The translations under genes and the position numbers were made by a program. 64,000 bases of DNA, taken from positions 28,655-92,654 of the forward strand of contig CAKJYJ010000009.1 in assembly GCA_918262735.1 (NCBI GenBank). Reading direction: 5' to 3'. Within the stretch, counting starts at the first letter, position 1; each line of letters starts with the position of its first letter. Shown piece after piece: positions 1-64,000 of this stretch. Source of the DNA: Clostridiales bacterium. Its GTDB lineage: Bacteria > Bacillota > Clostridia > Christensenellales > UBA1242. The notes under the pieces were generated by a model that was not told the origin of the DNA, made no database searches, and worked only from the letters and a program-made list of their open reading frames with translations.

Positions 1-1
1 T

Positions 2-932
2 TCTAATATTTGTTTTGCATCTATATATGCCTCACTAAAGGACATATTATTCTCTGTGCCCATATCGTTTAACTTATCCCTTTTGTTTGAACTAATATCA
101 AATTCGTTCTTTACTATTTTAACACATTTCGTTTCAATTTGCGAAGGCTTTTTATAAATTAAAAACAAAAATGGATAAATAATATATTTTACATGTCTGT
201 GGTTTACTGCAAAACAAAAAAGCTCATAACTGGTTGACACGGCAACAAGAAATATAAATGCATTCATAATAAAAAAATACCAAACATTTGATGCCATACC
301 AAAAAGCGAAGTTGAGAACAAACAAAAAAACACCGAGCATATAAGATAAAGAAATACATTGTTTCTATTCTCATTAATTAATGCTGAGTTAAATTTATAG
401 TATTGTGAAAAAGTTGGTAAATATTTTATGGCAAGAAAAATTATATAGAGTATCGTGCATTTAATAACACCACTTAAAAGTCTTCTTAAAAAAGTGTTAA
501 AAACTTTTGGTGCAATTAAATAACTAATCTTTAACGGAACAACTCCAAGAAGCACAACAGATAACAGGGTTGAAACAACAATAATAACAAAACTAACCAC
601 ACTTTCAGTTGAAACATTTAGTCCATTTTTAACATTAAAAACCATATTGGATTTTTGCGATTTATTTTCATTTCTTTCAAAAATTCCACAAAAAACATAA
701 TAAAAACCACAAAAAAAGTAAAAAAATCCCCTGATTATTGGTATTTTGTATTGATTTATGTTAATTTTGCACCTTTGATTATTAAGCAATAATTTACCAT
801 TTTTATTAAACACACACGATATTTTTCTATTGTTGCCATAATAGCACACACCAAAAACGCAAGGGAAAAATAGATTTACCATATACCAATTATTAACATT
901 TATTGTATTGTTATGCGAATAATAATTACACA
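2..932 (-). CDS. Divergent YqhQ/DUF1385-like membrane protein, 3' end outside window
   Basis: Manual translation of the minus strand from ATG at 932 gives an open frame to the window edge (MCNYYSHNNTINVNNWYMVNLFFPCVFGVCYYGNN...IPIIRGFFYFFCGFYYVF...KPSQIETKCVKIV...EAYIDAKQILE). Hydrophobic segments and the PIIRG / KPSQIE segments resemble DUF1385. Absent from the ORF track because it is cut by the edge. Confidence 0.55.
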
Positions 933-1107
933 TAATATTTCACAGCTCTTTTTATTTTTTTACCCTTAGTTCTTATCGAAAATCAAATCCAAAATAGTGA
1001 AAAACAAAAAACTAAAAGCTAAGAGTGAAAAGTGAAAAACGAATAGTTAAGAGTGAAAAGTACAAACAAAAAAATCCTCACCAATACTGGTTCGGATTTG
1101 TTTTGTT

Positions 1108-1194
1108 TGGTGCAGGTGGTGGGACTTGAACCCACACGTTGTCGCCAACAAAGGATTTTGAGTCCTTCGCGTCTGCCATTCCACCACACCTGCA
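1108..1194 (-). tRNA. tRNA-Leu(CAA)
   Basis: Reverse complement GCAGGTGTGGTGGAATGGCAGACGCGAAGGACTCAAAATCCTTTGTTGGCGACAACGTGTGGGTTCAAGTCCCACCACCTGCACCA; long variable arm, anticodon loop CTCAAAA, encoded CCA. Confidence 0.93.
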
Positions 1195-1316
1195 TACTAT
1201 TGTAATGTTATTATAATAAAGCTATCTTGGCTTTCTTTTGACTCCGATACTATATCATATTTAATCTTTTTTTGCAAGTGTTTTTATAACATTACAAACA
1301 TTTGTTTGAACGGCTA

Positions 1317-2765
1317 TTAGTTATCTGTTTTGTTTAACAGTTTTTGAAAGTGTTTAATTAATAATTTTTTTGCTAAATCTGTATTAACATAGGCAAGCCA
1401 GTTTAATGAGGCATTATTAATTATCTGCTCATTTTCATCTCTTTCAACAACAATTCTTACTTGGTCTCCCTCATATAGTTTTGTGTAAGGAGGAAACTTG
1501 GTTTTACCATTGTTTATTATTGCATACTTAAAACCAAAACCTATCTCTTTATGGATTTTGAATGCAAAGTCCAAAACGGTGCTATCTTTTTGAACATATT
1601 TCACTTCTCCAGACCTTGTTTTAACACGCATTAATTCAACGTCTAGATTATCCATGTTGTCATCATCAATATATGTTGATAATCTTCCATCAAGCGTTCC
1701 AAGTTGCTGTGATATAAACTCATTGTTTGTTCCGTAGAATATTCTAAAAATATTATCAAAAGCGTCTTTTATTAAAAAATATGGGGCTTTTGTAAACGAA
1801 TCTGTGCCAATATCGATAATTTTTAATTGATATGCAGAACCACTAAGTTCCGACACGATATTTTTAATTATTGATAGCTTTTCCATATTTTGATATGTTA
1901 TAAACACATCATATGTTGGAACTTTTTGAATTATTGATTGGTCAACCTTTGAAAAATTAACCTTGCCACAATCATTAATTATACTTTCATAAATTTTGTA
2001 TTCACTTAATGGCTGGATATCAAAACTAATCGTTCCGTTTTCAATAATATTCTTGTTGAGTGAATACTTCATATAATCAATATATTTTGAGTTAATTAAA
2101 AAATAATTATCATATTGATAGAAAAAGTTTTCAATATCAAATTGATGAGCAATTTTGAAACACTCATTTTTCATTTCGTCATAAAAATATTTGGCCTGTA
2201 ATATTTTTGCTATTGGTAAAATCCATTTTTCAGTTTCCCTAACCTTTTCTAACTGTTTAGGAAATTCAAATGTTGAAATTGTGCGAAGGTTATGCAACCT
2301 ATCGGCAAATTTAATAAAAAAGCCCAATGGATTTTTTTTGCCTATTGCAATTAGCTTTTTGAACGATTGCTCCTCAATTGACGCTTTCTCAAAACTTTCA
2401 ATTTCATAAATATCGTTTTCATCTTGAACATACTTCGCCTTGTCTATTGCGCTAACACAATCAACAAGCTCGGCAACATTTTGATTAAACTCTGACGCAA
2501 TTTGGCCAAGGGTGTATCCACAGTCCTCAACAACATCATGAAGAAGCCCAGCAGAAACAACATCTTCGTCAAAACCAAGATTAGCAAGTATTATTGCAAC
2601 TTCAACAGGATGAACAATATATGGTTGTCCATCTTTTCTTTTTTGGTTTTTATGTAAAAGTCTAGCCATTAAATATGCTTTTTCAACCATTTTTACACTT
2701 GAACCATTTTGTTTGAAAATTTTAGTTATAATTCTAAATCTTTCATCTGTTTCGTCAAGCATCAA
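1317..2765 (-). CDS. RelA/SpoT-like protein: N-terminal HD domain, C-terminal TGS domain, no recognisable synthetase motif between them
   Basis: HD motif region (ARLLHKNQKRKDGQPYIVHPVEVAIILANLGFDEDVVSAGLLHDVVEDCGYTL...FADRLHNLRTI) and C-terminal TGS-like segment (VKTRSGEVKYVQKDSTVLDFAFKIHKEIGFGFKYAIINNG...LYEGDQVRIV). Confidence 0.8.
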   Translation of the reverse strand: MMLDETDERFRIITKIFKQNGSSVKMVEKAYLMARLLHKNQKRKDGQPYIVHPVEVAIILANLGFDEDVVSAGLLHDVVEDCGYTLGQIASEFNQNVAELVDCVSAIDKAKYVQDENDIYEIESFEKASIEEQSFKKLIAIGKKNPLGFFIKFADRLHNLRTISTFEFPKQLEKVRETEKWILPIAKILQAKYFYDEMKNECFKIAHQFDIENFFYQYDNYFLINSKYIDYMKYSLNKNIIENGTISFDIQPLSEYKIYESIINDCGKVNFSKVDQSIIQKVPTYDVFITYQNMEKLSIIKNIVSELSGSAYQLKIIDIGTDSFTKAPYFLIKDAFDNIFRIFYGTNNEFISQQLGTLDGRLSTYIDDDNMDNLDVELMRVKTRSGEVKYVQKDSTVLDFAFKIHKEIGFGFKYAIINNGKTKFPPYTKLYEGDQVRIVVERDENEQIINNASLNWLAYVNTDLAKKLLIKHFQKLLNKTDN

Positions 2766-3717
2766 TACCCTCCTTTATAAGTTTGTAAATATTATCGTCT
2801 TCCTTATTGGATATTTTTGCAAAACGGAAAATATTTGCTTCCAATATGTTATTAAAATGATACTCTAACTTGTTTTGAAGTATTGCTATTTTTTGATTTT
2901 CGGTTAAACTTGAAGATATTTCGTTTGTGTCCATATACAACTTCTCAAACAACTCTAATAAATCTTTCATTGCTAAATCTAGGTTCACCTTATAGTCATT
3001 AAAAGATAAACAATCATATATTTCTGCATCTGGCTTATCGATAATTCTTTTTGAAATAATAATAAATTCAACGCAAGGATTATGCTCTCTTCCCCTTGCA
3101 ACTGTGTTGACCGTGCCAACGCCACCAATATATTTCATATTAGAAGGTGGATTATTAAAAATCATAAATGCATGGTCATTATTATTCTTATTACTCAAAT
3201 CAATAAACAAACTTTGTTCATTATAGTCAAAATTACCAGTAAATAAATTGTTACACTCTTTGTGTGCATTTAATATATCGTTATTTTTCGTTGACGAATT
3301 AACCTTTTTCAACAGTTTTAATGCATCGCTTTTTTGCTTAAGAAAGGTTGCATAGCAAATAACTCCCTTGTCGCCACAAGATTCATTTGTTATGCTAATA
3401 ACCCCATAGTTCAACGTGTTTTCTAGATTTGTATGCACTTCACCCTTGTATGAACTATTATTGTAGTAACAAACCATGTAATTACCCAAATATCTTTCAA
3501 AATTCTTCAAATTGAATTCATTTAGATCTGCAAATAAAAAATCATCAACAGAAACCCCAAACGAGTTTTTTAATGCAATTAAAAATTGAATTGAAGGTTC
3601 GCTAGATTTTGTTAAATAGTTATTGATACTCGCTTGAGAAAACCCTGTTTGCAAAGCAATATACTTTTGAGAATATTTTTCGGCAAGCAGCTTAAGATTT
3701 TTTTGAAAATTACTCAT
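2755..3717 (-). CDS. XRE-family helix-turn-helix regulator with uncharacterised C-terminal domain
   Basis: N-terminal HTH (MSNFQKNLKLLAEKYSQKYIALQTGFSQASINNYLTKSSEPSIQFLIALKNSFGVSVDDFL). Start moved to internal ATG at 3717; overlaps the downstream HD-TGS gene by 11 nt. Confidence 0.75.
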   Translation of the reverse strand: MSNFQKNLKLLAEKYSQKYIALQTGFSQASINNYLTKSSEPSIQFLIALKNSFGVSVDDFLFADLNEFNLKNFERYLGNYMVCYYNNSSYKGEVHTNLENTLNYGVISITNESCGDKGVICYATFLKQKSDALKLLKKVNSSTKNNDILNAHKECNNLFTGNFDYNEQSLFIDLSNKNNNDHAFMIFNNPPSNMKYIGGVGTVNTVARGREHNPCVEFIIISKRIIDKPDAEIYDCLSFNDYKVNLDLAMKDLLELFEKLYMDTNEISSSLTENQKIAILQNKLEYHFNNILEANIFRFAKISNKEDDNIYKLIKEGIDA

Positions 3718-3907
3718 ATGTTTAACCCCTTTGATACCCCATATATTATAACAAACATAATAATTTGTCAAATAAATAATTTATTTTCCTAAATTTAAGT
3801 TACAATTATCTGAAATAAAAATTTATAAAACTAAACAAAATAAAGAAAAGTAAATTGGCATCGCCAATTTACTTTTTTATGTCAATTCTTATATATTTCG
3901 AATATTA

Positions 3908-4579
3908 TTACAATACCAAAGTGTTAATATGTGGTATTGCCATGGTCGATTCATTGAACGTGAATTTTGTAAACTCGTGGTTGCAACCGCCCTGTTCTCC
4001 ACCACGATATAAACATATATGGTATATGTTATTAGATAGTCTATACACGTCGCCGTCTTCATTGTATTCAAGATACTCTTCCGTTTCTTCAACAAGCCTA
4101 TCTGGTCTAAATGGATATCCCCTAGCTTCTAAAGCGTGCCTGTTAAAATCTGAACCATAATAATCAAAATAGTATTTATCGGTTCCGTACCTCTCTCTAT
4201 TATCAATGTCTTTTTGCTCCGTGCCAAGCACCCACTCATCCGCGTTGTTTAGAACATAAGTAACCCACTTGTCTGGCCCCTCAACAGTTTCGTCCCAAAC
4301 GCCAAGATAATTATAAGTTCTTTCAGTTTCTCCTTGCTGGTAACCGTATTGCAAATAATGTATCAAATATTCTTCATTGCTAATTGTTTCACGCCTATGA
4401 ATAACCGTCCAATTACTAATCTCTCCTGTACCAGACCTATATGTTAATTCAGCCTCATACGAGCTCTCTGGAAATGCACATAAATAGGTTTTTGTTTTAT
4501 TGCCAAAACAACCAGCCAAAAGAATATTTGACAAAACCAAAACCATTGCCATAACTAATATAATATATTTATTCTTCAT
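3908..4579 (-). CDS. Putative lipoprotein
   Basis: Signal peptide with lipobox LLAGC (MKNKYIILVMAMVLVLSNILLAGCFGNK). Confidence 0.7.
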   Translation of the reverse strand: MKNKYIILVMAMVLVLSNILLAGCFGNKTKTYLCAFPESSYEAELTYRSGTGEISNWTVIHRRETISNEEYLIHYLQYGYQQGETERTYNYLGVWDETVEGPDKWVTYVLNNADEWVLGTEQKDIDNRERYGTDKYYFDYYGSDFNRHALEARGYPFRPDRLVEETEEYLEYNEDGDVYRLSNNIYHICLYRGGEQGGCNHEFTKFTFNESTMAIPHINTLVL

Positions 4580-4697
4580 TTTTCACCTCTAATAGTATTA
4601 TAACCAAAATACAACCCTTCCGCAACAAAATAACAGCAAAATACATACTGAATAAAAAATAAGCGAGGTATTAAAACCTCGCTTGAAATTATTGTTA

Positions 4698-5264
4698 TTA
4701 TCTCTCGTAATAATTACGTTGGTCAACAAAATTGCTCGTAGTTCTTAAATTCTTTAATGTACTTACTTTTTGTTGTGGAGCACCACAATATTCAGCTTCA
4801 AGATTACGTAAATTAGCCTCTTCTGCTTGAGCCATTTTTTCATATGTATGTAATTGTTGTCTCAATTTATCTGATTCATCTCTTGTTAAAACTTTTTTGT
4901 TCTTGATTTTTTCTTCAAGTTTTTTACGTTTTTTATCTGATCTAATTTTAACAAATGTTCCAAGACCAACGGCAAACAAACCAAAAGCAAATATTCCCGG
5001 AGTAAATGTCATAGCAGCAATGCTTGCCACAATTGCAATCGCAGTAAAGCATCCACCAGCAATTGCCATAATCATACCCGTAATGCCAGTTGCTTTTGCG
5101 GTTTTTAATTCAAATTTATCGTCTGTTAATTTTGATTCAACTCTATTCAAATCGCTTTTCATTAGTGCGGCCCTTACATCAAAACACTTTGACAAGTAAG
5201 ATATTAATCTTTCTTTGCTAGCCTTAATATCGGCGGTTATTTCACCTTTTGTTCTATATGCCAT
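4698..5264 (-). CDS. Hypothetical membrane protein
   Basis: Start at ATG 5264 (MAYRTKGEITADIK) preceded by GAGAGGAG; two hydrophobic segments and coiled-coil-like charged regions. Confidence 0.65.
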   Translation of the reverse strand: MAYRTKGEITADIKASKERLISYLSKCFDVRAALMKSDLNRVESKLTDDKFELKTAKATGITGMIMAIAGGCFTAIAIVASIAAMTFTPGIFAFGLFAVGLGTFVKIRSDKKRKKLEEKIKNKKVLTRDESDKLRQQLHTYEKMAQAEEANLRNLEAEYCGAPQQKVSTLKNLRTTSNFVDQRNYYER

Positions 5265-5358
5265 ATATAAATCTCTCCTCTCTATGCCTCTATTGTACAA
5301 CACTTATTGCAAAATGTCAATACTAAAGTTTTACAAATAGATCTTTATTATTAATATA

Positions 5359-6123
5359 TTAATTTGTTTTTATTATTGAGTTATCTAACAAATAGTTTTC
5401 CTTTAATTTGCGCACTGCATTATTAAGAATAATAACATCATCATCGTTTAGTTTACTACCAAAATTATTGCACATTATATCAATATAGCCATAATGCAAT
5501 ATTTCCTGCCTTAAAAAGTCATATTTAACATAGTAGGCACTTGCCATAGATAACAATGCAAAATCCAACTTTGAATGCGGATTATATTTTAATAATAAGT
5601 TCATTGAATTAAAATCGTTTAATATTTCCTCATTAAACCCATCACATTGGTTCATGTTTTGAAACGCCCCACTCGCAACTCTAACAACATTACTAAAAGC
5701 ATCAGCGTTTTTAACAATTTCATTAAAAAGAATAACTCTATCATTATTTCCCGTATATGGTTTGGTGTGATATTTAACTGCATCAATTAACACACTTTTC
5801 TCGCCAGCGGTTATGCCAAACTGCCCTTCATTTATTTTTGCCAAAATGTCAGCACCAACATCGCCGTGATCAATTGACACCTTATCATTATATGTTCCAT
5901 AATGCTCCCATTGATAAAACCTCCCCACATCATGAAACAAACCAACAAGATAGGCAAATTCTCGTTCATCTCTTGATAGTTTAAGTCTGCATGCAATTGT
6001 AAAACATGTGTTTGCAACTGTATAACTATGTATTATTTTTCTAAGTATATTGCTATCCAATGCATCATACCTAGAAACATAATCCCAAAATATTGAATTA
6101 TATGTTTGTATTTTCTTTTCCAT
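5359..6123 (-). CDS. HD-domain phosphohydrolase
   Basis: H...HD...D motif (IIHSYTVANTCFTIACRLKLSRDEREFAYLVGLFHDVGRFYQWEHYGTYND); overlaps the upstream gene by 26 nt. Confidence 0.75.
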   Translation of the reverse strand: MEKKIQTYNSIFWDYVSRYDALDSNILRKIIHSYTVANTCFTIACRLKLSRDEREFAYLVGLFHDVGRFYQWEHYGTYNDKVSIDHGDVGADILAKINEGQFGITAGEKSVLIDAVKYHTKPYTGNNDRVILFNEIVKNADAFSNVVRVASGAFQNMNQCDGFNEEILNDFNSMNLLLKYNPHSKLDFALLSMASAYYVKYDFLRQEILHYGYIDIMCNNFGSKLNDDDVIILNNAVRKLKENYLLDNSIIKTN

Positions 6124-7312
6124 TCAACAGTACCTTTTTAAGATTTAACATAGCCTCATCAAATCGAAGTTTAACAATTATATCTCCATCTTTTGGACCT
6201 TCAACAAGGTATTCTTCAAATCCATCACTAGTTTCATAACCCTCTGGGTCAATAAATATAATTTTTAAGCCCCTCTCCCTTGCTTGCCTTTCAACCTGCC
6301 TTCTATCCGCATGGCAACCCATACATATCAGCGACTTAACATCATTTTCAAAAACTGGTTTTGCAATATATTCATTTATGTCATAAATACGAAGTATTTT
6401 TTCGGGAATACCCATTCTTTTAACAATTCTATCAAAATTATTGTTATACACAATACCCTTAAAATAGCCCAGTTTATATAATTCTCCAAAGGTTTTGTAT
6501 CCCTCGGTTAAATCGGCAGAAAAACACGCCATTGGAACCTCTGCAAACTTTAGCCTCATTTTCTTTTCGTTAGAAATCACATCATACAAAAGAGTGTCTT
6601 GCTCCGACAAGTAAAACATACCAGTTTCATGATTTTGAACCCTGTAGGTTTCGTGCATATTATGAAGCGGAGGAATATTGGCATCAATGCTAGGGCCACA
6701 CCCCATTTCAACTTGCGCTGGCAAATAATCTAAAATATCTCTAACATCTTTTGTATATTTTGGATTTTCTCTCGCATCTGGCAAACGATATGTTTTTCTA
6801 GATAACTTCCAAATTCTATCTTGCAGGTCTTCATAATCATAACCCTTACTACAAACAACAATATCAATACTCTCATAATTGTCTGGGAAAACACTTGTGT
6901 TTCTTGGATGATTTTTATACTTTGTGATTATTACTTCGGTTTCATTATCGTTAATATATCTTCCATCGTCCACACTTCTAAATCCACCAATTTTAAGAGC
7001 GTCAAATATTTTATTCTCATATTTAACAACCTCGTCAATTGGCAGAGTGTTTGTAACATACAAATAATATTTACCAAGAACCAAATAATCTTGCCCATTT
7101 ATATTATCTGTTTTATAACTATCATAAAAATGAATATATCTTCTTCTTTGTGTTGTACTATCAATATACCCTGATTTTGACGCATTTTCAGGCCTTTGAT
7201 TTCTAAACCAACACCCCTCAAAATTAAAATAACCATCTTCACCAATAAAGTACTTACTCAAAACCTCTTTTTGGCTTTTATTCAACTTTTCAACAACGTA
7301 TTCTTTTGCCAT
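6098..7312 (-). CDS. Protein with divergent Sir2-like C-terminal half and N-terminal domain of unknown function
   Basis: Start at ATG 7312. Segments EMGCGPSIDANIPPLH, GIVYNNNFDRIVKRMG and LICMGCHADRRQVERQARERGLKIIFID resemble the order of sirtuin NAD-binding motifs. Confidence 0.55.
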   Translation of the reverse strand: MAKEYVVEKLNKSQKEVLSKYFIGEDGYFNFEGCWFRNQRPENASKSGYIDSTTQRRRYIHFYDSYKTDNINGQDYLVLGKYYLYVTNTLPIDEVVKYENKIFDALKIGGFRSVDDGRYINDNETEVIITKYKNHPRNTSVFPDNYESIDIVVCSKGYDYEDLQDRIWKLSRKTYRLPDARENPKYTKDVRDILDYLPAQVEMGCGPSIDANIPPLHNMHETYRVQNHETGMFYLSEQDTLLYDVISNEKKMRLKFAEVPMACFSADLTEGYKTFGELYKLGYFKGIVYNNNFDRIVKRMGIPEKILRIYDINEYIAKPVFENDVKSLICMGCHADRRQVERQARERGLKIIFIDPEGYETSDGFEEYLVEGPKDGDIIVKLRFDEAMLNLKKVLLNGKENTNI

Positions 7313-7413
7313 ATTTTTCTCCCTAATTAAAGGATAAACAATCCATAAACAAAAGTCAACAAAACAATAGTAAATTATTGCTAACAATAATTACTAAAAG
7401 ATTAAAAATTTTC

Positions 7414-7442
7414 TTGACAATAACAAAAAAACAATATAGAAT
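7414..7442 (+). promoter_or_regulatory. Promoter of the tRNA-Lys(CTT) locus
   Basis: TTGACA, 17 nt spacer, TAGAAT. Confidence 0.75.
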
Positions 7443-7480
7443 ATAACACGTGTTTTAGAAGAACTAAAGAGTCATAGTTG

Positions 7481-7580
7481 GCGGCAGGGGTTTTCCCCGA
7501 CCCATAAAACACAAATTTAATTTAATATCAATTATGGACTTTTAGCTCTAGACGGCAAGAGCAACTAACTCTTAATCAGT
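7481..7580 (+). repeat. Degenerate direct copy of the tRNA-Lys(CTT) leader plus 5' half of the tRNA
   Basis: GCGGCAGGGG...CCCGACCCATAAAACACAAATTTAATTTAATATCAATTATGGACTTTTAGCTC...CTCTTAATCAGTG matches 7649-7746 closely, but the D-loop is altered and the tRNA 3' half is replaced. Confidence 0.85.
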
Positions 7581-7703
7581 GCACGACGCGTTTGGAAAAG
7601 TTGCCTGTGGCAAGTTTTTAGCCAAAGCGTGCAAATGCGCCAACATTTGCGGCAGGGGCTTCCCCCGACCCACAAAACACAAATTTAATTTAATATCAAT
7701 TAT

Positions 7704-7779
7704 GGACTTTTAGCTCAGTTGGTAGAGCAACTGACTCTTAATCAGTGGGTCGGGGGTTCGAGCCCCCCAAAGTCCACCA
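7704..7779 (+). tRNA. tRNA-Lys(CTT)
   Basis: GGACTTTTAGCTCAGTTGGTAGAGCAACTGACTCTTAATCAGTGGGTCGGGGGTTCGAGCCCCCCAAAGTCCACCA; anticodon loop CTCTTAA, encoded CCA. Confidence 0.95.
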
Positions 7780-7812
7780 CTTTAGTGCGAAAGCACTTTT
7801 TTTTATTTTATT

Positions 7813-7931
7813 GGGACCCCGAAAAGTATTTGCATGTCAAAACTTTTTGGGGAGAGGAAAAACTGTGCGAAAAGTAAAATTTTGCCATAGCAAAATGAAG
7901 CCAAAAGCACGAGTTTTGACGAGGCTCGAAC
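7813..7931 (+). repeat. tRNA-tail structured element, copy 1
   Basis: Stem CCCCGAAAAGT (7817-7827) / ACTTTTTGGGG (7842-7852), then GAGAGGAAAAAC, second stem ATTTTGC (7879-7885) / GCAAAAT (7890-7896), TTTTGACGA; ends in GGCTCGAAC, reverse complement of the tRNA-Lys T-loop. Confidence 0.75.
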
Positions 7932-7951
7932 CAAAGTTTTAACAAACATTA

Positions 7952-8059
7952 GGGCTCCCGAAAAGTTGAAAAACTTTTTGGGAAGAGGAAAAGCCTTGCG
8001 TAAAGCAAAATTTTGGTTTGTCAAAATGAAGCCTAAAGCAAGTGCTTTGACGAGGAGCC
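7952..8059 (+). repeat. tRNA-tail structured element, copy 2
   Basis: Stem CCCGAAAAGTT (7957-7967) / AACTTTTTGGG (7972-7982), AAGAGGAAAAGC linker, second stem ATTTTG (8010-8015) / CAAAAT (8022-8027), CTTTGACGA. Confidence 0.75.
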
Positions 8060-8127
8060 AGACCGCAACTAAAGTTGCTCCCGCTTTGTGCTAAAAACAG
8101 TCCACCGGACTGTTTTCTTTACGCAGT

Positions 8128-8144
8128 CGCCCCCAAAGTCCACC
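8128..8144 (+). repeat. Direct copy of the 3' end of tRNA-Lys(CTT)
   Basis: TCGCCCCCAAAGTCCACCA repeats the acceptor end (GCCCCCCAAAGTCCACCA) of the tRNA at 7704-7779. Confidence 0.8.
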
Positions 8145-8230
8145 ACGATACATTTATTATATAAGGTTTTTTCTGCCACAAAATTCTTTCCTAATAAAAA
8201 TTAATTTCCCCAAAAATTTTATATATAATC

Positions 8231-8278
8231 ACACAAAAAAAAAGACTGAGAATACATGTAATTCCCAGCCTTTTTTTG
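8231..8278 (-). terminator. Rho-independent terminator downstream of deoC
   Basis: Minus strand GGCTGGGAATTACATGTATTCTCAGTC followed by a T run. Confidence 0.7.
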
Positions 8279-8327
8279 TTGTAGATTTTGCTCTGCACTG
8301 CTTTAAGCAATCTTTAATCACAAAAGC

Positions 8328-8984
8328 TTATTGTGCTTTTTCATTATCAAGTTCGCTCATAATTTTTGCACCACTTGATGTTCCAATTCTATCTGCGCCA
8401 GCGGCTATCATATCCAAAAATGCCTTAGCATCTCTAATTCCACCAGATGCTTTTATTCTTTTGTTGGCATTCATGTGCTCTTTCATAAGTTTTAAGTCTT
8501 CAAGCCTTGCACCTTCACCAATAAAACCTGTGGATGTTTTAATAAACAATGCATCAGACTTATTAACTATATCACACATTTTAATTATTTCTTCACTATT
8601 TAATTCGCTAGTTTCAATAATAACTTTAACATCGGCTCCTAAACCGCAAATTGCGTTTATGTCTTTTACCACTTCGTCATATTTGCCAGCCTTAAATAAG
8701 CCCATATTAACAACCATATCTAATTCATCGGCACCATCAGCCACTGCTCTTTTTGCTTCATCAGCCTTTATTTCGGTTGAATTCATTCCAAGAGGAAACC
8801 CAATAACGCAGGCAACTTTTATGTCTGTACCTTTTAACTCATTTTTTGCAAAAGCCACATAGTATGGATTTACACAAACACTGAAAAAGTTATTCTCTTT
8901 TGCCTCATTACAAATTTTTCTTATGTCATCATAGGTTGCAGTTGGTTTCAAAAGTGTGTGATCAATATATTTAGAATAGTTCAT
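8328..8984 (-). CDS. deoC: Deoxyribose-phosphate aldolase
   Basis: MNYSKYIDHTLLKPTATYDDI...VCVNPYYVAFAKNEL...VACVIGFPLG...FIKTSTGF...RIKASGGIRDAKAFLDMIAAGADRIGTSSG. Confidence 0.96.
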   Translation of the reverse strand: MNYSKYIDHTLLKPTATYDDIRKICNEAKENNFFSVCVNPYYVAFAKNELKGTDIKVACVIGFPLGMNSTEIKADEAKRAVADGADELDMVVNMGLFKAGKYDEVVKDINAICGLGADVKVIIETSELNSEEIIKMCDIVNKSDALFIKTSTGFIGEGARLEDLKLMKEHMNANKRIKASGGIRDAKAFLDMIAAGADRIGTSSGAKIMSELDNEKAQ

Positions 8985-9066
8985 ATTCCCTCCTTGCCAA
9001 TTACTCTATCATATTTAATTATTTTTGTCAACGTTTTCATTATTCTCACATCAAAAATTTGCCGTA

Positions 9067-9513
9067 TTAAAATGATTTATCTTCAATTTTGAATAATTTA
9101 TTTTGATAATAATTAATACCTAATATTCTTAAGTCTGAATCATGGGTTTTGTTATAATATTCACAAAAATTTCTGAGTCTTTTAACAAAAACATCTGACG
9201 CATCGTTTGACAACTTCTTCTGCATACATATATAAAAGCTATCGCAAAAATATACTTTATTTGTTGGATGAGAGTCAATTCTATAACAACTATACTCCCC
9301 GTCGTGCTCACCGAATGCACAAATGTCTAAAAAATCATAAAACAATTCTTCATTATGCACCTCTCTTCTAAATATATCTAACTCTTCATCTGCATAACCA
9401 TCTTTGTCATACCCGAACACGTACGCCATTAATTCTCTTTCAAAATTTCCAGTGTATTGATTAGTTTTAATAATCAAAAAAGTTTTGTTATTCATAATCA
9501 TATCTCCACACAA
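9067..9513 (-). CDS. Hypothetical protein
   Basis: 148-aa ORF, biased composition consistent with coding; no family recognised. Confidence 0.5.
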   Translation of the reverse strand: MCGDMIMNNKTFLIIKTNQYTGNFERELMAYVFGYDKDGYADEELDIFRREVHNEELFYDFLDICAFGEHDGEYSCYRIDSHPTNKVYFCDSFYICMQKKLSNDASDVFVKRLRNFCEYYNKTHDSDLRILGINYYQNKLFKIEDKSF

Positions 9514-9687
9514 ATTATAACAAACGCAATAATATTTTTCAACATTTTTTTACTAGCACCAATTATTTATTTTTTGTTACACACATACAAGCCCTCACAA
9601 TATTAAAACAAATATCGATCAAATCGACTTTATGCTTGAAAAAATCTACATAATATTGTAAACTAATAACAGAATAAAAGAGGAAAT

Positions 9688-9999
9688 ATGAAACAATACA
9701 AACTTTTAGGACCAGACGGCAACTTTTATTACAGCGAAACAAAAGGTCTATATGGCGGATATAACGGAAAAATAAAAATATATGGCACAATGAATTGCAA
9801 GTCGGCACTTAACTGGATTAAAAAGGGACACTATGTTGATAAGCGTGTGTTTTTTAAGGATGAAAGAGATGCAATACTTGCCGGATTTAGACCCTGCGCC
9901 ATCTGTCAAAGAGAAAAGTATTTGAAATGGAAAGAAAATCCAGAAAAATTCAAAAAAGATATTTTAAACCAAAAAAACAATCAAATTGAAAGGGTTTAA
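9688..9999 (+). CDS. Small protein with Ada-type metal-binding domain
   Basis: YGTMNCKSALNWIKKGHYVDKRVFFKDERDAILAGFRPCAICQREKY: C...C-x2-C pattern and GFRPCxxC typical of the Ada Zn-binding domain. Confidence 0.7.
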   Translation: MKQYKLLGPDGNFYYSETKGLYGGYNGKIKIYGTMNCKSALNWIKKGHYVDKRVFFKDERDAILAGFRPCAICQREKYLKWKENPEKFKKDILNQKNNQIERV

Positions 10000-10055
10000 T
10001 TATCAATATTTAATAATAAACATTTTAGGTTAATATTTAGTTTGGAGGTTTTGCC

Positions 10056-10595
10056 TTGAGTTATAGTGAATATTTTGATTTATTTTTTACCGCACAAAAA
10101 AAGAACTGTAAGTACCGCGCCCTCTTAATAGACGTAAAAAACAGCAGAAATGTGCTAAAAAGTTTTGATGAATACCACAAATTTCATCTTTGCATAGACC
10201 ATATAATTGAAACATTGGGTCAACTTGGAACCAAAAGGAGCAATGAAATTCTTTTGCAAAACGAGAATAACATTATACATAAAACAACTTCTAAAACAAG
10301 AATAAATGATTCTAACTTAAATTGTAATCCAATGATACTAGGAGATTGTGCCTGCTTTTTCATTAATGAGGGCTCATTGTCTGAAAATGATTTTATAAAC
10401 ATCCTCTGTGATGCAATAAACAAGTTCAAAATAGATTTTGCATTCCACTTTGCATCTGGAAAATATGAAACAGATAGCTATGCGGAAGGAAATAAAAAAC
10501 TATACAAGGGATATATGCTTCCTCTTTTGGAAAACATCTCCAAAACAAATGGAATAATAATTGACAAGAACTATAGAGACACAAAACAAAAATAA
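10056..10595 (+). CDS. Hypothetical protein
   Basis: 179-aa ORF with TTG/ATG-type start and GGAGG upstream; followed by a terminator hairpin near 10603-10630. Confidence 0.55.
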   Translation: MSYSEYFDLFFTAQKKNCKYRALLIDVKNSRNVLKSFDEYHKFHLCIDHIIETLGQLGTKRSNEILLQNENNIIHKTTSKTRINDSNLNCNPMILGDCACFFINEGSLSENDFINILCDAINKFKIDFAFHFASGKYETDSYAEGNKKLYKGYMLPLLENISKTNGIIIDKNYRDTKQK

Positions 10596-10642
10596 TTAAA
10601 AATGGTAGCATACAACTGCTACCTTTTTATTAACTAATTAGT

Positions 10643-12349
10643 TTATTTTGAATTTTCCTCAAATATTATTTGACTTTTTACCATATCTGACAAACGTTTG
10701 GTTATTTTTAAGCCCAGTTGTTCCTGGGCGTTTTTATTATTTGTTATAACAACACTAACATCCCCATCTCGTCTTGGCCCAAAAGAATAGTTTAATTCTT
10801 TATTCGTTAATCTTTCAACCTGCCTTAATATGTCCAACACCGAATAACCAGGCTTGCCAGAGCCAATATTAAACACGCTGTATTTCCCATTTTGCAAAGT
10901 TACCGCCTTAAAAAATGCATTTGCAATATTTTCAACATGAATATAATCTCTTATGGTTGTTCCATCTTTTGTTGGATGGTCTCCACCATTCATAACAATC
11001 TTTTCGTTATGTTTTGCCTTTTCTAACAAATATACCAAAACATTTTTGTATTTTGTTGTTTGGGGGTCATCTCCAAGAAGCATTTTTGTATTTGCACCCA
11101 CCGGATTAGAAAGCCTTAAAACAACTGCAGAAGAATGTGTTTTTTGTTGCCAATCAAAAATTAATTCTTCACATTCTTTTTTTTGTTCTGCATATGGCGA
11201 AAGTAGTAACAATTTATCTGTTTCGCTAACAATATCATGCTCAGCATTCCCATAAACTGTTATAGAAGATGGAAAAACTAGGTTTGTTATGTTAAGCTTT
11301 GTCATAATGTCCAGAATGTTTTTTGTTAACACGACATTGTTTACATAATATTCATCTTGTTTTTCAAAGCTCTCTCCAACATATTTTTTGCCCGCAAGAT
11401 GAATAACCGAACCAACATTTTCTTTAATACAAACCTGCTCTAGCATTTCGCTATCCAAAAGGTCAAAATCATACAAAACAATACTTTTATCATACTTCTC
11501 TTTTAGTCTTTGTATTGAGTTTTTATATGAGTTTGAAAAATTATCAACAACAACAATTCTATACCCCTTTCTTACAAGCTTGTAAACAACGTTCGTGCCA
11601 ATATATCCAGCCCCACCAGTAACAAGAATTGTTCCTACTTTTTTTTCAGAATTGTTATCATAGTTAATATTAAGTAATTGTTCCCATTTAGGATAGTTAA
11701 TTCTTTTACATTCATTTAAGAATTTATCTTTGTTATAACTTAAATGTTTTGCCCTAAATTTTATTTTTCCATCACTCTCTTCAATCATAAAATAATTGCT
11801 AGGACATTTTAGACCCAACGAGCCAATATCAATAAACCTTGTGTCATTTTCGGTTACAACGCTTGGTGTGTGAATATGACCATATATAACATAGTCATAT
11901 TGCCCAGGGTTCAGCCCAAATTGCTCGGTTAATGATTTATCTTTTAACAAAATGTCCTTATTTGCCATATCGGTTTCTGCCCAACCATAATGGGTAAAAT
12001 AAAACTTTTTATTTGCTATTATTAATTCCATACCTTTTGGTAACTTTTCAAACATTGGCAAATAATCTTTTAGCCTTGCCCTGTTAATATCAAACTGCAT
12101 GCAAATATCAGGGTCAATGGCTGGGTCTAAGTCATCAATCCACTTTAACATTCTTGCCTCATGGTTTCCAAGAAGCATTGTGTAATTATATTTACTGAGC
12201 AAATCCATACACTCTTTTTGATATGGACCAAGCCCAACAGTATCACCTAGGCAAATGCGTAAATCCGCATTAATAAAGTCTTCTGTTTGAATGAGTTTTT
12301 GTAGTTGTTTTATATTTCCGTGTATATCGCTAAAGACGCAAATTCGCAT
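10643..12349 (-). CDS. Fusion protein: N-terminal metallophosphoesterase plus C-terminal GalE-like NAD-dependent epimerase
   Basis: MRICVFSDIHGNIKQLQ...CLGDTVGLGP...LLGNHEARM...YGHIHTPSVV, then ILVTGGAGYIGTNVVYKLVRKGYRIVVVDNFSN...HLAGKKYVGES...YAEQKKECEEL...RLSNPVGAN in the same frame. Confidence 0.88.
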   Translation of the reverse strand: MRICVFSDIHGNIKQLQKLIQTEDFINADLRICLGDTVGLGPYQKECMDLLSKYNYTMLLGNHEARMLKWIDDLDPAIDPDICMQFDINRARLKDYLPMFEKLPKGMELIIANKKFYFTHYGWAETDMANKDILLKDKSLTEQFGLNPGQYDYVIYGHIHTPSVVTENDTRFIDIGSLGLKCPSNYFMIEESDGKIKFRAKHLSYNKDKFLNECKRINYPKWEQLLNINYDNNSEKKVGTILVTGGAGYIGTNVVYKLVRKGYRIVVVDNFSNSYKNSIQRLKEKYDKSIVLYDFDLLDSEMLEQVCIKENVGSVIHLAGKKYVGESFEKQDEYYVNNVVLTKNILDIMTKLNITNLVFPSSITVYGNAEHDIVSETDKLLLLSPYAEQKKECEELIFDWQQKTHSSAVVLRLSNPVGANTKMLLGDDPQTTKYKNVLVYLLEKAKHNEKIVMNGGDHPTKDGTTIRDYIHVENIANAFFKAVTLQNGKYSVFNIGSGKPGYSVLDILRQVERLTNKELNYSFGPRRDGDVSVVITNNKNAQEQLGLKITKRLSDMVKSQIIFEENSK

Positions 12350-12385
12350 GTTATCCTCTCTTTTTTTATTTATATAAATTAAAGT

Positions 12386-12913
12386 TTATAACTTTTTGAA
12401 CATTGTTATCATTCTTTCTTCATATCCATTTTTAACATAAAAACTCCTCGCAGAGGAATTATATGCAAACACATCAAGTTGAATGTATTGGCAACCAACA
12501 TCAAAAAAGTAATTCTCCATTGCAGAAATTAAACTTGTTCCAATTCCATATTTTCTAAAGCGTTTATCAATAATCATCTCAGAAATAATGCCTTTTTTAG
12601 GGCAAGAATAAACTAACTTATCATAACTATCATATTTTTCAATAAACCCCGCAACAACACCAATAACCGCTTCGTTCAAAACATAAACAAATACCTTACC
12701 CTGATTATATTTGCATTCGTTAATCATTTTGGTAAAGTATTTTTCTCGATAGTCTTCTGATATAATATTCAGCTTATATTTATCAATTTCAATTATGTAT
12801 TTTTGTAAATCAACTAAAAGAGTTTTTACTTGATCTGCATACTTGTCGGTCAATTCAATTATACTCCCATGAACAGCCATATTTGTTTCATCATGAGTGT
12901 TATTATTTGCCAT
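12386..12913 (-). CDS. GNAT-family N-acetyltransferase
   Basis: GIISEMIIDKRFRKYGIGTSLISAMENYFFDVGCQYIQLDVFAYNSSARSFYVKNGYEE. Confidence 0.85.
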   Translation of the reverse strand: MANNNTHDETNMAVHGSIIELTDKYADQVKTLLVDLQKYIIEIDKYKLNIISEDYREKYFTKMINECKYNQGKVFVYVLNEAVIGVVAGFIEKYDSYDKLVYSCPKKGIISEMIIDKRFRKYGIGTSLISAMENYFFDVGCQYIQLDVFAYNSSARSFYVKNGYEERMITMFKKL

Positions 12914-13610
12914 TTTGCTTTAATGTTATCTCCTTTTCAAAAAGTTTCCAAGGAAACATTGATAAATTAGGAACACATCTAAAAATCATTTGTTTTTTTG
13001 TTGTTGGGTGAACAAAAGATAATTCGTACGCCCAAAGCGAAAGATTGAACCCTTTTGCCAAACTATCACCACCATATTTTGCATCACCAAAAATTGGAGT
13101 GCCAATTTGTGCAAGTTGAACTCTAATTTGATGGCTTCTCCCAGTTAAAATTTTAACTTCAAGCAAACTAACCTTATCAACTGTTTTTATTGTGTTATAT
13201 TCCAAAATTGCCTGCTTGGCACCAACCTCGCCCCTTGGGCAAACTTTAACAATGTTATCTTTGGTATCTTTCTTCAAAAAATGTTCAAGCCTTGATGCTT
13301 TGTATTTTGGAGTTCCAACAACAACTGCTAAATACTTCTTTGAAAATACTTTTGATTTCAATTGTTCAGAAAGCCTTGATGCCGCCTTGCTTGTTTTGGC
13401 AAAAACCATAACTCCGCCGGTTGGCCTATCTAATCTGTGAACCAATCCAACATACACATTGCCCTGTTTGTTATACGTTTCTTTAATGTATTCTTTAACC
13501 ATATCCAAAAGAGATTTATCGTTTGTTTCGTCGCCCTGGCTTAAAATGTTTTGTGGTTTCAAAACAACAATAATATGATTATCTTCATACAAAATGCTTA
13601 AATTTTCCAT
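12903..13610 (-). CDS. RluA-family pseudouridine synthase
   Basis: VHRLDRPTGGVMVFAKTSKAASRLSEQ...KKYLAVV...TGRSHQIRVQLAQIGTPIFGDAKYGG. Confidence 0.92.
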   Translation of the reverse strand: MENLSILYEDNHIIVVLKPQNILSQGDETNDKSLLDMVKEYIKETYNKQGNVYVGLVHRLDRPTGGVMVFAKTSKAASRLSEQLKSKVFSKKYLAVVVGTPKYKASRLEHFLKKDTKDNIVKVCPRGEVGAKQAILEYNTIKTVDKVSLLEVKILTGRSHQIRVQLAQIGTPIFGDAKYGGDSLAKGFNLSLWAYELSFVHPTTKKQMIFRCVPNLSMFPWKLFEKEITLKQNGK

Positions 13611-13645
13611 ATTTTTCTCCATTTTTTATGATTTTTTGCCAATTT

Positions 13646-14500
13646 TTACCATATTTTTAATCCACTGGCCCCACAAGGTAAAATAATATTTTCTTCCTCA
13701 GTTGCAATTCCAACCTCATATGCATCGGTTGTTCCACCCTCAAAAGTTGTGTTTAACACATTCCTTAAAACCATTGGTTGAAGCCCTGTTGTGTATGAAT
13801 TTATTAAAACAAAAAGAGGGTTATCAGATAAAACTTCCTTGCAGAGTTTAACAAAATCACAAAGGCTACTTTCTATCTTCCACATCTCTCCGCTTGGTCC
13901 CCTACCATAGCTTGGTGGGTCCATAATTATTGCGTCATATTTTTTACCACGTCTAATTTCTCTTTCAACAAATTTAACACAGTCATCAACAATATATCTA
14001 ATAGGGCGATTTTCAAGACCGCTAATTTTGATATTTTCTTTACATCTTTCAACCATACCTTTACTTGCATCAACATGTGTTACCTCAGCACCCGCATAAG
14101 TGCAAGCAACCGTGGCACCACCGGTATACCCAAACAAATTAAGAACTCTAATTGAACGATTTGCTTTTTTTATTAAGTCTATCATCATATCCCAATTAAC
14201 AGCTTGCTCAGGAAATAAACCCGTGTGCTTAAACCCCATTGGTTTTATTAAGAATTTCAAATCATTATACCCGATTGTCCACTCGTTTGGCATTGGTTTA
14301 ATGTTGTTCCAATATCCACCGCCCGTTGACTCACGAATGTAGTGTGCGTTAAGACCCGGTTCTTTTGCCAAGTTTCTTTTTGCATGCCAAATAACCTGTG
14401 GGTCTGGTCTTAAAAGTTTAACATTCCCCCACATTTCCAACTTTTCACCATCACCGGTCGCCAAAACCCTATAATCTTTCCAGTTATTACTTACCTTCAT
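13646..14500 (-). CDS. Class I SAM-dependent methyltransferase (RlmI/RlmK-like)
   Basis: VLNLFGYTGGATVACTYAGAEVTHVDASKGMVERCKENIKISGL...DAIIMDPPSYGRGPSGEMWKIE. Confidence 0.87.
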   Translation of the reverse strand: MKVSNNWKDYRVLATGDGEKLEMWGNVKLLRPDPQVIWHAKRNLAKEPGLNAHYIRESTGGGYWNNIKPMPNEWTIGYNDLKFLIKPMGFKHTGLFPEQAVNWDMMIDLIKKANRSIRVLNLFGYTGGATVACTYAGAEVTHVDASKGMVERCKENIKISGLENRPIRYIVDDCVKFVEREIRRGKKYDAIIMDPPSYGRGPSGEMWKIESSLCDFVKLCKEVLSDNPLFVLINSYTTGLQPMVLRNVLNTTFEGGTTDAYEVGIATEEENIILPCGASGLKIW

Positions 14501-14924
14501 ATTTTTCCTCGTCCGACTTTAATATAACAATATTATTAAAATTATTGACCTCTAAAAATTTTTGAAATAACCCTAAAAAATCATTCCTTGAAGATGTTGC
14601 ACATTTATTCTCGTTGTGATGATAAATAACAGTGTTGTTGTTATCTCCCTTAATCAGTCTTAAACTGCCAACAACCGACTTGGTTCCAAAATCAACACCA
14701 ACCCAAAGTGTATCCAAAAACCAATAATCATTCTCCATATCAATTCCTTTTGATATGTTTTCAATTTCGCCCTTTGTGTACCTTTTTGAATGATATGGCA
14801 ACCCAAGTTTTCGCTCAAACTCGATAACCGACTCACCAAGCCTTTCTAACTCGACTTTTGTTAATGGAAAAATAACAAAACCATTTCCTCGTAACATATA
14901 CTGACTTAAATCATAATCTTTCAT
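14487..14924 (-). CDS. Hypothetical protein
   Basis: Start at internal ATG 14924 (MKDYDLSQYMLRG); overlaps the methyltransferase start. Confidence 0.55.
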   Translation of the reverse strand: MKDYDLSQYMLRGNGFVIFPLTKVELERLGESVIEFERKLGLPYHSKRYTKGEIENISKGIDMENDYWFLDTLWVGVDFGTKSVVGSLRLIKGDNNNTVIYHHNENKCATSSRNDFLGLFQKFLEVNNFNNIVILKSDEEKYEGK

Positions 14925-15132
14925 GCTTACTATTTTAATAGTAAAAAAACAAATTGTCAAGGAATGTACAATTTGTTTATTATCAATATACAAAATGATT
15001 ACGCGGCTTTTTTATTGGTAAAAATCCCAATTGCACCAATAAACACAGAATGTTTGATAAATTAAAAGAATTATAAACCAATTTATACCATTCTATGATT
15101 AAACGTCGCTTTTACTTATCGTTTTCAAATAG

Positions 15133-15906
15133 CTATCTAATATTTTCCCGCATTCCCTTTATTGCATTTTTCTCAAGCCTTGAAACCTGTGCCTGAGATA
15201 TCCCAATTGCATCAGAAACCTCAATTTGTGTTTTACCAATAAAATATCTTAAAAGCAAAATCTCCCGCTCTCGGCTACTCAATTTTCCAAGTGCAGATTT
15301 TAGTGATAATATTTCATTCATTGAATCGTCATCACACTTGGGATCATAAATTTGGTCAAGAACATGAACCCCGTCATCGCCATCATCATAAACAGGTTCG
15401 TTTAGGCTAACCGTATCGCTAATTGCATCTAGTGCATATGAAACGCTTTTTGTTGGCAATTCAAGGTCATTTGCTATTTCATCAATGCTTGGCTCTTTCC
15501 CGTTTTCTCTAGACAACTTTTCTCGTGATTGCAATGCCCTATATGCAATATCTCTCAAACTTCTTGAAACCCTAATGGAATTGTTATCTCGTAAATACCT
15601 TTTTATCTCTCCAATAATCATTGGAACGGCATAAGTTGAAAATTTAACGTTAAGGGACATGTCAAAATTATCAATGGCTTTCATAAGTCCAACACAGCCA
15701 ACCTGAAACATATCATCAGACTTTTCTTTCTTACCATAAAATCTTTGCACCACGCTTAAAACCAATCTTAAATTGGCAACAACAAATTCATCTCGTGCAA
15801 GTTCATCACCCTTTTTTATTCTCTTCAATAGTTCTTCCATTTCATAGTATTTTAGTTTTGGTAATGTGCTGGTATCCACGCCACAAACAACAACCCTATT
15901 TGCCAT
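15133..15906 (-). CDS. sigG: RNA polymerase sporulation-specific sigma factor SigG
   Basis: N-terminal VCGVDTSTLPKLKYYEMEELL, sigma-70 regions 2-4, genomic position next to sigE. Confidence 0.93.
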   Translation of the reverse strand: MANRVVVCGVDTSTLPKLKYYEMEELLKRIKKGDELARDEFVVANLRLVLSVVQRFYGKKEKSDDMFQVGCVGLMKAIDNFDMSLNVKFSTYAVPMIIGEIKRYLRDNNSIRVSRSLRDIAYRALQSREKLSRENGKEPSIDEIANDLELPTKSVSYALDAISDTVSLNEPVYDDGDDGVHVLDQIYDPKCDDDSMNEILSLKSALGKLSSREREILLLRYFIGKTQIEVSDAIGISQAQVSRLEKNAIKGMRENIR

Positions 15907-16047
15907 AAAACTCCCCTCGTGAGATTATGATGAACTTAATTAGTTTTTTTATTCATTATGGCATCAGTTTTCAAAAATACAACAAAATAAGCAAAAATAA
16001 TATATTTTTTTGCGAATTTTACTCCAATTTTATCAATTTTGTTTCAA

Positions 16048-16773
16048 TTATATAACTTTTCTAATATCCTTTTTCATTTTAATTAATATCTTCTTTTCAA
16101 TTCTAGATATGTATGATTGTGAAATACCAAGTTCGTCAGCAACTTCTTTTTGCGTTTTTTCTCCGCCCCCTAAAAGTCCAAATCTAAGTATCATTATTTC
16201 TTTTTCTCTCACTCCAAGTTTATTAATTATTTCCCATAATATTTGTTGTTCTGATGACCTTTCCATGTCCCTTCCAAGTGTCTGTTTTTCATCATACAAA
16301 ACATCCTCAATTAAAAGTTCATTTCCGTCGCCATCACCACTAAGAGGCTCATCTAAACTCACCTCTGCTTTTAATTTGTTATTTTTTCTAAGTTGCATTA
16401 ATATTTCATTTTCAATACACCTAGAGGCATATGTCGCAAGTTTTATTTTTTTGTCATACTTATATGTTTGTACAGCCTTTATTAAACCAATTGCACCAAT
16501 TGATATTAAATCTTCAAACTCAATACCGGTGTTTTCATACTTCTTTGCAATATACACAACTAATCTTAAATTGTGCTCAATTAGTTTTTGTTTGGCAACC
16601 AAATTATTGTTTGCAATCTCATCCAAAAGAACCATTTCTTCCTCGGGCGATAGCGGGTTTGGCAATGCCTCGTTGCCACAGATATATAAAACAATATTCT
16701 CCGGCTTCTCTAAATAATTTGTATTTAATATTTTTCTGATTATATGTTTTATTCTATCGATAATTCTTTTCAT
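16048..16773 (-). CDS. sigE: RNA polymerase sporulation-specific sigma factor SigE
   Basis: [24 protein letters not shown]...[34 protein letters not shown]; lies between spoIIGA and sigG. Confidence 0.94.
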
Positions 16774-16785
16774 ATAAATCCCCCT

Positions 16786-17610
16786 TTAAACAAAAGCGTT
16801 AATATTAAGCAACATATTACAATTAAAACTCTTTTCAAACCTAGAATAGCATAGCCCAAGCTTTGCATTTTTGAAATCTATCTTTTTCTCGCCCAGATTT
16901 ATTTCTAACAAATCCACATCAAACACCAGTATTCTACCCATCCCATTTGCAAACATTGAATTCACATAGTGAGGAAATTTTAATTGTTTGTAATTCTTTG
17001 TAATTAAATCTATGATTGATATTCCCTCATACAATTTTTCAAATAGTTTTGAATTGATTATAAAAACTGGCTCTTTGCACAAATCGTCTAACAGTGTGTT
17101 GCCACTATCTAAAAATGCAAAATCTTCAACCATCACACCACTATCTGTTATTGTTATTTTATAAACAAAATTATTAATTGCCGCTCTTTTGTTAATTGCC
17201 CTAACAACCAAATTTACCATATGATAGATTATAAATAACACAACAAGCAATGCGTACGTTGGTATTTTACTGTTGACATTTACCGTTCCATAAATCGAAT
17301 AATATAAAAATACAGTAAACCCACCATACAATGCTGTTAAAAAAATAAAACAAAGATACTTAGACACAAACCCATTTTTTTCAAAAACTATGGCACAAAT
17401 AATAACCCCCACCCCAATTCGGTATAAAACCATTTCAAAAATGGCAAATGTTAGCACTGGATATGTTATAGCGAATAATGCCCCTAGCAATGACGCAATG
17501 ATTAGTCTGATTTTTTTTACATAAACCTTTAACAGTTTGCTTGTTGTTAATAGTAATAAAAGTGTAACAAAAAAGTTTTCTAGTATACAGTCCTCAATAT
17601 ATACTTCCAT
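16786..17610 (-). CDS. spoIIGA: Sigma-E processing peptidase SpoIIGA
   Basis: Five hydrophobic segments, MEVYIEDCILENFFVTLLLL start, DSGNTLLD aspartyl protease-like motif, immediately upstream of sigE. Confidence 0.92.
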   Translation of the reverse strand: MEVYIEDCILENFFVTLLLLLTTSKLLKVYVKKIRLIIASLLGALFAITYPVLTFAIFEMVLYRIGVGVIICAIVFEKNGFVSKYLCFIFLTALYGGFTVFLYYSIYGTVNVNSKIPTYALLVVLFIIYHMVNLVVRAINKRAAINNFVYKITITDSGVMVEDFAFLDSGNTLLDDLCKEPVFIINSKLFEKLYEGISIIDLITKNYKQLKFPHYVNSMFANGMGRILVFDVDLLEINLGEKKIDFKNAKLGLCYSRFEKSFNCNMLLNINAFV

Positions 17611-17801
17611 TTTCTCTCACCAATAATGTTATAAAAAAACGAACGCCATTTTGCAATGCTTATTGTTACTGAAATTGTTTATTTATGTCTTTTTTTTACT
17701 AAAACATCATCACAAAAACAATTCATTAAAACACAAAAAAACAATACTAATTGTCTTTTTGTAATATTACTAAATATATTTGATTTTTTTTGAAATTTTT
17801 G

Positions 17802-17830
17802 TTGACATGGGCACCAATCTATGCTAATAT
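17802..17830 (+). promoter_or_regulatory. Promoter of tRNA-Lys(TTT)
   Basis: TTGACA, 17 nt spacer, TAATAT. Confidence 0.8.
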
Positions 17831-17862
17831 TACTGGGTCGTTAAAAACGGCAAACATTGTGT

Positions 17863-17938
17863 GGTTCACTAGCTCAGTTGGTAGAGCACTTGACTTTTAA
17901 TCAAGGGGTCGCGGGTTCGAACCCCGCGTGAGCCACCA
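17863..17938 (+). tRNA. tRNA-Lys(TTT)
   Basis: GGTTCACTAGCTCAGTTGGTAGAGCACTTGACTTTTAATCAAGGGGTCGCGGGTTCGAACCCCGCGTGAGCCACCA; anticodon loop CTTTTAA. Confidence 0.95.
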
Positions 17939-18194
17939 ATTTTTATTTAACCACAGGGTTTTGTTTAATTACTCTGCCCTTGATTAAAAGATATTGGGGT
18001 CCTTAAAAACGCATGTTTTTGGGGTGAGGATGCACCGAATGTTAAGCGATGGTTTTACAATATGGAAAAACCAAGCCATAAATTCGTGGGCAGACGAAAT
18101 CAAGGGGTCGCGGGTTCGAACCCCGCGTGAGCCACCAATTTTTATTTAACCACAGGGTTTTGTTCAATAACACTGCCCTTGATTAAAAGATATT
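17899..18194 (+). repeat. Direct duplication of the tRNA-Lys(TTT) 3' half plus downstream segment (17899-17995 and 18098-18194), flanking tRNA-tail structured element copy 3 (17996-18097)
   Basis: Two ~97-nt copies of AATCAAGGGGTCGCGGGTTCGAACCCCGCGTGAGCCACCAATTTTTATTTAACCACAGGGTTTTG...CTGCCCTTGATTAAAAGATATT at a 199-nt period. Insert stems CCTTAAAAAC (18001-18010) / GTTTTTGGGG (18015-18024) and TGGTTTT (18050-18056) / AAAACCA (18067-18073). Confidence 0.88.
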
Positions 18195-18210
18195 AACCTT
18201 TATTTAATAT

Positions 18211-18293
18211 GCGGACATGGCGGAACTGGCAGACGCGCTAGACTTAGGATCTAGTTCGAAAGAGTGGGGGTTCAAGTCCTCTTGTCCGCACCA
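18211..18293 (+). tRNA. tRNA-Leu(TAG)
   Basis: GCGGACATGGCGGAACTGGCAGACGCGCTAGACTTAGGATCTAGTTCGAAAGAGTGGGGGTTCAAGTCCTCTTGTCCGCACCA; anticodon loop CTTAGGA. Confidence 0.95.
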
Positions 18294-18675
18294 AAGACGA
18301 GCAATCCGAACCATTTGGTTTGAGTTGCTCTTTTTTATGAGTACCATAATCTTCATTAGGCACCACATAATCATAAGTGTTTTATATTTTTGAAATTGTT
18401 TAACACGATACTGAAAACAAAAAACTTTCGTCATTACACATAATAATATTGTTTACTTACAGATCAACCATTACCCATAATTCATTTTATCAGTTAGATA
18501 CAACGCTAAAAACAAAACGTTCATGTCTACAATATTAACATTAAATAATAACAAAAAACACCAAATGGGTTAGTCCCAAACAAAGAAAAATATAAAAAAC
18601 TAAAAAAGTGAAAATTATATGTTGCAAAATTTGGTATAATACACTAAAATATTAGTCGAATTAAAAGGAGAAAAT

Positions 18676-19062
18676 ATGAAAAATTTTAAGTTTATTTGGA
18701 AAAATTTTGACACAATAAAACAAGGCTATGATTTGGCAACCCTAACAATTGAAATTCAAGATGGTGAGATAAATCCAACAATAACCTTCTCAACAGGAGA
18801 TAAGTTTGCATTCACAGTGATAGATAAAACATTTAAGAAAAACAATAAGGAAATGTTAGAAAAACTTTCAAAGGTCAAAATACCAGAAGAAAACATTGCT
18901 TCCGATGGTTGTGATGGGGATGCTTGGGAAATTGAAGTTGATGGTAAAGTCTTAAAGGGTTACTTAGATAGACCAAAGTGGCTGAACGAAATTAAAGAAA
19001 TAATTTGCTTTAACAATATTTTTGAATATGCGGAAAGTAAAATAAAATCTTACATTAGTTAA
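18676..19062 (+). CDS. Hypothetical protein
   Basis: 128-aa ORF with AAGGAG upstream of ATG. Confidence 0.6.
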   Translation: MKNFKFIWKNFDTIKQGYDLATLTIEIQDGEINPTITFSTGDKFAFTVIDKTFKKNNKEMLEKLSKVKIPEENIASDGCDGDAWEIEVDGKVLKGYLDRPKWLNEIKEIICFNNIFEYAESKIKSYIS

Positions 19063-19125
19063 TGTTATTCATAAATATTAATTTAATTATGGTAAGCGCG
19101 GATATAAAACTTAAAAGAGGATATT

Positions 19126-19593
19126 ATGATAAAAATTAACCATTACAAAACCGATATACAAAACTATATTAATGATATTTTTTGCTTAGATAACTTTTCG
19201 GCTTTTAGTGTTGTGATTGATGGTATTGAATACAAAACTGCAGAACACGCTTTTCAATCGTTAAAGTTTATTGAAAACAATAAGGGTGTATATGAAATGA
19301 TAAAAAATAGCCCATCGCCATATGTTGCTAGGGAATTAGCACATAAATACAAATCAACCCGCGACCCAGAGTGGTCTAACAAAAAGTATAAAGTCATGGA
19401 ATTGGTTTTAACTCAAAAAGCCTTGCAAAATGATTATGTTAAGGAAAAATTATTGGCAACTAACAATTCAGATATAATTGAAGATTGTTGGGCTGATGAT
19501 GATAAAGATTGGGGTTGTGGAATTGATGGCACTGGGCAAAACAATCTTGGCAAAATATGGATGGATATTAGAAAAAAAATAAACAGTCGTTAA
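19126..19593 (+). CDS. NADAR-family protein (YbiA-like, DUF1768)
   Basis: FSAFSVVIDGIEYKTAEHAFQSLKF...ELAHKY...YKVMELVLTQKALQNDYVKEKLLAT...ADDDKDWGCGIDGTGQNNLGKIWMDIR. Confidence 0.87.
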   Translation: MIKINHYKTDIQNYINDIFCLDNFSAFSVVIDGIEYKTAEHAFQSLKFIENNKGVYEMIKNSPSPYVARELAHKYKSTRDPEWSNKKYKVMELVLTQKALQNDYVKEKLLATNNSDIIEDCWADDDKDWGCGIDGTGQNNLGKIWMDIRKKINSR

Positions 19594-19696
19594 TTCACCA
19601 ACCCTCATATGCAAAACATAAGAAAAAATGGTTTTGGGGTATTGCAATTCGTTATCTAATATGATATACTAGCGCCAGTTAAAAGTGAGGAATAAT

Positions 19697-20125
19697 ATGT
19701 TTATTGAAAAATTAACAAAAAATGAAGTTATAAAATTTTTTGACAAAGTTGTTTATAAGGAATGGCTTAATGATTGGAAAGAAAAAGGATTAGAGAATAT
19801 GTTCCTTAACATGGGATACGATTCAAGTAACATAAGAAACTATAAACAGACAGATAAAGCAATTAAGTTTAGTATACATGAAGTTTCTTTTATAATAACC
19901 GACTTTGATATGGTAAACAGTAAGACCATTCGATTTAGCGATAATATGCATAACGAACAATGGTTAAAATATATGTACGCCAAATTCGGTAATCAGTATG
20001 CAGAAGAATTCAAGAAATACCGTGAAATAAAAAAAGAAAAAGCAGTAAAAGATTATGAAAATGGTTTTAATTGTCAAACAAAAAAATACTGCAAATACTT
20101 TAACGAAAACAATTTATCTAAATAA
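19697..20125 (+). CDS. Hypothetical protein
   Basis: Start at ATG 19697 with GTGAGG upstream; terminator at 20151-20183. Confidence 0.55.
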   Translation: MFIEKLTKNEVIKFFDKVVYKEWLNDWKEKGLENMFLNMGYDSSNIRNYKQTDKAIKFSIHEVSFIITDFDMVNSKTIRFSDNMHNEQWLKYMYAKFGNQYAEEFKKYREIKKEKAVKDYENGFNCQTKKYCKYFNENNLSK

Positions 20126-20150
20126 TACTATTACCCATTAAATTTTCCCA

Positions 20151-20183
20151 AAAATCCCGACACAATAATGTGCCGGGATTTTT
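20151..20183. terminator. Bidirectional terminator
   Basis: AAAATCCCGACACAATAATGTGCCGGGATTTTT between convergent genes. Confidence 0.8.
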
Positions 20184-20210
20184 ATAATATTTACACTTAC
20201 AAAGAATTTT

Positions 20211-21140
20211 TTATAATTGTTCAATTTGATGATTAATCCATGCAAGAACATCATTAAAAAACTCGTTTGCTATTAGCGGAATTTCATTATGGAGTTCATG
20301 ACGGGCATCCTCATACAGTTTTAATTGCAAGTTAATGTGGTCTGTTTTTTCCAACCTTGTAAAAACTTCAGAAACCCCCGTCCCATATTGACCAACAGGG
20401 TCACAAACGCCAGATGCCAAAAAAATTGGAAGTTCTTTTTTTATTTTTTTGAACCATTTGTTTGAGCTAACAAATTTTAATGTGGAAATCATGTCTTTAT
20501 ATGCACCAAGAGTAAATCTAAATCCACATTTAGGGTCATTCAAATACTCTTGAAACTTAACTGGATTTGAAGTCACCCACTCCCTGCCAGTCTCAACCTT
20601 ATCAACATATTTGTAATATGTTTTAGTACTTAATTCTTCAATCTTATTAGCATAACCCTCTTTGCCCTTAAACATAATTAAAAAGTTTAGCAAAAGAAGA
20701 GCAAAATTCGTTCCAGCCACCTTGCCAGAAGTTCCAAGAAGCATCAAGCCATTGAGTTCTTCTGGATACCTGTATGCATAAAGCCGTGCAAAAAAACTAC
20801 CCATTGAATGGCCAATCAAAAAGAATGGAATATCCTTGTATTGTTCTTTAATTATATTCGTCATAGTATGTAGGTCTTCCAAAACATATTTGGGTCCATT
20901 TTTCTTTGCAAAAAAACCATACTTGGTATTTTTACCAGTTTCACCATGCCCCAAATCATCACAGCCACAAACAACAACGCTCTCATTATTTAAGCGTTCA
21001 ATTAAATCGTTATATCTTAAAATATGATCCATCATGCCGTGTGTGATTTGAACAATAGCTCGTGGTTTGTTCTTTGGTCTAAAAATATAGTAATATATTT
21101 TTGTTTTTCCATCAGCAGAAATAAAGGTGTTTGTTTCCAT
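20211..21140 (-). CDS. Alpha/beta hydrolase (monoacylglycerol lipase-like)
   Basis: IVQITHGMMDHILRYNDLIERL...CDDLGHGETG...FFLIGHSMGSFFARLYAYRYPEEL...YEDARHELHNE. Confidence 0.88.
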   Translation of the reverse strand: METNTFISADGKTKIYYYIFRPKNKPRAIVQITHGMMDHILRYNDLIERLNNESVVVCGCDDLGHGETGKNTKYGFFAKKNGPKYVLEDLHTMTNIIKEQYKDIPFFLIGHSMGSFFARLYAYRYPEELNGLMLLGTSGKVAGTNFALLLLNFLIMFKGKEGYANKIEELSTKTYYKYVDKVETGREWVTSNPVKFQEYLNDPKCGFRFTLGAYKDMISTLKFVSSNKWFKKIKKELPIFLASGVCDPVGQYGTGVSEVFTRLEKTDHINLQLKLYEDARHELHNEIPLIANEFFNDVLAWINHQIEQL

Positions 21141-21250
21141 AACTCTCCGTATTACTTTTCACCAAAAGTATATTTGACATTTTTTTAATTCTAACACAAA
21201 AAACACAATATTCCAACAAGATTTATAACTTTACAAACATTATATCTCAC

Positions 21251-22387
21251 TCACTTAGTAATCATATTTTTATTGAGCTTATCACCCATACCAAACCGTT
21301 CCAGCACATGTGAAGTATATGTATATTTATACTTATTTTTGCATATATATTCTTTTTCTGATATTTCTATCAACCTATCTAGCAAGGCTCCAAAGTCATA
21401 CTTAAACCTCCACAAATAATTTGCATATGAACCGGGAATTGTGTTTATTTCATTAACATACACCTTTTTATTTTTATCATCTAACAAAAAGTCTATTCTA
21501 ACTATTCCAGAGCACCCAAGCAACTTAAAAACCTTTACACTTAATGATTTTATTTTGTTGTCAATATCTTCTGAAATGTGCACATCAACAGTCTTGCTTT
21601 GGTTGGTACTTTTTTGCATATATTTTTCATTAAAGCCCAAAAATGTTTTCCAGCCCCTAGGCTCTTCTAAAACAGAGACCTCAACATCATCTCCACAACC
21701 CAAAACCGAACAGTTTATCTCTCTTAAATTTGCAATAACCTGCTCTAATATTATTTTTTTATCAAAATTTAATGCTATTTTTATATTTTTTATTAATTCC
21801 TCTCTGTTATTTGAAACATTTATACCAATTGAACTTCCCAAGTTTGCAGGCTTAACAATTATTGGATATCCCAACTTTTTCTCAGTTAGGCTCAATTGTG
21901 CATCATCACAAATAAAACCCTCACCCACACAACAATATTTTGCGCATGGGATACCATTTGCCCTAAAAATATCTTTCATTATTACCTTATCCATTCCAAC
22001 ACCAGATGCAACAACACCACTCCCAACATATGGAATATCTGCAAGTTCTAAAATTCCAGCAAGCGTTCCATCTTCGCCATTAAGCCCATGCATACAATTA
22101 ATTGCCACATCAATTCTATGCAGTTTTTTAAAACCAAAACGGGATTTTTTAATTATAAATTTATCAAAAAAACCGCCAACAATATTAATGCCACCAACTT
22201 TATTATTTGCATAATTATAAATGCTTAAATAGTCATTTGGAATAATCCATGAATTATTTTTTGTTATGTATATTGGAAATATTTTATACTTATTTTTGTC
22301 CAAACTTCTCATAACTTGTATTGCAGTTATTATCGATATATCATGTTCAGAGGATTTTCCCCCATAAAAAATAGCAAGATTTTTCAT
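21251..22387 (-). CDS. ddl: D-alanine--D-alanine ligase
   Basis: MKNLAIFYGGKSSEHDISIITAIQVM...MHGLNGEDGTLAGILELADIPYVGSGVVASGVGMDK...KPANLGSSIG...VNEINTIPG. Confidence 0.95.
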   Translation of the reverse strand: MKNLAIFYGGKSSEHDISIITAIQVMRSLDKNKYKIFPIYITKNNSWIIPNDYLSIYNYANNKVGGINIVGGFFDKFIIKKSRFGFKKLHRIDVAINCMHGLNGEDGTLAGILELADIPYVGSGVVASGVGMDKVIMKDIFRANGIPCAKYCCVGEGFICDDAQLSLTEKKLGYPIIVKPANLGSSIGINVSNNREELIKNIKIALNFDKKIILEQVIANLREINCSVLGCGDDVEVSVLEEPRGWKTFLGFNEKYMQKSTNQSKTVDVHISEDIDNKIKSLSVKVFKLLGCSGIVRIDFLLDDKNKKVYVNEINTIPGSYANYLWRFKYDFGALLDRLIEISEKEYICKNKYKYTYTSHVLERFGMGDKLNKNMITK

Positions 22388-22400
22388 ATATTACTCCCTG

Positions 22401-22799
22401 CTATTTATATGCATATTCACTATTGTTTGACACGGTTTCAAAAAATCCCAGGCTTATTAAAAGTGCCCTCTCCACTTCTTTCATTTTTTTTGCCCCTATG
22501 TATGACAACCTTTCTTTTATTCTTTGTTTATCAATTGTTCTTATCTGTTCCAGCAAACAAACTGAGTCTTTTGGTAGGTTATATTCACACGCCCCAAGTT
22601 CAATGTGGGTTGGTATTTTTGCTTTGCTGAGCCTACTTGTTATTGCACACACAATTATTGTTGGCGAATACTTATTTCCAATATCATTCTGTAAAACAAG
22701 CACTGGTCTAACACCGCCCTGCTCACTTCCAATAACCGGGCTTAAATCAGCATAATATATTTCTCCCCTTTTAATTATTCCAACCCCTTTTGTTTCCAT
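22401..22799 (-). CDS. MazF/PemK-family endoribonuclease toxin (EndoA-like)
   Basis: [61 protein letters not shown]...[18 protein letters not shown]. Confidence 0.92.
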
Positions 22800-22999
22800 A
22801 ATTCCTTTTCATATTTTATATAATCTATGGACTCGGCAGCATCAAAAAGTCTTCTATCTTCAAAATCATACCCAGAATATCCACATACCATCATATGCAT
22901 ATCATCTAAATTTGGTAATTCATAGTGAGTTAAAACATCTATTACTGAAAATCCCTTAACCACACGACAAAATTCTTTTTTATACTTATTAAAATCCAT
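22775..22999 (-). CDS. Small protein upstream of and overlapping mazF; candidate atypical antitoxin
   Basis: ATG at 22999 with GGAG upstream ([74 protein letters not shown]); overlaps the toxin ORF by 25 nt. No ribbon-helix-helix or AbrB motif recognised. Confidence 0.55.
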
Positions 23000-23184
23000 T
23001 CTAATTATCTCCATAAATAATTTGTTCAAACTTAGTATGTGAGAAGTATTTTTTTATATTCCGAATAATAATGTTGAATTATGTAGTTTTGTTAGAATAA
23101 AAAATATACATTTATATATTTTGATATATATTTTTTAGCAAATAAGCAAATGCAATAAAAATATGGAAATTTATTAAATTTTTA

Positions 23185-23213
23185 TTGACAAAATAATAAC
23201 ATAATGCTATGAT
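23185..23213 (+). promoter_or_regulatory. Promoter of the tRNA-Gly/tRNA-Arg cluster
   Basis: TTGACA, 17 nt spacer, TATGAT. Confidence 0.8.
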
Positions 23214-23226
23214 AGTAACGTTTTAT

Positions 23227-23300
23227 GCGGGTGTAGCTCAGTGGTAGAGCCCCAGCCTTCCAAGCTGGTTGCGAGGGTCCGATTCCCTTCACCCGCTCCA
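23227..23300 (+). tRNA. tRNA-Gly(TCC)
   Basis: GCGGGTGTAGCTCAGTGGTAGAGCCCCAGCCTTCCAAGCTGGTTGCGAGGGTCCGATTCCCTTCACCCGCTCCA; anticodon loop CTTCCAA. Confidence 0.95.
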
Positions 23301-23321
23301 TTATTTTAATAATATCCACAT

Positions 23322-23398
23322 GCTTCAGTAGCTCAGCTGGATAGAGCAGCGCCCTTCTAAGGCGAAGGTCGGGGGTTCGAATCCCTCCTGGAGCACCA
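23322..23398 (+). tRNA. tRNA-Arg(TCT)
   Basis: GCTTCAGTAGCTCAGCTGGATAGAGCAGCGCCCTTCTAAGGCGAAGGTCGGGGGTTCGAATCCCTCCTGGAGCACCA; anticodon loop CTTCTAA. Confidence 0.95.
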
Positions 23399-23406
23399 AA
23401 AAAGAA

Positions 23407-23439
23407 GTACAAATGTTACAATAAGATTTGTACTTTTTT
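23407..23439 (+). terminator. Terminator downstream of tRNA-Arg
   Basis: GTACAAATgttacaataagATTTGTACTTTTTT. Confidence 0.8.
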
Positions 23440-23455
23440 AATACAGTTTTTATAT

Positions 23456-23652
23456 GGATTCGAACGTGTGCGTTAAAAAAAGGCGGGTGTAAAAATAGGG
23501 CTCCTAAAAATAGCAGGCATTCATGCCGAAATTTTTGGGAAGAGGAAAAACGGAGCGACATAGTAAATTTGCGGAGCAAGTTACAAGAGTGAAAGTTTTG
23601 ACGAAGCATCAGGCGTGATAGCTAAGCGGAGCGAATCCCTCCTGGAGCACCA
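23456..23652 (+). repeat. tRNA-tail structured element, copy 4, ending in a direct copy of the tRNA-Arg 3' end
   Basis: Begins GGATTCGAAC (reverse complement of the Arg T-loop GTTCGAATCC); core stems CCTAAAAAT (23503-23511) / ATTTTTGGG (23531-23539) and AATTTGC (23566-23572) / GCAAGTT (23576-23582); ends CGAATCCCTCCTGGAGCACCA (23632-23652), identical to 23378-23398. Confidence 0.88.
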
Positions 23653-23814
23653 AACAAAATAAATCCGAACCGTAAGGTGAGGATTTTTTGTTTGTACTTT
23701 TATTTCTTATTTTTTCACTTTTCTTTCTTCTTTAAATGTTCTGATTGTTTTTGAAATAAAAAATAAAGGCAATTATGATTCAAACGTGTGCGAAAAGCAA
23801 AAGGCACAGCTCAG

Positions 23815-23855
23815 ACAAAAAATCCATTCGCATTTTGAATGGATTTTTTTGCACA
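23815..23855. terminator. Terminator downstream of feoB
   Basis: AAAAAATCCATTCGCATTTTGAATGGATTTTTTT hairpin. Confidence 0.75.
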
Positions 23856-23860
23856 TTTTT

Positions 23861-26014
23861 TTAATATCTTTTGCAACCAAAACAACCCTTACATTTCTGT
23901 TTGTTTATTAAAAGCTTGGTCATTTTATAAAGTGAATATGTAATTATTATAACAATAATCATTATAACAATTAACAATAGTATCCCATTATTCATAATAA
24001 ATCCAACGGTATTATATAAAACCAGACTAACAATGTATGCTATTGCAAATTGAACAACTATTGATATAATCGTCCATTTTATTCCTATTTCCCTTTTTAA
24101 AACACCAATGGTTGCAAAACATGGAGAATACAAAAGACAAAACACCATAAAGGAAATTGCACTTGCTGGGGTAAAGAACACGACACTAGATGCAAGTGTT
24201 AAACTTTTTGCTATTTTAACCTTTAGATTTTCAGCACCAAATGGCACGCCATTTATTATTCCTATTGTTGACACAATAACCTCTTTTGCAACAAGCCCTG
24301 CAAGCAAAGCCGAAACCGCTCCCCAATTACCAAAACCAAGAGGAACAAATATTGGTGCTAAAAAACGGCCAACAACTGCAACAATAGATTTTCCACCAAC
24401 ATAATCAACATATCTTAAGCCAAACGAAAATTTAGTTAAAATCCAAATAATAACGTTTACCGAAATTAATAACGACCCAACTCGAATTAGAAATTGTTTA
24501 ATGTTAACTAATGCAAGAGAAAATAGTCTTTTTAATTTTGGCAATCTATATGGCGGAAATTCCATAATAAACGATTGTTTTTCACTTCTTAAAAATGTTT
24601 TCTCATAAAACACACTAAGCATTAGCGCAATAACAACACCCAAAAGGTATAGCAAAAAAATCACAAAAACGTTGCTGGCACCAAAAAAGGCTGAACCAAT
24701 CACCGCATAAATTGGGAGTTTTGCACTACAGCTCATATATGGTGAGAGCATTGCTGTTTTTATTTTACTATTTTTATTTTCCATTGTTCTTGCAGTAAGA
24801 CACGCCGAGGTTGAACAGCCAAAACCCATTAAAAGGGTATATACACCCTTGCCAGATAACCCAACTCGGCTAAAAATATCATCCAGAGAAAAAGCCACTC
24901 TTGAAAGATAACCACTATCTTCCAAAACCCCAAGACAAACATAAAGCATAACAACTTGTGGTAAAAAAGAAAAGATTGTTCCAAGCCCACTAATTATTGC
25001 ATTTGAAAAAAAGTCAATAACAATAATATTATTTGTAACTCCTTTAACACAAGTTAGCACCCACACGCCAAACTTGTTTTCAATAAATGAACATAGCCCA
25101 CTGCTAAGTGTTGCCCCCACAGAAAAAAAAGTAAGATAAAAAATTAGTATTAAAACAGCAAAAAAAATTGGTAGGCATAAAAATCTGTTTAGAGCATATT
25201 TGTCTAATCTACTTTTTCCATACACTCTTTTTGTTTTTTTATCGGAACCCAACAACAAATTAATTTGAGCATAATACTCACCCGCTATTGTTTCAACATT
25301 AATCTCTTTTTGAATTGAATATAATTTGCTCAATTCTTCATTGGTCAACTTTAATCTATCTAATACTAAACAATCATTCTCAATACACTTTATTGCTAAA
25401 TATTCTTTACATATGTTTGTTCTAATATGTTTTTTTTCAACAACATCACACACTTCTTTAATAACTCTAACAACACGACCATCATACACTTTTGATAAAA
25501 AATTGTCATAATTGTTGTTATTTTTTGTGTTTTTATAATAATCTACAATATTTTTTTGTAAATTTTTAATATCTGCCTTACTGCTCGCATCAACAACCAA
25601 AGGTTTTATTCCATATTTTTGTTCAATATTTTGAATAAATTTCTTAGGCACATTTGCATCTTTACTGGTTTTATTTATAACTAGTATCATGGGTAGTTTT
25701 AGCAAAAACAGTTCAATTGTTAAATATAAATTTCGATATAAGTTATTAATGTCAACAATGTTAATTACCAATTTTTCTTTATTATTATATAAATACTCGC
25801 TTGTAACTTTTTCTTCAAAACTAAGCGGTGTTAAAGAATACACTCCAGGCAAATCAATTACAGAAAACTCCTCTTTTTCAATTTGAATTTTCTTACATTT
25901 GCTGTCGACAGTCACACCATGCCAATTGCCTGTATGTTCGTTTGATGATGTTAGAGTATTAAACAAAGTTGTTTTTCCCGTGTTTGGATTTCCAACCAAA
26001 ACAATCTCTTTCAT
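23861..26014 (-). CDS. feoB: Ferrous iron transport protein B
   Basis: G1 GNPNTGKTTLFNTLT, DLPGVYSL, NKTSKD, Gate/Nucleoside-recognition-like membrane domains, Cys-rich C-terminus CKGCFGCKRY; feoA upstream. Confidence 0.95.
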   Translation of the reverse strand: MKEIVLVGNPNTGKTTLFNTLTSSNEHTGNWHGVTVDSKCKKIQIEKEEFSVIDLPGVYSLTPLSFEEKVTSEYLYNNKEKLVINIVDINNLYRNLYLTIELFLLKLPMILVINKTSKDANVPKKFIQNIEQKYGIKPLVVDASSKADIKNLQKNIVDYYKNTKNNNNYDNFLSKVYDGRVVRVIKEVCDVVEKKHIRTNICKEYLAIKCIENDCLVLDRLKLTNEELSKLYSIQKEINVETIAGEYYAQINLLLGSDKKTKRVYGKSRLDKYALNRFLCLPIFFAVLILIFYLTFFSVGATLSSGLCSFIENKFGVWVLTCVKGVTNNIIVIDFFSNAIISGLGTIFSFLPQVVMLYVCLGVLEDSGYLSRVAFSLDDIFSRVGLSGKGVYTLLMGFGCSTSACLTARTMENKNSKIKTAMLSPYMSCSAKLPIYAVIGSAFFGASNVFVIFLLYLLGVVIALMLSVFYEKTFLRSEKQSFIMEFPPYRLPKLKRLFSLALVNIKQFLIRVGSLLISVNVIIWILTKFSFGLRYVDYVGGKSIVAVVGRFLAPIFVPLGFGNWGAVSALLAGLVAKEVIVSTIGIINGVPFGAENLKVKIAKSLTLASSVVFFTPASAISFMVFCLLYSPCFATIGVLKREIGIKWTIISIVVQFAIAYIVSLVLYNTVGFIMNNGILLLIVIMIIVIIITYSLYKMTKLLINKQKCKGCFGCKRY

Positions 26015-26262
26015 TTAGTTTCACTCTCCATAACCAAAATATATTTTGCTATGTTTTTTCTAAGTGACAATAAATAGCCATTTAGTTCAAACAACATAAC
26101 ATCTTTTAATATTGAAATATTATCTGTTTTAATTATTGTATCTTTAACAAAGCCGAGCTCTAATAACCTTCTCTTAACGCCATAATTAATGCCATCCAAA
26201 AAACCGTAAATTGTTGCGGACCTTCCAACCCCCAAACAATCTAAAGTAAAAAAAATACCCAT
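26011..26262 (-). CDS. feoA: FeoA-like ferrous iron transport protein
   Basis: 83-aa SH3-like FeoA pattern (KRRLLELGFVKDTIIKTDNISILKDVMLFELNGYLLSLRKNIAKYILV) overlapping the feoB start. Confidence 0.85.
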   Translation of the reverse strand: MGIFFTLDCLGVGRSATIYGFLDGINYGVKRRLLELGFVKDTIIKTDNISILKDVMLFELNGYLLSLRKNIAKYILVMESETK

Positions 26263-26304
26263 AACGTATTGTATGAGTATATAGGTTATGTTATGAAATG
26301 TGTT

Positions 26305-26901
26305 TTATTTTACATATATTTCAGCAACACCATCACCAACCTCGTGAATGGTTGTTATTAAATCTTCCCTTGTTTCGATTTCATTAACAAATTGACGAAG
26401 TTTATTCACCATTGCCCTCTTTTTATGTCCAACATCAACCGTTGAGCGAACAAGTCCATGGAATAAAACATTATCAACAAGTAAACACCCTCCAGGACTT
26501 AACATTTGAAGAAGTATTGGATAATACCTTAAATATTGTCCCTTGGGCCCATCCAAAAAAATTAAATCGTATTTTTTATTCTGATTCTTTAGTTCTTGAA
26601 TAACATAAAATCCATCACCTAAAAACTGATTAACCCTCTCGGTTAAGTGCATTTTTTGGAATGTTTCTTTTGCCATTAAAAATGACTTTTCATCAATTTC
26701 TATCGTATCTAAATGAGCTTTCTTTGAAGAAAGAAGCATTATACTTCCAGAATAGCCAATTGCCGTTCCAACTTCAAGAATATTCTGAAACTGCTTCTCT
26801 TTAACAAATTTAGCCAAAAACTCCGTTCCGCCGTCTAACATAACCGGAATATAATTGCTTCTTGCAAACTCCTCCAAATGTTGAAGTATATCATCTTCCA
26901 T
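26305..26901 (-). CDS. O-methyltransferase (SAM-dependent)
   Basis: ILEVGTAIGYSGSIMLLSSKKAHLDTIEIDEKSFLMAKETF...YDLIFLDGPKGQYLRYYPILLQMLSPGGCLLVDNVLFHG. Confidence 0.9.
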   Translation of the reverse strand: MEDDILQHLEEFARSNYIPVMLDGGTEFLAKFVKEKQFQNILEVGTAIGYSGSIMLLSSKKAHLDTIEIDEKSFLMAKETFQKMHLTERVNQFLGDGFYVIQELKNQNKKYDLIFLDGPKGQYLRYYPILLQMLSPGGCLLVDNVLFHGLVRSTVDVGHKKRAMVNKLRQFVNEIETREDLITTIHEVGDGVAEIYVK

Positions 26902-26908
26902 AATTCAC

Positions 26909-28573
26909 CTAATCTAACAAAACTATAACAAGAATAATTGGCCTTCTTGCTGTACGCTTAAAAATGAAGTTTTGAAGCTGTCTTCTAACATTTTGTTTAA
27001 TTAAATTTGTGTCAACATCTTTAATATCCTGGCTTCTTAAATAATCCATCAACATTTCTTTTGTGTCTTGCATAAACTGCTCTTGCTCACCAGTGTAAAC
27101 AACGCCTCTGGTAATTAAAAATGGTTCACTTGCCAGTTCTCCGCTAAGAGTTCCAATGTTTAGCACGGCAACACAAATTCCGTCTTCTGAAAGTTGTTTT
27201 CTATCACGCAGAACACTGCTATCCATATCTCCAATACCAAGCCCATCAACAAGTCTCTGCCCTGCCTGAACTCTACCACATTCTTTTATGTGCCCGTTTG
27301 TCATTTCAACCTGCATGCCTAAATCTGGCAGAATAATATTTCGTGGGTTTTCACCAAGTGCAACTGCCAATTCTTTGTGGGTTTTTAAGTGTCTATATTC
27401 ACCATGTATTGGCATAAAACAAGCTGGTTTAATTAGTGTATGAATAATCTTAATTTCTTCCTGACAAGCGTGTCCTGATGCGTGAACATCTTCCAATTCA
27501 TCGTATATTACTTCTGTTCCCTTTTTATATAGCTTATTAATAACGGTGTAAACAGATTTTTCATTTCCAGGAATTGGTGATGCAGAAATAATTATGCAGT
27601 CATTCTCTCCAAGCGTAATTTTCTTGAATTCATTTGCTGCCATACGTGTAAGCGCACTCATTGGTTCGCCCTGGCTACCAGTTGTGATAATTAACAATTC
27701 TTTATCTGCAAATTTATCAACTTTATCAATATCAATAACATTCTCTTTATCGTATTTTAATTCACCAAGCTTCATTGCGACCTCAGAAACGTTAACCATG
27801 CTTCTGCCGGTAAACGCAATTTTTCTTTTATACTTTTCAGCCAAATCCATAATTTGTTGAAGCCTATGAATATTAGATGCAAAAGTTGCAACAAACAATC
27901 TTTTGTCTTTATACTTTTCAAACAATTTATCAAGAGTTTCTCCAACCCTTCTTTCACTCATTGAATATCCCTTTCGGCAAACATTGGTTGATTCGCACAT
28001 CAAAAGGTTAACGCCTTTTTTTCCAAGCTCTCCAAAACGAGTGAGGTCGGTAACCTGACCATTTATTGCTTCAAAATCTATCTTGAAATCACCCGTGTGA
28101 ACAATATTTCCACATGGCGTCGTTATGCATAGTGCCAACGAACCAGCAATGCTGTGATTAACATTAATAAACTCAACACTAAAACTACCAACCTTAAGAA
28201 CATTCCTTGGTTTAACAGAAACTAATTTTGCCTTAATTTTTGGATATTCTTTTAATTTATTTTCAACCAATCCAAGAGTTAATCTTGAACCATACACCGG
28301 AACATTAATCTCTGGAAGCAAAAATGGAAGTCCTCCAATATGGTCCTCATGTCCATGAGTCAATATTATTGCTTTAACCTTCTCTTTGTTGTTTAGTATA
28401 TATTGAATATCTGGAACAACAATATCAACACCTGGTAAATCATCATCTGGGAATGTTAACCCAGCATCAACAATGATTATTTCATTGTTATATTCAAAGG
28501 CGGTCATGTTTTTACCAATTTCACCAACCCCACCCAAGAATGTAATTTTAACTTTTTCTTTTACAGTAGTCAT
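26909..28573 (-). CDS. rnj: Ribonuclease J
   Basis: FLGGVGEIGKNMTAFEYNNEIIIVDAGLTFPDDDLPGVDIVVPDI...ILTHGHEDHIGGLPFLL...CESTNVCRKGYSMSE...TGSQGEPMSALTRMA...HASGHACQEE. Confidence 0.96.
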   Translation of the reverse strand: MTTVKEKVKITFLGGVGEIGKNMTAFEYNNEIIIVDAGLTFPDDDLPGVDIVVPDIQYILNNKEKVKAIILTHGHEDHIGGLPFLLPEINVPVYGSRLTLGLVENKLKEYPKIKAKLVSVKPRNVLKVGSFSVEFINVNHSIAGSLALCITTPCGNIVHTGDFKIDFEAINGQVTDLTRFGELGKKGVNLLMCESTNVCRKGYSMSERRVGETLDKLFEKYKDKRLFVATFASNIHRLQQIMDLAEKYKRKIAFTGRSMVNVSEVAMKLGELKYDKENVIDIDKVDKFADKELLIITTGSQGEPMSALTRMAANEFKKITLGENDCIIISASPIPGNEKSVYTVINKLYKKGTEVIYDELEDVHASGHACQEEIKIIHTLIKPACFMPIHGEYRHLKTHKELAVALGENPRNIILPDLGMQVEMTNGHIKECGRVQAGQRLVDGLGIGDMDSSVLRDRKQLSEDGICVAVLNIGTLSGELASEPFLITRGVVYTGEQEQFMQDTKEMLMDYLRSQDIKDVDTNLIKQNVRRQLQNFIFKRTARRPIILVIVLLD

Positions 28574-28811
28574 AATTTCTCCTTTCTTATTTTTATTTAC
28601 GCAGAAAATCGCCCTATTTATAAAATAGGTTTCAATTATTCTTTATATAATCATATCAAAAGATATGTATTAAACAAATGTAACTTTGCCAACATTATTT
28701 TGGCACATAAGAATACCATAATAATTTGCAAAAGGCTAAATATACTTCTTACAACATAATATGATATTTATTCAATTAATATTATTTTTAACATAAATTT
28801 TTAATGTAAAA

Positions 28812-29747
28812 TTATATTTTATACTTTACTTTTTTTATGCTATCGGCCTGCTCTAATTTTCTTGTTTTAACTATGTTTTCTGGCGAAATATAATAGTCCA
28901 TTCCCTGACTTTCAAAGAATAAAACCTGACCAAATACAGCATTAATTAATGCCATAAGTGGAAAAACAACAACAATTGAATAAAGACCAAATATTAAAAA
29001 CAACGCATACATACAAATTGTTACAACAGAAAAACTTGAAAGGGTTGATGTAAAGTTTCTAGAAACTGATTTAATACCCTTTTTGAACGAACAAGCCGCA
29101 CCTTTATTAAAGGCAACAATGCTTGGAGCCCAACCACTAATGGCTGTCATGTTGAGTGCCACAAAGAATGTCAAGTAAATAAACATTAAAATTGGTAAAA
29201 CAATTTGCATTTCTATACTAATTCGTGAAAGACTTAAAAGCCCATAAAATCCAGCAGTAAAGAGTGCCCAGAAAGGAACCTCAATAACAACTTTTAAAAG
29301 CGAATACGAACTTGATTTTCCCAAATTATCAACAAAATTAACAGTAAATGAATTTTTGTTCAAACTGGTCATATAACTATACATACTTTCGCTTGCTGGA
29401 ACATCACTTAAAAGTAAAAGATATGGTGTAACAAGTAATAAAACAAAAATTGTGTATATAAAGCCAAAAGTGTTGCTTGTTGCAAACTCAGAGACAGCCA
29501 TACCAACAGAGTTGAATGTTGTATATATTCTTTCCAAAATTACCGAAACACCCTGAAAAATTGCACAATTAAACAACTCGGAAAGGTTGTTATAAAATGA
29601 TGCGTTTGTAAGATATGTGTGAATTTGCCCAATAAGTGGTAACAATAACAGTAAAATTATTCCTATTGCAATCACTTTATATACTAGTATCTTCCAAAAA
29701 AGATTAAAGTTAGCTATGGATAATTTAATAGAATTATTAAGTTTCAT
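28812..29747 (-). CDS. Hypothetical multi-pass membrane protein
   Basis: 311 aa with several hydrophobic segments. Confidence 0.65.
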   Translation of the reverse strand: MKLNNSIKLSIANFNLFWKILVYKVIAIGIILLLLLPLIGQIHTYLTNASFYNNLSELFNCAIFQGVSVILERIYTTFNSVGMAVSEFATSNTFGFIYTIFVLLLVTPYLLLLSDVPASESMYSYMTSLNKNSFTVNFVDNLGKSSSYSLLKVVIEVPFWALFTAGFYGLLSLSRISIEMQIVLPILMFIYLTFFVALNMTAISGWAPSIVAFNKGAACSFKKGIKSVSRNFTSTLSSFSVVTICMYALFLIFGLYSIVVVFPLMALINAVFGQVLFFESQGMDYYISPENIVKTRKLEQADSIKKVKYKI

Positions 29748-29938
29748 AATATGCCCTTTATGTTATTATACTATAAAATGCAATATATTTCAAATGATTT
29801 ATAGATATGTAAAAAAATAATTATGCAACAAAACCCATGTAACACAGTGAAAACAACGCGTTCCAAAATAAAAGCAGACAACTTGACTTTTATCAATAAA
29901 CCAAATTGCCTGCAAAACAATAAATAATAAATTAACGA

Positions 29939-30139
29939 TTAATCATTTTCTGACACAACTTTACCAGAATAAATTTCATCTGCCGCAGCAGCAATACATT
30001 TTTTATTAAGATAGTTTGGGTCATTTTCAATATGACGTTTTTCTAATTCTTTTGCTCGCTTTGCCATTAAGCAAGACAATTCATATTTATTATTGTGTGT
30101 TTTTTCTGCAAGTTTATCAATTGGTGGTTGATTCATCAT
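29939..30139 (-). CDS. rpoZ: DNA-directed RNA polymerase omega subunit
   Basis: QPPIDKLAEKTHNNKYELSCLMAKRAKELEKR...CIAAAADEIYSGKV; typical size. Confidence 0.85.
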   Translation of the reverse strand: MMNQPPIDKLAEKTHNNKYELSCLMAKRAKELEKRHIENDPNYLNKKCIAAAADEIYSGKVVSEND

Positions 30140-30211
30140 AAATAAAGTACCTCACTAAAATAAATTTACCCCGACATTATATCACAAAAAAATGCAAATG
30201 TACATAGATTT

Positions 30212-32158
30212 TTAAGATTTTTTTATCATATCTTCAAATTCCTGTTCTGATATTATTTTAACCCCAAGACTGATTGCTTTGTTTAATTTGCTACCAGCAT
30301 TTTCTCCAGCAAGAACAAAGTTTGTGTTCTTTGAAACACTTGTGGATGTTTGTCCACCATTTTGCTCAATTAGTTCGGTTGCCTCTAGGCGTGAATAATT
30401 TGTTAACGTTCCAGTCAAAACAAAAGTTTGACCATTAAAAATTCCGCCTAACGTTTTTCTAGTTTCAGATAGTTCAACCCCCGCATCAAGCAAATCTTTT
30501 ATCATTTTTTTATTATATTCATCATTAAAAAACTCAACAATACTACCAGCAACAATATCGCCAACATCTCGAATGGACGCAAGCTCTTCATTAGACGCCC
30601 TCATGAGTGCATCTAAAGAACCAAAATATTTAGCCAAATCTTTAGCCGTTTTTTCTCCAACACCATTAATACCTAATGCAAAAATAAAGTTAGATAAATT
30701 TGCTTTTTTTGATTTTTGTATAGAATTTATAACATTTTCTGCCTTTTTTTGCTTAAACTTATCTAATTTTAATAAATCTTCCACTGATAACGCATACAGC
30801 TCGCTTGGCTCAGTTATATTTAAATAGCCATAAAATTGCTCACATGTTTGTTCGCTTAAACCCTCAATATCCATTGCGTTTCTACAAACAAAATGTGTCA
30901 ACCTATCAACAACCTGCTCACGGCACCCACTTCTATTTGGGCAAAATATTAATGCACCCTTTTCGATTAACTTTTCGCCACAACATGGACATATTGTTGG
31001 TTTTTCAATAACCCTGCTGTTTGGTAAAAGCTCAGCAAGCCCCAATATCTCAGGAATAACTTCATTACTTCTTCTAACAAAAACCCTTGAGTTAATCTGG
31101 ACTTGTTTCCTTAAAATGTCCCCATAGTTATTGAGTGTTGCCCTCTTTACAGTGGCACCAGCCAGTTCAACCGGTTCAATCTCTGCAATTGGTGTTAATT
31201 TACCAGTTCTTCCAACTTGCCACACAACATCCTTCAATATGGTTGAAACTTCTTGTGCTTCAAATTTATATGCCATTGCCCATTTAGGAAATTTGGCAGT
31301 ATATCCAAATTCATCACGTTTTTCAATTTCGTTTAATTTAATTACCATTCCGTCAATCAAAAACCCAAGTTTTGTTTTTACTTTATCAATTTTTGATATT
31401 TCGGCACATATCTCATCTGCCGTTGAAAGCAGTTTTTGATATGGTTCAGATAAAAACATATTATCCTTTATAAACTTATTCATTTCCATCTGCGTTTTGA
31501 ATTTTATGTTTTCGGCATATAAAACATTGTAGCAGAAGAAATCTAAATTACGCTTAGCAGTTTCTTTTGGGTCTAAATTTCTAATTGCCCCACTAACCGC
31601 ATTTCTTGCATTTTTTAATGGTTCATTAGTTGATTTGTTATATATTTCCAAATTTTTATCGGTTATCATGCCCTCACCAGATACCAACAGTTCTCCTTTA
31701 AAAGGAATTTCAAGAGGAACACTTTTAATCGTCCTTACCTGCTCGGTCACATCCTCACCAACAATACCATTTCCTCTAGTGGTTGCAGACTCATATTTAC
31801 CATTTTTATATGAAATAACAATAGTAAGTCCATCATACTTATATCCAAGAGTAAATGTGCTTTGTGGCTCAATTTTCTTAATATCATAAATAAAAGTATT
31901 AATTTCATCAAATGACCTGCATTTATCTAAACTATACATGCGAATTTTGTGAGTTCGTTTGGTAAAACCATCCAAAACGTCACCACCAACTCTTTTTGTT
32001 GGTGAATTGTCCAAAACAATGCCTGTTTGTTTTTCTAATATGAGCAGTTCGTCATATAGTTTATCAAAATCAGCATCAGAAATTGTTGGATTATCTAAAA
32101 CATAATAATTGTATGAATGTTTATTTAACTCATCAACCAACCATTTCATTCTATCCAT
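30212..32158 (-). CDS. ligA: NAD-dependent DNA ligase
   Basis: YYVLDNPTISDADFDKLYDEL...KYDGLTI...GRTGKLTPIAEIEPVELAGATVKRATLNN...zinc finger CPCCGEKL, HhH and BRCT domains. Confidence 0.97.
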   Translation of the reverse strand: MDRMKWLVDELNKHSYNYYVLDNPTISDADFDKLYDELLILEKQTGIVLDNSPTKRVGGDVLDGFTKRTHKIRMYSLDKCRSFDEINTFIYDIKKIEPQSTFTLGYKYDGLTIVISYKNGKYESATTRGNGIVGEDVTEQVRTIKSVPLEIPFKGELLVSGEGMITDKNLEIYNKSTNEPLKNARNAVSGAIRNLDPKETAKRNLDFFCYNVLYAENIKFKTQMEMNKFIKDNMFLSEPYQKLLSTADEICAEISKIDKVKTKLGFLIDGMVIKLNEIEKRDEFGYTAKFPKWAMAYKFEAQEVSTILKDVVWQVGRTGKLTPIAEIEPVELAGATVKRATLNNYGDILRKQVQINSRVFVRRSNEVIPEILGLAELLPNSRVIEKPTICPCCGEKLIEKGALIFCPNRSGCREQVVDRLTHFVCRNAMDIEGLSEQTCEQFYGYLNITEPSELYALSVEDLLKLDKFKQKKAENVINSIQKSKKANLSNFIFALGINGVGEKTAKDLAKYFGSLDALMRASNEELASIRDVGDIVAGSIVEFFNDEYNKKMIKDLLDAGVELSETRKTLGGIFNGQTFVLTGTLTNYSRLEATELIEQNGGQTSTSVSKNTNFVLAGENAGSKLNKAISLGVKIISEQEFEDMIKKS

Positions 32159-32248
32159 AAATACTCTCCATTACTTTTTTTTGTTTTATTATTAATTACT
32201 TATATTTATCTAAATCAATATCAAATAGCGTTTTTATGCTATATTTGT

Positions 32249-34498
32249 TTATTTTTTTATAATTTTTAATGGTGCAATCTCTAACATCAAAGTTTTTTTG
32301 CCCAAACTACCGAAGTCAATATCTGCAGTTTTTCCGCCATCGTTTATTGAAATTATTGTCCCAACGCCAAATTTTGGATGACCAACAATTTGTCCTTCTT
32401 TATATTTACTTATATCAATATTGTTTTTAACTTGTGAGTAATCTGTAACATAATTTATACTTTGTGGCTTTGGAATATACGCTGAAACATTTGTTTTTGT
32501 GTTATAGCCAGCACTATCGGAATATGAATATTTGTTCATATATTCCGATTTGCCATCATAGCCGTATTGCCCACCCATTTTATTACGCAAACCATCATAT
32601 TCTTGATCTAGGTTTGCCTCTTCAACAAACTGGCTTACTTTTTCATAATTCCTTTTACCATACACAAATCTAGTTTGACATGATGAAATGTATAATTTTT
32701 CTCCAGCTCTTGTGAATGCAACATATGCAAGACGCCTCTCTTCTTGCAGGTCTCGATTATTATCCTTACATCTTGATAGTGGAAAAATACCATCTTCCAT
32801 ACCAACAACAAAAACAACCTTAAACTCCAACCCTTTAACCGAGTGGACCGTTGCAACCGTAACATTGTTTGAATTGTCCATTGTGTCGATGTCTGATTGC
32901 AGTGTTACACTTTCTAAATAATCCAAAAGCGTTGCTTCTGGGTTGTTTTTAACAAACCCACTTATTGAATTTGTAAGTTGGTCTATATTCATAAGTTTAT
33001 CCACATCTTCATCATTTTTTTCTTTGTAGACATCTTTAATTTTATATTTTTCAATAACACTAGCTGCAAAATCGTAAAGGGACAAATTTCCATATTCTTG
33101 CAATAATTCTTTATAAATATCGCCAAAATCCTTTAATTTATTGATTAAAACCTTAGAATTTGTGTATTTTTCGATATCTAATATTACTTCCAGCATGCTA
33201 ACATCGTTATCACTTGCAATTTCTTTAAGTGCTGTTATTGCAGAATCACCAACCCCACGCTTTGGAAAGTTAATTATCCTAAGAAGCGAAACCTCATCTT
33301 TAGGATTAATAAAAATTCTTAGGTATGAAAGAATGTTCTTTATCTCGGTTCTTTCAAAAAACTTAAAACCACCATAAATTTTATATGGAATATTATACGA
33401 TAATAACTTTTCCTCAAATTGCATGGTTAGTGCGTTTAATCTGACCAATATCGCAATGTCAGAATAGTTATATTTGCCCAAACTTACAAGCCTATATATT
33501 GTTCCGGCAACACCCTCAGCCTCTTCTTGCTCATCGTAATACTTTTTATATGCAACTTTTTCGTCGCTTTCTTTGTTGGTCCATAATTTTTTGTCAAACC
33601 TTTCATCGTTATTCTTTATTAATGTATTTGCAGAATTCAATATATCCTTTGTGCATCTATAGTTTTGTTGAAGCTTAAAAACTTGTGCATTTGGATAATC
33701 TTTTGAAATATTGAATATGTTAGTAAAATCCGCACCTCGCCAAGAATAAATAGACTGGTCCTCATCACCAACAACAAAAAGATTATTATAAAACGACGAC
33801 AACATTTTGGTTAGGTCGTATTGTATTTTATTTGTATCTTGAAACTCGTCAACAAGAACATATATAAACCTTCTTGAATAAAAGTCCAAAATATCTGGAC
33901 ATTTAACAAAAAGTTCGTATGTTTTAGATAAAAGGTCGTCAAAATCCAAAGCATTATTTTTTTCTAAATTTGATTGATATTCTCTAAAAACTTTAATAAT
34001 TTCATCAATATTTCGAACATTTGCATATTCATTTTCATACTGACTTATCGTCATGTTTTTATTTTTACAATTTGAAATGTGATATGCAAAATCTTTGTAG
34101 TCATCTTCAATACCATATTCTTTCAAAATCTGTTTTAATAACTTTTCAGAATCTGTATCTGAATAAATGGTAAAATATCGGTCGTAACTTTCACCAAGTC
34201 TGTCGATATCTTTTCTAAGTATTTTAACGCACATACTATGAAATGTCGAAATCCAAACCCTATCGCCACCATCAACAAGCGCTTGCACCCTTGTTTTCAT
34301 TTCATTTGCCGCTTTGTTTGTGAATGTTATTGCAAGAATATTATAAGGGTTAATTTTTAGTTCCTCAATCAAGTAGGCAATTCTGTGTGTCAGTAATCTT
34401 GTTTTACCAGTTCCAGCACCAGCAGTAACCAAAACCGCCCCATCAATTGCAAGGAGAGCTTGCTTTTGCTCGTCATTCAATTCGTCTAAAATCTTCAT
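32249..34498 (-). CDS. pcrA: UvrD/PcrA-type DNA helicase
   Basis: LNDEQKQALLAIDGAVLVTAGAGTGKTRLLTHRIAYLI...TFTNKAANEMKTR...VDEFQDTNKIQYDL...GDEDQSIYSWRGAD...VATVHSVKGLEFKVVFVVGMEDGIFP. Confidence 0.95.
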   Translation of the reverse strand: MKILDELNDEQKQALLAIDGAVLVTAGAGTGKTRLLTHRIAYLIEELKINPYNILAITFTNKAANEMKTRVQALVDGGDRVWISTFHSMCVKILRKDIDRLGESYDRYFTIYSDTDSEKLLKQILKEYGIEDDYKDFAYHISNCKNKNMTISQYENEYANVRNIDEIIKVFREYQSNLEKNNALDFDDLLSKTYELFVKCPDILDFYSRRFIYVLVDEFQDTNKIQYDLTKMLSSFYNNLFVVGDEDQSIYSWRGADFTNIFNISKDYPNAQVFKLQQNYRCTKDILNSANTLIKNNDERFDKKLWTNKESDEKVAYKKYYDEQEEAEGVAGTIYRLVSLGKYNYSDIAILVRLNALTMQFEEKLLSYNIPYKIYGGFKFFERTEIKNILSYLRIFINPKDEVSLLRIINFPKRGVGDSAITALKEIASDNDVSMLEVILDIEKYTNSKVLINKLKDFGDIYKELLQEYGNLSLYDFAASVIEKYKIKDVYKEKNDEDVDKLMNIDQLTNSISGFVKNNPEATLLDYLESVTLQSDIDTMDNSNNVTVATVHSVKGLEFKVVFVVGMEDGIFPLSRCKDNNRDLQEERRLAYVAFTRAGEKLYISSCQTRFVYGKRNYEKVSQFVEEANLDQEYDGLRNKMGGQYGYDGKSEYMNKYSYSDSAGYNTKTNVSAYIPKPQSINYVTDYSQVKNNIDISKYKEGQIVGHPKFGVGTIISINDGGKTADIDFGSLGKKTLMLEIAPLKIIKK

Positions 34499-34554
34499 GT
34501 GTATATTTTATCATAACTAGGATTTTGTTTCAACAAAATATCAAAATTAACTAG

Positions 34555-35886
34555 TTATCTTACAACCTTTATAGATACAGTTTTTGTTGTTTTTTCATCA
34601 ACTTTAACATGTTTAGATATTTCAATACCAGCCACAACATAAACCTCATTGCCACTTGCTAAAACTGGCAAGCAATCCCTTTCTCTTTGTGGTATTTTTT
34701 TATCAATTAAAAAACTTTTCAGTTTTTTTGTTCCACCACCAAATTTGGTAAAAATATCGCCATCACGTCTAAACCTCCAATATGCATCTTTTGGAACTTT
34801 TTTTGCATCAATCACCAAGGCATCTTGCACTTTGGTGTTTGGAGTCGTTTTCTTAACAATCACCTTACCAAAATTTGGGACTAAAAACCCCCCACATTTG
34901 AACTCGGCATAAAATGGTTGCATCTCTTTCTTTTTATTCGTTATTGTAATGTATTCATACTCTTTATACACACTAACAGACATTGGTAAATCTAATTTTT
35001 TACCATTCTTGCTATTTTGTGCCAGTTTTTTAATACTATCTATATGTTTTCTCTCAATGTCGTAAAAAACACCAATTTGGTTCAACGCCTTAAAAATAAT
35101 TCTGTTTATAACAGCATTATCATATGAAAAATAAGTTGTTGGTATTTTTGCCGTGTTACCATCAACAATTAAAGCATCATCATTTAAGTTCTTTTCAATA
35201 AAATCATTATCTTCACTCGCCATTTTGCTAAAATTAATTAAAGTGTTAATAATGTTTGGCCATCTCTCTTGTAATTTTGGTATAACTTCATTTCTAATAA
35301 AATTTCTAGAGTATGTATTTTCGTTATTTGTTTCGTCCTCAACAAATTCTAACCCATTTTTCTCTAAATACTCATACACCTCATCTTTAGTTGTGTTTAG
35401 AAGCGGTCTTATATAATTACTATTTTTTGTATATTCCATTCCTCGAACACCATTTAATCCGGAGCCTCTAAACAAATGAAGAAGTATGGTTTCTGCCTGA
35501 TCAAAAGCATGGTGAGCAATGGCAATTTTATTTGCAACACCTTTTTGAATTAACGCATCAAAAATCCCATATCTTGCCATGCGACCTGCGGTTTCAAGCG
35601 ACACGGCCTTTGTTCTTGCAAGCTTTGGGACATCAACGGTAAACGAATAAAATCTTACACCATTCTTTTTACAAAAAGCACTAACAAAATTTTCGTCTCT
35701 CTTTGCATTATCCCTAATTGAATGATTAACATGAATTGCAATCACTTGAATATCCAATTCTTCTTCCAGATTTTTTAATATGTGTAATAAAGCAATGGAG
35801 TCTGAGCCACCACTGCATGCAACCGCAACAACATCTCCCGCTTTAAGCAAATTTTGTTCTTTAATTAACTGTAATACTTTTTCCAT
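34555..35886 (-). CDS. tilS: tRNA(Ile)-lysidine synthetase
   Basis: VAVACSGGSDSIALLHIL...HVNHSIRDNAKRDENFV...GRMARYGIFDALI...IAHHAFDQAETILLHLFRGSGLNGVRGM. Confidence 0.95.
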   Translation of the reverse strand: MEKVLQLIKEQNLLKAGDVVAVACSGGSDSIALLHILKNLEEELDIQVIAIHVNHSIRDNAKRDENFVSAFCKKNGVRFYSFTVDVPKLARTKAVSLETAGRMARYGIFDALIQKGVANKIAIAHHAFDQAETILLHLFRGSGLNGVRGMEYTKNSNYIRPLLNTTKDEVYEYLEKNGLEFVEDETNNENTYSRNFIRNEVIPKLQERWPNIINTLINFSKMASEDNDFIEKNLNDDALIVDGNTAKIPTTYFSYDNAVINRIIFKALNQIGVFYDIERKHIDSIKKLAQNSKNGKKLDLPMSVSVYKEYEYITITNKKKEMQPFYAEFKCGGFLVPNFGKVIVKKTTPNTKVQDALVIDAKKVPKDAYWRFRRDGDIFTKFGGGTKKLKSFLIDKKIPQRERDCLPVLASGNEVYVVAGIEISKHVKVDEKTTKTVSIKVVR

Positions 35887-36071
35887 ATTTTTCCTCAATT
35901 GTTATACTTAATCTCAATTATACAATTATAAAACATAAAATTCAATATAATAACAAAATTTTTTATACGACTTTTGTCGAATAATATAGTTCGTTTCAAA
36001 TAGCTTTTATTAAAGCATATTGACAAATTGTATTTTAGTGATATACTAAATTTGAATTAAAGAGAGGTATT

Positions 36072-36500
36072 ATGAGTTTATCATTAGCAGACAAAACAAA
36101 AATAAAAAAAGAAGCAAATATGCATTGTAATGAATTGTTAAAAAAAATCTGTTATTACATACGAATTTATAACAAAAGAGAACTTCCCGTAACGATTGAA
36201 AGATTAAACACCCTATATAACAACATGGAAAAGTTATCTGACGATGAATTGTGTACTCACACGCTTGCAACTGAAGACGGCAATAACTATAAACTTTTAA
36301 TAACTCCATTTGTTGCTGGGGCAATGATTAAACTTGCAGAAGCACTAAATGTTGAGAGGTTGGATCTACAAATAGTGAATAATAATACAGATGTTTTTTA
36401 TAAAACATTCTATCCGCTTTTTTTGGATAAGGCACTAAAGGGCTATATATTCAAAAGGGATGTTAAAATTATTAAGGGCGGAAAATATAACCAACAATAA
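36072..36500 (+). CDS. Hypothetical protein
   Basis: 142-aa ORF with GAGAGG upstream and terminator near 36555-36592. Confidence 0.6.
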   Translation: MSLSLADKTKIKKEANMHCNELLKKICYYIRIYNKRELPVTIERLNTLYNNMEKLSDDELCTHTLATEDGNNYKLLITPFVAGAMIKLAEALNVERLDLQIVNNNTDVFYKTFYPLFLDKALKGYIFKRDVKIIKGGKYNQQ

Positions 36501-36655
36501 AAAAATATGAGCAAAAATAATAATTTTAGGTAACAATTTTGAACCTAGCAAGAAAAATGACCTTGTGAATATTCAAGTCATTTTTTTTATATTTTTTATT
36601 TTACATAAACACTTATTAATGATATAATAGAAGCAACCAACATAAGGATAATAAA

Positions 36656-37297
36656 ATGAGCCGTAAAAGATATTATTCAAAAAGATACCATTCAAAAAGA
36701 AGGTCATACTCTAGTAGTAGTGACATTGATTCCTCTGTAAAAATACTATTATTCATAATATTTCTGCCTATCGTTTTAATATGTTGGTTAATAAAACTTA
36801 TAGTAAAATTACATAAAAAGAACGACCCCGCCTCACAAGAAACTTATTGTCAAAATGAATCACCACAAAAATCTTATTATGGTGAAGGGGATGAAAACGA
36901 ATCCGAACAAACAACTTATCAACAAAAAGATAGTTTGATTACTGACTACGAAAGATATTTTTATAACATTCTTGAGGGGAACTTTGGCGATGAGTATAAA
37001 ATACAAACTCAAGTTAACCTTGCAAGCATTGTCAAAAAAGTTGATAATTCAAAATATCAAAATGAATTGTTTAGAAATATTGATTTTGGTATATTTGAAA
37101 AATCAACACTTAAACCATTGCTCTTGATAGAAATAAATGACTCTACCCATAAAAAAGGTAATCGCTACAAAAGAGATTTGAATGTTAGAAAGATTCCTGA
37201 AGAGTCTGGTATAAAACTTATAACCTTCTACAGCAGTTATTCAAACAAAAAATTTTATGTTATTGATAAGATAACAAAAGAACTTAACAACAAATAA
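36656..37297 (+). CDS. Membrane-anchored DUF2726 protein
   Basis: N-terminal transmembrane segment (ILLFIIFLPIVLICWLIKLIV) and DUF2726-like LLLIEINDSTHKKGNRYKRDLNVRKIPEESGIKLITF. Confidence 0.7.
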   Translation: MSRKRYYSKRYHSKRRSYSSSSDIDSSVKILLFIIFLPIVLICWLIKLIVKLHKKNDPASQETYCQNESPQKSYYGEGDENESEQTTYQQKDSLITDYERYFYNILEGNFGDEYKIQTQVNLASIVKKVDNSKYQNELFRNIDFGIFEKSTLKPLLLIEINDSTHKKGNRYKRDLNVRKIPEESGIKLITFYSSYSNKKFYVIDKITKELNNK

Positions 37298-37398
37298 AAA
37301 CGGTCAGCCTCTTATAGTTTTTTTGCAACTAATAAAAAAACACTATTTAATGTATAGTGTTCTTTTATTTTGCAAGTTTCAAAAGTTATTAACCTTGG

Positions 37399-38325
37399 CT
37401 ATTTTTGTAAGTCTTTATTAACTGGAGAGTATATTAACGTGGCTTCATCATCTTTGCGGCTTGGTATTAATGATATGTTATTTTCTCCAAGTATCTTTTT
37501 GAATTCACTAACCAATAGTTTACCTAATTTATCCTTTTTATGATACAAATAATTTATTTGCATTTTCCCGTTTGTTTTTAATAATTTTTCATATTTTTTT
37601 ATTATGCAAGAAAATGATTTAATCTTTCTAAAAACATCACGACTATCACAAACATAGAAAAACACATTTGATAATAATATAATATCGTATTTTTTTTCTG
37701 TACCAAATTTGTCAATATAATTAGTGATGTCGCTATTAACAAAACTCACAGCATAGTCATTTTTCTTTAACGCCCTTCTCAATTCTATATATATCTCTTC
37801 ATTTTCAAAATATGTGTCTGGCAAATAATCCGTATATTCTGCAAAAATAGCGTGGACAGAATTATTATCCATAAATATATTATCCCAGAAGAACTTACTA
37901 TCCTGTGGCAGATAACTTGATATTTTTTTATATACAGTGGCGGACAACAATTCTCTTTGCCAGTGTTCGTTTTCATGCTTACTAACACTAAAGTGCGATA
38001 TGGCACGAAATCTTTTGTAATCTAATGCTTTTATTGCGGCAACTTTATAATCATAAAAATACTTAACAAATGGATTAATATCAAAACAAGTTATGTTTTT
38101 TGCTCCGAACAATATTGCATATAATATTTGGTCACCCGAACTGCCAACTGTTAAAACATCTTTATTTTTGACACCCATGTTTTTATACATTGTGTATAAA
38201 TGTTCATTTGTCGCCGAATAAACTCGGTCAAAACTCTCTAAATAATCTGGAGAACTATCAGGCAGAAACTCGTTTAACGAATTCATATGTCTCATTAGTT
38301 TTTCAATTTTTTCATCAATTCTCAT
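37399..38325 (-). CDS. SAM-dependent methyltransferase-like protein (DUF3419-like)
   Basis: NKDVLTVGSSGDQILYAILFGAKNITCFDINPFVKYFYDYKVAAIKAL...KKYDIILLSNVFFYV. Confidence 0.65.
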   Translation of the reverse strand: MRIDEKIEKLMRHMNSLNEFLPDSSPDYLESFDRVYSATNEHLYTMYKNMGVKNKDVLTVGSSGDQILYAILFGAKNITCFDINPFVKYFYDYKVAAIKALDYKRFRAISHFSVSKHENEHWQRELLSATVYKKISSYLPQDSKFFWDNIFMDNNSVHAIFAEYTDYLPDTYFENEEIYIELRRALKKNDYAVSFVNSDITNYIDKFGTEKKYDIILLSNVFFYVCDSRDVFRKIKSFSCIIKKYEKLLKTNGKMQINYLYHKKDKLGKLLVSEFKKILGENNISLIPSRKDDEATLIYSPVNKDLQK

Positions 38326-38482
38326 GCTTTATGTTTTAACACAAATATACCAATTTGTCAATAAAGGGCTTTGCATTTTTAATACTAAAATATTTGATAT
38401 TTTTCTTTTGTTATTTAATGGCTAAAAATAAAACTAGGACAATTATTTTCCTAGTTCTATTTCTATTTATATCCGAGTATTA

Positions 38483-41020
38483 TTATTCTTCGCCATTTTC
38501 GTTATTTGTTTCATTTGCCTCGATGTTTGCAATAACAATATCTTCTGCTGTCATTGTTTCTTCGTCTTCATCTTCTTCATGTTCGCCAACAGCAACAGAA
38601 ACAATTTTTGAGTTGCCTTTAAGCCTCATAACCTTAACACCCTGTGTGCTTCTTGAAATTAATGGAATTGAATTAACAGGAACTCTAATAACAACACCAT
38701 TATCTGCCATAACAAGAAGGTCTTTATCGTCTTCAACAGGAATTAATGAAACAAGTTTGCCCGTCTTTTCATTAAATATTCCTGCACGAACACCCTTTGT
38801 TCCACGAGCCGTTAACCTAAATTCGCCAGACATTGTTCTCTTTCCAAAACCATTCTCAGAAAGCGATGCAAGTTGTGTTTCTTTATTTAATATGCAAAGT
38901 GAAATAATTTCTTCACCCTCGTCTAGGTCTATTGCTTTAACACCCATACTTGACCTTCCCGTGTTTCTAAGCCCACTTTCCTTAAATCGTGAACATTTAC
39001 CTGCGGATGAAGCAACAAATATCTCGTCATCACCATCGGAAGTTTTTGCTGATAATAGTTCATCTCCTTCGTTGAGTGTAATTGCAATTTTACCATTTTT
39101 TCTTATGCTTGCAAATTCAAGAAGTTTTGTCTTTTTAATTAAACCTTGTTTTGTTGCCATAACAAGATTGCCAGTTGTTTCTTCTTCCAGAGGAAGAATT
39201 GTTGAAACCTTTTCATCTGCATCAAGAGGGAGCAGGTTAACCATTGCTCTTCCCTTTGCGGTTTTTTGTGCTTCTGGAACATCGTATGCTTTCATTGTGT
39301 GAACTTTTCCTTTTGTTGTGAAGAATAACACGTCATTATGAGAATGAGTAATAAATAATTGATCAACAACGTCTTCTTCTTTTGCTTTATGTCCGGTAAC
39401 GCCAACACCGCCACGTCTTTGTGCCCTATATTCCGTGAGCGACATACGTTTGATGTAACCACCTTTTGTCATTGAAATAACAACATCTTCTTTTTTAATT
39501 AAATCGCCAATATTAATTTCGCCTGGTGCAAAACTAATTTCGGTTTTTCTTTGGGTTCCAAATCTTGTTTTAACATCTTCCATTTGGTCATCAATAATTT
39601 TAACAACCCTTTCTGGTTTTGCCAAAATATCATTAAGGTCTGCAATTGTATCTTCAAGTTCTTGCATTTCTTGTTTTAAGTTATTAACTTCAAGACCGGT
39701 AAGTTTTGAAAGCCTCATATCCAAAATTGAATTTGTTTGTATTTCATCTAAGCTGAATCTAGCAATAAGTTTTGCCTGTGCATCAGTTCTATCCTTAGAT
39801 TCTTTAATAATTTTAACAACTTCGTCAATGTTAGTAACAGCAGTAACAAGACCATCAACAATATGAAGCCTGTCTTGTGCCTTACCTAAATCAAACTTGG
39901 TTTTTCTAACAACAACATCTTTTTGATGTGCAATATAGCATGCAAGAATTTCTCTTAATGTGCAAATTTTTGGTGCTCCATCAACAAGAGCAAGCATAAT
40001 AATGCCGTCTGAAGATTGTAGCATAGACATTTTATATAACTGGTTCAAAACAACATTTGCATTGTGGTCTTTTTTAACATCAACAACAATTCTAATACCA
40101 TCTCTATCAGATTCTTCTTTAATGTCTGAAATCCCTTCAATACGTTTATTCTTAACAAGGTCTGCCATTTGAATAATAAATTTTGATTTATTAACCTGAT
40201 ATGGTATTTCTGTTATAATAATTCTCTGTTTTCCAGAAGCCGTTTCTTCTATGTCAGCTTTACCACGAACAACAATATTTCCTCTACCGGTTTTATATGC
40301 ATCAATAATTCCTCTTCTGCCCATAATTATTCCGCCAGTTGGGAAATCTGGAGCCTTTATTATTTCAATTAACTCATCATCTGTTATTTCTGGATTCCTG
40401 AGCATTTCTTGAACACCAGAACAAACCTCAATTAAGTTATGTGGTGGAATGTTTGTTGCCATACCAACAGCAATACCATCTGCACCATTAACAAGCAAGT
40501 TTGGAAACTTTGCAGGAAGAACTCTTGGTTGCATACGCGTGTCATCATAGTTTGGATACATATCAACCGTATTTTTATCTAAATCTTCAAGAAGAAGCCC
40601 TGCAATTTTGGTAAGCCTTGCCTCTGTGTAACGATAAGCAGCGGCACCATCGCCGTCAATTGAACCAAAGTTTCCATGACCATCAACAAGCGGATGATTA
40701 ATGCTAAAGTCTTGCGCCAAACGAACAAGAGCATCATAAACCGAACTATCACCATGTGGATGATAATGACCTAAAACATCACCAACAATGGTTGCAGATT
40801 TAACATATTTGTGTGTGTAAAATAAATTTTGCTCGCCCATATCATATAAAATTCTTCTATGAACAGGTTTTAATCCATCTCTAACATCTGGAATTGCACG
40901 GGAAACATTAACCGCCATTGCGTATGCAATGAACGATTTTTCAAGCTCCCCTTTAATTTCAACTTTTTGAACTTTACTATTTTCTAAAAGTTCTTTCAAA
41001 TCTTTCTTTTCTTCACTCAT
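38483..41020 (-). CDS. gyrA: DNA gyrase subunit A
   Basis: SFIAYAMAVNVSRAIPDVRDGLKPVHRRILYDM...VGDVLGHYHPHGDSSVYDALVRLAQDFS...QRRGGVGVTGHK GyrA box-like. Confidence 0.97.
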   Translation of the reverse strand: MSEEKKDLKELLENSKVQKVEIKGELEKSFIAYAMAVNVSRAIPDVRDGLKPVHRRILYDMGEQNLFYTHKYVKSATIVGDVLGHYHPHGDSSVYDALVRLAQDFSINHPLVDGHGNFGSIDGDGAAAYRYTEARLTKIAGLLLEDLDKNTVDMYPNYDDTRMQPRVLPAKFPNLLVNGADGIAVGMATNIPPHNLIEVCSGVQEMLRNPEITDDELIEIIKAPDFPTGGIIMGRRGIIDAYKTGRGNIVVRGKADIEETASGKQRIIITEIPYQVNKSKFIIQMADLVKNKRIEGISDIKEESDRDGIRIVVDVKKDHNANVVLNQLYKMSMLQSSDGIIMLALVDGAPKICTLREILACYIAHQKDVVVRKTKFDLGKAQDRLHIVDGLVTAVTNIDEVVKIIKESKDRTDAQAKLIARFSLDEIQTNSILDMRLSKLTGLEVNNLKQEMQELEDTIADLNDILAKPERVVKIIDDQMEDVKTRFGTQRKTEISFAPGEINIGDLIKKEDVVISMTKGGYIKRMSLTEYRAQRRGGVGVTGHKAKEEDVVDQLFITHSHNDVLFFTTKGKVHTMKAYDVPEAQKTAKGRAMVNLLPLDADEKVSTILPLEEETTGNLVMATKQGLIKKTKLLEFASIRKNGKIAITLNEGDELLSAKTSDGDDEIFVASSAGKCSRFKESGLRNTGRSSMGVKAIDLDEGEEIISLCILNKETQLASLSENGFGKRTMSGEFRLTARGTKGVRAGIFNEKTGKLVSLIPVEDDKDLLVMADNGVVIRVPVNSIPLISRSTQGVKVMRLKGNSKIVSVAVGEHEEDEDEETMTAEDIVIANIEANETNNENGEE

Positions 41021-41036
41021 ATTTCATTCCTCAACC

Positions 41037-42998
<1,962 letters not shown>

Positions 42999-43204
42999 TT
43001 AAAAACTAATTTCCTACTCGCTTAAGATTATACCACAATATGCACAAAAATAAAAGCATTTTTCACAAATTTAATATATATTCAATATATATTAAACGTA
43101 TTGCATTTTTTGCACCAAATTGACCCGTTTTACCACTTTTTTCATATAATAATCACTAATTTGTATTATTTTTCTAAAAACAATAATGTTTTCAACAATA
43201 AACA

Positions 43205-43245
43205 CAAAAAAATAGCCTCGGAAATGCATTCCAAGGCTTTAATAA
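43205..43245 (-). terminator. Terminator downstream of zinc-ribbon protein gene
   Basis: Minus strand AAAGCCTTGGAATGCATTTCCGAGGCTATTTTTTT. Confidence 0.75.
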
Positions 43246-43257
43246 ATTCAATAATAA

Positions 43258-44319
43258 CTATTTTGTAAGTGCCATAAATAATGCAATAACACCACCAATT
43301 AGTAGAAGTATAAATAAAACAAACAAAGTTATCTTTAGTGGGCTCTTTGGATATCCTCCTCCAACCCTTCCAGTCTGCCCATTCATAAATGTTGTGTAAT
43401 GTTTATTCTTATATTCATAATCACACTTGTACGTTGGCATTAAATAGTATCCAAATTTTTCTGCAGAATAGTTTGTATTCATTTCAAAGGAAACGACCCT
43501 ATCATAATGATATTTTGCTAAAATTTGTTTTTTTATGCTCTCTTTCATTATATTTTCTGATATTTTTTTGCAATTTTCCAAATTAGTTTCAAATTGTTCA
43601 ACCGTGTAACCCATAATAAAACCCTGATTAAATTTAACAATTTCCTCTGTGTTATATGGCTCAATTTGTTGAAGTTGAATTTGATTTAACTTAGAACTAG
43701 TTTCAACCAAAACATCGGTAAAACTAATGTCTTTTTCGCCCTTTATGTATTGATACGAAGTTGTTGTGTGTGAACGCCCTTTTGAATCTGTGTGCGTTGT
43801 GTCGGTTGCAAGAGTTCCTTTATATGTTGAGTGTGTGTTTGCATCAAAACCAAAAACCGGAATATATATACCCTTAATATTTTCTGTTGGTGGTGCTTTT
43901 TTAAATGCATTTGGAACAAAATGTTTTTTTCTTATTCCTTTAACATACCTTTCCGCAGCCTCTTCATTGCTAAACTTAAATGGCATAATCCCATCTGGCA
44001 TAAAGGTGTTGTATTTTTCCATATCTCCCACAAGACTACTGCCACAGTATGGGCAAGCCTTGCTATACTCTAATTTGTGCAAAATAACACTAGCTCCACA
44101 ATTTGGACATTTTAAGTTATTAACTTCTTCTGCCCAATCATTACTCTTTTGAATTTTATCCTTTTCTGCCCAATCGTGTTTCTCTGTAAATTTTTCAAAA
44201 TCAATATCCTTGCATGTTTGACAATTCTCACAAAAAAGTTTTTGACGAGTTGGCGAATATCTCATTGTTGCGCCACAAGAAGGACAACTAGATTCATTTG
44301 TTTTCATGTCTTTTTTCAT
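43258..44319 (-). CDS. Zinc-ribbon membrane protein
   Basis: Two CxxC pairs (CPSCGATMRYSPTRQKLFCENC; CPNCGASVILHKLEYSKACPYCGS) and C-terminal TM helix. Start at ATG 44319. Confidence 0.7.
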   Translation of the reverse strand: MKKDMKTNESSCPSCGATMRYSPTRQKLFCENCQTCKDIDFEKFTEKHDWAEKDKIQKSNDWAEEVNNLKCPNCGASVILHKLEYSKACPYCGSSLVGDMEKYNTFMPDGIMPFKFSNEEAAERYVKGIRKKHFVPNAFKKAPPTENIKGIYIPVFGFDANTHSTYKGTLATDTTHTDSKGRSHTTTSYQYIKGEKDISFTDVLVETSSKLNQIQLQQIEPYNTEEIVKFNQGFIMGYTVEQFETNLENCKKISENIMKESIKKQILAKYHYDRVVSFEMNTNYSAEKFGYYLMPTYKCDYEYKNKHYTTFMNGQTGRVGGGYPKSPLKITLFVLFILLLIGGVIALFMALTK

Positions 44320-44399
44320 ATTTTTCCCCTTTATATAAAATTGGAAAAACAATATATAACTTTTGCTTTTCCAAATTTAATTATATAATTATTCGTATG

Positions 44400-45545
44400 T
44401 TAATTTAGTTTTTCGCCACATTCTGGACAGAACTTTGCGCCTGCTTTTACTTTTGCACCACATTTAGGACAAACAGTATCTTCTAAAACAAGTTTTTTAC
44501 CACACTCTGGGCAGAACTTTGCATTTTTTGCAACTTCCGCACCACATTCTGGGCATTTTACTTTTTCTTGTTCCATTTTATTTCCACATTCTGGGCAGAA
44601 CTTTGCACCCTCTTTTACTTTCGCCCCGCACTTTTCACATTTGACTGTGTTTTGTGCTTTTTGCCTGGGAGTGTTTTCCGTTGCAAGCCCATTTACAAAC
44701 GTGTCTCCAATTGCCCTTCCTGCACCAAAACCAACGCCAAGGCCAGCTAAATTCCCGCCATTTGGATTTTTTGCAGCATCGCCAATGGCATCTGCAGCAC
44801 GAAGTTGTGTGTATGTTCCAAGTTTGTCTTCCAAAACGCCAAGCCTTGTTCTTTCGTCAAGTGCCTTTTCAACTTCTTCTGGAAGTGATATATTTTCAAT
44901 AACAAATTTAGTTATTGATAAACCATATTCATCAAAATCACCCTTGCTTGATTCAACAACAGTGTTTGAGAACTCTTTATAATTTGCAGCAAGGTCAAGA
45001 GCAGAAATTTTACTCTCAGCAATTGCGTCTGTTATTGCTTGAATAAGCATTGGTTTAATTTGCTCTACAACGTCTTCTGTTTTATATACCGCATTTGTTC
45101 CAAACATTTCTTTTAAGAATTTGCTTGCATCACTAACCTTAAATGAATATATACCAAAACCACGAACTCTAATGTTGCCGAATTCGTCATCTCTCATCAT
45201 AATTGGATTTTGCGTTCCCCACTTTTGCCCAATAAATTGCTTGGTGTTAACATAATACACTTCTGCTTTAATTCTACTTTCAAATCCTGTTGGAAGTGAT
45301 AATAGTTTTGTTAAAAATGGAATGTTCTCTGTTGAAAGTTTATACGTTCCTGGTTCAAAAACATCGGCGATTTTACCCTTGTGTACAAAAACTGCACATT
45401 GAGATTCTCTAACAACAAGTGTTGAGCTTGTCATAATTTCATCTCTATCGGTAAGTGGATATCTATAAACGATGGTATCTTTACTCTCATCTTTCCATTC
45501 AATAACTTTTAATAATTGTCTTTTAATTCCACTAAATAGTCCCAT
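44400..45545 (-). CDS. SPFH-domain protein with C-terminal zinc ribbons (YdjI-like)
   Basis: MGLFSGIKRQLLKVIEWKDESKDTIVYRYPLTDRDEIMTSSTLVVRESQCAVFVHKGKIADVFEPGTYKL and three C-terminal CxxCG...FCPECG repeats. Start at ATG 45545. Confidence 0.82.
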   Translation of the reverse strand: MGLFSGIKRQLLKVIEWKDESKDTIVYRYPLTDRDEIMTSSTLVVRESQCAVFVHKGKIADVFEPGTYKLSTENIPFLTKLLSLPTGFESRIKAEVYYVNTKQFIGQKWGTQNPIMMRDDEFGNIRVRGFGIYSFKVSDASKFLKEMFGTNAVYKTEDVVEQIKPMLIQAITDAIAESKISALDLAANYKEFSNTVVESSKGDFDEYGLSITKFVIENISLPEEVEKALDERTRLGVLEDKLGTYTQLRAADAIGDAAKNPNGGNLAGLGVGFGAGRAIGDTFVNGLATENTPRQKAQNTVKCEKCGAKVKEGAKFCPECGNKMEQEKVKCPECGAEVAKNAKFCPECGKKLVLEDTVCPKCGAKVKAGAKFCPECGEKLN

Positions 45546-45877
45546 TATAATTCCTCCTGTCTGATAATATACTACCATTTTTAACAAATTATTGCAACAA
45601 AATAACACAATAATATTGTAATATTATTATTTAGTAAAATAAAGTTAAACAATTAAATCAATAAAATAGTAAACTTCCACTATTACAAGCATTTTTTCTT
45701 AATAATACTGAATAATATTCCGACGATTTTGTATACAATCGTACTTTTTTATTAAAATATACTCTATATCTAAATATTTTTTTTAGTACAAACCCCATAT
45801 TATAGATTATATAATGACATTTAGTGAATGTCAAATGGCAATTGTAAAAAATATATTCTTTTTAATAAGGAAATATT

Positions 45878-46123
45878 ATGTTTATTAATAAAGCAAAAGA
45901 TGGTAGAAATAATATTTGTGGGAAATTGGTTGCGGAAAAAAGAATCGCACTCAAAATTTCTCAACAAAAACTTTCAAATAGATTACAACTTAAAGGTTTA
46001 GATATTGATAAAAATGCCATTCAAAGAATTGAATGCGGAAAAAGATTTGTAACCGATATTGAACTTTTAACAATTATGGAAGTGTTAGATTTTACCATTG
46101 ACGACATAAAAAATTTCAACTAA
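45878..46123 (+). CDS. XRE-family HTH protein
   Basis: KLVAEKRIALKISQQKLSNRLQLKGLDIDKNAIQRIECGKRFVTDIELLTIMEVLD. Confidence 0.75.
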   Translation: MFINKAKDGRNNICGKLVAEKRIALKISQQKLSNRLQLKGLDIDKNAIQRIECGKRFVTDIELLTIMEVLDFTIDDIKNFN

Positions 46124-46186
46124 ACATTATTATAGCATTAAAAAAATGCAATCAATCAATGATTGCTTTTTTTATTGACATTCATT

Positions 46187-47632
46187 TTAACCTGCAAGTT
46201 GAAGAACATTTAGAAGCAAAATCCAACTCATACCATAGTAAGACACAACGGCAACAAGGTCATTTATTGTTGTGATAAGTGGTCCGGAAGCAACTGCAGG
46301 GTCAACTTTAATTTTTTTGAAGAACAGTGGAATAAGTGTTCCAACGGCACTGGATATAATCATTGCAATTAAAAGAGATATGCCAATGCACCCAGAAACT
46401 GCAAATGAAAAAGATAAAGTTTTCTGCTTAACTAGGAAAATATAGAGCCCAATTAAACCAAAAGACAAAGTTCCAAGAAGTGCCCCGTTCAAAATACCAA
46501 CTCGCATTTCCTTAAACACCAAGTGCAATTTTTGCTTAAAACTCAAATTCTCATCTGTTAAAACACGAATTGTAACGGCAAGCGATTGTGTTCCAACATT
46601 GCCCGCCATATCCAAAATTAAAGATTGGAATGCCATAATTAATGTTAGTTGAGACACAACTTGTTCAAAAACACCCACAACGCTTGAAACAACCATTCCA
46701 AGAGCAAGAAGTATTAAAAGCCAAGGTAAACGCTTTTTCATACTTTTACTAACCGGCTCGTTTAAGTCTTCTTCTGAGGTAAGACCTGCAAACTTAGCAT
46801 AGTCCTCACCCATTTCATCATCAACAACTTCAATTAAACTTTTTGAAGTAATAACGCCTAAAAGCTTATTATTATTGTCTAAAACTGGAATTAATTCTTC
46901 TGAATAATCTTTTAATTTTTCAATACAATCGTCAATGCTCTCTCTGGCATAAACATAAGGGAACGAAGTTGCAATTAAATTTTCAAGCGGTTCTGTACTT
47001 CTTGCAGTAATTAACCCTTTAAGTTCAATTGCCCCATAAAATGCCCCATATTCATCAACAACAAAAAGCGTTGAAATATTATCATTTGTCTCCGCCTGCC
47101 TAACAAGCTCTTTCATTGCCTGCTTAACATCTAAATTTTCACGAATAACAATGCAGTTGGTTGTCATTTTGCTACCAATTTCATCATCGTCAAAAGAGGC
47201 AATTAATCTAATTTCTGCCTTAATGTCTGGGTTCAACGCATCAATTATTAGTTCACGTTTTTCCTTTTCAATTTCATGAAGAATATCGGCAGCAGTGTCT
47301 GTTTCTAGCTCCGAAATAACCATGGCGGCCTTTTTCAAATCCATTTCATTTAAGTATTGTCCGGCAACATCTTCGTCTAAGTGTTCAAAAACTTCGGCAA
47401 GCATAATTTCATTACACACGCGATAAAGTTTTTTACGCTCTAAAACACTTAGCGTATCCATAACTTCGGCTATATCATTGCCGTGATAATCTTCTAGTTT
47501 ATTTTGCATCACCTTAGGTGAATCATTCCCTTTAATGATAGAAACAATTTCACTTGCATAATCCGGTTTTAATGCTTGAGCCTCTTCTTCTGATAATGTT
47601 TCTTCGGTTTCTCTTATTTCATTTTCAGCCAT
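46187..47632 (-). CDS. mgtE: Magnesium transporter MgtE
   Basis: MgtE N domain, CBS pair (MTTNCIVIRENLDVKQAMKELVRQAE...), LILDMAGNVGTQSLAVTIR. Start at ATG 47632 preceded by AGGAGG. Confidence 0.95.
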   Translation of the reverse strand: MAENEIRETEETLSEEEAQALKPDYASEIVSIIKGNDSPKVMQNKLEDYHGNDIAEVMDTLSVLERKKLYRVCNEIMLAEVFEHLDEDVAGQYLNEMDLKKAAMVISELETDTAADILHEIEKEKRELIIDALNPDIKAEIRLIASFDDDEIGSKMTTNCIVIRENLDVKQAMKELVRQAETNDNISTLFVVDEYGAFYGAIELKGLITARSTEPLENLIATSFPYVYARESIDDCIEKLKDYSEELIPVLDNNNKLLGVITSKSLIEVVDDEMGEDYAKFAGLTSEEDLNEPVSKSMKKRLPWLLILLALGMVVSSVVGVFEQVVSQLTLIMAFQSLILDMAGNVGTQSLAVTIRVLTDENLSFKQKLHLVFKEMRVGILNGALLGTLSFGLIGLYIFLVKQKTLSFSFAVSGCIGISLLIAMIISSAVGTLIPLFFKKIKVDPAVASGPLITTINDLVAVVSYYGMSWILLLNVLQLAG

Positions 47633-47883
47633 AATTCCTCCTTTTGTTAAAAACGTGGTAAAGCCTCTGCTTAAAACTAAACAGAGGCACAAAAAGACTT
47701 ATAACCAAAATATGTAATGTTTGTCACAAAGCACGTCGCTTTAATGTAACAAACTGTAACAGTAATACTTAAGCGGCAAGCAAAAACGCCCAACCGCAAA
47801 TATTTTGGTTAGTATTAAATCTATTTTGCCTATTGGACGGTAAACTGTCGCTTGCCACTTTTTTCTCCTTTACTTCATTTTAT
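47633..47883 (-). promoter_or_regulatory. Long structured 5' leader of mgtE
   Basis: Promoter TTGACA (47918-47913) / TAGAAT (47895-47890) with 17-nt spacer leaves a ~250-nt leader containing long-range GGCAAGC/GCTTGCC pairing, GTTTGT..AAAGC gacgt GCTTT..ACAAAC hairpin, and GCCTCTG-12nt-CAGAGGC hairpin just before the RBS. Confidence 0.6.
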
Positions 47884-47889
47884 GGTTTT

Positions 47890-47918
47890 ATTCTAACATT
47901 GTTAAAATTGTTTGTCAA
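47890..47918 (-). promoter_or_regulatory. mgtE promoter
   Basis: TTGACA-17-TAGAAT on the minus strand. Confidence 0.7.
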
Positions 47919-47974
47919 CTTTTAAGCTTTAAATATACATAAAAAATGAGGTTTTTTACCCCATTTTTTAATAA

Positions 47975-50900
47975 TTAAACAATTTTCGTGTAAACATAAT
48001 ACTCTTTACCATCAATTTCTGTTTTTTCAGATTTTGTGTACTTGCTTGTGTCATTCAAGAATGTGTTTGTGTTAGCTTCATCATCAACCACACTTGCAAG
48101 AACATTAATTGTTGTTGCGCTCGAAAGTAAATTCCCCGCATGATTGTATGAAGTTCCCACTGCCGCTTTGTATATATTTGCACTATCAATTGTAACAGTT
48201 TTTAGGTTGGTGCAATTATCGAATGCATAATTACCTATACTTGTTACACTGCTTGGAATTGTTACGCTGGTTAGCCCGCCACAATCATAGAATGCTCTAT
48301 ATGCAATACTTGTTACACTATTTGGAATAATTACACTAGTTAACCCGCTGCAACCCCTAAATGCATCACTTCCTATGCTTGTTACTCCTTCTGGGATTGT
48401 AATGCTTGTTAACCCACTGCAACCAAAGAATACAGCACCAACTATGCTTGTTACACTGCTTGGAATTGTTACGCTGGTTAGCCCACTACACTTATAGAAT
48501 GCAGAGTCTCCTATACTTGTTATGCTGCTTGGAATTGTTACGCTGGTTAGTCCAGTGCAACCATAAAAAGCACGTGCCTTTATTTCTGTTATTGTGTTTG
48601 GTATAGTAAGATCCGTTACTTCTTCTTCCCCTATATATAAATGATGGGCATAATATAGTGGATTGGCCGTATAATCCCAAAACGATATTTCTAGCCAGTC
48701 TTCTATGCTTGAAGTTACAACCTTTGTTAGCCCACCGCAACCATCGAATGCAATGTTTCCTATGCTTGTTACACTGCTTGGAATGGTTACGCTGGTTAAT
48801 CCAGTGCAACCAGAGAATGCAAAACTTCCAATACTTGTTACGCCTTCTGAGATTGTAACGTTGGTTAACCCACTGCAACCATAAAATGCATATGCCTTAA
48901 TTTCTGTTATTGTGTTTGGAATAGTAAGTTCGATTACTTCTTCCTCCCCTATATACAAATGATGTGCATAATTTAGTGGGTTAGCATAACTAGAATTACT
49001 AAATGATATAGAAAGCCAGCCTTCTATGCTTGAAGTTACAACCCCTGTTAGTCCACTGCAATTCTTGAATGCATCACTTCCTATGCTTGTTACACTGCTT
49101 GGAATTGTAACGCTGGTTAGCCCACTGCAACCCCTAAATGCATACATTCCTATACTTGTTACTCCTTCTGGGATTGTAACGCTTGTAATACTGGTGCAAC
49201 CATCGAATACATAGGCTTTTATTGTTGTTATTGAGTTTGGTATAACAAGATTTGTTACAAGTTCTTCTTCCGTGCCATTCGTTACGTATAATTTATGAGC
49301 ATAACATAGTGGGTTTGCGTTAGACGTAAATGAAATTTTAAGCCAATCTTCAATGCTTGGAGTTACAACCTTGGTTAGCCCACTGCAATTAGCGAACGCC
49401 TCGTATCCTATGCTTGTTACACTGCTTGGAATGGTTACGCTGGTTAATCCAGTGCAACCATAGAATGCAGAACTTCCAATACTTGTTACACCATTTAAAA
49501 TACTAACACTGGTTAAACTACTTAACCCGATAAAAGCATTTGCTTTTATATTGGTTATTGTATCAGGTATTACCACCTGCGTTAATTGTTCTTCTTCTGA
49601 ACCATTTAATATGTATAGTTTATGAGCATAATTTAGTGGATTGGCCGTTGAATCCCCAAACGATATTTTTAGCCAGTCTTCTATGCTTGGTGTTACAACC
49701 TTTGTTAATCCTGTACAACCGGCAAATGCAGAACCATACACAAAGGTGATAGTGTTCGGAAATTTAATGGTTTCAATTTCAGATTTGTTTTTAAACACTT
49801 CGGTTGATGATGTAATAATCTTTGTTCCATCGGGTACAACAACATTTGCAGAATTTCCAGTATATTTTATTAGTTTTGTACCATTATATATAAATTCTGA
49901 ATTCCCCGTGTTTAATTGCTTGCCAGTGGCAACATCTGCCTTCATTTCCTCAACTGTGAAATTCCAATAAACCGTTAAACTAGCACTGCTTGATTTATAA
50001 TTCCAACGTGTACTCCAATTGTCAGGCCTACTACTTACGCCTGTATAAATATTTAAATTATCATCGCAATTTAAAAACGGATAAACTAAAGATGGAGATA
50101 AATTTGATGTGGAGATACTTGTCACTGAGTTAGGCACATATACACTTTTTAAAGATGTGCATCCCGAAAAGGATAATTTACCAATAGAGGTTACACCATT
50201 AGGAATAATAACACTTTCTAGTGAAGAACATCCACTGAATAACCCATAAGCAATTGACTTTATTTGAGAACCCTCATCAAATTCAAAAACTTTAAGTCCA
50301 CTAAAGTCTGCAAATGCGCAATCACTAACACTTTTAACCGTACTAGGTAAATAAAAATTTTCTAATGATGAACAACCCGAAAAAGCATATTTTCCAACGC
50401 TTTGTAAATTTTCTGGCATAACTATATTGGTTAAATTAGTACAGCCATTAAATGCCCTTTCACCTATTGACGTTAATTGTGAATTATTAGCAAATGTCAC
50501 AGTTGTTAAACCACTGCAACCATTAAATATAGATGTCATCAAACTTTTTAATGTACTAGGAAGTTGAACGCTTTTAATAAATGTTTTTTCGCCAAAAGTA
50601 CTGTTACCCCCAGTAATTTCTGTAACCAATTCTGGAACTATAATATTTTCTGAGGCTCCAATATAACTTGTAATACAAGAACCCAAAAATGTAAATTCCG
50701 GATAATCTTTTGGAAGATTTATTATTTGTAACATTTTTTCAACAGAGCATTTCCATTCTACTCTAAATTTGGTTGTGGATGTTTTATTACACCAATATTC
50801 ACCCCACCCTTCTGGTTTAGTTTCTGCATCGGTGTATAATATTAAATTAGAGCAATTTCGGAAGGTTGAAAACGATGCAATATTTGCTTCAATTTCATTT

Positions 50901-52342
50901 ATCCCACTTGGAATATATGCATATTGAAGTGATGTACAATTCTCAAAAACAAATCCATTTAAATGCTCTATACTATCTGGCAGAATAACATTTATAAGTG
51001 ACGAACAATAATAAAATGCCCCACGATTGATTATTGTTATTCCATTTGTTAATTCCACATTTTTTAATGATGTCGCTCTATAAAATGCATTTCCACCAAG
51101 TTCACTTCCCTTGCCCGTTGCACTTATTATCGCAGTTTCAATATTTTCAATGTTTGAAAAGCTAACATTATCTAACATTGTCACACTACAAGGAATGGTA
51201 AGCTCGGTTATATTTGTTATGCCAGAGAAAGTATTTTCTGTTACGCTTGTTATGCTATCTGGAATACTTAGAGTTTCAAATGATAAACCATTAAACACAT
51301 AATCGCCAAGTGTGGTTATGTGGCTTGGGATGTTAAATGTTGTAAGTTTAGTACAATTTTCAAACATATAATTTGAAAGTTTTTTAATGCCAGTTGGAAT
51401 GTTGTAATTTTCTAGTTTTGTGCAACCAGAAAAGAGGTATGTTCCAACAGAGGTTATTGTGTTTGGTAGTTGTATGCTTGTTAGTGTTGTGCAACCTTTA
51501 AACACCTTGTTACCAAGTTTTGTTACACTGTTTGGAATTGTTACTTGTGTTAAGCTAGTACAATTTTCAAACACGCTTGCTTTTAATTCTTTTACTGTGT
51601 TCGGAACCACCACAGAAGTTATGTTTTTGCCCTTAAATGCATTTGCCTCTATGACTGTTACTATATACATTTTGCCTTCAGTTGCAACCATACTTGGAAT
51701 TGTAAGCGCGGTTTGTGTGTTGGTGCTTGTTAGCCCTGTTACACTCGCCTCGCCTTTTGCTTCATCATATTTATATGTAAATCCCGTTTCATCTGGAGTT
51801 TCTACATTTTGTAAATCTTCTTCTGTTAGGGTTGATTGAAGTTTAATTTCATATCTGTATGTAATTTTTGTTGCAACATCATGCTCACGCCTAAATGTTA
51901 TTGTGAATGTTGTGTTTGACCTTCCCTGAACCATAACTAGTGTTCCGCTTGTGTATGTTTCTGTGCCATTTTTTATTGTTTTGGTTAGGTTGTTTACATT
52001 TGTGCCATTATCTACAAGTGCAACATAAAGAATCGAGCCTGCGTTGTTAGAAACAAAAATAGTTAGGATTACTTCATAACCCTCGCCAAATTCTAAGTTT
52101 GCCTCCCAAGAAGAGAGGTCTCCTCCTGTTGGGGTCTCTCCGCCAGAGTATGTAAGTTCACTAAGTTCTAGCACACTGGCGTTGCCTGTAACACCGCCAG
52201 ATACAGTGGCATCCACGCCAGAATCCGTTATAAAGGAAACACCGCTTCCCTTTGAACTTTTCGGCAAAAACAAAAACACTGCCACCACGCCAACTAGCAC
52301 TAGTGCAAGTACGCTTAAAAATAGTTTGGTTCTAAATTTCAT
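47975..52342 (-). CDS. BspA-type leucine-rich-repeat surface protein (1455 aa)
   Basis: Signal/TM anchor MKFRTKLFLSVLALVLVGVVAVFLFL and many copies of GCSGLTSVTIPSSVTSIGxxAF repeats. Confidence 0.92.
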   Translation of the reverse strand: MKFRTKLFLSVLALVLVGVVAVFLFLPKSSKGSGVSFITDSGVDATVSGGVTGNASVLELSELTYSGGETPTGGDLSSWEANLEFGEGYEVILTIFVSNNAGSILYVALVDNGTNVNNLTKTIKNGTETYTSGTLVMVQGRSNTTFTITFRREHDVATKITYRYEIKLQSTLTEEDLQNVETPDETGFTYKYDEAKGEASVTGLTSTNTQTALTIPSMVATEGKMYIVTVIEANAFKGKNITSVVVPNTVKELKASVFENCTSLTQVTIPNSVTKLGNKVFKGCTTLTSIQLPNTITSVGTYLFSGCTKLENYNIPTGIKKLSNYMFENCTKLTTFNIPSHITTLGDYVFNGLSFETLSIPDSITSVTENTFSGITNITELTIPCSVTMLDNVSFSNIENIETAIISATGKGSELGGNAFYRATSLKNVELTNGITIINRGAFYYCSSLINVILPDSIEHLNGFVFENCTSLQYAYIPSGINEIEANIASFSTFRNCSNLILYTDAETKPEGWGEYWCNKTSTTKFRVEWKCSVEKMLQIINLPKDYPEFTFLGSCITSYIGASENIIVPELVTEITGGNSTFGEKTFIKSVQLPSTLKSLMTSIFNGCSGLTTVTFANNSQLTSIGERAFNGCTNLTNIVMPENLQSVGKYAFSGCSSLENFYLPSTVKSVSDCAFADFSGLKVFEFDEGSQIKSIAYGLFSGCSSLESVIIPNGVTSIGKLSFSGCTSLKSVYVPNSVTSISTSNLSPSLVYPFLNCDDNLNIYTGVSSRPDNWSTRWNYKSSSASLTVYWNFTVEEMKADVATGKQLNTGNSEFIYNGTKLIKYTGNSANVVVPDGTKIITSSTEVFKNKSEIETIKFPNTITFVYGSAFAGCTGLTKVVTPSIEDWLKISFGDSTANPLNYAHKLYILNGSEEEQLTQVVIPDTITNIKANAFIGLSSLTSVSILNGVTSIGSSAFYGCTGLTSVTIPSSVTSIGYEAFANCSGLTKVVTPSIEDWLKISFTSNANPLCYAHKLYVTNGTEEELVTNLVIPNSITTIKAYVFDGCTSITSVTIPEGVTSIGMYAFRGCSGLTSVTIPSSVTSIGSDAFKNCSGLTGVVTSSIEGWLSISFSNSSYANPLNYAHHLYIGEEEVIELTIPNTITEIKAYAFYGCSGLTNVTISEGVTSIGSFAFSGCTGLTSVTIPSSVTSIGNIAFDGCGGLTKVVTSSIEDWLEISFWDYTANPLYYAHHLYIGEEEVTDLTIPNTITEIKARAFYGCTGLTSVTIPSSITSIGDSAFYKCSGLTSVTIPSSVTSIVGAVFFGCSGLTSITIPEGVTSIGSDAFRGCSGLTSVIIPNSVTSIAYRAFYDCGGLTSVTIPSSVTSIGNYAFDNCTNLKTVTIDSANIYKAAVGTSYNHAGNLLSSATTINVLASVVDDEANTNTFLNDTSKYTKSEKTEIDGKEYYVYTKIV

Positions 52343-52480
52343 AATTCGTCTCCTATAACAATTTTTGATTTATTTTGAGTAACTTATATTATATATATAT
52401 ATAAAATATATAACTAAGTCAAACGAATTAACAAAAAGTATCAATTAATGCACAAAATAAATAACCATTAAATATAGTAC

Positions 52481-52515
52481 AAAAAAACCCGCAACTTGCT
52501 TGCGAGTTTTTGAAA
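52481..52515 (-). terminator. Terminator downstream of rpsI
   Basis: Minus strand AAAACTCGCAAGCAAGTTGCGGGTTTTTTT. Confidence 0.8.
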
Positions 52516-52528
52516 GCATAAAATATAA

Positions 52529-52945
52529 TTATCTCTTAGAAAATTGGCTTGCTTTACGAGCTTTCTTTAAGCCATATTTCTTACGTTCCTTCATTCTTGA
52601 ATCACGAGTTAAGAAGCCTGCCTTTTTTAGTTCTGCTCTATAACTTTCGTCTTCAACACAAAGAGCTTTTGCAATGCCGTGGTTAATGGCACCAGCCTGT
52701 CCTGAAAGACCGCCACCATAAACATTAACTGAAACGTCATATTTTGTGTTAGCGCCGGTTAAAACCAAACTTTGTGTTGCAATAAGTTTTAATGTGTCTA
52801 ACCCAAAATATTCTTCCAAAGGTTTTTTATTAACAACAATTTTACCTTCCCCACCAGGAATTAATTTAACTCTTGCAACAGATGTTTTTCTTTTACCTGT
52901 TGAAATTGGTTGAACCTTAACTTTTTTTGAAGCTACTTTTGCCAT
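52529..52945 (-). CDS. rpsI: 30S ribosomal protein S9
   Basis: [33 protein letters not shown]...[19 protein letters not shown]...[24 protein letters not shown]. Confidence 0.98.
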
Positions 52946-53388
52946 TATTGTCTTGCTCCTTTTAACTCAACTTTTGTTGGATTTTGAGCTGTTTGTTCAT
53001 GCTCTGCACCTTTGTATATTTTACATCTGGTTGCTTGTTTTCTTCCAAGAACAGTTTTTGGAAGCATTCCTTTAACTGCTTTAAGAACAACCCTGTCTGA
53101 ATGGTTTGCCATCATTGTTCCATAATCAGTTTCTTTTAATCCACCAATATATCCTGAGTGTGTTCTAAATTGTTTTTGAACAAGTTTTTTACCTGTTAAA
53201 ACAACTTTATCTGTATTTACTATAACAACATAATCTCCAGTGTCAACATGTGGAGTGTAGTTTGGTTTATTCTTACCTGAAAGAATGTCTGCAACTTGTG
53301 ATGCAAGTCTGCCAAGAGGCATATTGCTAGCGTCAACTAAAAACCATTTTCTTTCCACATTTGCTGGGTTTTCCATAAATGTTTTCAT
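52945..53388 (-). CDS. rplM: 50S ribosomal protein L13
   Basis: [56 protein letters not shown]...[10 protein letters not shown]. Confidence 0.98.
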
Positions 53389-53574
53389 TAATTTTCTCCT
53401 AAAATATTCATTCTATCTTACAAGAGCTCAACTTAATTGTGAGGGGCTAATTCACAAAAAAATATGCCTTTTAAGATAAAGACTGGCATAGTTTACCATA
53501 CCAAAACTCTATTGTCAAGCATATTTTTATATTTTTAATTATATTAAAATAAATATTTTTCTAGCGAGTGTCAA

Positions 53575-54792
53575 CTACTCCAAACAGTTGTCCAAATCGT
53601 CAACAATCTGTCTTTTGTCCATGTTTTTACCAATAAAAACAAGCTTTATTATTTTATCTCCAACATCATCTCTCCAATCGGCTCTAATATCTGCATTTTC
53701 AAGAAGAATTTGTTCTTGTTGTTCTTTTGGAAGACTAACAACCCAAGGCCCAGCATTAAAAGAATTTATCTGTCTGCCGGCCTGTTCAAACATGTGCATA
53801 TTTTCGTCGTCGTTTGAAAACCAAACAACACCCTTGCACCTAATAACTTGTCTTGGAAATCTATTAACAAAATCGACAAATTTGCCCTTGTTAAATGGTT
53901 GCCTACGGGTATAAACAAATGTGTCTATCCCATATTCCAAAACCTCGCCCTCTCCATGGTGGTGATGGTGATGCTCGTGCTCATGCTCATCATGGTCTTC
54001 ATGCTCACCATGTCCCTCATGCTCGTGCTCGCCAGCTTCATCATCGTCATCTTCATCGTGGTCTTGCGAGTTTAATTCTTTCACCCAAGCCGCAGACATT
54101 GCCGCTTTTTCATAGTCAAAAGAATTTGTGTTTAATATTTTATCCAAATCAACCTTACCGTAGTTGGCTTCAATTATTTCTGCATCTGGTTGAAGTGCGG
54201 TAATAACTGCCTCAACCTCTTCTAATTCATTTCTTGAAACATCACCAGCTTTATTGATAATTATTTTGGTGCAAAATTCAATTTGTTGAATTATTAAATT
54301 CTCAATATCCTCTTCGTCTATTTTTTCCTTTAGTAGTCCCCTTCCAGAACCAAATTCATCAACCATTCTACAAGCATCAACAACAGAAACAACGTTATCT
54401 AATCTTACCGTTGTTGGAAGATTATATCTTTTTGTTGCATCACTTAAAACCTCAATGGTTTGAACAATAGGAACGGGTTCACAAATACCACTTGCCTCAA
54501 TTAAAATATAATCAAATCTGTTAGAAGCGGCAATTTCTGCAATCTGCTTCATTAAATCTTCTTTAAGAGTGCAACAAATACAACCATTTTGAAGTGGAAC
54601 CAAACTGTCGTCCTTACCGGAAACAACCCCACCTTTTTGAATTAAACTTGCATCAATATTAACTTCTCCAATATCATTAACAATAACGGCAACTTTATAG
54701 CCCTGTTGGTTTGAAAGAACATGGTTTAATAGCGTTGTTTTACCCGCACCAAGATAGCCAGTTAATAATGTGATTGGAATAACTTTTTTCAT
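53575..54792 (-). CDS. CobW/P47K-family GTPase metallochaperone with His/Asp/Glu-rich linker
   Basis: IPITLLTGYLGAGKTTLLNHVLSNQ...GCICCTLKEDL and linker HDEDDDDEAGEHEHEGHGEHEDHDEHEHEHHHHHHGE. Confidence 0.93.
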   Translation of the reverse strand: MKKVIPITLLTGYLGAGKTTLLNHVLSNQQGYKVAVIVNDIGEVNIDASLIQKGGVVSGKDDSLVPLQNGCICCTLKEDLMKQIAEIAASNRFDYILIEASGICEPVPIVQTIEVLSDATKRYNLPTTVRLDNVVSVVDACRMVDEFGSGRGLLKEKIDEEDIENLIIQQIEFCTKIIINKAGDVSRNELEEVEAVITALQPDAEIIEANYGKVDLDKILNTNSFDYEKAAMSAAWVKELNSQDHDEDDDDEAGEHEHEGHGEHEDHDEHEHEHHHHHHGEGEVLEYGIDTFVYTRRQPFNKGKFVDFVNRFPRQVIRCKGVVWFSNDDENMHMFEQAGRQINSFNAGPWVVSLPKEQQEQILLENADIRADWRDDVGDKIIKLVFIGKNMDKRQIVDDLDNCLE

Positions 54793-54938
54793 AATACCTC
54801 CAAATATAACGCAAATATTTTAATCATTAATTATTTTTTTTGCAACTAAAATAATCAACTTTTACACAAATAACAAAAGATGTAATAAAAAACAGTAAAA
54901 CCCGCAATTAAAACAATCAAAAAAATAAATTCATTTAC

Positions 54939-54967
54939 TTGACATATTACACCAAGTGTTGTAGAAT
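54939..54967 (+). promoter_or_regulatory. Promoter of tRNA-Gly(CCC)
   Basis: TTGACA, 17 nt spacer, TAGAAT. Confidence 0.8.
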
Positions 54968-54976
54968 GTGGACAAT

Positions 54977-55051
54977 GCGAAAGTGGCCTAATGGTATGGC
55001 ACAAGCTTCCCAAGCTTGCGATTGCGGGTTCGAGCCCCGTCTTTCGCTCCA
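54977..55051 (+). tRNA. tRNA-Gly(CCC)
   Basis: GCGAAAGTGGCCTAATGGTATGGCACAAGCTTCCCAAGCTTGCGATTGCGGGTTCGAGCCCCGTCTTTCGCTCCA; anticodon loop TTCCCAA. Confidence 0.93.
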
Positions 55052-55063
55052 AATAACTATTAA

Positions 55064-55098
55064 GGTTCTATACTAAGTTATAGAACTTTATTTTTTTA
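55064..55098 (+). terminator. Terminator downstream of tRNA-Gly(CCC)
   Basis: GTTCTATActaagtTATAGAACTTTATTTTTTT. Confidence 0.8.
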
Positions 55099-55111
55099 TG
55101 GTACAATAAAA

Positions 55112-55218
55112 GGGGCTCGAACGTGTGCGTTAAGAAAAAGTTGCCAGTGGCAAGTTTTTTAGCACCAGGCGTGATAGCGAAGTGTAACGTAGCGGAGCGA
55201 GCCCCGTCTTTCGCTCCA
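55112..55218 (+). repeat. tRNA-tail insert (type 1) ending in a second copy of the tRNA-Gly 3' end
   Basis: Starts GGGGCTCGAAC (reverse complement of the T-arm GTTCGAGCCCC), contains AAAAGTTGCCAGTGGCAAGTTTTTTAGC, ends CGAGCCCCGTCTTTCGCTCCA (55198-55218), identical to 55031-55051. Confidence 0.88.
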
Positions 55219-55278
55219 AACATATTTAAGTATTCTACACTCGGTTGTAGAATTTTTTTTTAGACACTACTAAGTAAT

Positions 55279-55468
55279 GGGCTCGAACCGTAAACTTTAA
55301 GGGCTCCCGAAAATAGCAGGCATTTATGCCGAAATTTTTGGGAAGAGGAAAAACCGAGCGTTAAGGTAAATTTGCGGTCAGCAAATTACAAAAGCGATAG
55401 TTTTGACGAAGCACCAGGTGTGATAGCAAAGTGTAACGTAGCGGAGCGAGAATCCGTCTTTCGCTCCA
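55279..55468 (+). repeat. tRNA-tail structured element, copy 5, ending in a third copy of the tRNA-Gly 3' end
   Basis: Starts GGGCTCGAAC; stems CCCGAAAAT (55306-55314) / ATTTTTGGG (55334-55342), inner GGCAT/ATGCC, and AATTTGC (55369-55375) / GCAAATT (55381-55387); ends CGAGAATCCGTCTTTCGCTCCA (55447-55468). Confidence 0.88.
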
Positions 55469-55640
55469 AAATTGCATTTAAGAGTTCCATACTTTGTTGT
55501 GGTGCTTTTTTTTAGACACTACTAAGTAAGTGGCTCGAACGTGTGCGTTAAAATTAACTGTTTAATTTTACATAATAAAAACATTTGCAATTATCGTGCA
55601 AATTGTGATATTCTAATTATGTATAATTAGGAGGTGAATT

Positions 55641-57197
55641 ATGTTTTTGAAAAATAAAATATCAAAAATTATTATAATCTCCTCTTTTGTGTGTTTTTTG
55701 GTTTCTTTACTGTTATTATTTGTCTTCACCCAGCCAACAAAGGCATCAATATCTTTAAGTGGAAGCGGAACATATTCAAACCCATATAAAATATCATCTC
55801 CTGCTGATTTAAAAAATTTTAGAGACTATGTAAACAATGGCAACACAATGAGCGGACAATACATTGAACTAACTTGCGACATTGATATGAATAATGAACC
55901 ATTTATTTGTATTGGTTACACAAGAACAGGTAACAACTCAAAAACATATTCTTTCAATGGTATTTTTGATGGTAAAAACCATGTATTACAAAATTTAACA
56001 CTGCAATCTTCCACAGGAGATCAATACAGCAGTTTCCCAAATGGGGGTCTTTTTGCAAACACTATTAACGCAACTATAAAAAATCTCTTTTTGAAAAATG
56101 TAAACGCCTCTGACTTTAGTTGGTATTCGGGGGCACTTATTGGAGATGCAAACAACACAACAATTGAAAATATTTATGTATTAAGTGGAAGCGTGGTAAG
56201 CAATTCAAATTCTGGTGATTATGCTACTGGCGGAATAGTTGGGTATGCTCATGATGGAACATCAATGAACTTATGTTTTAACTATGCATCTGTTAGCTCG
56301 TCAAGCATTGGTTATAGAACAGTGTCTGGTGGTGTTGTCGGGGCAATAGGGGCCAAACTTAGTGGCAACTCCCCAACATACAGCTCAGCATCAATATCTA
56401 AATGTGGAAATTTTGGAAGCGTGGTGGCAAACAGCATAACACTGTACGACGCATATGCCGGAGGAGTTGCAGGCTACGCCGGTTGCAAAATTGAGAATTG
56501 TTTTAATCAGGGGTCTGTAAATTCAGATACTAACTCAGTGTATGACTATGGCTTTGCTGGTGGTATTGTTGGATATTCAAATTCGGAATGTTCAAAATGT
56601 TATAACACCGGAACAATAACCGGCGGATACACAAAGACCTCAAAAACAGAAGAATATGTGCTGGTCGGCGGTGTTTTAGGGATTGGTAGAAAAGTTGCAT
56701 ATGTCACAGTCGATTATTATCAAGTTCGTTATGCCAACATAAATGGAAATTATAATGCATTTGTTAGTGATTGTTATGGAACAAACACTATATCATATTC
56801 TGCAACAGCTAAACTAACCATTAAAGAAAATGATTCATATGGTGTTAATGGTAAAAATTGTAGTGAAATATCTGGTAGTTACACATACACATTTAGTAAC
56901 AAGTACTATTGTTATGTTGGCCAATTATCTTATCCAGACAATCGAAGCCGTGAACCGCATTACAATATAAATGCGTATATATATAACAAAAAAAATGCCG
57001 TGCAAGCCAGTTACTCTTTTTCGTTATATCCGCTAAAATATACTGGAACTCAAATAGCCTCGGCAACTCTTAAATCCGATTTGCCAAGCGGGTTTTCATC
57101 TGATATTTGGGCAATACATAAAGATATCTTTAATGGCTACCCTCACTTTAAGGGTAAATATTGGGCAGATTATGTGGTTGAGCCAGATCACACATAA
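55641..57197 (+). CDS. Secreted protein with GLUG-type repeats
   Basis: Signal peptide (IIIISSFVCFLVSLLLLFVFTQPTKA) and repeats such as GGIVGYAHDG, GGVAGYAGCKIENCFNQGSV, GGIVGYSNSECSKCYNTGTI. Confidence 0.8.
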   Translation: MFLKNKISKIIIISSFVCFLVSLLLLFVFTQPTKASISLSGSGTYSNPYKISSPADLKNFRDYVNNGNTMSGQYIELTCDIDMNNEPFICIGYTRTGNNSKTYSFNGIFDGKNHVLQNLTLQSSTGDQYSSFPNGGLFANTINATIKNLFLKNVNASDFSWYSGALIGDANNTTIENIYVLSGSVVSNSNSGDYATGGIVGYAHDGTSMNLCFNYASVSSSSIGYRTVSGGVVGAIGAKLSGNSPTYSSASISKCGNFGSVVANSITLYDAYAGGVAGYAGCKIENCFNQGSVNSDTNSVYDYGFAGGIVGYSNSECSKCYNTGTITGGYTKTSKTEEYVLVGGVLGIGRKVAYVTVDYYQVRYANINGNYNAFVSDCYGTNTISYSATAKLTIKENDSYGVNGKNCSEISGSYTYTFSNKYYCYVGQLSYPDNRSREPHYNINAYIYNKKNAVQASYSFSLYPLKYTGTQIASATLKSDLPSGFSSDIWAIHKDIFNGYPHFKGKYWADYVVEPDHT

Positions 57198-57220
57198 AAC
57201 ATCTAAAATCATTTTAGCAA

Positions 57221-57255
57221 TAAAAATCTCCAACCAAGGTGGTTGGGGATTTTTA
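57221..57255. terminator. Bidirectional terminator
   Basis: TAAAAATCTCCAACCAAGGTGGTTGGGGATTTTTA between convergent genes. Confidence 0.8.
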
Positions 57256-57256
57256 A

Positions 57257-57907
57257 CTAAATTGCATCATCGCTTTCAAGTTCTTCAATTTGGCTTTCTT
57301 GTTGAATTTTATTTATTGAAACCTCATATGCAATTTTATTTAATGTTTCGCCATCTTCGGTATGTTTTTGATATTCCCTAGATTGAATTCTTCCAACAAT
57401 GGCTATTTTTGTTCCAACGGCTAGCTCGCTTACATATTTTGCATTTCTCCCCCACGCAATACAAGGTAAATAATCAGATTTATTATATGCCCTGTTAACG
57501 GCAATTAAAACATCGCAAATTTCACGATTAAAAGGAGTTGTTCTATACGTTGGCTCCTTGCAAATATAACCAGTAATTTCAATTATATTGGGGTTCATAT
57601 CTTCTTCAAACTCGCAAACTTCCCTAACAAAAACCGTGAGCATTAATTTACTCTTTCCGTTTTCTAGTTTGTTATAACTTCTAAATTGCCCTTTAATACA
57701 AACATATTTCCCAACCTCAAACCTACCACCAGAAATAAGCTTTTCTGAAACCGTTACCGGCACTTTATCTAAATTATTACTAAGTCTTGGCACAAGCAAA
57801 ACAACCTCGTAAAAAGCTTCTCCAAATGTTTCGTGGCTAAATGCTGGCGCACTCTCAACCGTTCCACTTAAAAACACTCTGTTATTGTTCATTTGTTCAA
57901 ATTTCAT
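57257..57907 (-). CDS. Single-stranded DNA-binding-like protein with two OB-fold-like halves
   Basis: NNRVFLSGTVESAPAFSHETFGEAFYEVVLLVPR... and second half IIEITGYICKEPTYRTTPFNREICDVLIAVNRAYNKSDYLPCIAWGRNAKYVSELAVGTKIAIVGRIQSREY. Confidence 0.75.
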   Translation of the reverse strand: MKFEQMNNNRVFLSGTVESAPAFSHETFGEAFYEVVLLVPRLSNNLDKVPVTVSEKLISGGRFEVGKYVCIKGQFRSYNKLENGKSKLMLTVFVREVCEFEEDMNPNIIEITGYICKEPTYRTTPFNREICDVLIAVNRAYNKSDYLPCIAWGRNAKYVSELAVGTKIAIVGRIQSREYQKHTEDGETLNKIAYEVSINKIQQESQIEELESDDAI

Positions 57908-57918
57908 ATAATTTCCTC

Positions 57919-58683
57919 CTAAATTTTTGATTTTTGAAGTCCTGTTCTATCTATTGTGTAGTTGTTTTTATATATTAAATCCCCAACAGAGCCAACGGTA
58001 TATCCTTTTTTATTTAGTCTATCTAAAATCATTGGCAAAGCATCAACAATGTGGTCGGAATTGTTGTGGCAAAGTATTATTGAACCGTTTTTAACACCAT
58101 TAATAATCCTTGTTGTTATTGCTTCTGCACTCAGTCCCTTCCAATCGAGAGAATCAACATCCCATTGAATTGTTATTAAATTGTTATTCTCGGCAATATC
58201 CAAAAGTGAATTATTATACGACCCGAATGGTGCTCTGAATAGCTCAACCTTTTTGTTTGTTATTTTTTCAATTAACTCAACACTTTTTTTAAGCTCTAAG
58301 TTTTGTTCGGAAGCACTAAGTTTTACCATATCTGGATGTGTGTTTGAATGTGTGCCAATTTCAAAACCATTATCGTCAATATATTTAACCATATCTCCAT
58401 ATTTATCTACCCAAAACCCAACCAAAAAGAAGGTCGCTTTAACATTATATTCATTACAAATATCAACAATTTGCTTGGTTTTATCGGCACCCCAGGCGGC
58501 ATCAAAACTAATTGCAACTCTTTTTTCGCTGGTTTCAACCGAGTACACAGGAACTTTTCTTGTGGAATAACCAAAGAATACTTCTGCAGAAACTGCTCCA
58601 TTTATCGAAATTGAAAGAAGTATTGCACACAAAAGAACAGCAAGCACATATTTTATTGACCTGGATTTAACAACATAAAACAT
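57919..58683 (-). CDS. Polysaccharide deacetylase, PdaB-like
   Basis: RKVPVYSVETSEKRVAISFDAAWGADKTKQIVDICNEYNVKATFFLVGFWVDKY...IGTHSNTHPDM...FRAPFGSYN. Start at internal ATG 58683. Confidence 0.88.
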   Translation of the reverse strand: MFYVVKSRSIKYVLAVLLCAILLSISINGAVSAEVFFGYSTRKVPVYSVETSEKRVAISFDAAWGADKTKQIVDICNEYNVKATFFLVGFWVDKYGDMVKYIDDNGFEIGTHSNTHPDMVKLSASEQNLELKKSVELIEKITNKKVELFRAPFGSYNNSLLDIAENNNLITIQWDVDSLDWKGLSAEAITTRIINGVKNGSIILCHNNSDHIVDALPMILDRLNKKGYTVGSVGDLIYKNNYTIDRTGLQKSKI

Positions 58684-58912
58684 TAAAACCTCGCTTTTAA
58701 TATTAAAGATAAAATATGGATTTGTTAATGCGATAAGAAATAATAAAACAAAACAAATGCTCACATTTTGTCGAATTTACAATATATCGTATGCTCATAT
58801 TTTTTAGGTTAGAACAATACTTGCTGTTTATTTTGTTTTCCAGGCAATAAACTGATAAAAATGTATCCAAAAATAAAAAAGTGAATAAATTTCAAAAAAA
58901 TAAAAAAAATTG

Positions 58913-58941
58913 TTGACAACATTTTTTTAATATGATAATAT
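58913..58941 (+). promoter_or_regulatory. Promoter of tRNA-Val(TAC)
   Basis: TTGACA, 17 nt spacer, TAATAT. Confidence 0.8.
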
Positions 58942-58961
58942 ACCAAAGTCGCAAAAAGCGT

Positions 58962-59038
58962 GGGAGTTTAGCTCAGTTGGCTAGAGCATCTGCCTTACAA
59001 GCAGAGGGTCATAGGTTCGAGTCCTTTAACTCCCACCA
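58962..59038 (+). tRNA. tRNA-Val(TAC)
   Basis: GGGAGTTTAGCTCAGTTGGCTAGAGCATCTGCCTTACAAGCAGAGGGTCATAGGTTCGAGTCCTTTAACTCCCACCA; anticodon loop CTTACAA. Confidence 0.95.
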
Positions 59039-59049
59039 AAATAAACAAA

Positions 59050-59080
59050 AACAACCAAAGTAACCTTTGGTTGTTTTTTT
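59050..59080 (+). terminator. Terminator downstream of tRNA-Val
   Basis: ACAACCAAAGTAACCTTTGGTTGTTTTTTT. Confidence 0.85.
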
Positions 59081-59221
59081 ACTAATAACAGAATAATAGT
59101 ACGGCAATTCTTCCTTTCGTTATATTTCTAAATATTAGACTAGCAAATGTACACTTTTAACATTGCTATACAATATATATAAAAACGGATATGCCCTATA
59201 ACTTGTCCATTTTCAAAAGGT

Positions 59222-61147
59222 TTAATTATTTTTTGTGTAAACATAATACTGTTTTTCACCAATGGTGATTGTTGTTGCAGATTTTGTGTAATTTTCTGTG
59301 TTACTTAAAAATGCATTTGTTCCATCATCAATGCTTGCAAGCACATTTATTGTTGTGGCATATTTTAATAAATATCCTGCATTGTTCACTGATGTTGCCA
59401 CATTATATATATTAGAACTTTCAATTGTAACTGTTGTTAAGCTTTTGCAGTTGTTAAATGCGGCGTCTCTTATTGTTTCAATGCTTTCAGGAATTGTTAT
59501 GCTTGCAAGGCTTGCTGCTCTAACCCCATCGCTGAATAAAGCTCCTGGCATCACCTTTAATTGAGAATCATTTTCAAATATAACACTTTCTAGACTTGCA
59601 CAACCCACAAATGCCCAATCACACAATAATTTGCATTCTTTTTTTATTGTACAAGAGGTTATGTTTTTATTAATTGGCTCAACCAGTGCATAATATGCAT
59701 TATTACTGTTGCCCAAATACCTGGCATTTCCATATTCACTGAGTTGCAAATTGGTACAACCACTAAAAATTATACCCCCTATCCAAGTTACGGTGCTTGG
59801 CATATTAATACTTGTAAGCGAAACACAATTTTCAAACGCACCACCATTAATATACTGTAACCCCTCTGAAAGAATCACTTCGGTAAGCCCAGAACAATCC
59901 TTAAATGCAACACTTCCAATGGAATACACGCTACTAGGGATTGTTATAGTTTCAAGACCGGTGCAACCGAGGAATGCGGCATCATTAATTATTTTTACGC
60001 CATCCGGTATATTTGTGTTTTTACAACCGGTGATTAATGTGTTAGATTGGGTTTCTACTATTGCATTACAATTATTCCTGCTGTCATATGTCATATTATT
60101 GCTATCAACAACAATGCTTTCCAAACTGTCACAATATATGAATGCATTCCATAAATAATTATTAACACTCTGCGGAATTGAGATACTTCTTATACCACAT
60201 CGGCAAAACGCTTCAATGCCAATTTCTTCAACTCCATTGTTTATATTTACATTTACGAGCCCGCTACATCCCAAAAATGCACCACCACCTATTGTTTTTA
60301 TACTACCAGGTATAGTCACTCCAGTTAAAGATAAACAATCCTGAAATGTATAGTTTTTTATGCTTGTAACAGTGTATGTTTCATTATTATACTTCACCTT
60401 GCTAGGTATAACCAACTCACCTGTTGGGGCATTGTTTGACCTTGCAGATACACTTGCCGTTTTTTCATTATTGTTATATTCAAATGAAAGCGTGGTTAAG
60501 CTATCAGCATTTGGTACATACTCTTCAAACTCTGCATAAATGGTAATGTTTCCCTCTGGCATATTGAATTTTTTTGTACTAAGCGAAATGGCAGTTTGTG
60601 TGGTCGTGCCAGACTTAATATAATATAAACTAGACGCTTGGTAGCCCGATCCTGGAGTTACTGTTAGTTGAACAATTTCACCGCCAATTGCAACCTGTTT
60701 GTTAGGTGCCACACTTCCGTTTTGCATTGCTGTGGCAACTGTAATTGTGTATTCTTTTTCATAAACTGCAGTGTAATTTAATGGCGTTGTTTCGTCTATT
60801 GTAAATGTTAAAGTTTTGTTGTCGGACACCTTTTGCCCGTTGGATTCCCAATACATAAAACGATAGCCAACTTTATCGCCGGCAGTTAGGGTTACCTCGT
60901 CACCAATGGCATGGTTTTCTGACTGTGTTTGGTTAGATAGGTTTGTGCCTTGAGATATTTTTATAGCATTGCTTTGTTGATTGGAATTGTTGTTACCACC
61001 GCTTAGCCCTAAAAACAAACCAATGCCAAGGCCAACCACAAGCACCAATGCACCAAGCATTGCAAATATTTTTATCTTTTCTTTCTTTTTTTCTTCATTT
61101 TTTATTTTTTCTAGTTTTTCCATTTGTTCTTTATCAAAATCAGACAT
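59222..61147 (-). CDS. BspA-type leucine-rich-repeat protein with InlB_B-like repeat region
   Basis: N-terminal TM (IFAMLGALVLVVGLGIGLFLGLS), EYTITVATAMQNGSVAPNKQVAIGGEIVQLTVTPGSGYQASSLYYIKSGT, then LRR_5-like repeats (FLGCTGLETITIPSSVYSIGSVAFKDCSGL). Confidence 0.88.
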   Translation of the reverse strand: MSDFDKEQMEKLEKIKNEEKKKEKIKIFAMLGALVLVVGLGIGLFLGLSGGNNNSNQQSNAIKISQGTNLSNQTQSENHAIGDEVTLTAGDKVGYRFMYWESNGQKVSDNKTLTFTIDETTPLNYTAVYEKEYTITVATAMQNGSVAPNKQVAIGGEIVQLTVTPGSGYQASSLYYIKSGTTTQTAISLSTKKFNMPEGNITIYAEFEEYVPNADSLTTLSFEYNNNEKTASVSARSNNAPTGELVIPSKVKYNNETYTVTSIKNYTFQDCLSLTGVTIPGSIKTIGGGAFLGCSGLVNVNINNGVEEIGIEAFCRCGIRSISIPQSVNNYLWNAFIYCDSLESIVVDSNNMTYDSRNNCNAIVETQSNTLITGCKNTNIPDGVKIINDAAFLGCTGLETITIPSSVYSIGSVAFKDCSGLTEVILSEGLQYINGGAFENCVSLTSINMPSTVTWIGGIIFSGCTNLQLSEYGNARYLGNSNNAYYALVEPINKNITSCTIKKECKLLCDWAFVGCASLESVIFENDSQLKVMPGALFSDGVRAASLASITIPESIETIRDAAFNNCKSLTTVTIESSNIYNVATSVNNAGYLLKYATTINVLASIDDGTNAFLSNTENYTKSATTITIGEKQYYVYTKNN

Positions 61148-61259
61148 TGCATATTCTCCATTTCATGAAACTATTATTAGTTTATCACATATGGTTATAT
61201 ACAACAAATGTTTTTCATAACTTCATCAATAACCATTTTTTATGTTTATTTTTATATTC

Positions 61260-61300
61260 ACAAAAAAGACAAGCGTTTTATTCGCTTGTCTTTATATTTT
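61260..61300 (-). terminator. Terminator downstream of the third LRR gene
   Basis: AAAAGACAAGCGTTTTATTCGCTTGTCTTT hairpin. Confidence 0.7.
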
Positions 61301-61302
61301 AA

Positions 61303-64000
61303 TTAACCATTAATAATCGCTTGATACTCTTCAAATGAAGTATTCCAATTAACAGTAAGCGTGTTGCCACTGTTTGAACCATAACGATTCCAAGGCGATG
61401 TCCACCCACTTGGTTTTTGACTCAGATTTGTATAAATTACTAACTCATTAGAACACCCATTAAAAGGTGCGGTAGAATAATCTGATGGACTAATTGTTAA
61501 AACGCTATCTGGAATATACACCGTTCTTAAGCAGGTACAACCTCTAAATGCCTTTACGTTTATTCTTTCAATAGTTCCAGGAATAACTAAATCTGTGACC
61601 AGAGTTTCCATTTGCCCATCATTAATATATAAATTATGTGCAACTGTAAGAGGGTTAGAAACTCCTTGCACCTCAAAATCTATTTTTAGCCAATTTTCTA
61701 GGTTTTTTATAACAACTTTATTCATTCCTGTACAATTACTAAATGCATTACTTCCTATACTTTTTAATTCAATTGGAATATATATTTCTGTTAACCCAGT
61801 ACACCCACTAAATGTACTTTGTCCAATTGTTTCAAGACTATCTGGAAGTGTTATATTGGTAAGTGCGGTACACACTGCAAAAGCAGAAGATCCTAGCCCT
61901 TTTATACCATTTGGAAGCACAATATTGTTAAGACTTGTACACCCACTAAATGCCGACATGCCAATTCTTTTTAGGTTTTCAGAGAATTGTACACTTTCAA
62001 GATTTGTACATCCCGAAAATACCTTAGATGCAATAAGTCTTGTGTTATTATTCATTACAAACTCACTTACTTCTTTATCAATACATTCCATCAATGCAAC
62101 ATATGGATTATCGCCATTCCCAAGATATCTCCCATTACCACTTGTTACCAACTCAATACCAGTTCCATAAAAAGCATTATCACCAATATCTTCCACATCA
62201 TTACCTATCATTATTTCTTCTATCATGTAACAATTATAGAAGGCCCCATAGGAAATTTTTCCGCCTAAAACAGTTATCCTTTTTAACGACGATGGAATAT
62301 AATATGTTTGGTAACTTAATGTATTATAGTATTGCTGTATTGCCTCACCACCGTCATATTGATTATTTCCAAAAATTCTACCCAATTGTCCATAACTGGT
62401 ATTTCCAGGTGTTGTGCTCGTTCCAACAAAAGGAAGTGTTAAATTCTCTAACGAACTGCAACCATTAAATGTTTTTTCTCCAATGCTTGTAAGTTTTGAA
62501 CCATTTGAAAAAGAAACGGTTTTTAATGAACTACACCCCCAAAACGCACAATCCACGATGCTTGTTACTTCCTTAGGAATATCTATGCTCTGAAGGCTTG
62601 AGCAACCCTGAAAGGCTGCATTTCCAATTTTTGTAATAGTTGGATTGTCACCAAATGTTACAGTCTTAAGACCAGAACAACCATAGAAAGCCCCCACACA
62701 TATTTCTGTAACTTCATCTGCAATTGTTATGTTTTCTATCATTGAACATTCTGAAAATGACCACCAGAAAATTTTACCTGTAAAATTAAGTTGTTTTATT
62801 GAATTTGGAATCCAATAAGTTGCGTATTTGTAGTTACTGTTATAAACATACCTTTGCTGTATATTTGTTCCACCTTCCCAATTACCATTACCAAACAAAT
62901 ATCCAAAAAGTATTGAAGTGCTAGTTGTTGTTGCACCAGAATATCCTCCTGAGAATGGAAGTGTCATACTAACCAACCCTGAACAGCCAGAGAATGCTGC
63001 AAAACCAATAGATAAAACACTGTTTGGAACAACAACTTCGGTTAATCCGGTACAGCCAGAAAATGCTCCACTCTGAATAGCACTAACGCCATCTGGAATA
63101 ATGGTATTTTGACACCCTCGAACCAATTGCACGCTAGCGGTTTCTATTATTGCATTACAATTGTCTCTACTATCATATATTTCATTTTCCGAATCAACAA
63201 AAATTGAAATTAACGATGAACAGTTCTCAAAACACGAACCCGACAAACTTGTTACATCTTTTGAAATTTCAATTCCTTCTAAGCCTGCCGCATGAAAAAA
63301 GGCGTAGCCCATGCAGGTTTCATCAGTTGTAACAATTATCTTGGCATTTTGAATACGCCCAACATCCTTAAATAATCCAGAACCCGCAGCATTATTATTT
63401 CTTGTTACCTCACATGGAATTGTTAACTCTCCAATGTTGGTTATCCCAGAGAATGAATTTTCTGTTAAGGTTGTAATTGTGTCTGGAATCGTTAGTGTTT
63501 CAAAACTTAATCCATTAAACACATAATCCCCAAGCGTTGTTATTTGTGTTGGGAATGTGAATTCTGTTATTCTTGTGCAGTTTTCAAACATCCTTGAACC
63601 CAACGAAGTTAAAGATGTTGGAATATTGTAGTTTGTTAATTTTGTACAGCCTGAAAATAAATAACCACCAATGCTTGTGATTGAATTTGGAAGTTCAATT
63701 GTAATTAGGTTAGAACAATCTTTGAATACCTTACTGCCAAGTTTAGTTACACTTGTTGGTATTGTAACGTCAGTTAGGTTTGTACAGCCCTCAAACACAC
63801 CATTTCCTAATTTTGTTACTGTGTTTGGAATTGTTACAGATGTTATTGTTGTTTTGTTTTTAAATGCATCATTACCTATTGTTGTGATTAAATACAACTG
63901 ATTGTCATGTTCAACCATATTTGGCAAAACCAAATTGGTTTCTGTGTTTGATGCTGATAGCCCCGTTATTGTTGCTGTATTCTTTTTATTATTAAACTCA
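61303..64000 (-). CDS. BspA-type leucine-rich-repeat protein, 5' end outside window
   Basis: LRR_5-like repeats throughout (FSGCTGLTEVVVPNSVLSIGFAAFSGCSGL). Frame stays open from 63933 to 64000 (EFNNKKNTATITGLSASNTETNLVLPNMVEHDNQ), homologous to the pre-LRR segment of the other two proteins. Confidence 0.9.
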   Translation of the reverse strand, partial: EFNNKKNTATITGLSASNTETNLVLPNMVEHDNQLYLITTIGNDAFKNKTTITSVTIPNTVTKLGNGVFEGCTNLTDVTIPTSVTKLGSKVFKDCSNLITIELPNSITSIGGYLFSGCTKLTNYNIPTSLTSLGSRMFENCTRITEFTFPTQITTLGDYVFNGLSFETLTIPDTITTLTENSFSGITNIGELTIPCEVTRNNNAAGSGLFKDVGRIQNAKIIVTTDETCMGYAFFHAAGLEGIEISKDVTSLSGSCFENCSSLISIFVDSENEIYDSRDNCNAIIETASVQLVRGCQNTIIPDGVSAIQSGAFSGCTGLTEVVVPNSVLSIGFAAFSGCSGLVSMTLPFSGGYSGATTTSTSILFGYLFGNGNWEGGTNIQQRYVYNSNYKYATYWIPNSIKQLNFTGKIFWWSFSECSMIENITIADEVTEICVGAFYGCSGLKTVTFGDNPTITKIGNAAFQGCSSLQSIDIPKEVTSIVDCAFWGCSSLKTVSFSNGSKLTSIGEKTFNGCSSLENLTLPFVGTSTTPGNTSYGQLGRIFGNNQYDGGEAIQQYYNTLSYQTYYIPSSLKRITVLGGKISYGAFYNCYMIEEIMIGNDVEDIGDNAFYGTGIELVTSGNGRYLGNGDNPYVALMECIDKEVSEFVMNNNTRLIASKVFSGCTNLESVQFSENLKRIGMSAFSGCTSLNNIVLPNGIKGLGSSAFAVCTALTNITLPDSLETIGQSTFSGCTGLTEIYIPIELKSIGSNAFSNCTGMNKVVIKNLENWLKIDFEVQGVSNPLTVAHNLYINDGQMETLVTDLVIPGTIERINVKAFRGCTCLRTVYIPDSVLTISPSDYSTAPFNGCSNELVIYTNLSQKPSGWTSPWNRYGSNSGNTLTVNWNTSFEEYQAIING

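What the first reader, a model, noticed from the sequence alone, without database searches (positions are those of the whole stretch)
55301..55416. Candidate novel structured element (five copies in this window) sitting only in the 3' flanks of tRNA genes
Five inserts share one architecture at 7813-7931, 7952-8059, 17996-18097, 23498-23615 and 55301-55416. Stem 1 varies in sequence but keeps pairing: CCCCGAAAAGT/ACTTTTTGGGG, CCCGAAAAGTT/AACTTTTTGGG, CCTTAAAAAC/GTTTTTGGGG, CCTAAAAAT/ATTTTTGGG, CCCGAAAAT/ATTTTTGGG. A conserved linker like GGGAAGAGGAAAAnC..GCG follows. Stem 2 also covaries: ATTTTGC/GCAAAAT, ATTTTG/CAAAAT, TGGTTTT/AAAACCA, AATTTGC/GCAAGTT, AATTTGC/GCAAATT. Four of the five then carry TTTGACGA (LysTTT has GCAGACGA). 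Compensatory changes suggest selection on a folded RNA or single-stranded DNA. I do not recognise the family. They lie downstream of strong TTGACA-17 tRNA promoters but mostly beyond a terminator.
Basis: partly seen in the sequence, partly recalled or inferred. Interest (0 to 1): 0.88.

Follow-up and report, generated by a model that had tools for sequence, protein, structure and literature searches.

The report
Target-copying structured mobile repeat
A roughly 110-base folded repeat that inserts into the ends of tRNA and other genes in gut bacteria, duplicating the gene's end so it still works and often carrying a 12-base mirror copy of the insertion site, which suggests an undescribed way for DNA to move.

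Summary
All five copies fold as described; five more copies lie elsewhere in the genome. Compensatory changes are strong (25 of 28 pairs over 85 sequences, about 4 times the both-side changes of shuffles), and Rfam has no match. The tRNA exclusivity is wrong: the element (here 'B', ~107 nt, GGGGN-CCCC[G/A]AAAA...TTTTTGGGGAGAGGA...GACGA) also lies in gyrB and away from tRNAs, up to 37 copies per genome, and extends to other Clostridia and Bacteroidales. It is a dispersed mobile repeat. New finding: in many copies a flanking duplicate starts exactly at B's 3' end and restores the interrupted tRNA or gyrB 3' end; congeners carry the empty site. In 17 of 31 copies with a detectable duplicate, the 40 nt before B hold a perfect reverse complement of the target, 12-17 nt, spanning the insertion point, usually 6+6; same-sense control maximum 7 nt. 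No reverse transcriptase, Y1 or IS110 transposase was found in the genome or in two copy-rich relatives. Best reading: a non-autonomous mobile element inserted by a process that uses or makes a target-complementary 12-mer. The mechanism is inferred; the mobilizing enzyme is unknown. Closest published kind: CGTC-tagged REPs.

The parts
7813..7922 (+). element B copy 1 downstream of tRNA-Lys(CTT), with GGGA tag; P1 hairpin plus P2 helix ending GACGA
7952..8053 (+). element B copy 2 downstream of tRNA-Lys(CTT)
7923..7932 (+). GGCTCGAACC, reverse complement of the tRNA-Lys(CTT) T-loop GGTTCGAGCC, between the two B copies; probable target-complementary segment of copy 2 in a nested array
   Evidence: by eye
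17996..18097 (+). element B (GGGGT tag 17996-18000) exactly between two 97-bp direct copies of the tRNA-Lys(TTT) 3' part plus terminator region
17899..17995 (+). left duplicate D': tRNA-Lys(TTT) from just after the anticodon to CCA, terminator region, target-complementary segment
18098..18194 (+). right duplicate D; it starts exactly at the 3' end of B
   Evidence: congeners have one copy and no B
17977..17990 (+). CCCTTGATTAAAAG, reverse complement of the target junction CTTTT|AATCAAGGG (17894-17907)
   Evidence: absent in three congeners
23498..23604 (+). element B nested inside a family A element downstream of tRNA-Arg(TCT)
55301..55409 (+). element B nested inside a family A element downstream of tRNA-Gly(CCC)
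55112..55218 (+). family A element without B: GGGGCTCGAAC (antisense of the T-loop/T-stem) + core GTGTGCG...GGAGCG + duplicate of the tRNA-Gly 3' end

Best explanation
Element B is a non-autonomous mobile repeat whose working form is a folded single strand (RNA or single-stranded DNA) of about 107-112 nt: tag GGGGN, hairpin P1, linker AGAGGA, interrupted helix P2, end GACGA. Insertion joins the GACGA end to a precise point p in the target, and the product often carries, shortly upstream of the tag, a 12-nt reverse complement of the target centred on p (usually 6 nt each side). The inserted unit (commonly 170-250 nt) also holds a new copy of the interrupted gene's 3' part and, in tRNA genes, a terminator, so the gene survives. 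Shown: fold, strand, dispersal, exact right boundary, duplication, complement spanning p, empty sites in congeners. Inferred: that the 12-mer pairs with the target during insertion (or is copied from it then), and that an unidentified protein supplied in trans does the joining.
For: Dispersal: 10 copies here, 23 of 60 genomes searched, up to 37 per genome; pattern scan plus covariance model in other Clostridia and Paludibacteraceae/Bacteroidales. Fold. Duplicates starting at +1. Complement: of 31 non-redundant copies with a detectable duplicate, 17 have a perfect run of 12-17 nt, 10 of them exactly 12, none of 8-11, all spanning p; same-sense control maximum 7; runs of 9 or more in 2.7% of cross-locus pairs (some share the same kind of tRNA) against 55% of true pairs, Mann-Whitney p about 1e-9. 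Empty sites: tRNA-Lys(TTT) in three congeners without B or complement; tRNA-Leu(CAG) of a congener followed directly by the terminator that here follows the right duplicate; gyrB in two congeners. Family A, an unrelated core, shows the same layout in T-loops of five tRNAs.
Against: Fourteen of 31 copies with duplicates lack a 12-mer (age, nesting or another route), and most copies have no detectable duplicate. The spacer between 12-mer and tag varies from 0 to about 11 nt, which fits a rigid guide poorly. No mobilizing enzyme was found. Pairing, transcription and movement were not observed. 'Guide chooses target' and 'target is copied into guide' cannot be told apart; new perfect 12-mers at each new site favour copying. 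Duplication and 12-mer may be by-products of a repair process.
Confidence: 0.55

Rival explanations
1. REP-like palindromic repeat related to CGTC-tagged REPs, moved as single-stranded DNA by an unlinked HUH/Y1 or other transposase and inserting preferentially into palindromes; the inverted 12-mer is part of the palindromic target itself.
For: B ends in GACG, the reverse complement of the CGTC tag, next to a stem; CGTC REPs lack a dedicated transposase, and in H. neapolitanus they sit inside 41-bp palindromes not found without the REP (PMC3733652). B is often nested in other hairpin repeats.
Against: No Y1 transposase in the own genome or in copy-rich G001 and G015. The congener tRNA-Lys sites lack the inverted segment, so no palindrome pre-existed there. 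The complement also covers the target side that is not adjacent to B.
Confidence: 0.2
2. Replication or break repair with template switching: a short inverted copy (12 nt), captured filler (B) and a tandem duplication arise together when a broken end is rejoined to the sister chromosome.
For: Tandem duplication plus short inverted insertion plus filler is a recognised product of such repair (general knowledge); unrelated cores (family A, the tRNA-Ile element) show a similar layout; spacers look random.
Against: The exact 3' end of B, the exact minimum of 12 nt and the 6+6 centring in many loci and two phyla look enzymatic; B copies are full length and covary.
Confidence: 0.15
3. Reverse-splicing-like ribozyme: a guide paired across the junction on both sides and a 3' end joined to the downstream part, as group I introns pair their internal guide with both exons.
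For: Geometry of guide and 3' junction; sense-strand fold.
Against: No group I or II core found by Rfam; core only ~107 nt; no reverse transcriptase in G000, G001, G015, G022, G037, G054; variable guide-core spacing.
Confidence: 0.08

Closest known systems
CGTC-tagged REPs (Di Nocera 2013, PMC3733652; includes Neisseria dRS3, Rickettsia RPE-4/6)
   Same: Short structured extragenic repeats, CGTC (=GACG) tag beside a stem, no dedicated transposase, some lie in palindromes not found without the repeat
   Different: B is 107-112 nt with two helices and a GGGGN tag, shows gene-restoring duplications and a junction-spanning 12-mer; the word Firmicutes or Clostridi- does not occur in that paper
GTAG REP/REPIN and RAYT (Y1) system
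   Same: Non-autonomous hairpin repeats dispersed in intergenic DNA
   Different: No GTAG tag; Y1 genes absent from several B-rich genomes
tRNA-integrating islands and their integrases
   Same: Interrupt a tRNA gene and supply a substitute 3' end
   Different: ~200 nt, no integrase; the duplicate matches each different host gene, gyrB included
IS110/IS1111 bridge RNA or seekRNA elements
   Same: Structured non-coding segment with target-complementary sequence on both sides of the insertion point
   Different: No recombinase gene in B; the complement is one contiguous antisense 12-mer; IS110 transposase absent from all 20 genomes tested
Group I intron internal guide sequence
   Same: One contiguous guide complementary to both sides of the junction, 3' end joined to the downstream part
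   Different: No group I core (Rfam), far smaller, not shown to splice

Membership tests
CGTC-tagged REP | CGTC/GACG tag at one end next to a stem | tested here: met
   GACG[A/C/T] ends nearly every copy; the pattern used for forced GACGA, the model search of relatives did not
CGTC-tagged REP | single 8-9 bp stem, 20-40 bp in all | tested here: not met
   two helices, ~107 nt
GTAG REP / RAYT | GTAG tag and a Y1 transposase in the genome | tested here: not met
   no GTAG tag; PF01797 absent in G000, G001, G015
Known Rfam RNA family | match above gathering score | tested here: not met
   only tRNAs in the window; no credible hit over B at relaxed thresholds
Group I or II intron | catalytic core recognised by Rfam models | tested here: not met
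Group I or II intron | guide pairing with both exon ends | tested here: met
   complement spanning p in 17 of 31 copies, sequence only
Group I or II intron | splicing activity | not testable with these tools
   needs RNA experiments
IS110/IS1111 bridge RNA element | linked DEDD recombinase | tested here: not met
   PF02371 absent in 20 genomes
Retroelement | reverse transcriptase available in the genome | tested here: not met
   PF00078 in 3 of 20 genomes, none of them copy-rich
MITE | terminal inverted repeats and short target duplication | tested here: not met
   no terminal inverted repeat in the core; duplications about 25-140 bp

The most novel reading that the evidence does not exclude
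An undescribed mode of DNA mobility without a recognised transposase: a folded nucleic acid with a 12-nt antisense guide renewed at each target inserts at the centre of the guide pairing and rebuilds the interrupted gene, shared by several unrelated cores (A, B) and found in Clostridia and Bacteroidales.
Probability: 0.4. Interest if true: 0.95.

Novelty: new variant of a known kind. Interest (0 to 1): 0.8.

Why it matters
If the 12-mer directs insertion, this is a small guided mobile element without a known protein, and a candidate answer to how CGTC-type repeats, which lack a dedicated transposase, spread. If the 12-mer is copied at insertion, it records each target and makes the joining mechanism testable from sequence alone. 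It also explains the partial tRNA copies found next to tRNA genes in these genomes.

Tried and rejected
tRNA-specific regulatory RNA: rejected, copies in gyrB and far from tRNAs. Known Rfam RNA: none. Reverse transcriptase, Y1 or IS110 in the genome as mobilizer: not found in the own genome, G001 or G015. Viral carriage: 98 pattern matches in viral contigs; none confirmed among the 80 listed loci searched by the model; phage records gave only two weak partial matches. Autonomous version with an ORF: no larger unit between matched duplicates with a recurrent gene was seen. A conserved neighbouring gene: none beyond integrase/relaxase genes of a few mobile elements. Simple closing stem between both flanks of B: significant only in some copies, which led to the junction-complement test. 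The phylum-wide model search scored too few candidates per genome to measure prevalence. Literature searches found no description.

Full report
Observation. The five inserts exist where stated. They share a hairpin P1 (CCC[G/C]AAAA...TTTTTGGG), a linker AGAGGA, and an interrupted helix P2 ending in GACGA, preceded by a GGGN tag. Compensatory change is well above shuffled and slid controls on own copies and on 85 sequences from other bacteria. G.T pairs outnumber A.C mismatches, so the GACGA strand is the one that folds. Rfam has nothing.

Distribution. A covariance model finds ten copies in this 1.26-Mb genome; nine lie at tRNA genes or on contig ends that carry tRNA-derived arrays, one lies in gyrB. 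Of 60 genomes searched (own included), 23 have it, with up to 37 copies in one genome, mostly away from tRNAs. A pattern scan of named genomes, checked by the model, adds many Clostridia (Oscillospiraceae, Ruminococcus, Eubacterium and others) and Paludibacteraceae. The pattern fixed part of P1 and GACGA, so those residues are not independent evidence there. One congener corresponds to MAG 'Clostridiales bacterium isolate SIG417' (same B copies). 'Only at tRNAs' is therefore close to true of this genome, not of the element.

Insertion anatomy. Comparing left and right flanks of 129 copies, 60 show direct repeats, and many begin exactly at the base after GACGA. In the window, tRNA-Lys(TTT) shows it cleanly: a 97-bp copy at 17899-17995, GGGGT-B at 17996-18097, a second copy at 18098-18194. 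Three congeners have the intact tRNA, a terminator region, then tRNA-Leu, with no B. For tRNA-Leu(CAG) the right-hand copy is followed by the same terminator that follows the empty gene in a congener, so the left copy, its terminator and B are the addition. In several tRNA loci the two copies are identical up to CCA or a few bases beyond and unrelated after it. In gyrB the last 19 codons are duplicated and the left copy keeps the frame; two congeners show the empty site. Insertion at p with a new 3' part, and insertion after the gene of a unit ending in a copied 3' part, give the same final sequence and cannot be told apart.

The 12-mer. Upstream of the tag many copies carry a reverse complement of the pre-insertion target that spans p. 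Testing all 31 non-redundant copies with a detectable duplicate, and only the last 40 nt before B, 17 have perfect runs of 12-17 nt and all 17 span p; none has 8-11; ten have exactly 12, mostly 6+6. The same-sense control never exceeds 7, and cross-locus pairs reach 9 or more in 2.7%. Examples: GCGTCTGCCATT against AATGGC|AGACGC; GGACTTGAACCG against CGGTTC|AAGTCC; GCTCTTCTTTTTACG against CGTAAAAAGAAG|AGC, at a locus that looks like a protein gene end. Unrelated cores in this genome (family A in T-loops of Glu, Gly, Leu and two Arg tRNAs) follow the same plan with about 6-7 target-specific nucleotides.

Interpretation. The data show a dispersed element with a selected fold and a precise, gene-preserving insertion product. 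They do not show how it moves. A guide that pairs across p explains the centring; copying of the target during insertion explains why each new site has its own perfect 12-mer; both could be one process. Gene survival explains why duplicates reach to the end of the gene: other outcomes would be lost. No reverse transcriptase, Y1 or IS110 enzyme was found in the own genome, G001 or G015, so the mobilizer is unlinked, lost or of another type. B also stands next to a mobC-like gene and its presumed transfer origin in two mobile elements, and between integrase and relaxase-like genes in others, a plausible vehicle for spread.

Relation to known kinds. The GACG end makes CGTC-tagged REPs the nearest published group; they too lack a dedicated transposase, and one family sits in palindromes not found without it (PMC3733652). 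B fails their size and single-stem definition. I file it as a new variant of the structured-repeat kind; the reading as a new guided mobility is kept as the novel case.

Noticed in passing
window 55112-55218; L020 (three copies at tRNA-Glu), L016, L030, window 23457: Family A: a second, unrelated ~70-nt structured core (GTGTGCG...GCACCAGGCGTGA...GGAGCG) in duplicated tRNA 3' ends at GTTC|GA of the T-loop, with an antisense T-stem on its left.
   Followed up: partly
window 7478-7700; L016, L023, L024, L030: Partial 5' tRNA copies upstream of tRNA-Lys(CTT), Arg(ACG), Arg(TCG), Ser(GCT), Leu(AAG), with inserts in the opposite orientation and, in some, duplicated leaders: the mirror image of the downstream arrays.
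   Followed up: partly
window 1000-1113 (-), 23647-23752; L027, L030: A repeated terminator-like sequence AACAAAACAAATCCGAACC..GGTGAGGATTTTTTTGTTTG behind several different tRNAs; conserved behind orthologous Leu tRNAs in congeners.
   Followed up: partly
L236 1320-1421, L296 985-1085, L044, L048, L055, L252: B directly before AGCGAGCAG..TACTCCCAAAG (presumed transfer origin) upstream of a mobC-like gene, or between integrase/excisionase and relaxase-like genes of mobile elements. Gene names here rest on sequence recognition by eye, not a family search.
   Followed up: partly
L089, L063, L085: B nested in longer hairpin repeats (CCTCCCCCTACC..GGTAGGGGTGTTTGAC; GCCTTCTC..GGTGGATGAGTTTCGACA) present in several copies in G001 and G054.
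   Followed up: no
window 48210-49730: Long array of diverged direct repeats, probably within a repetitive protein gene.
   Followed up: no
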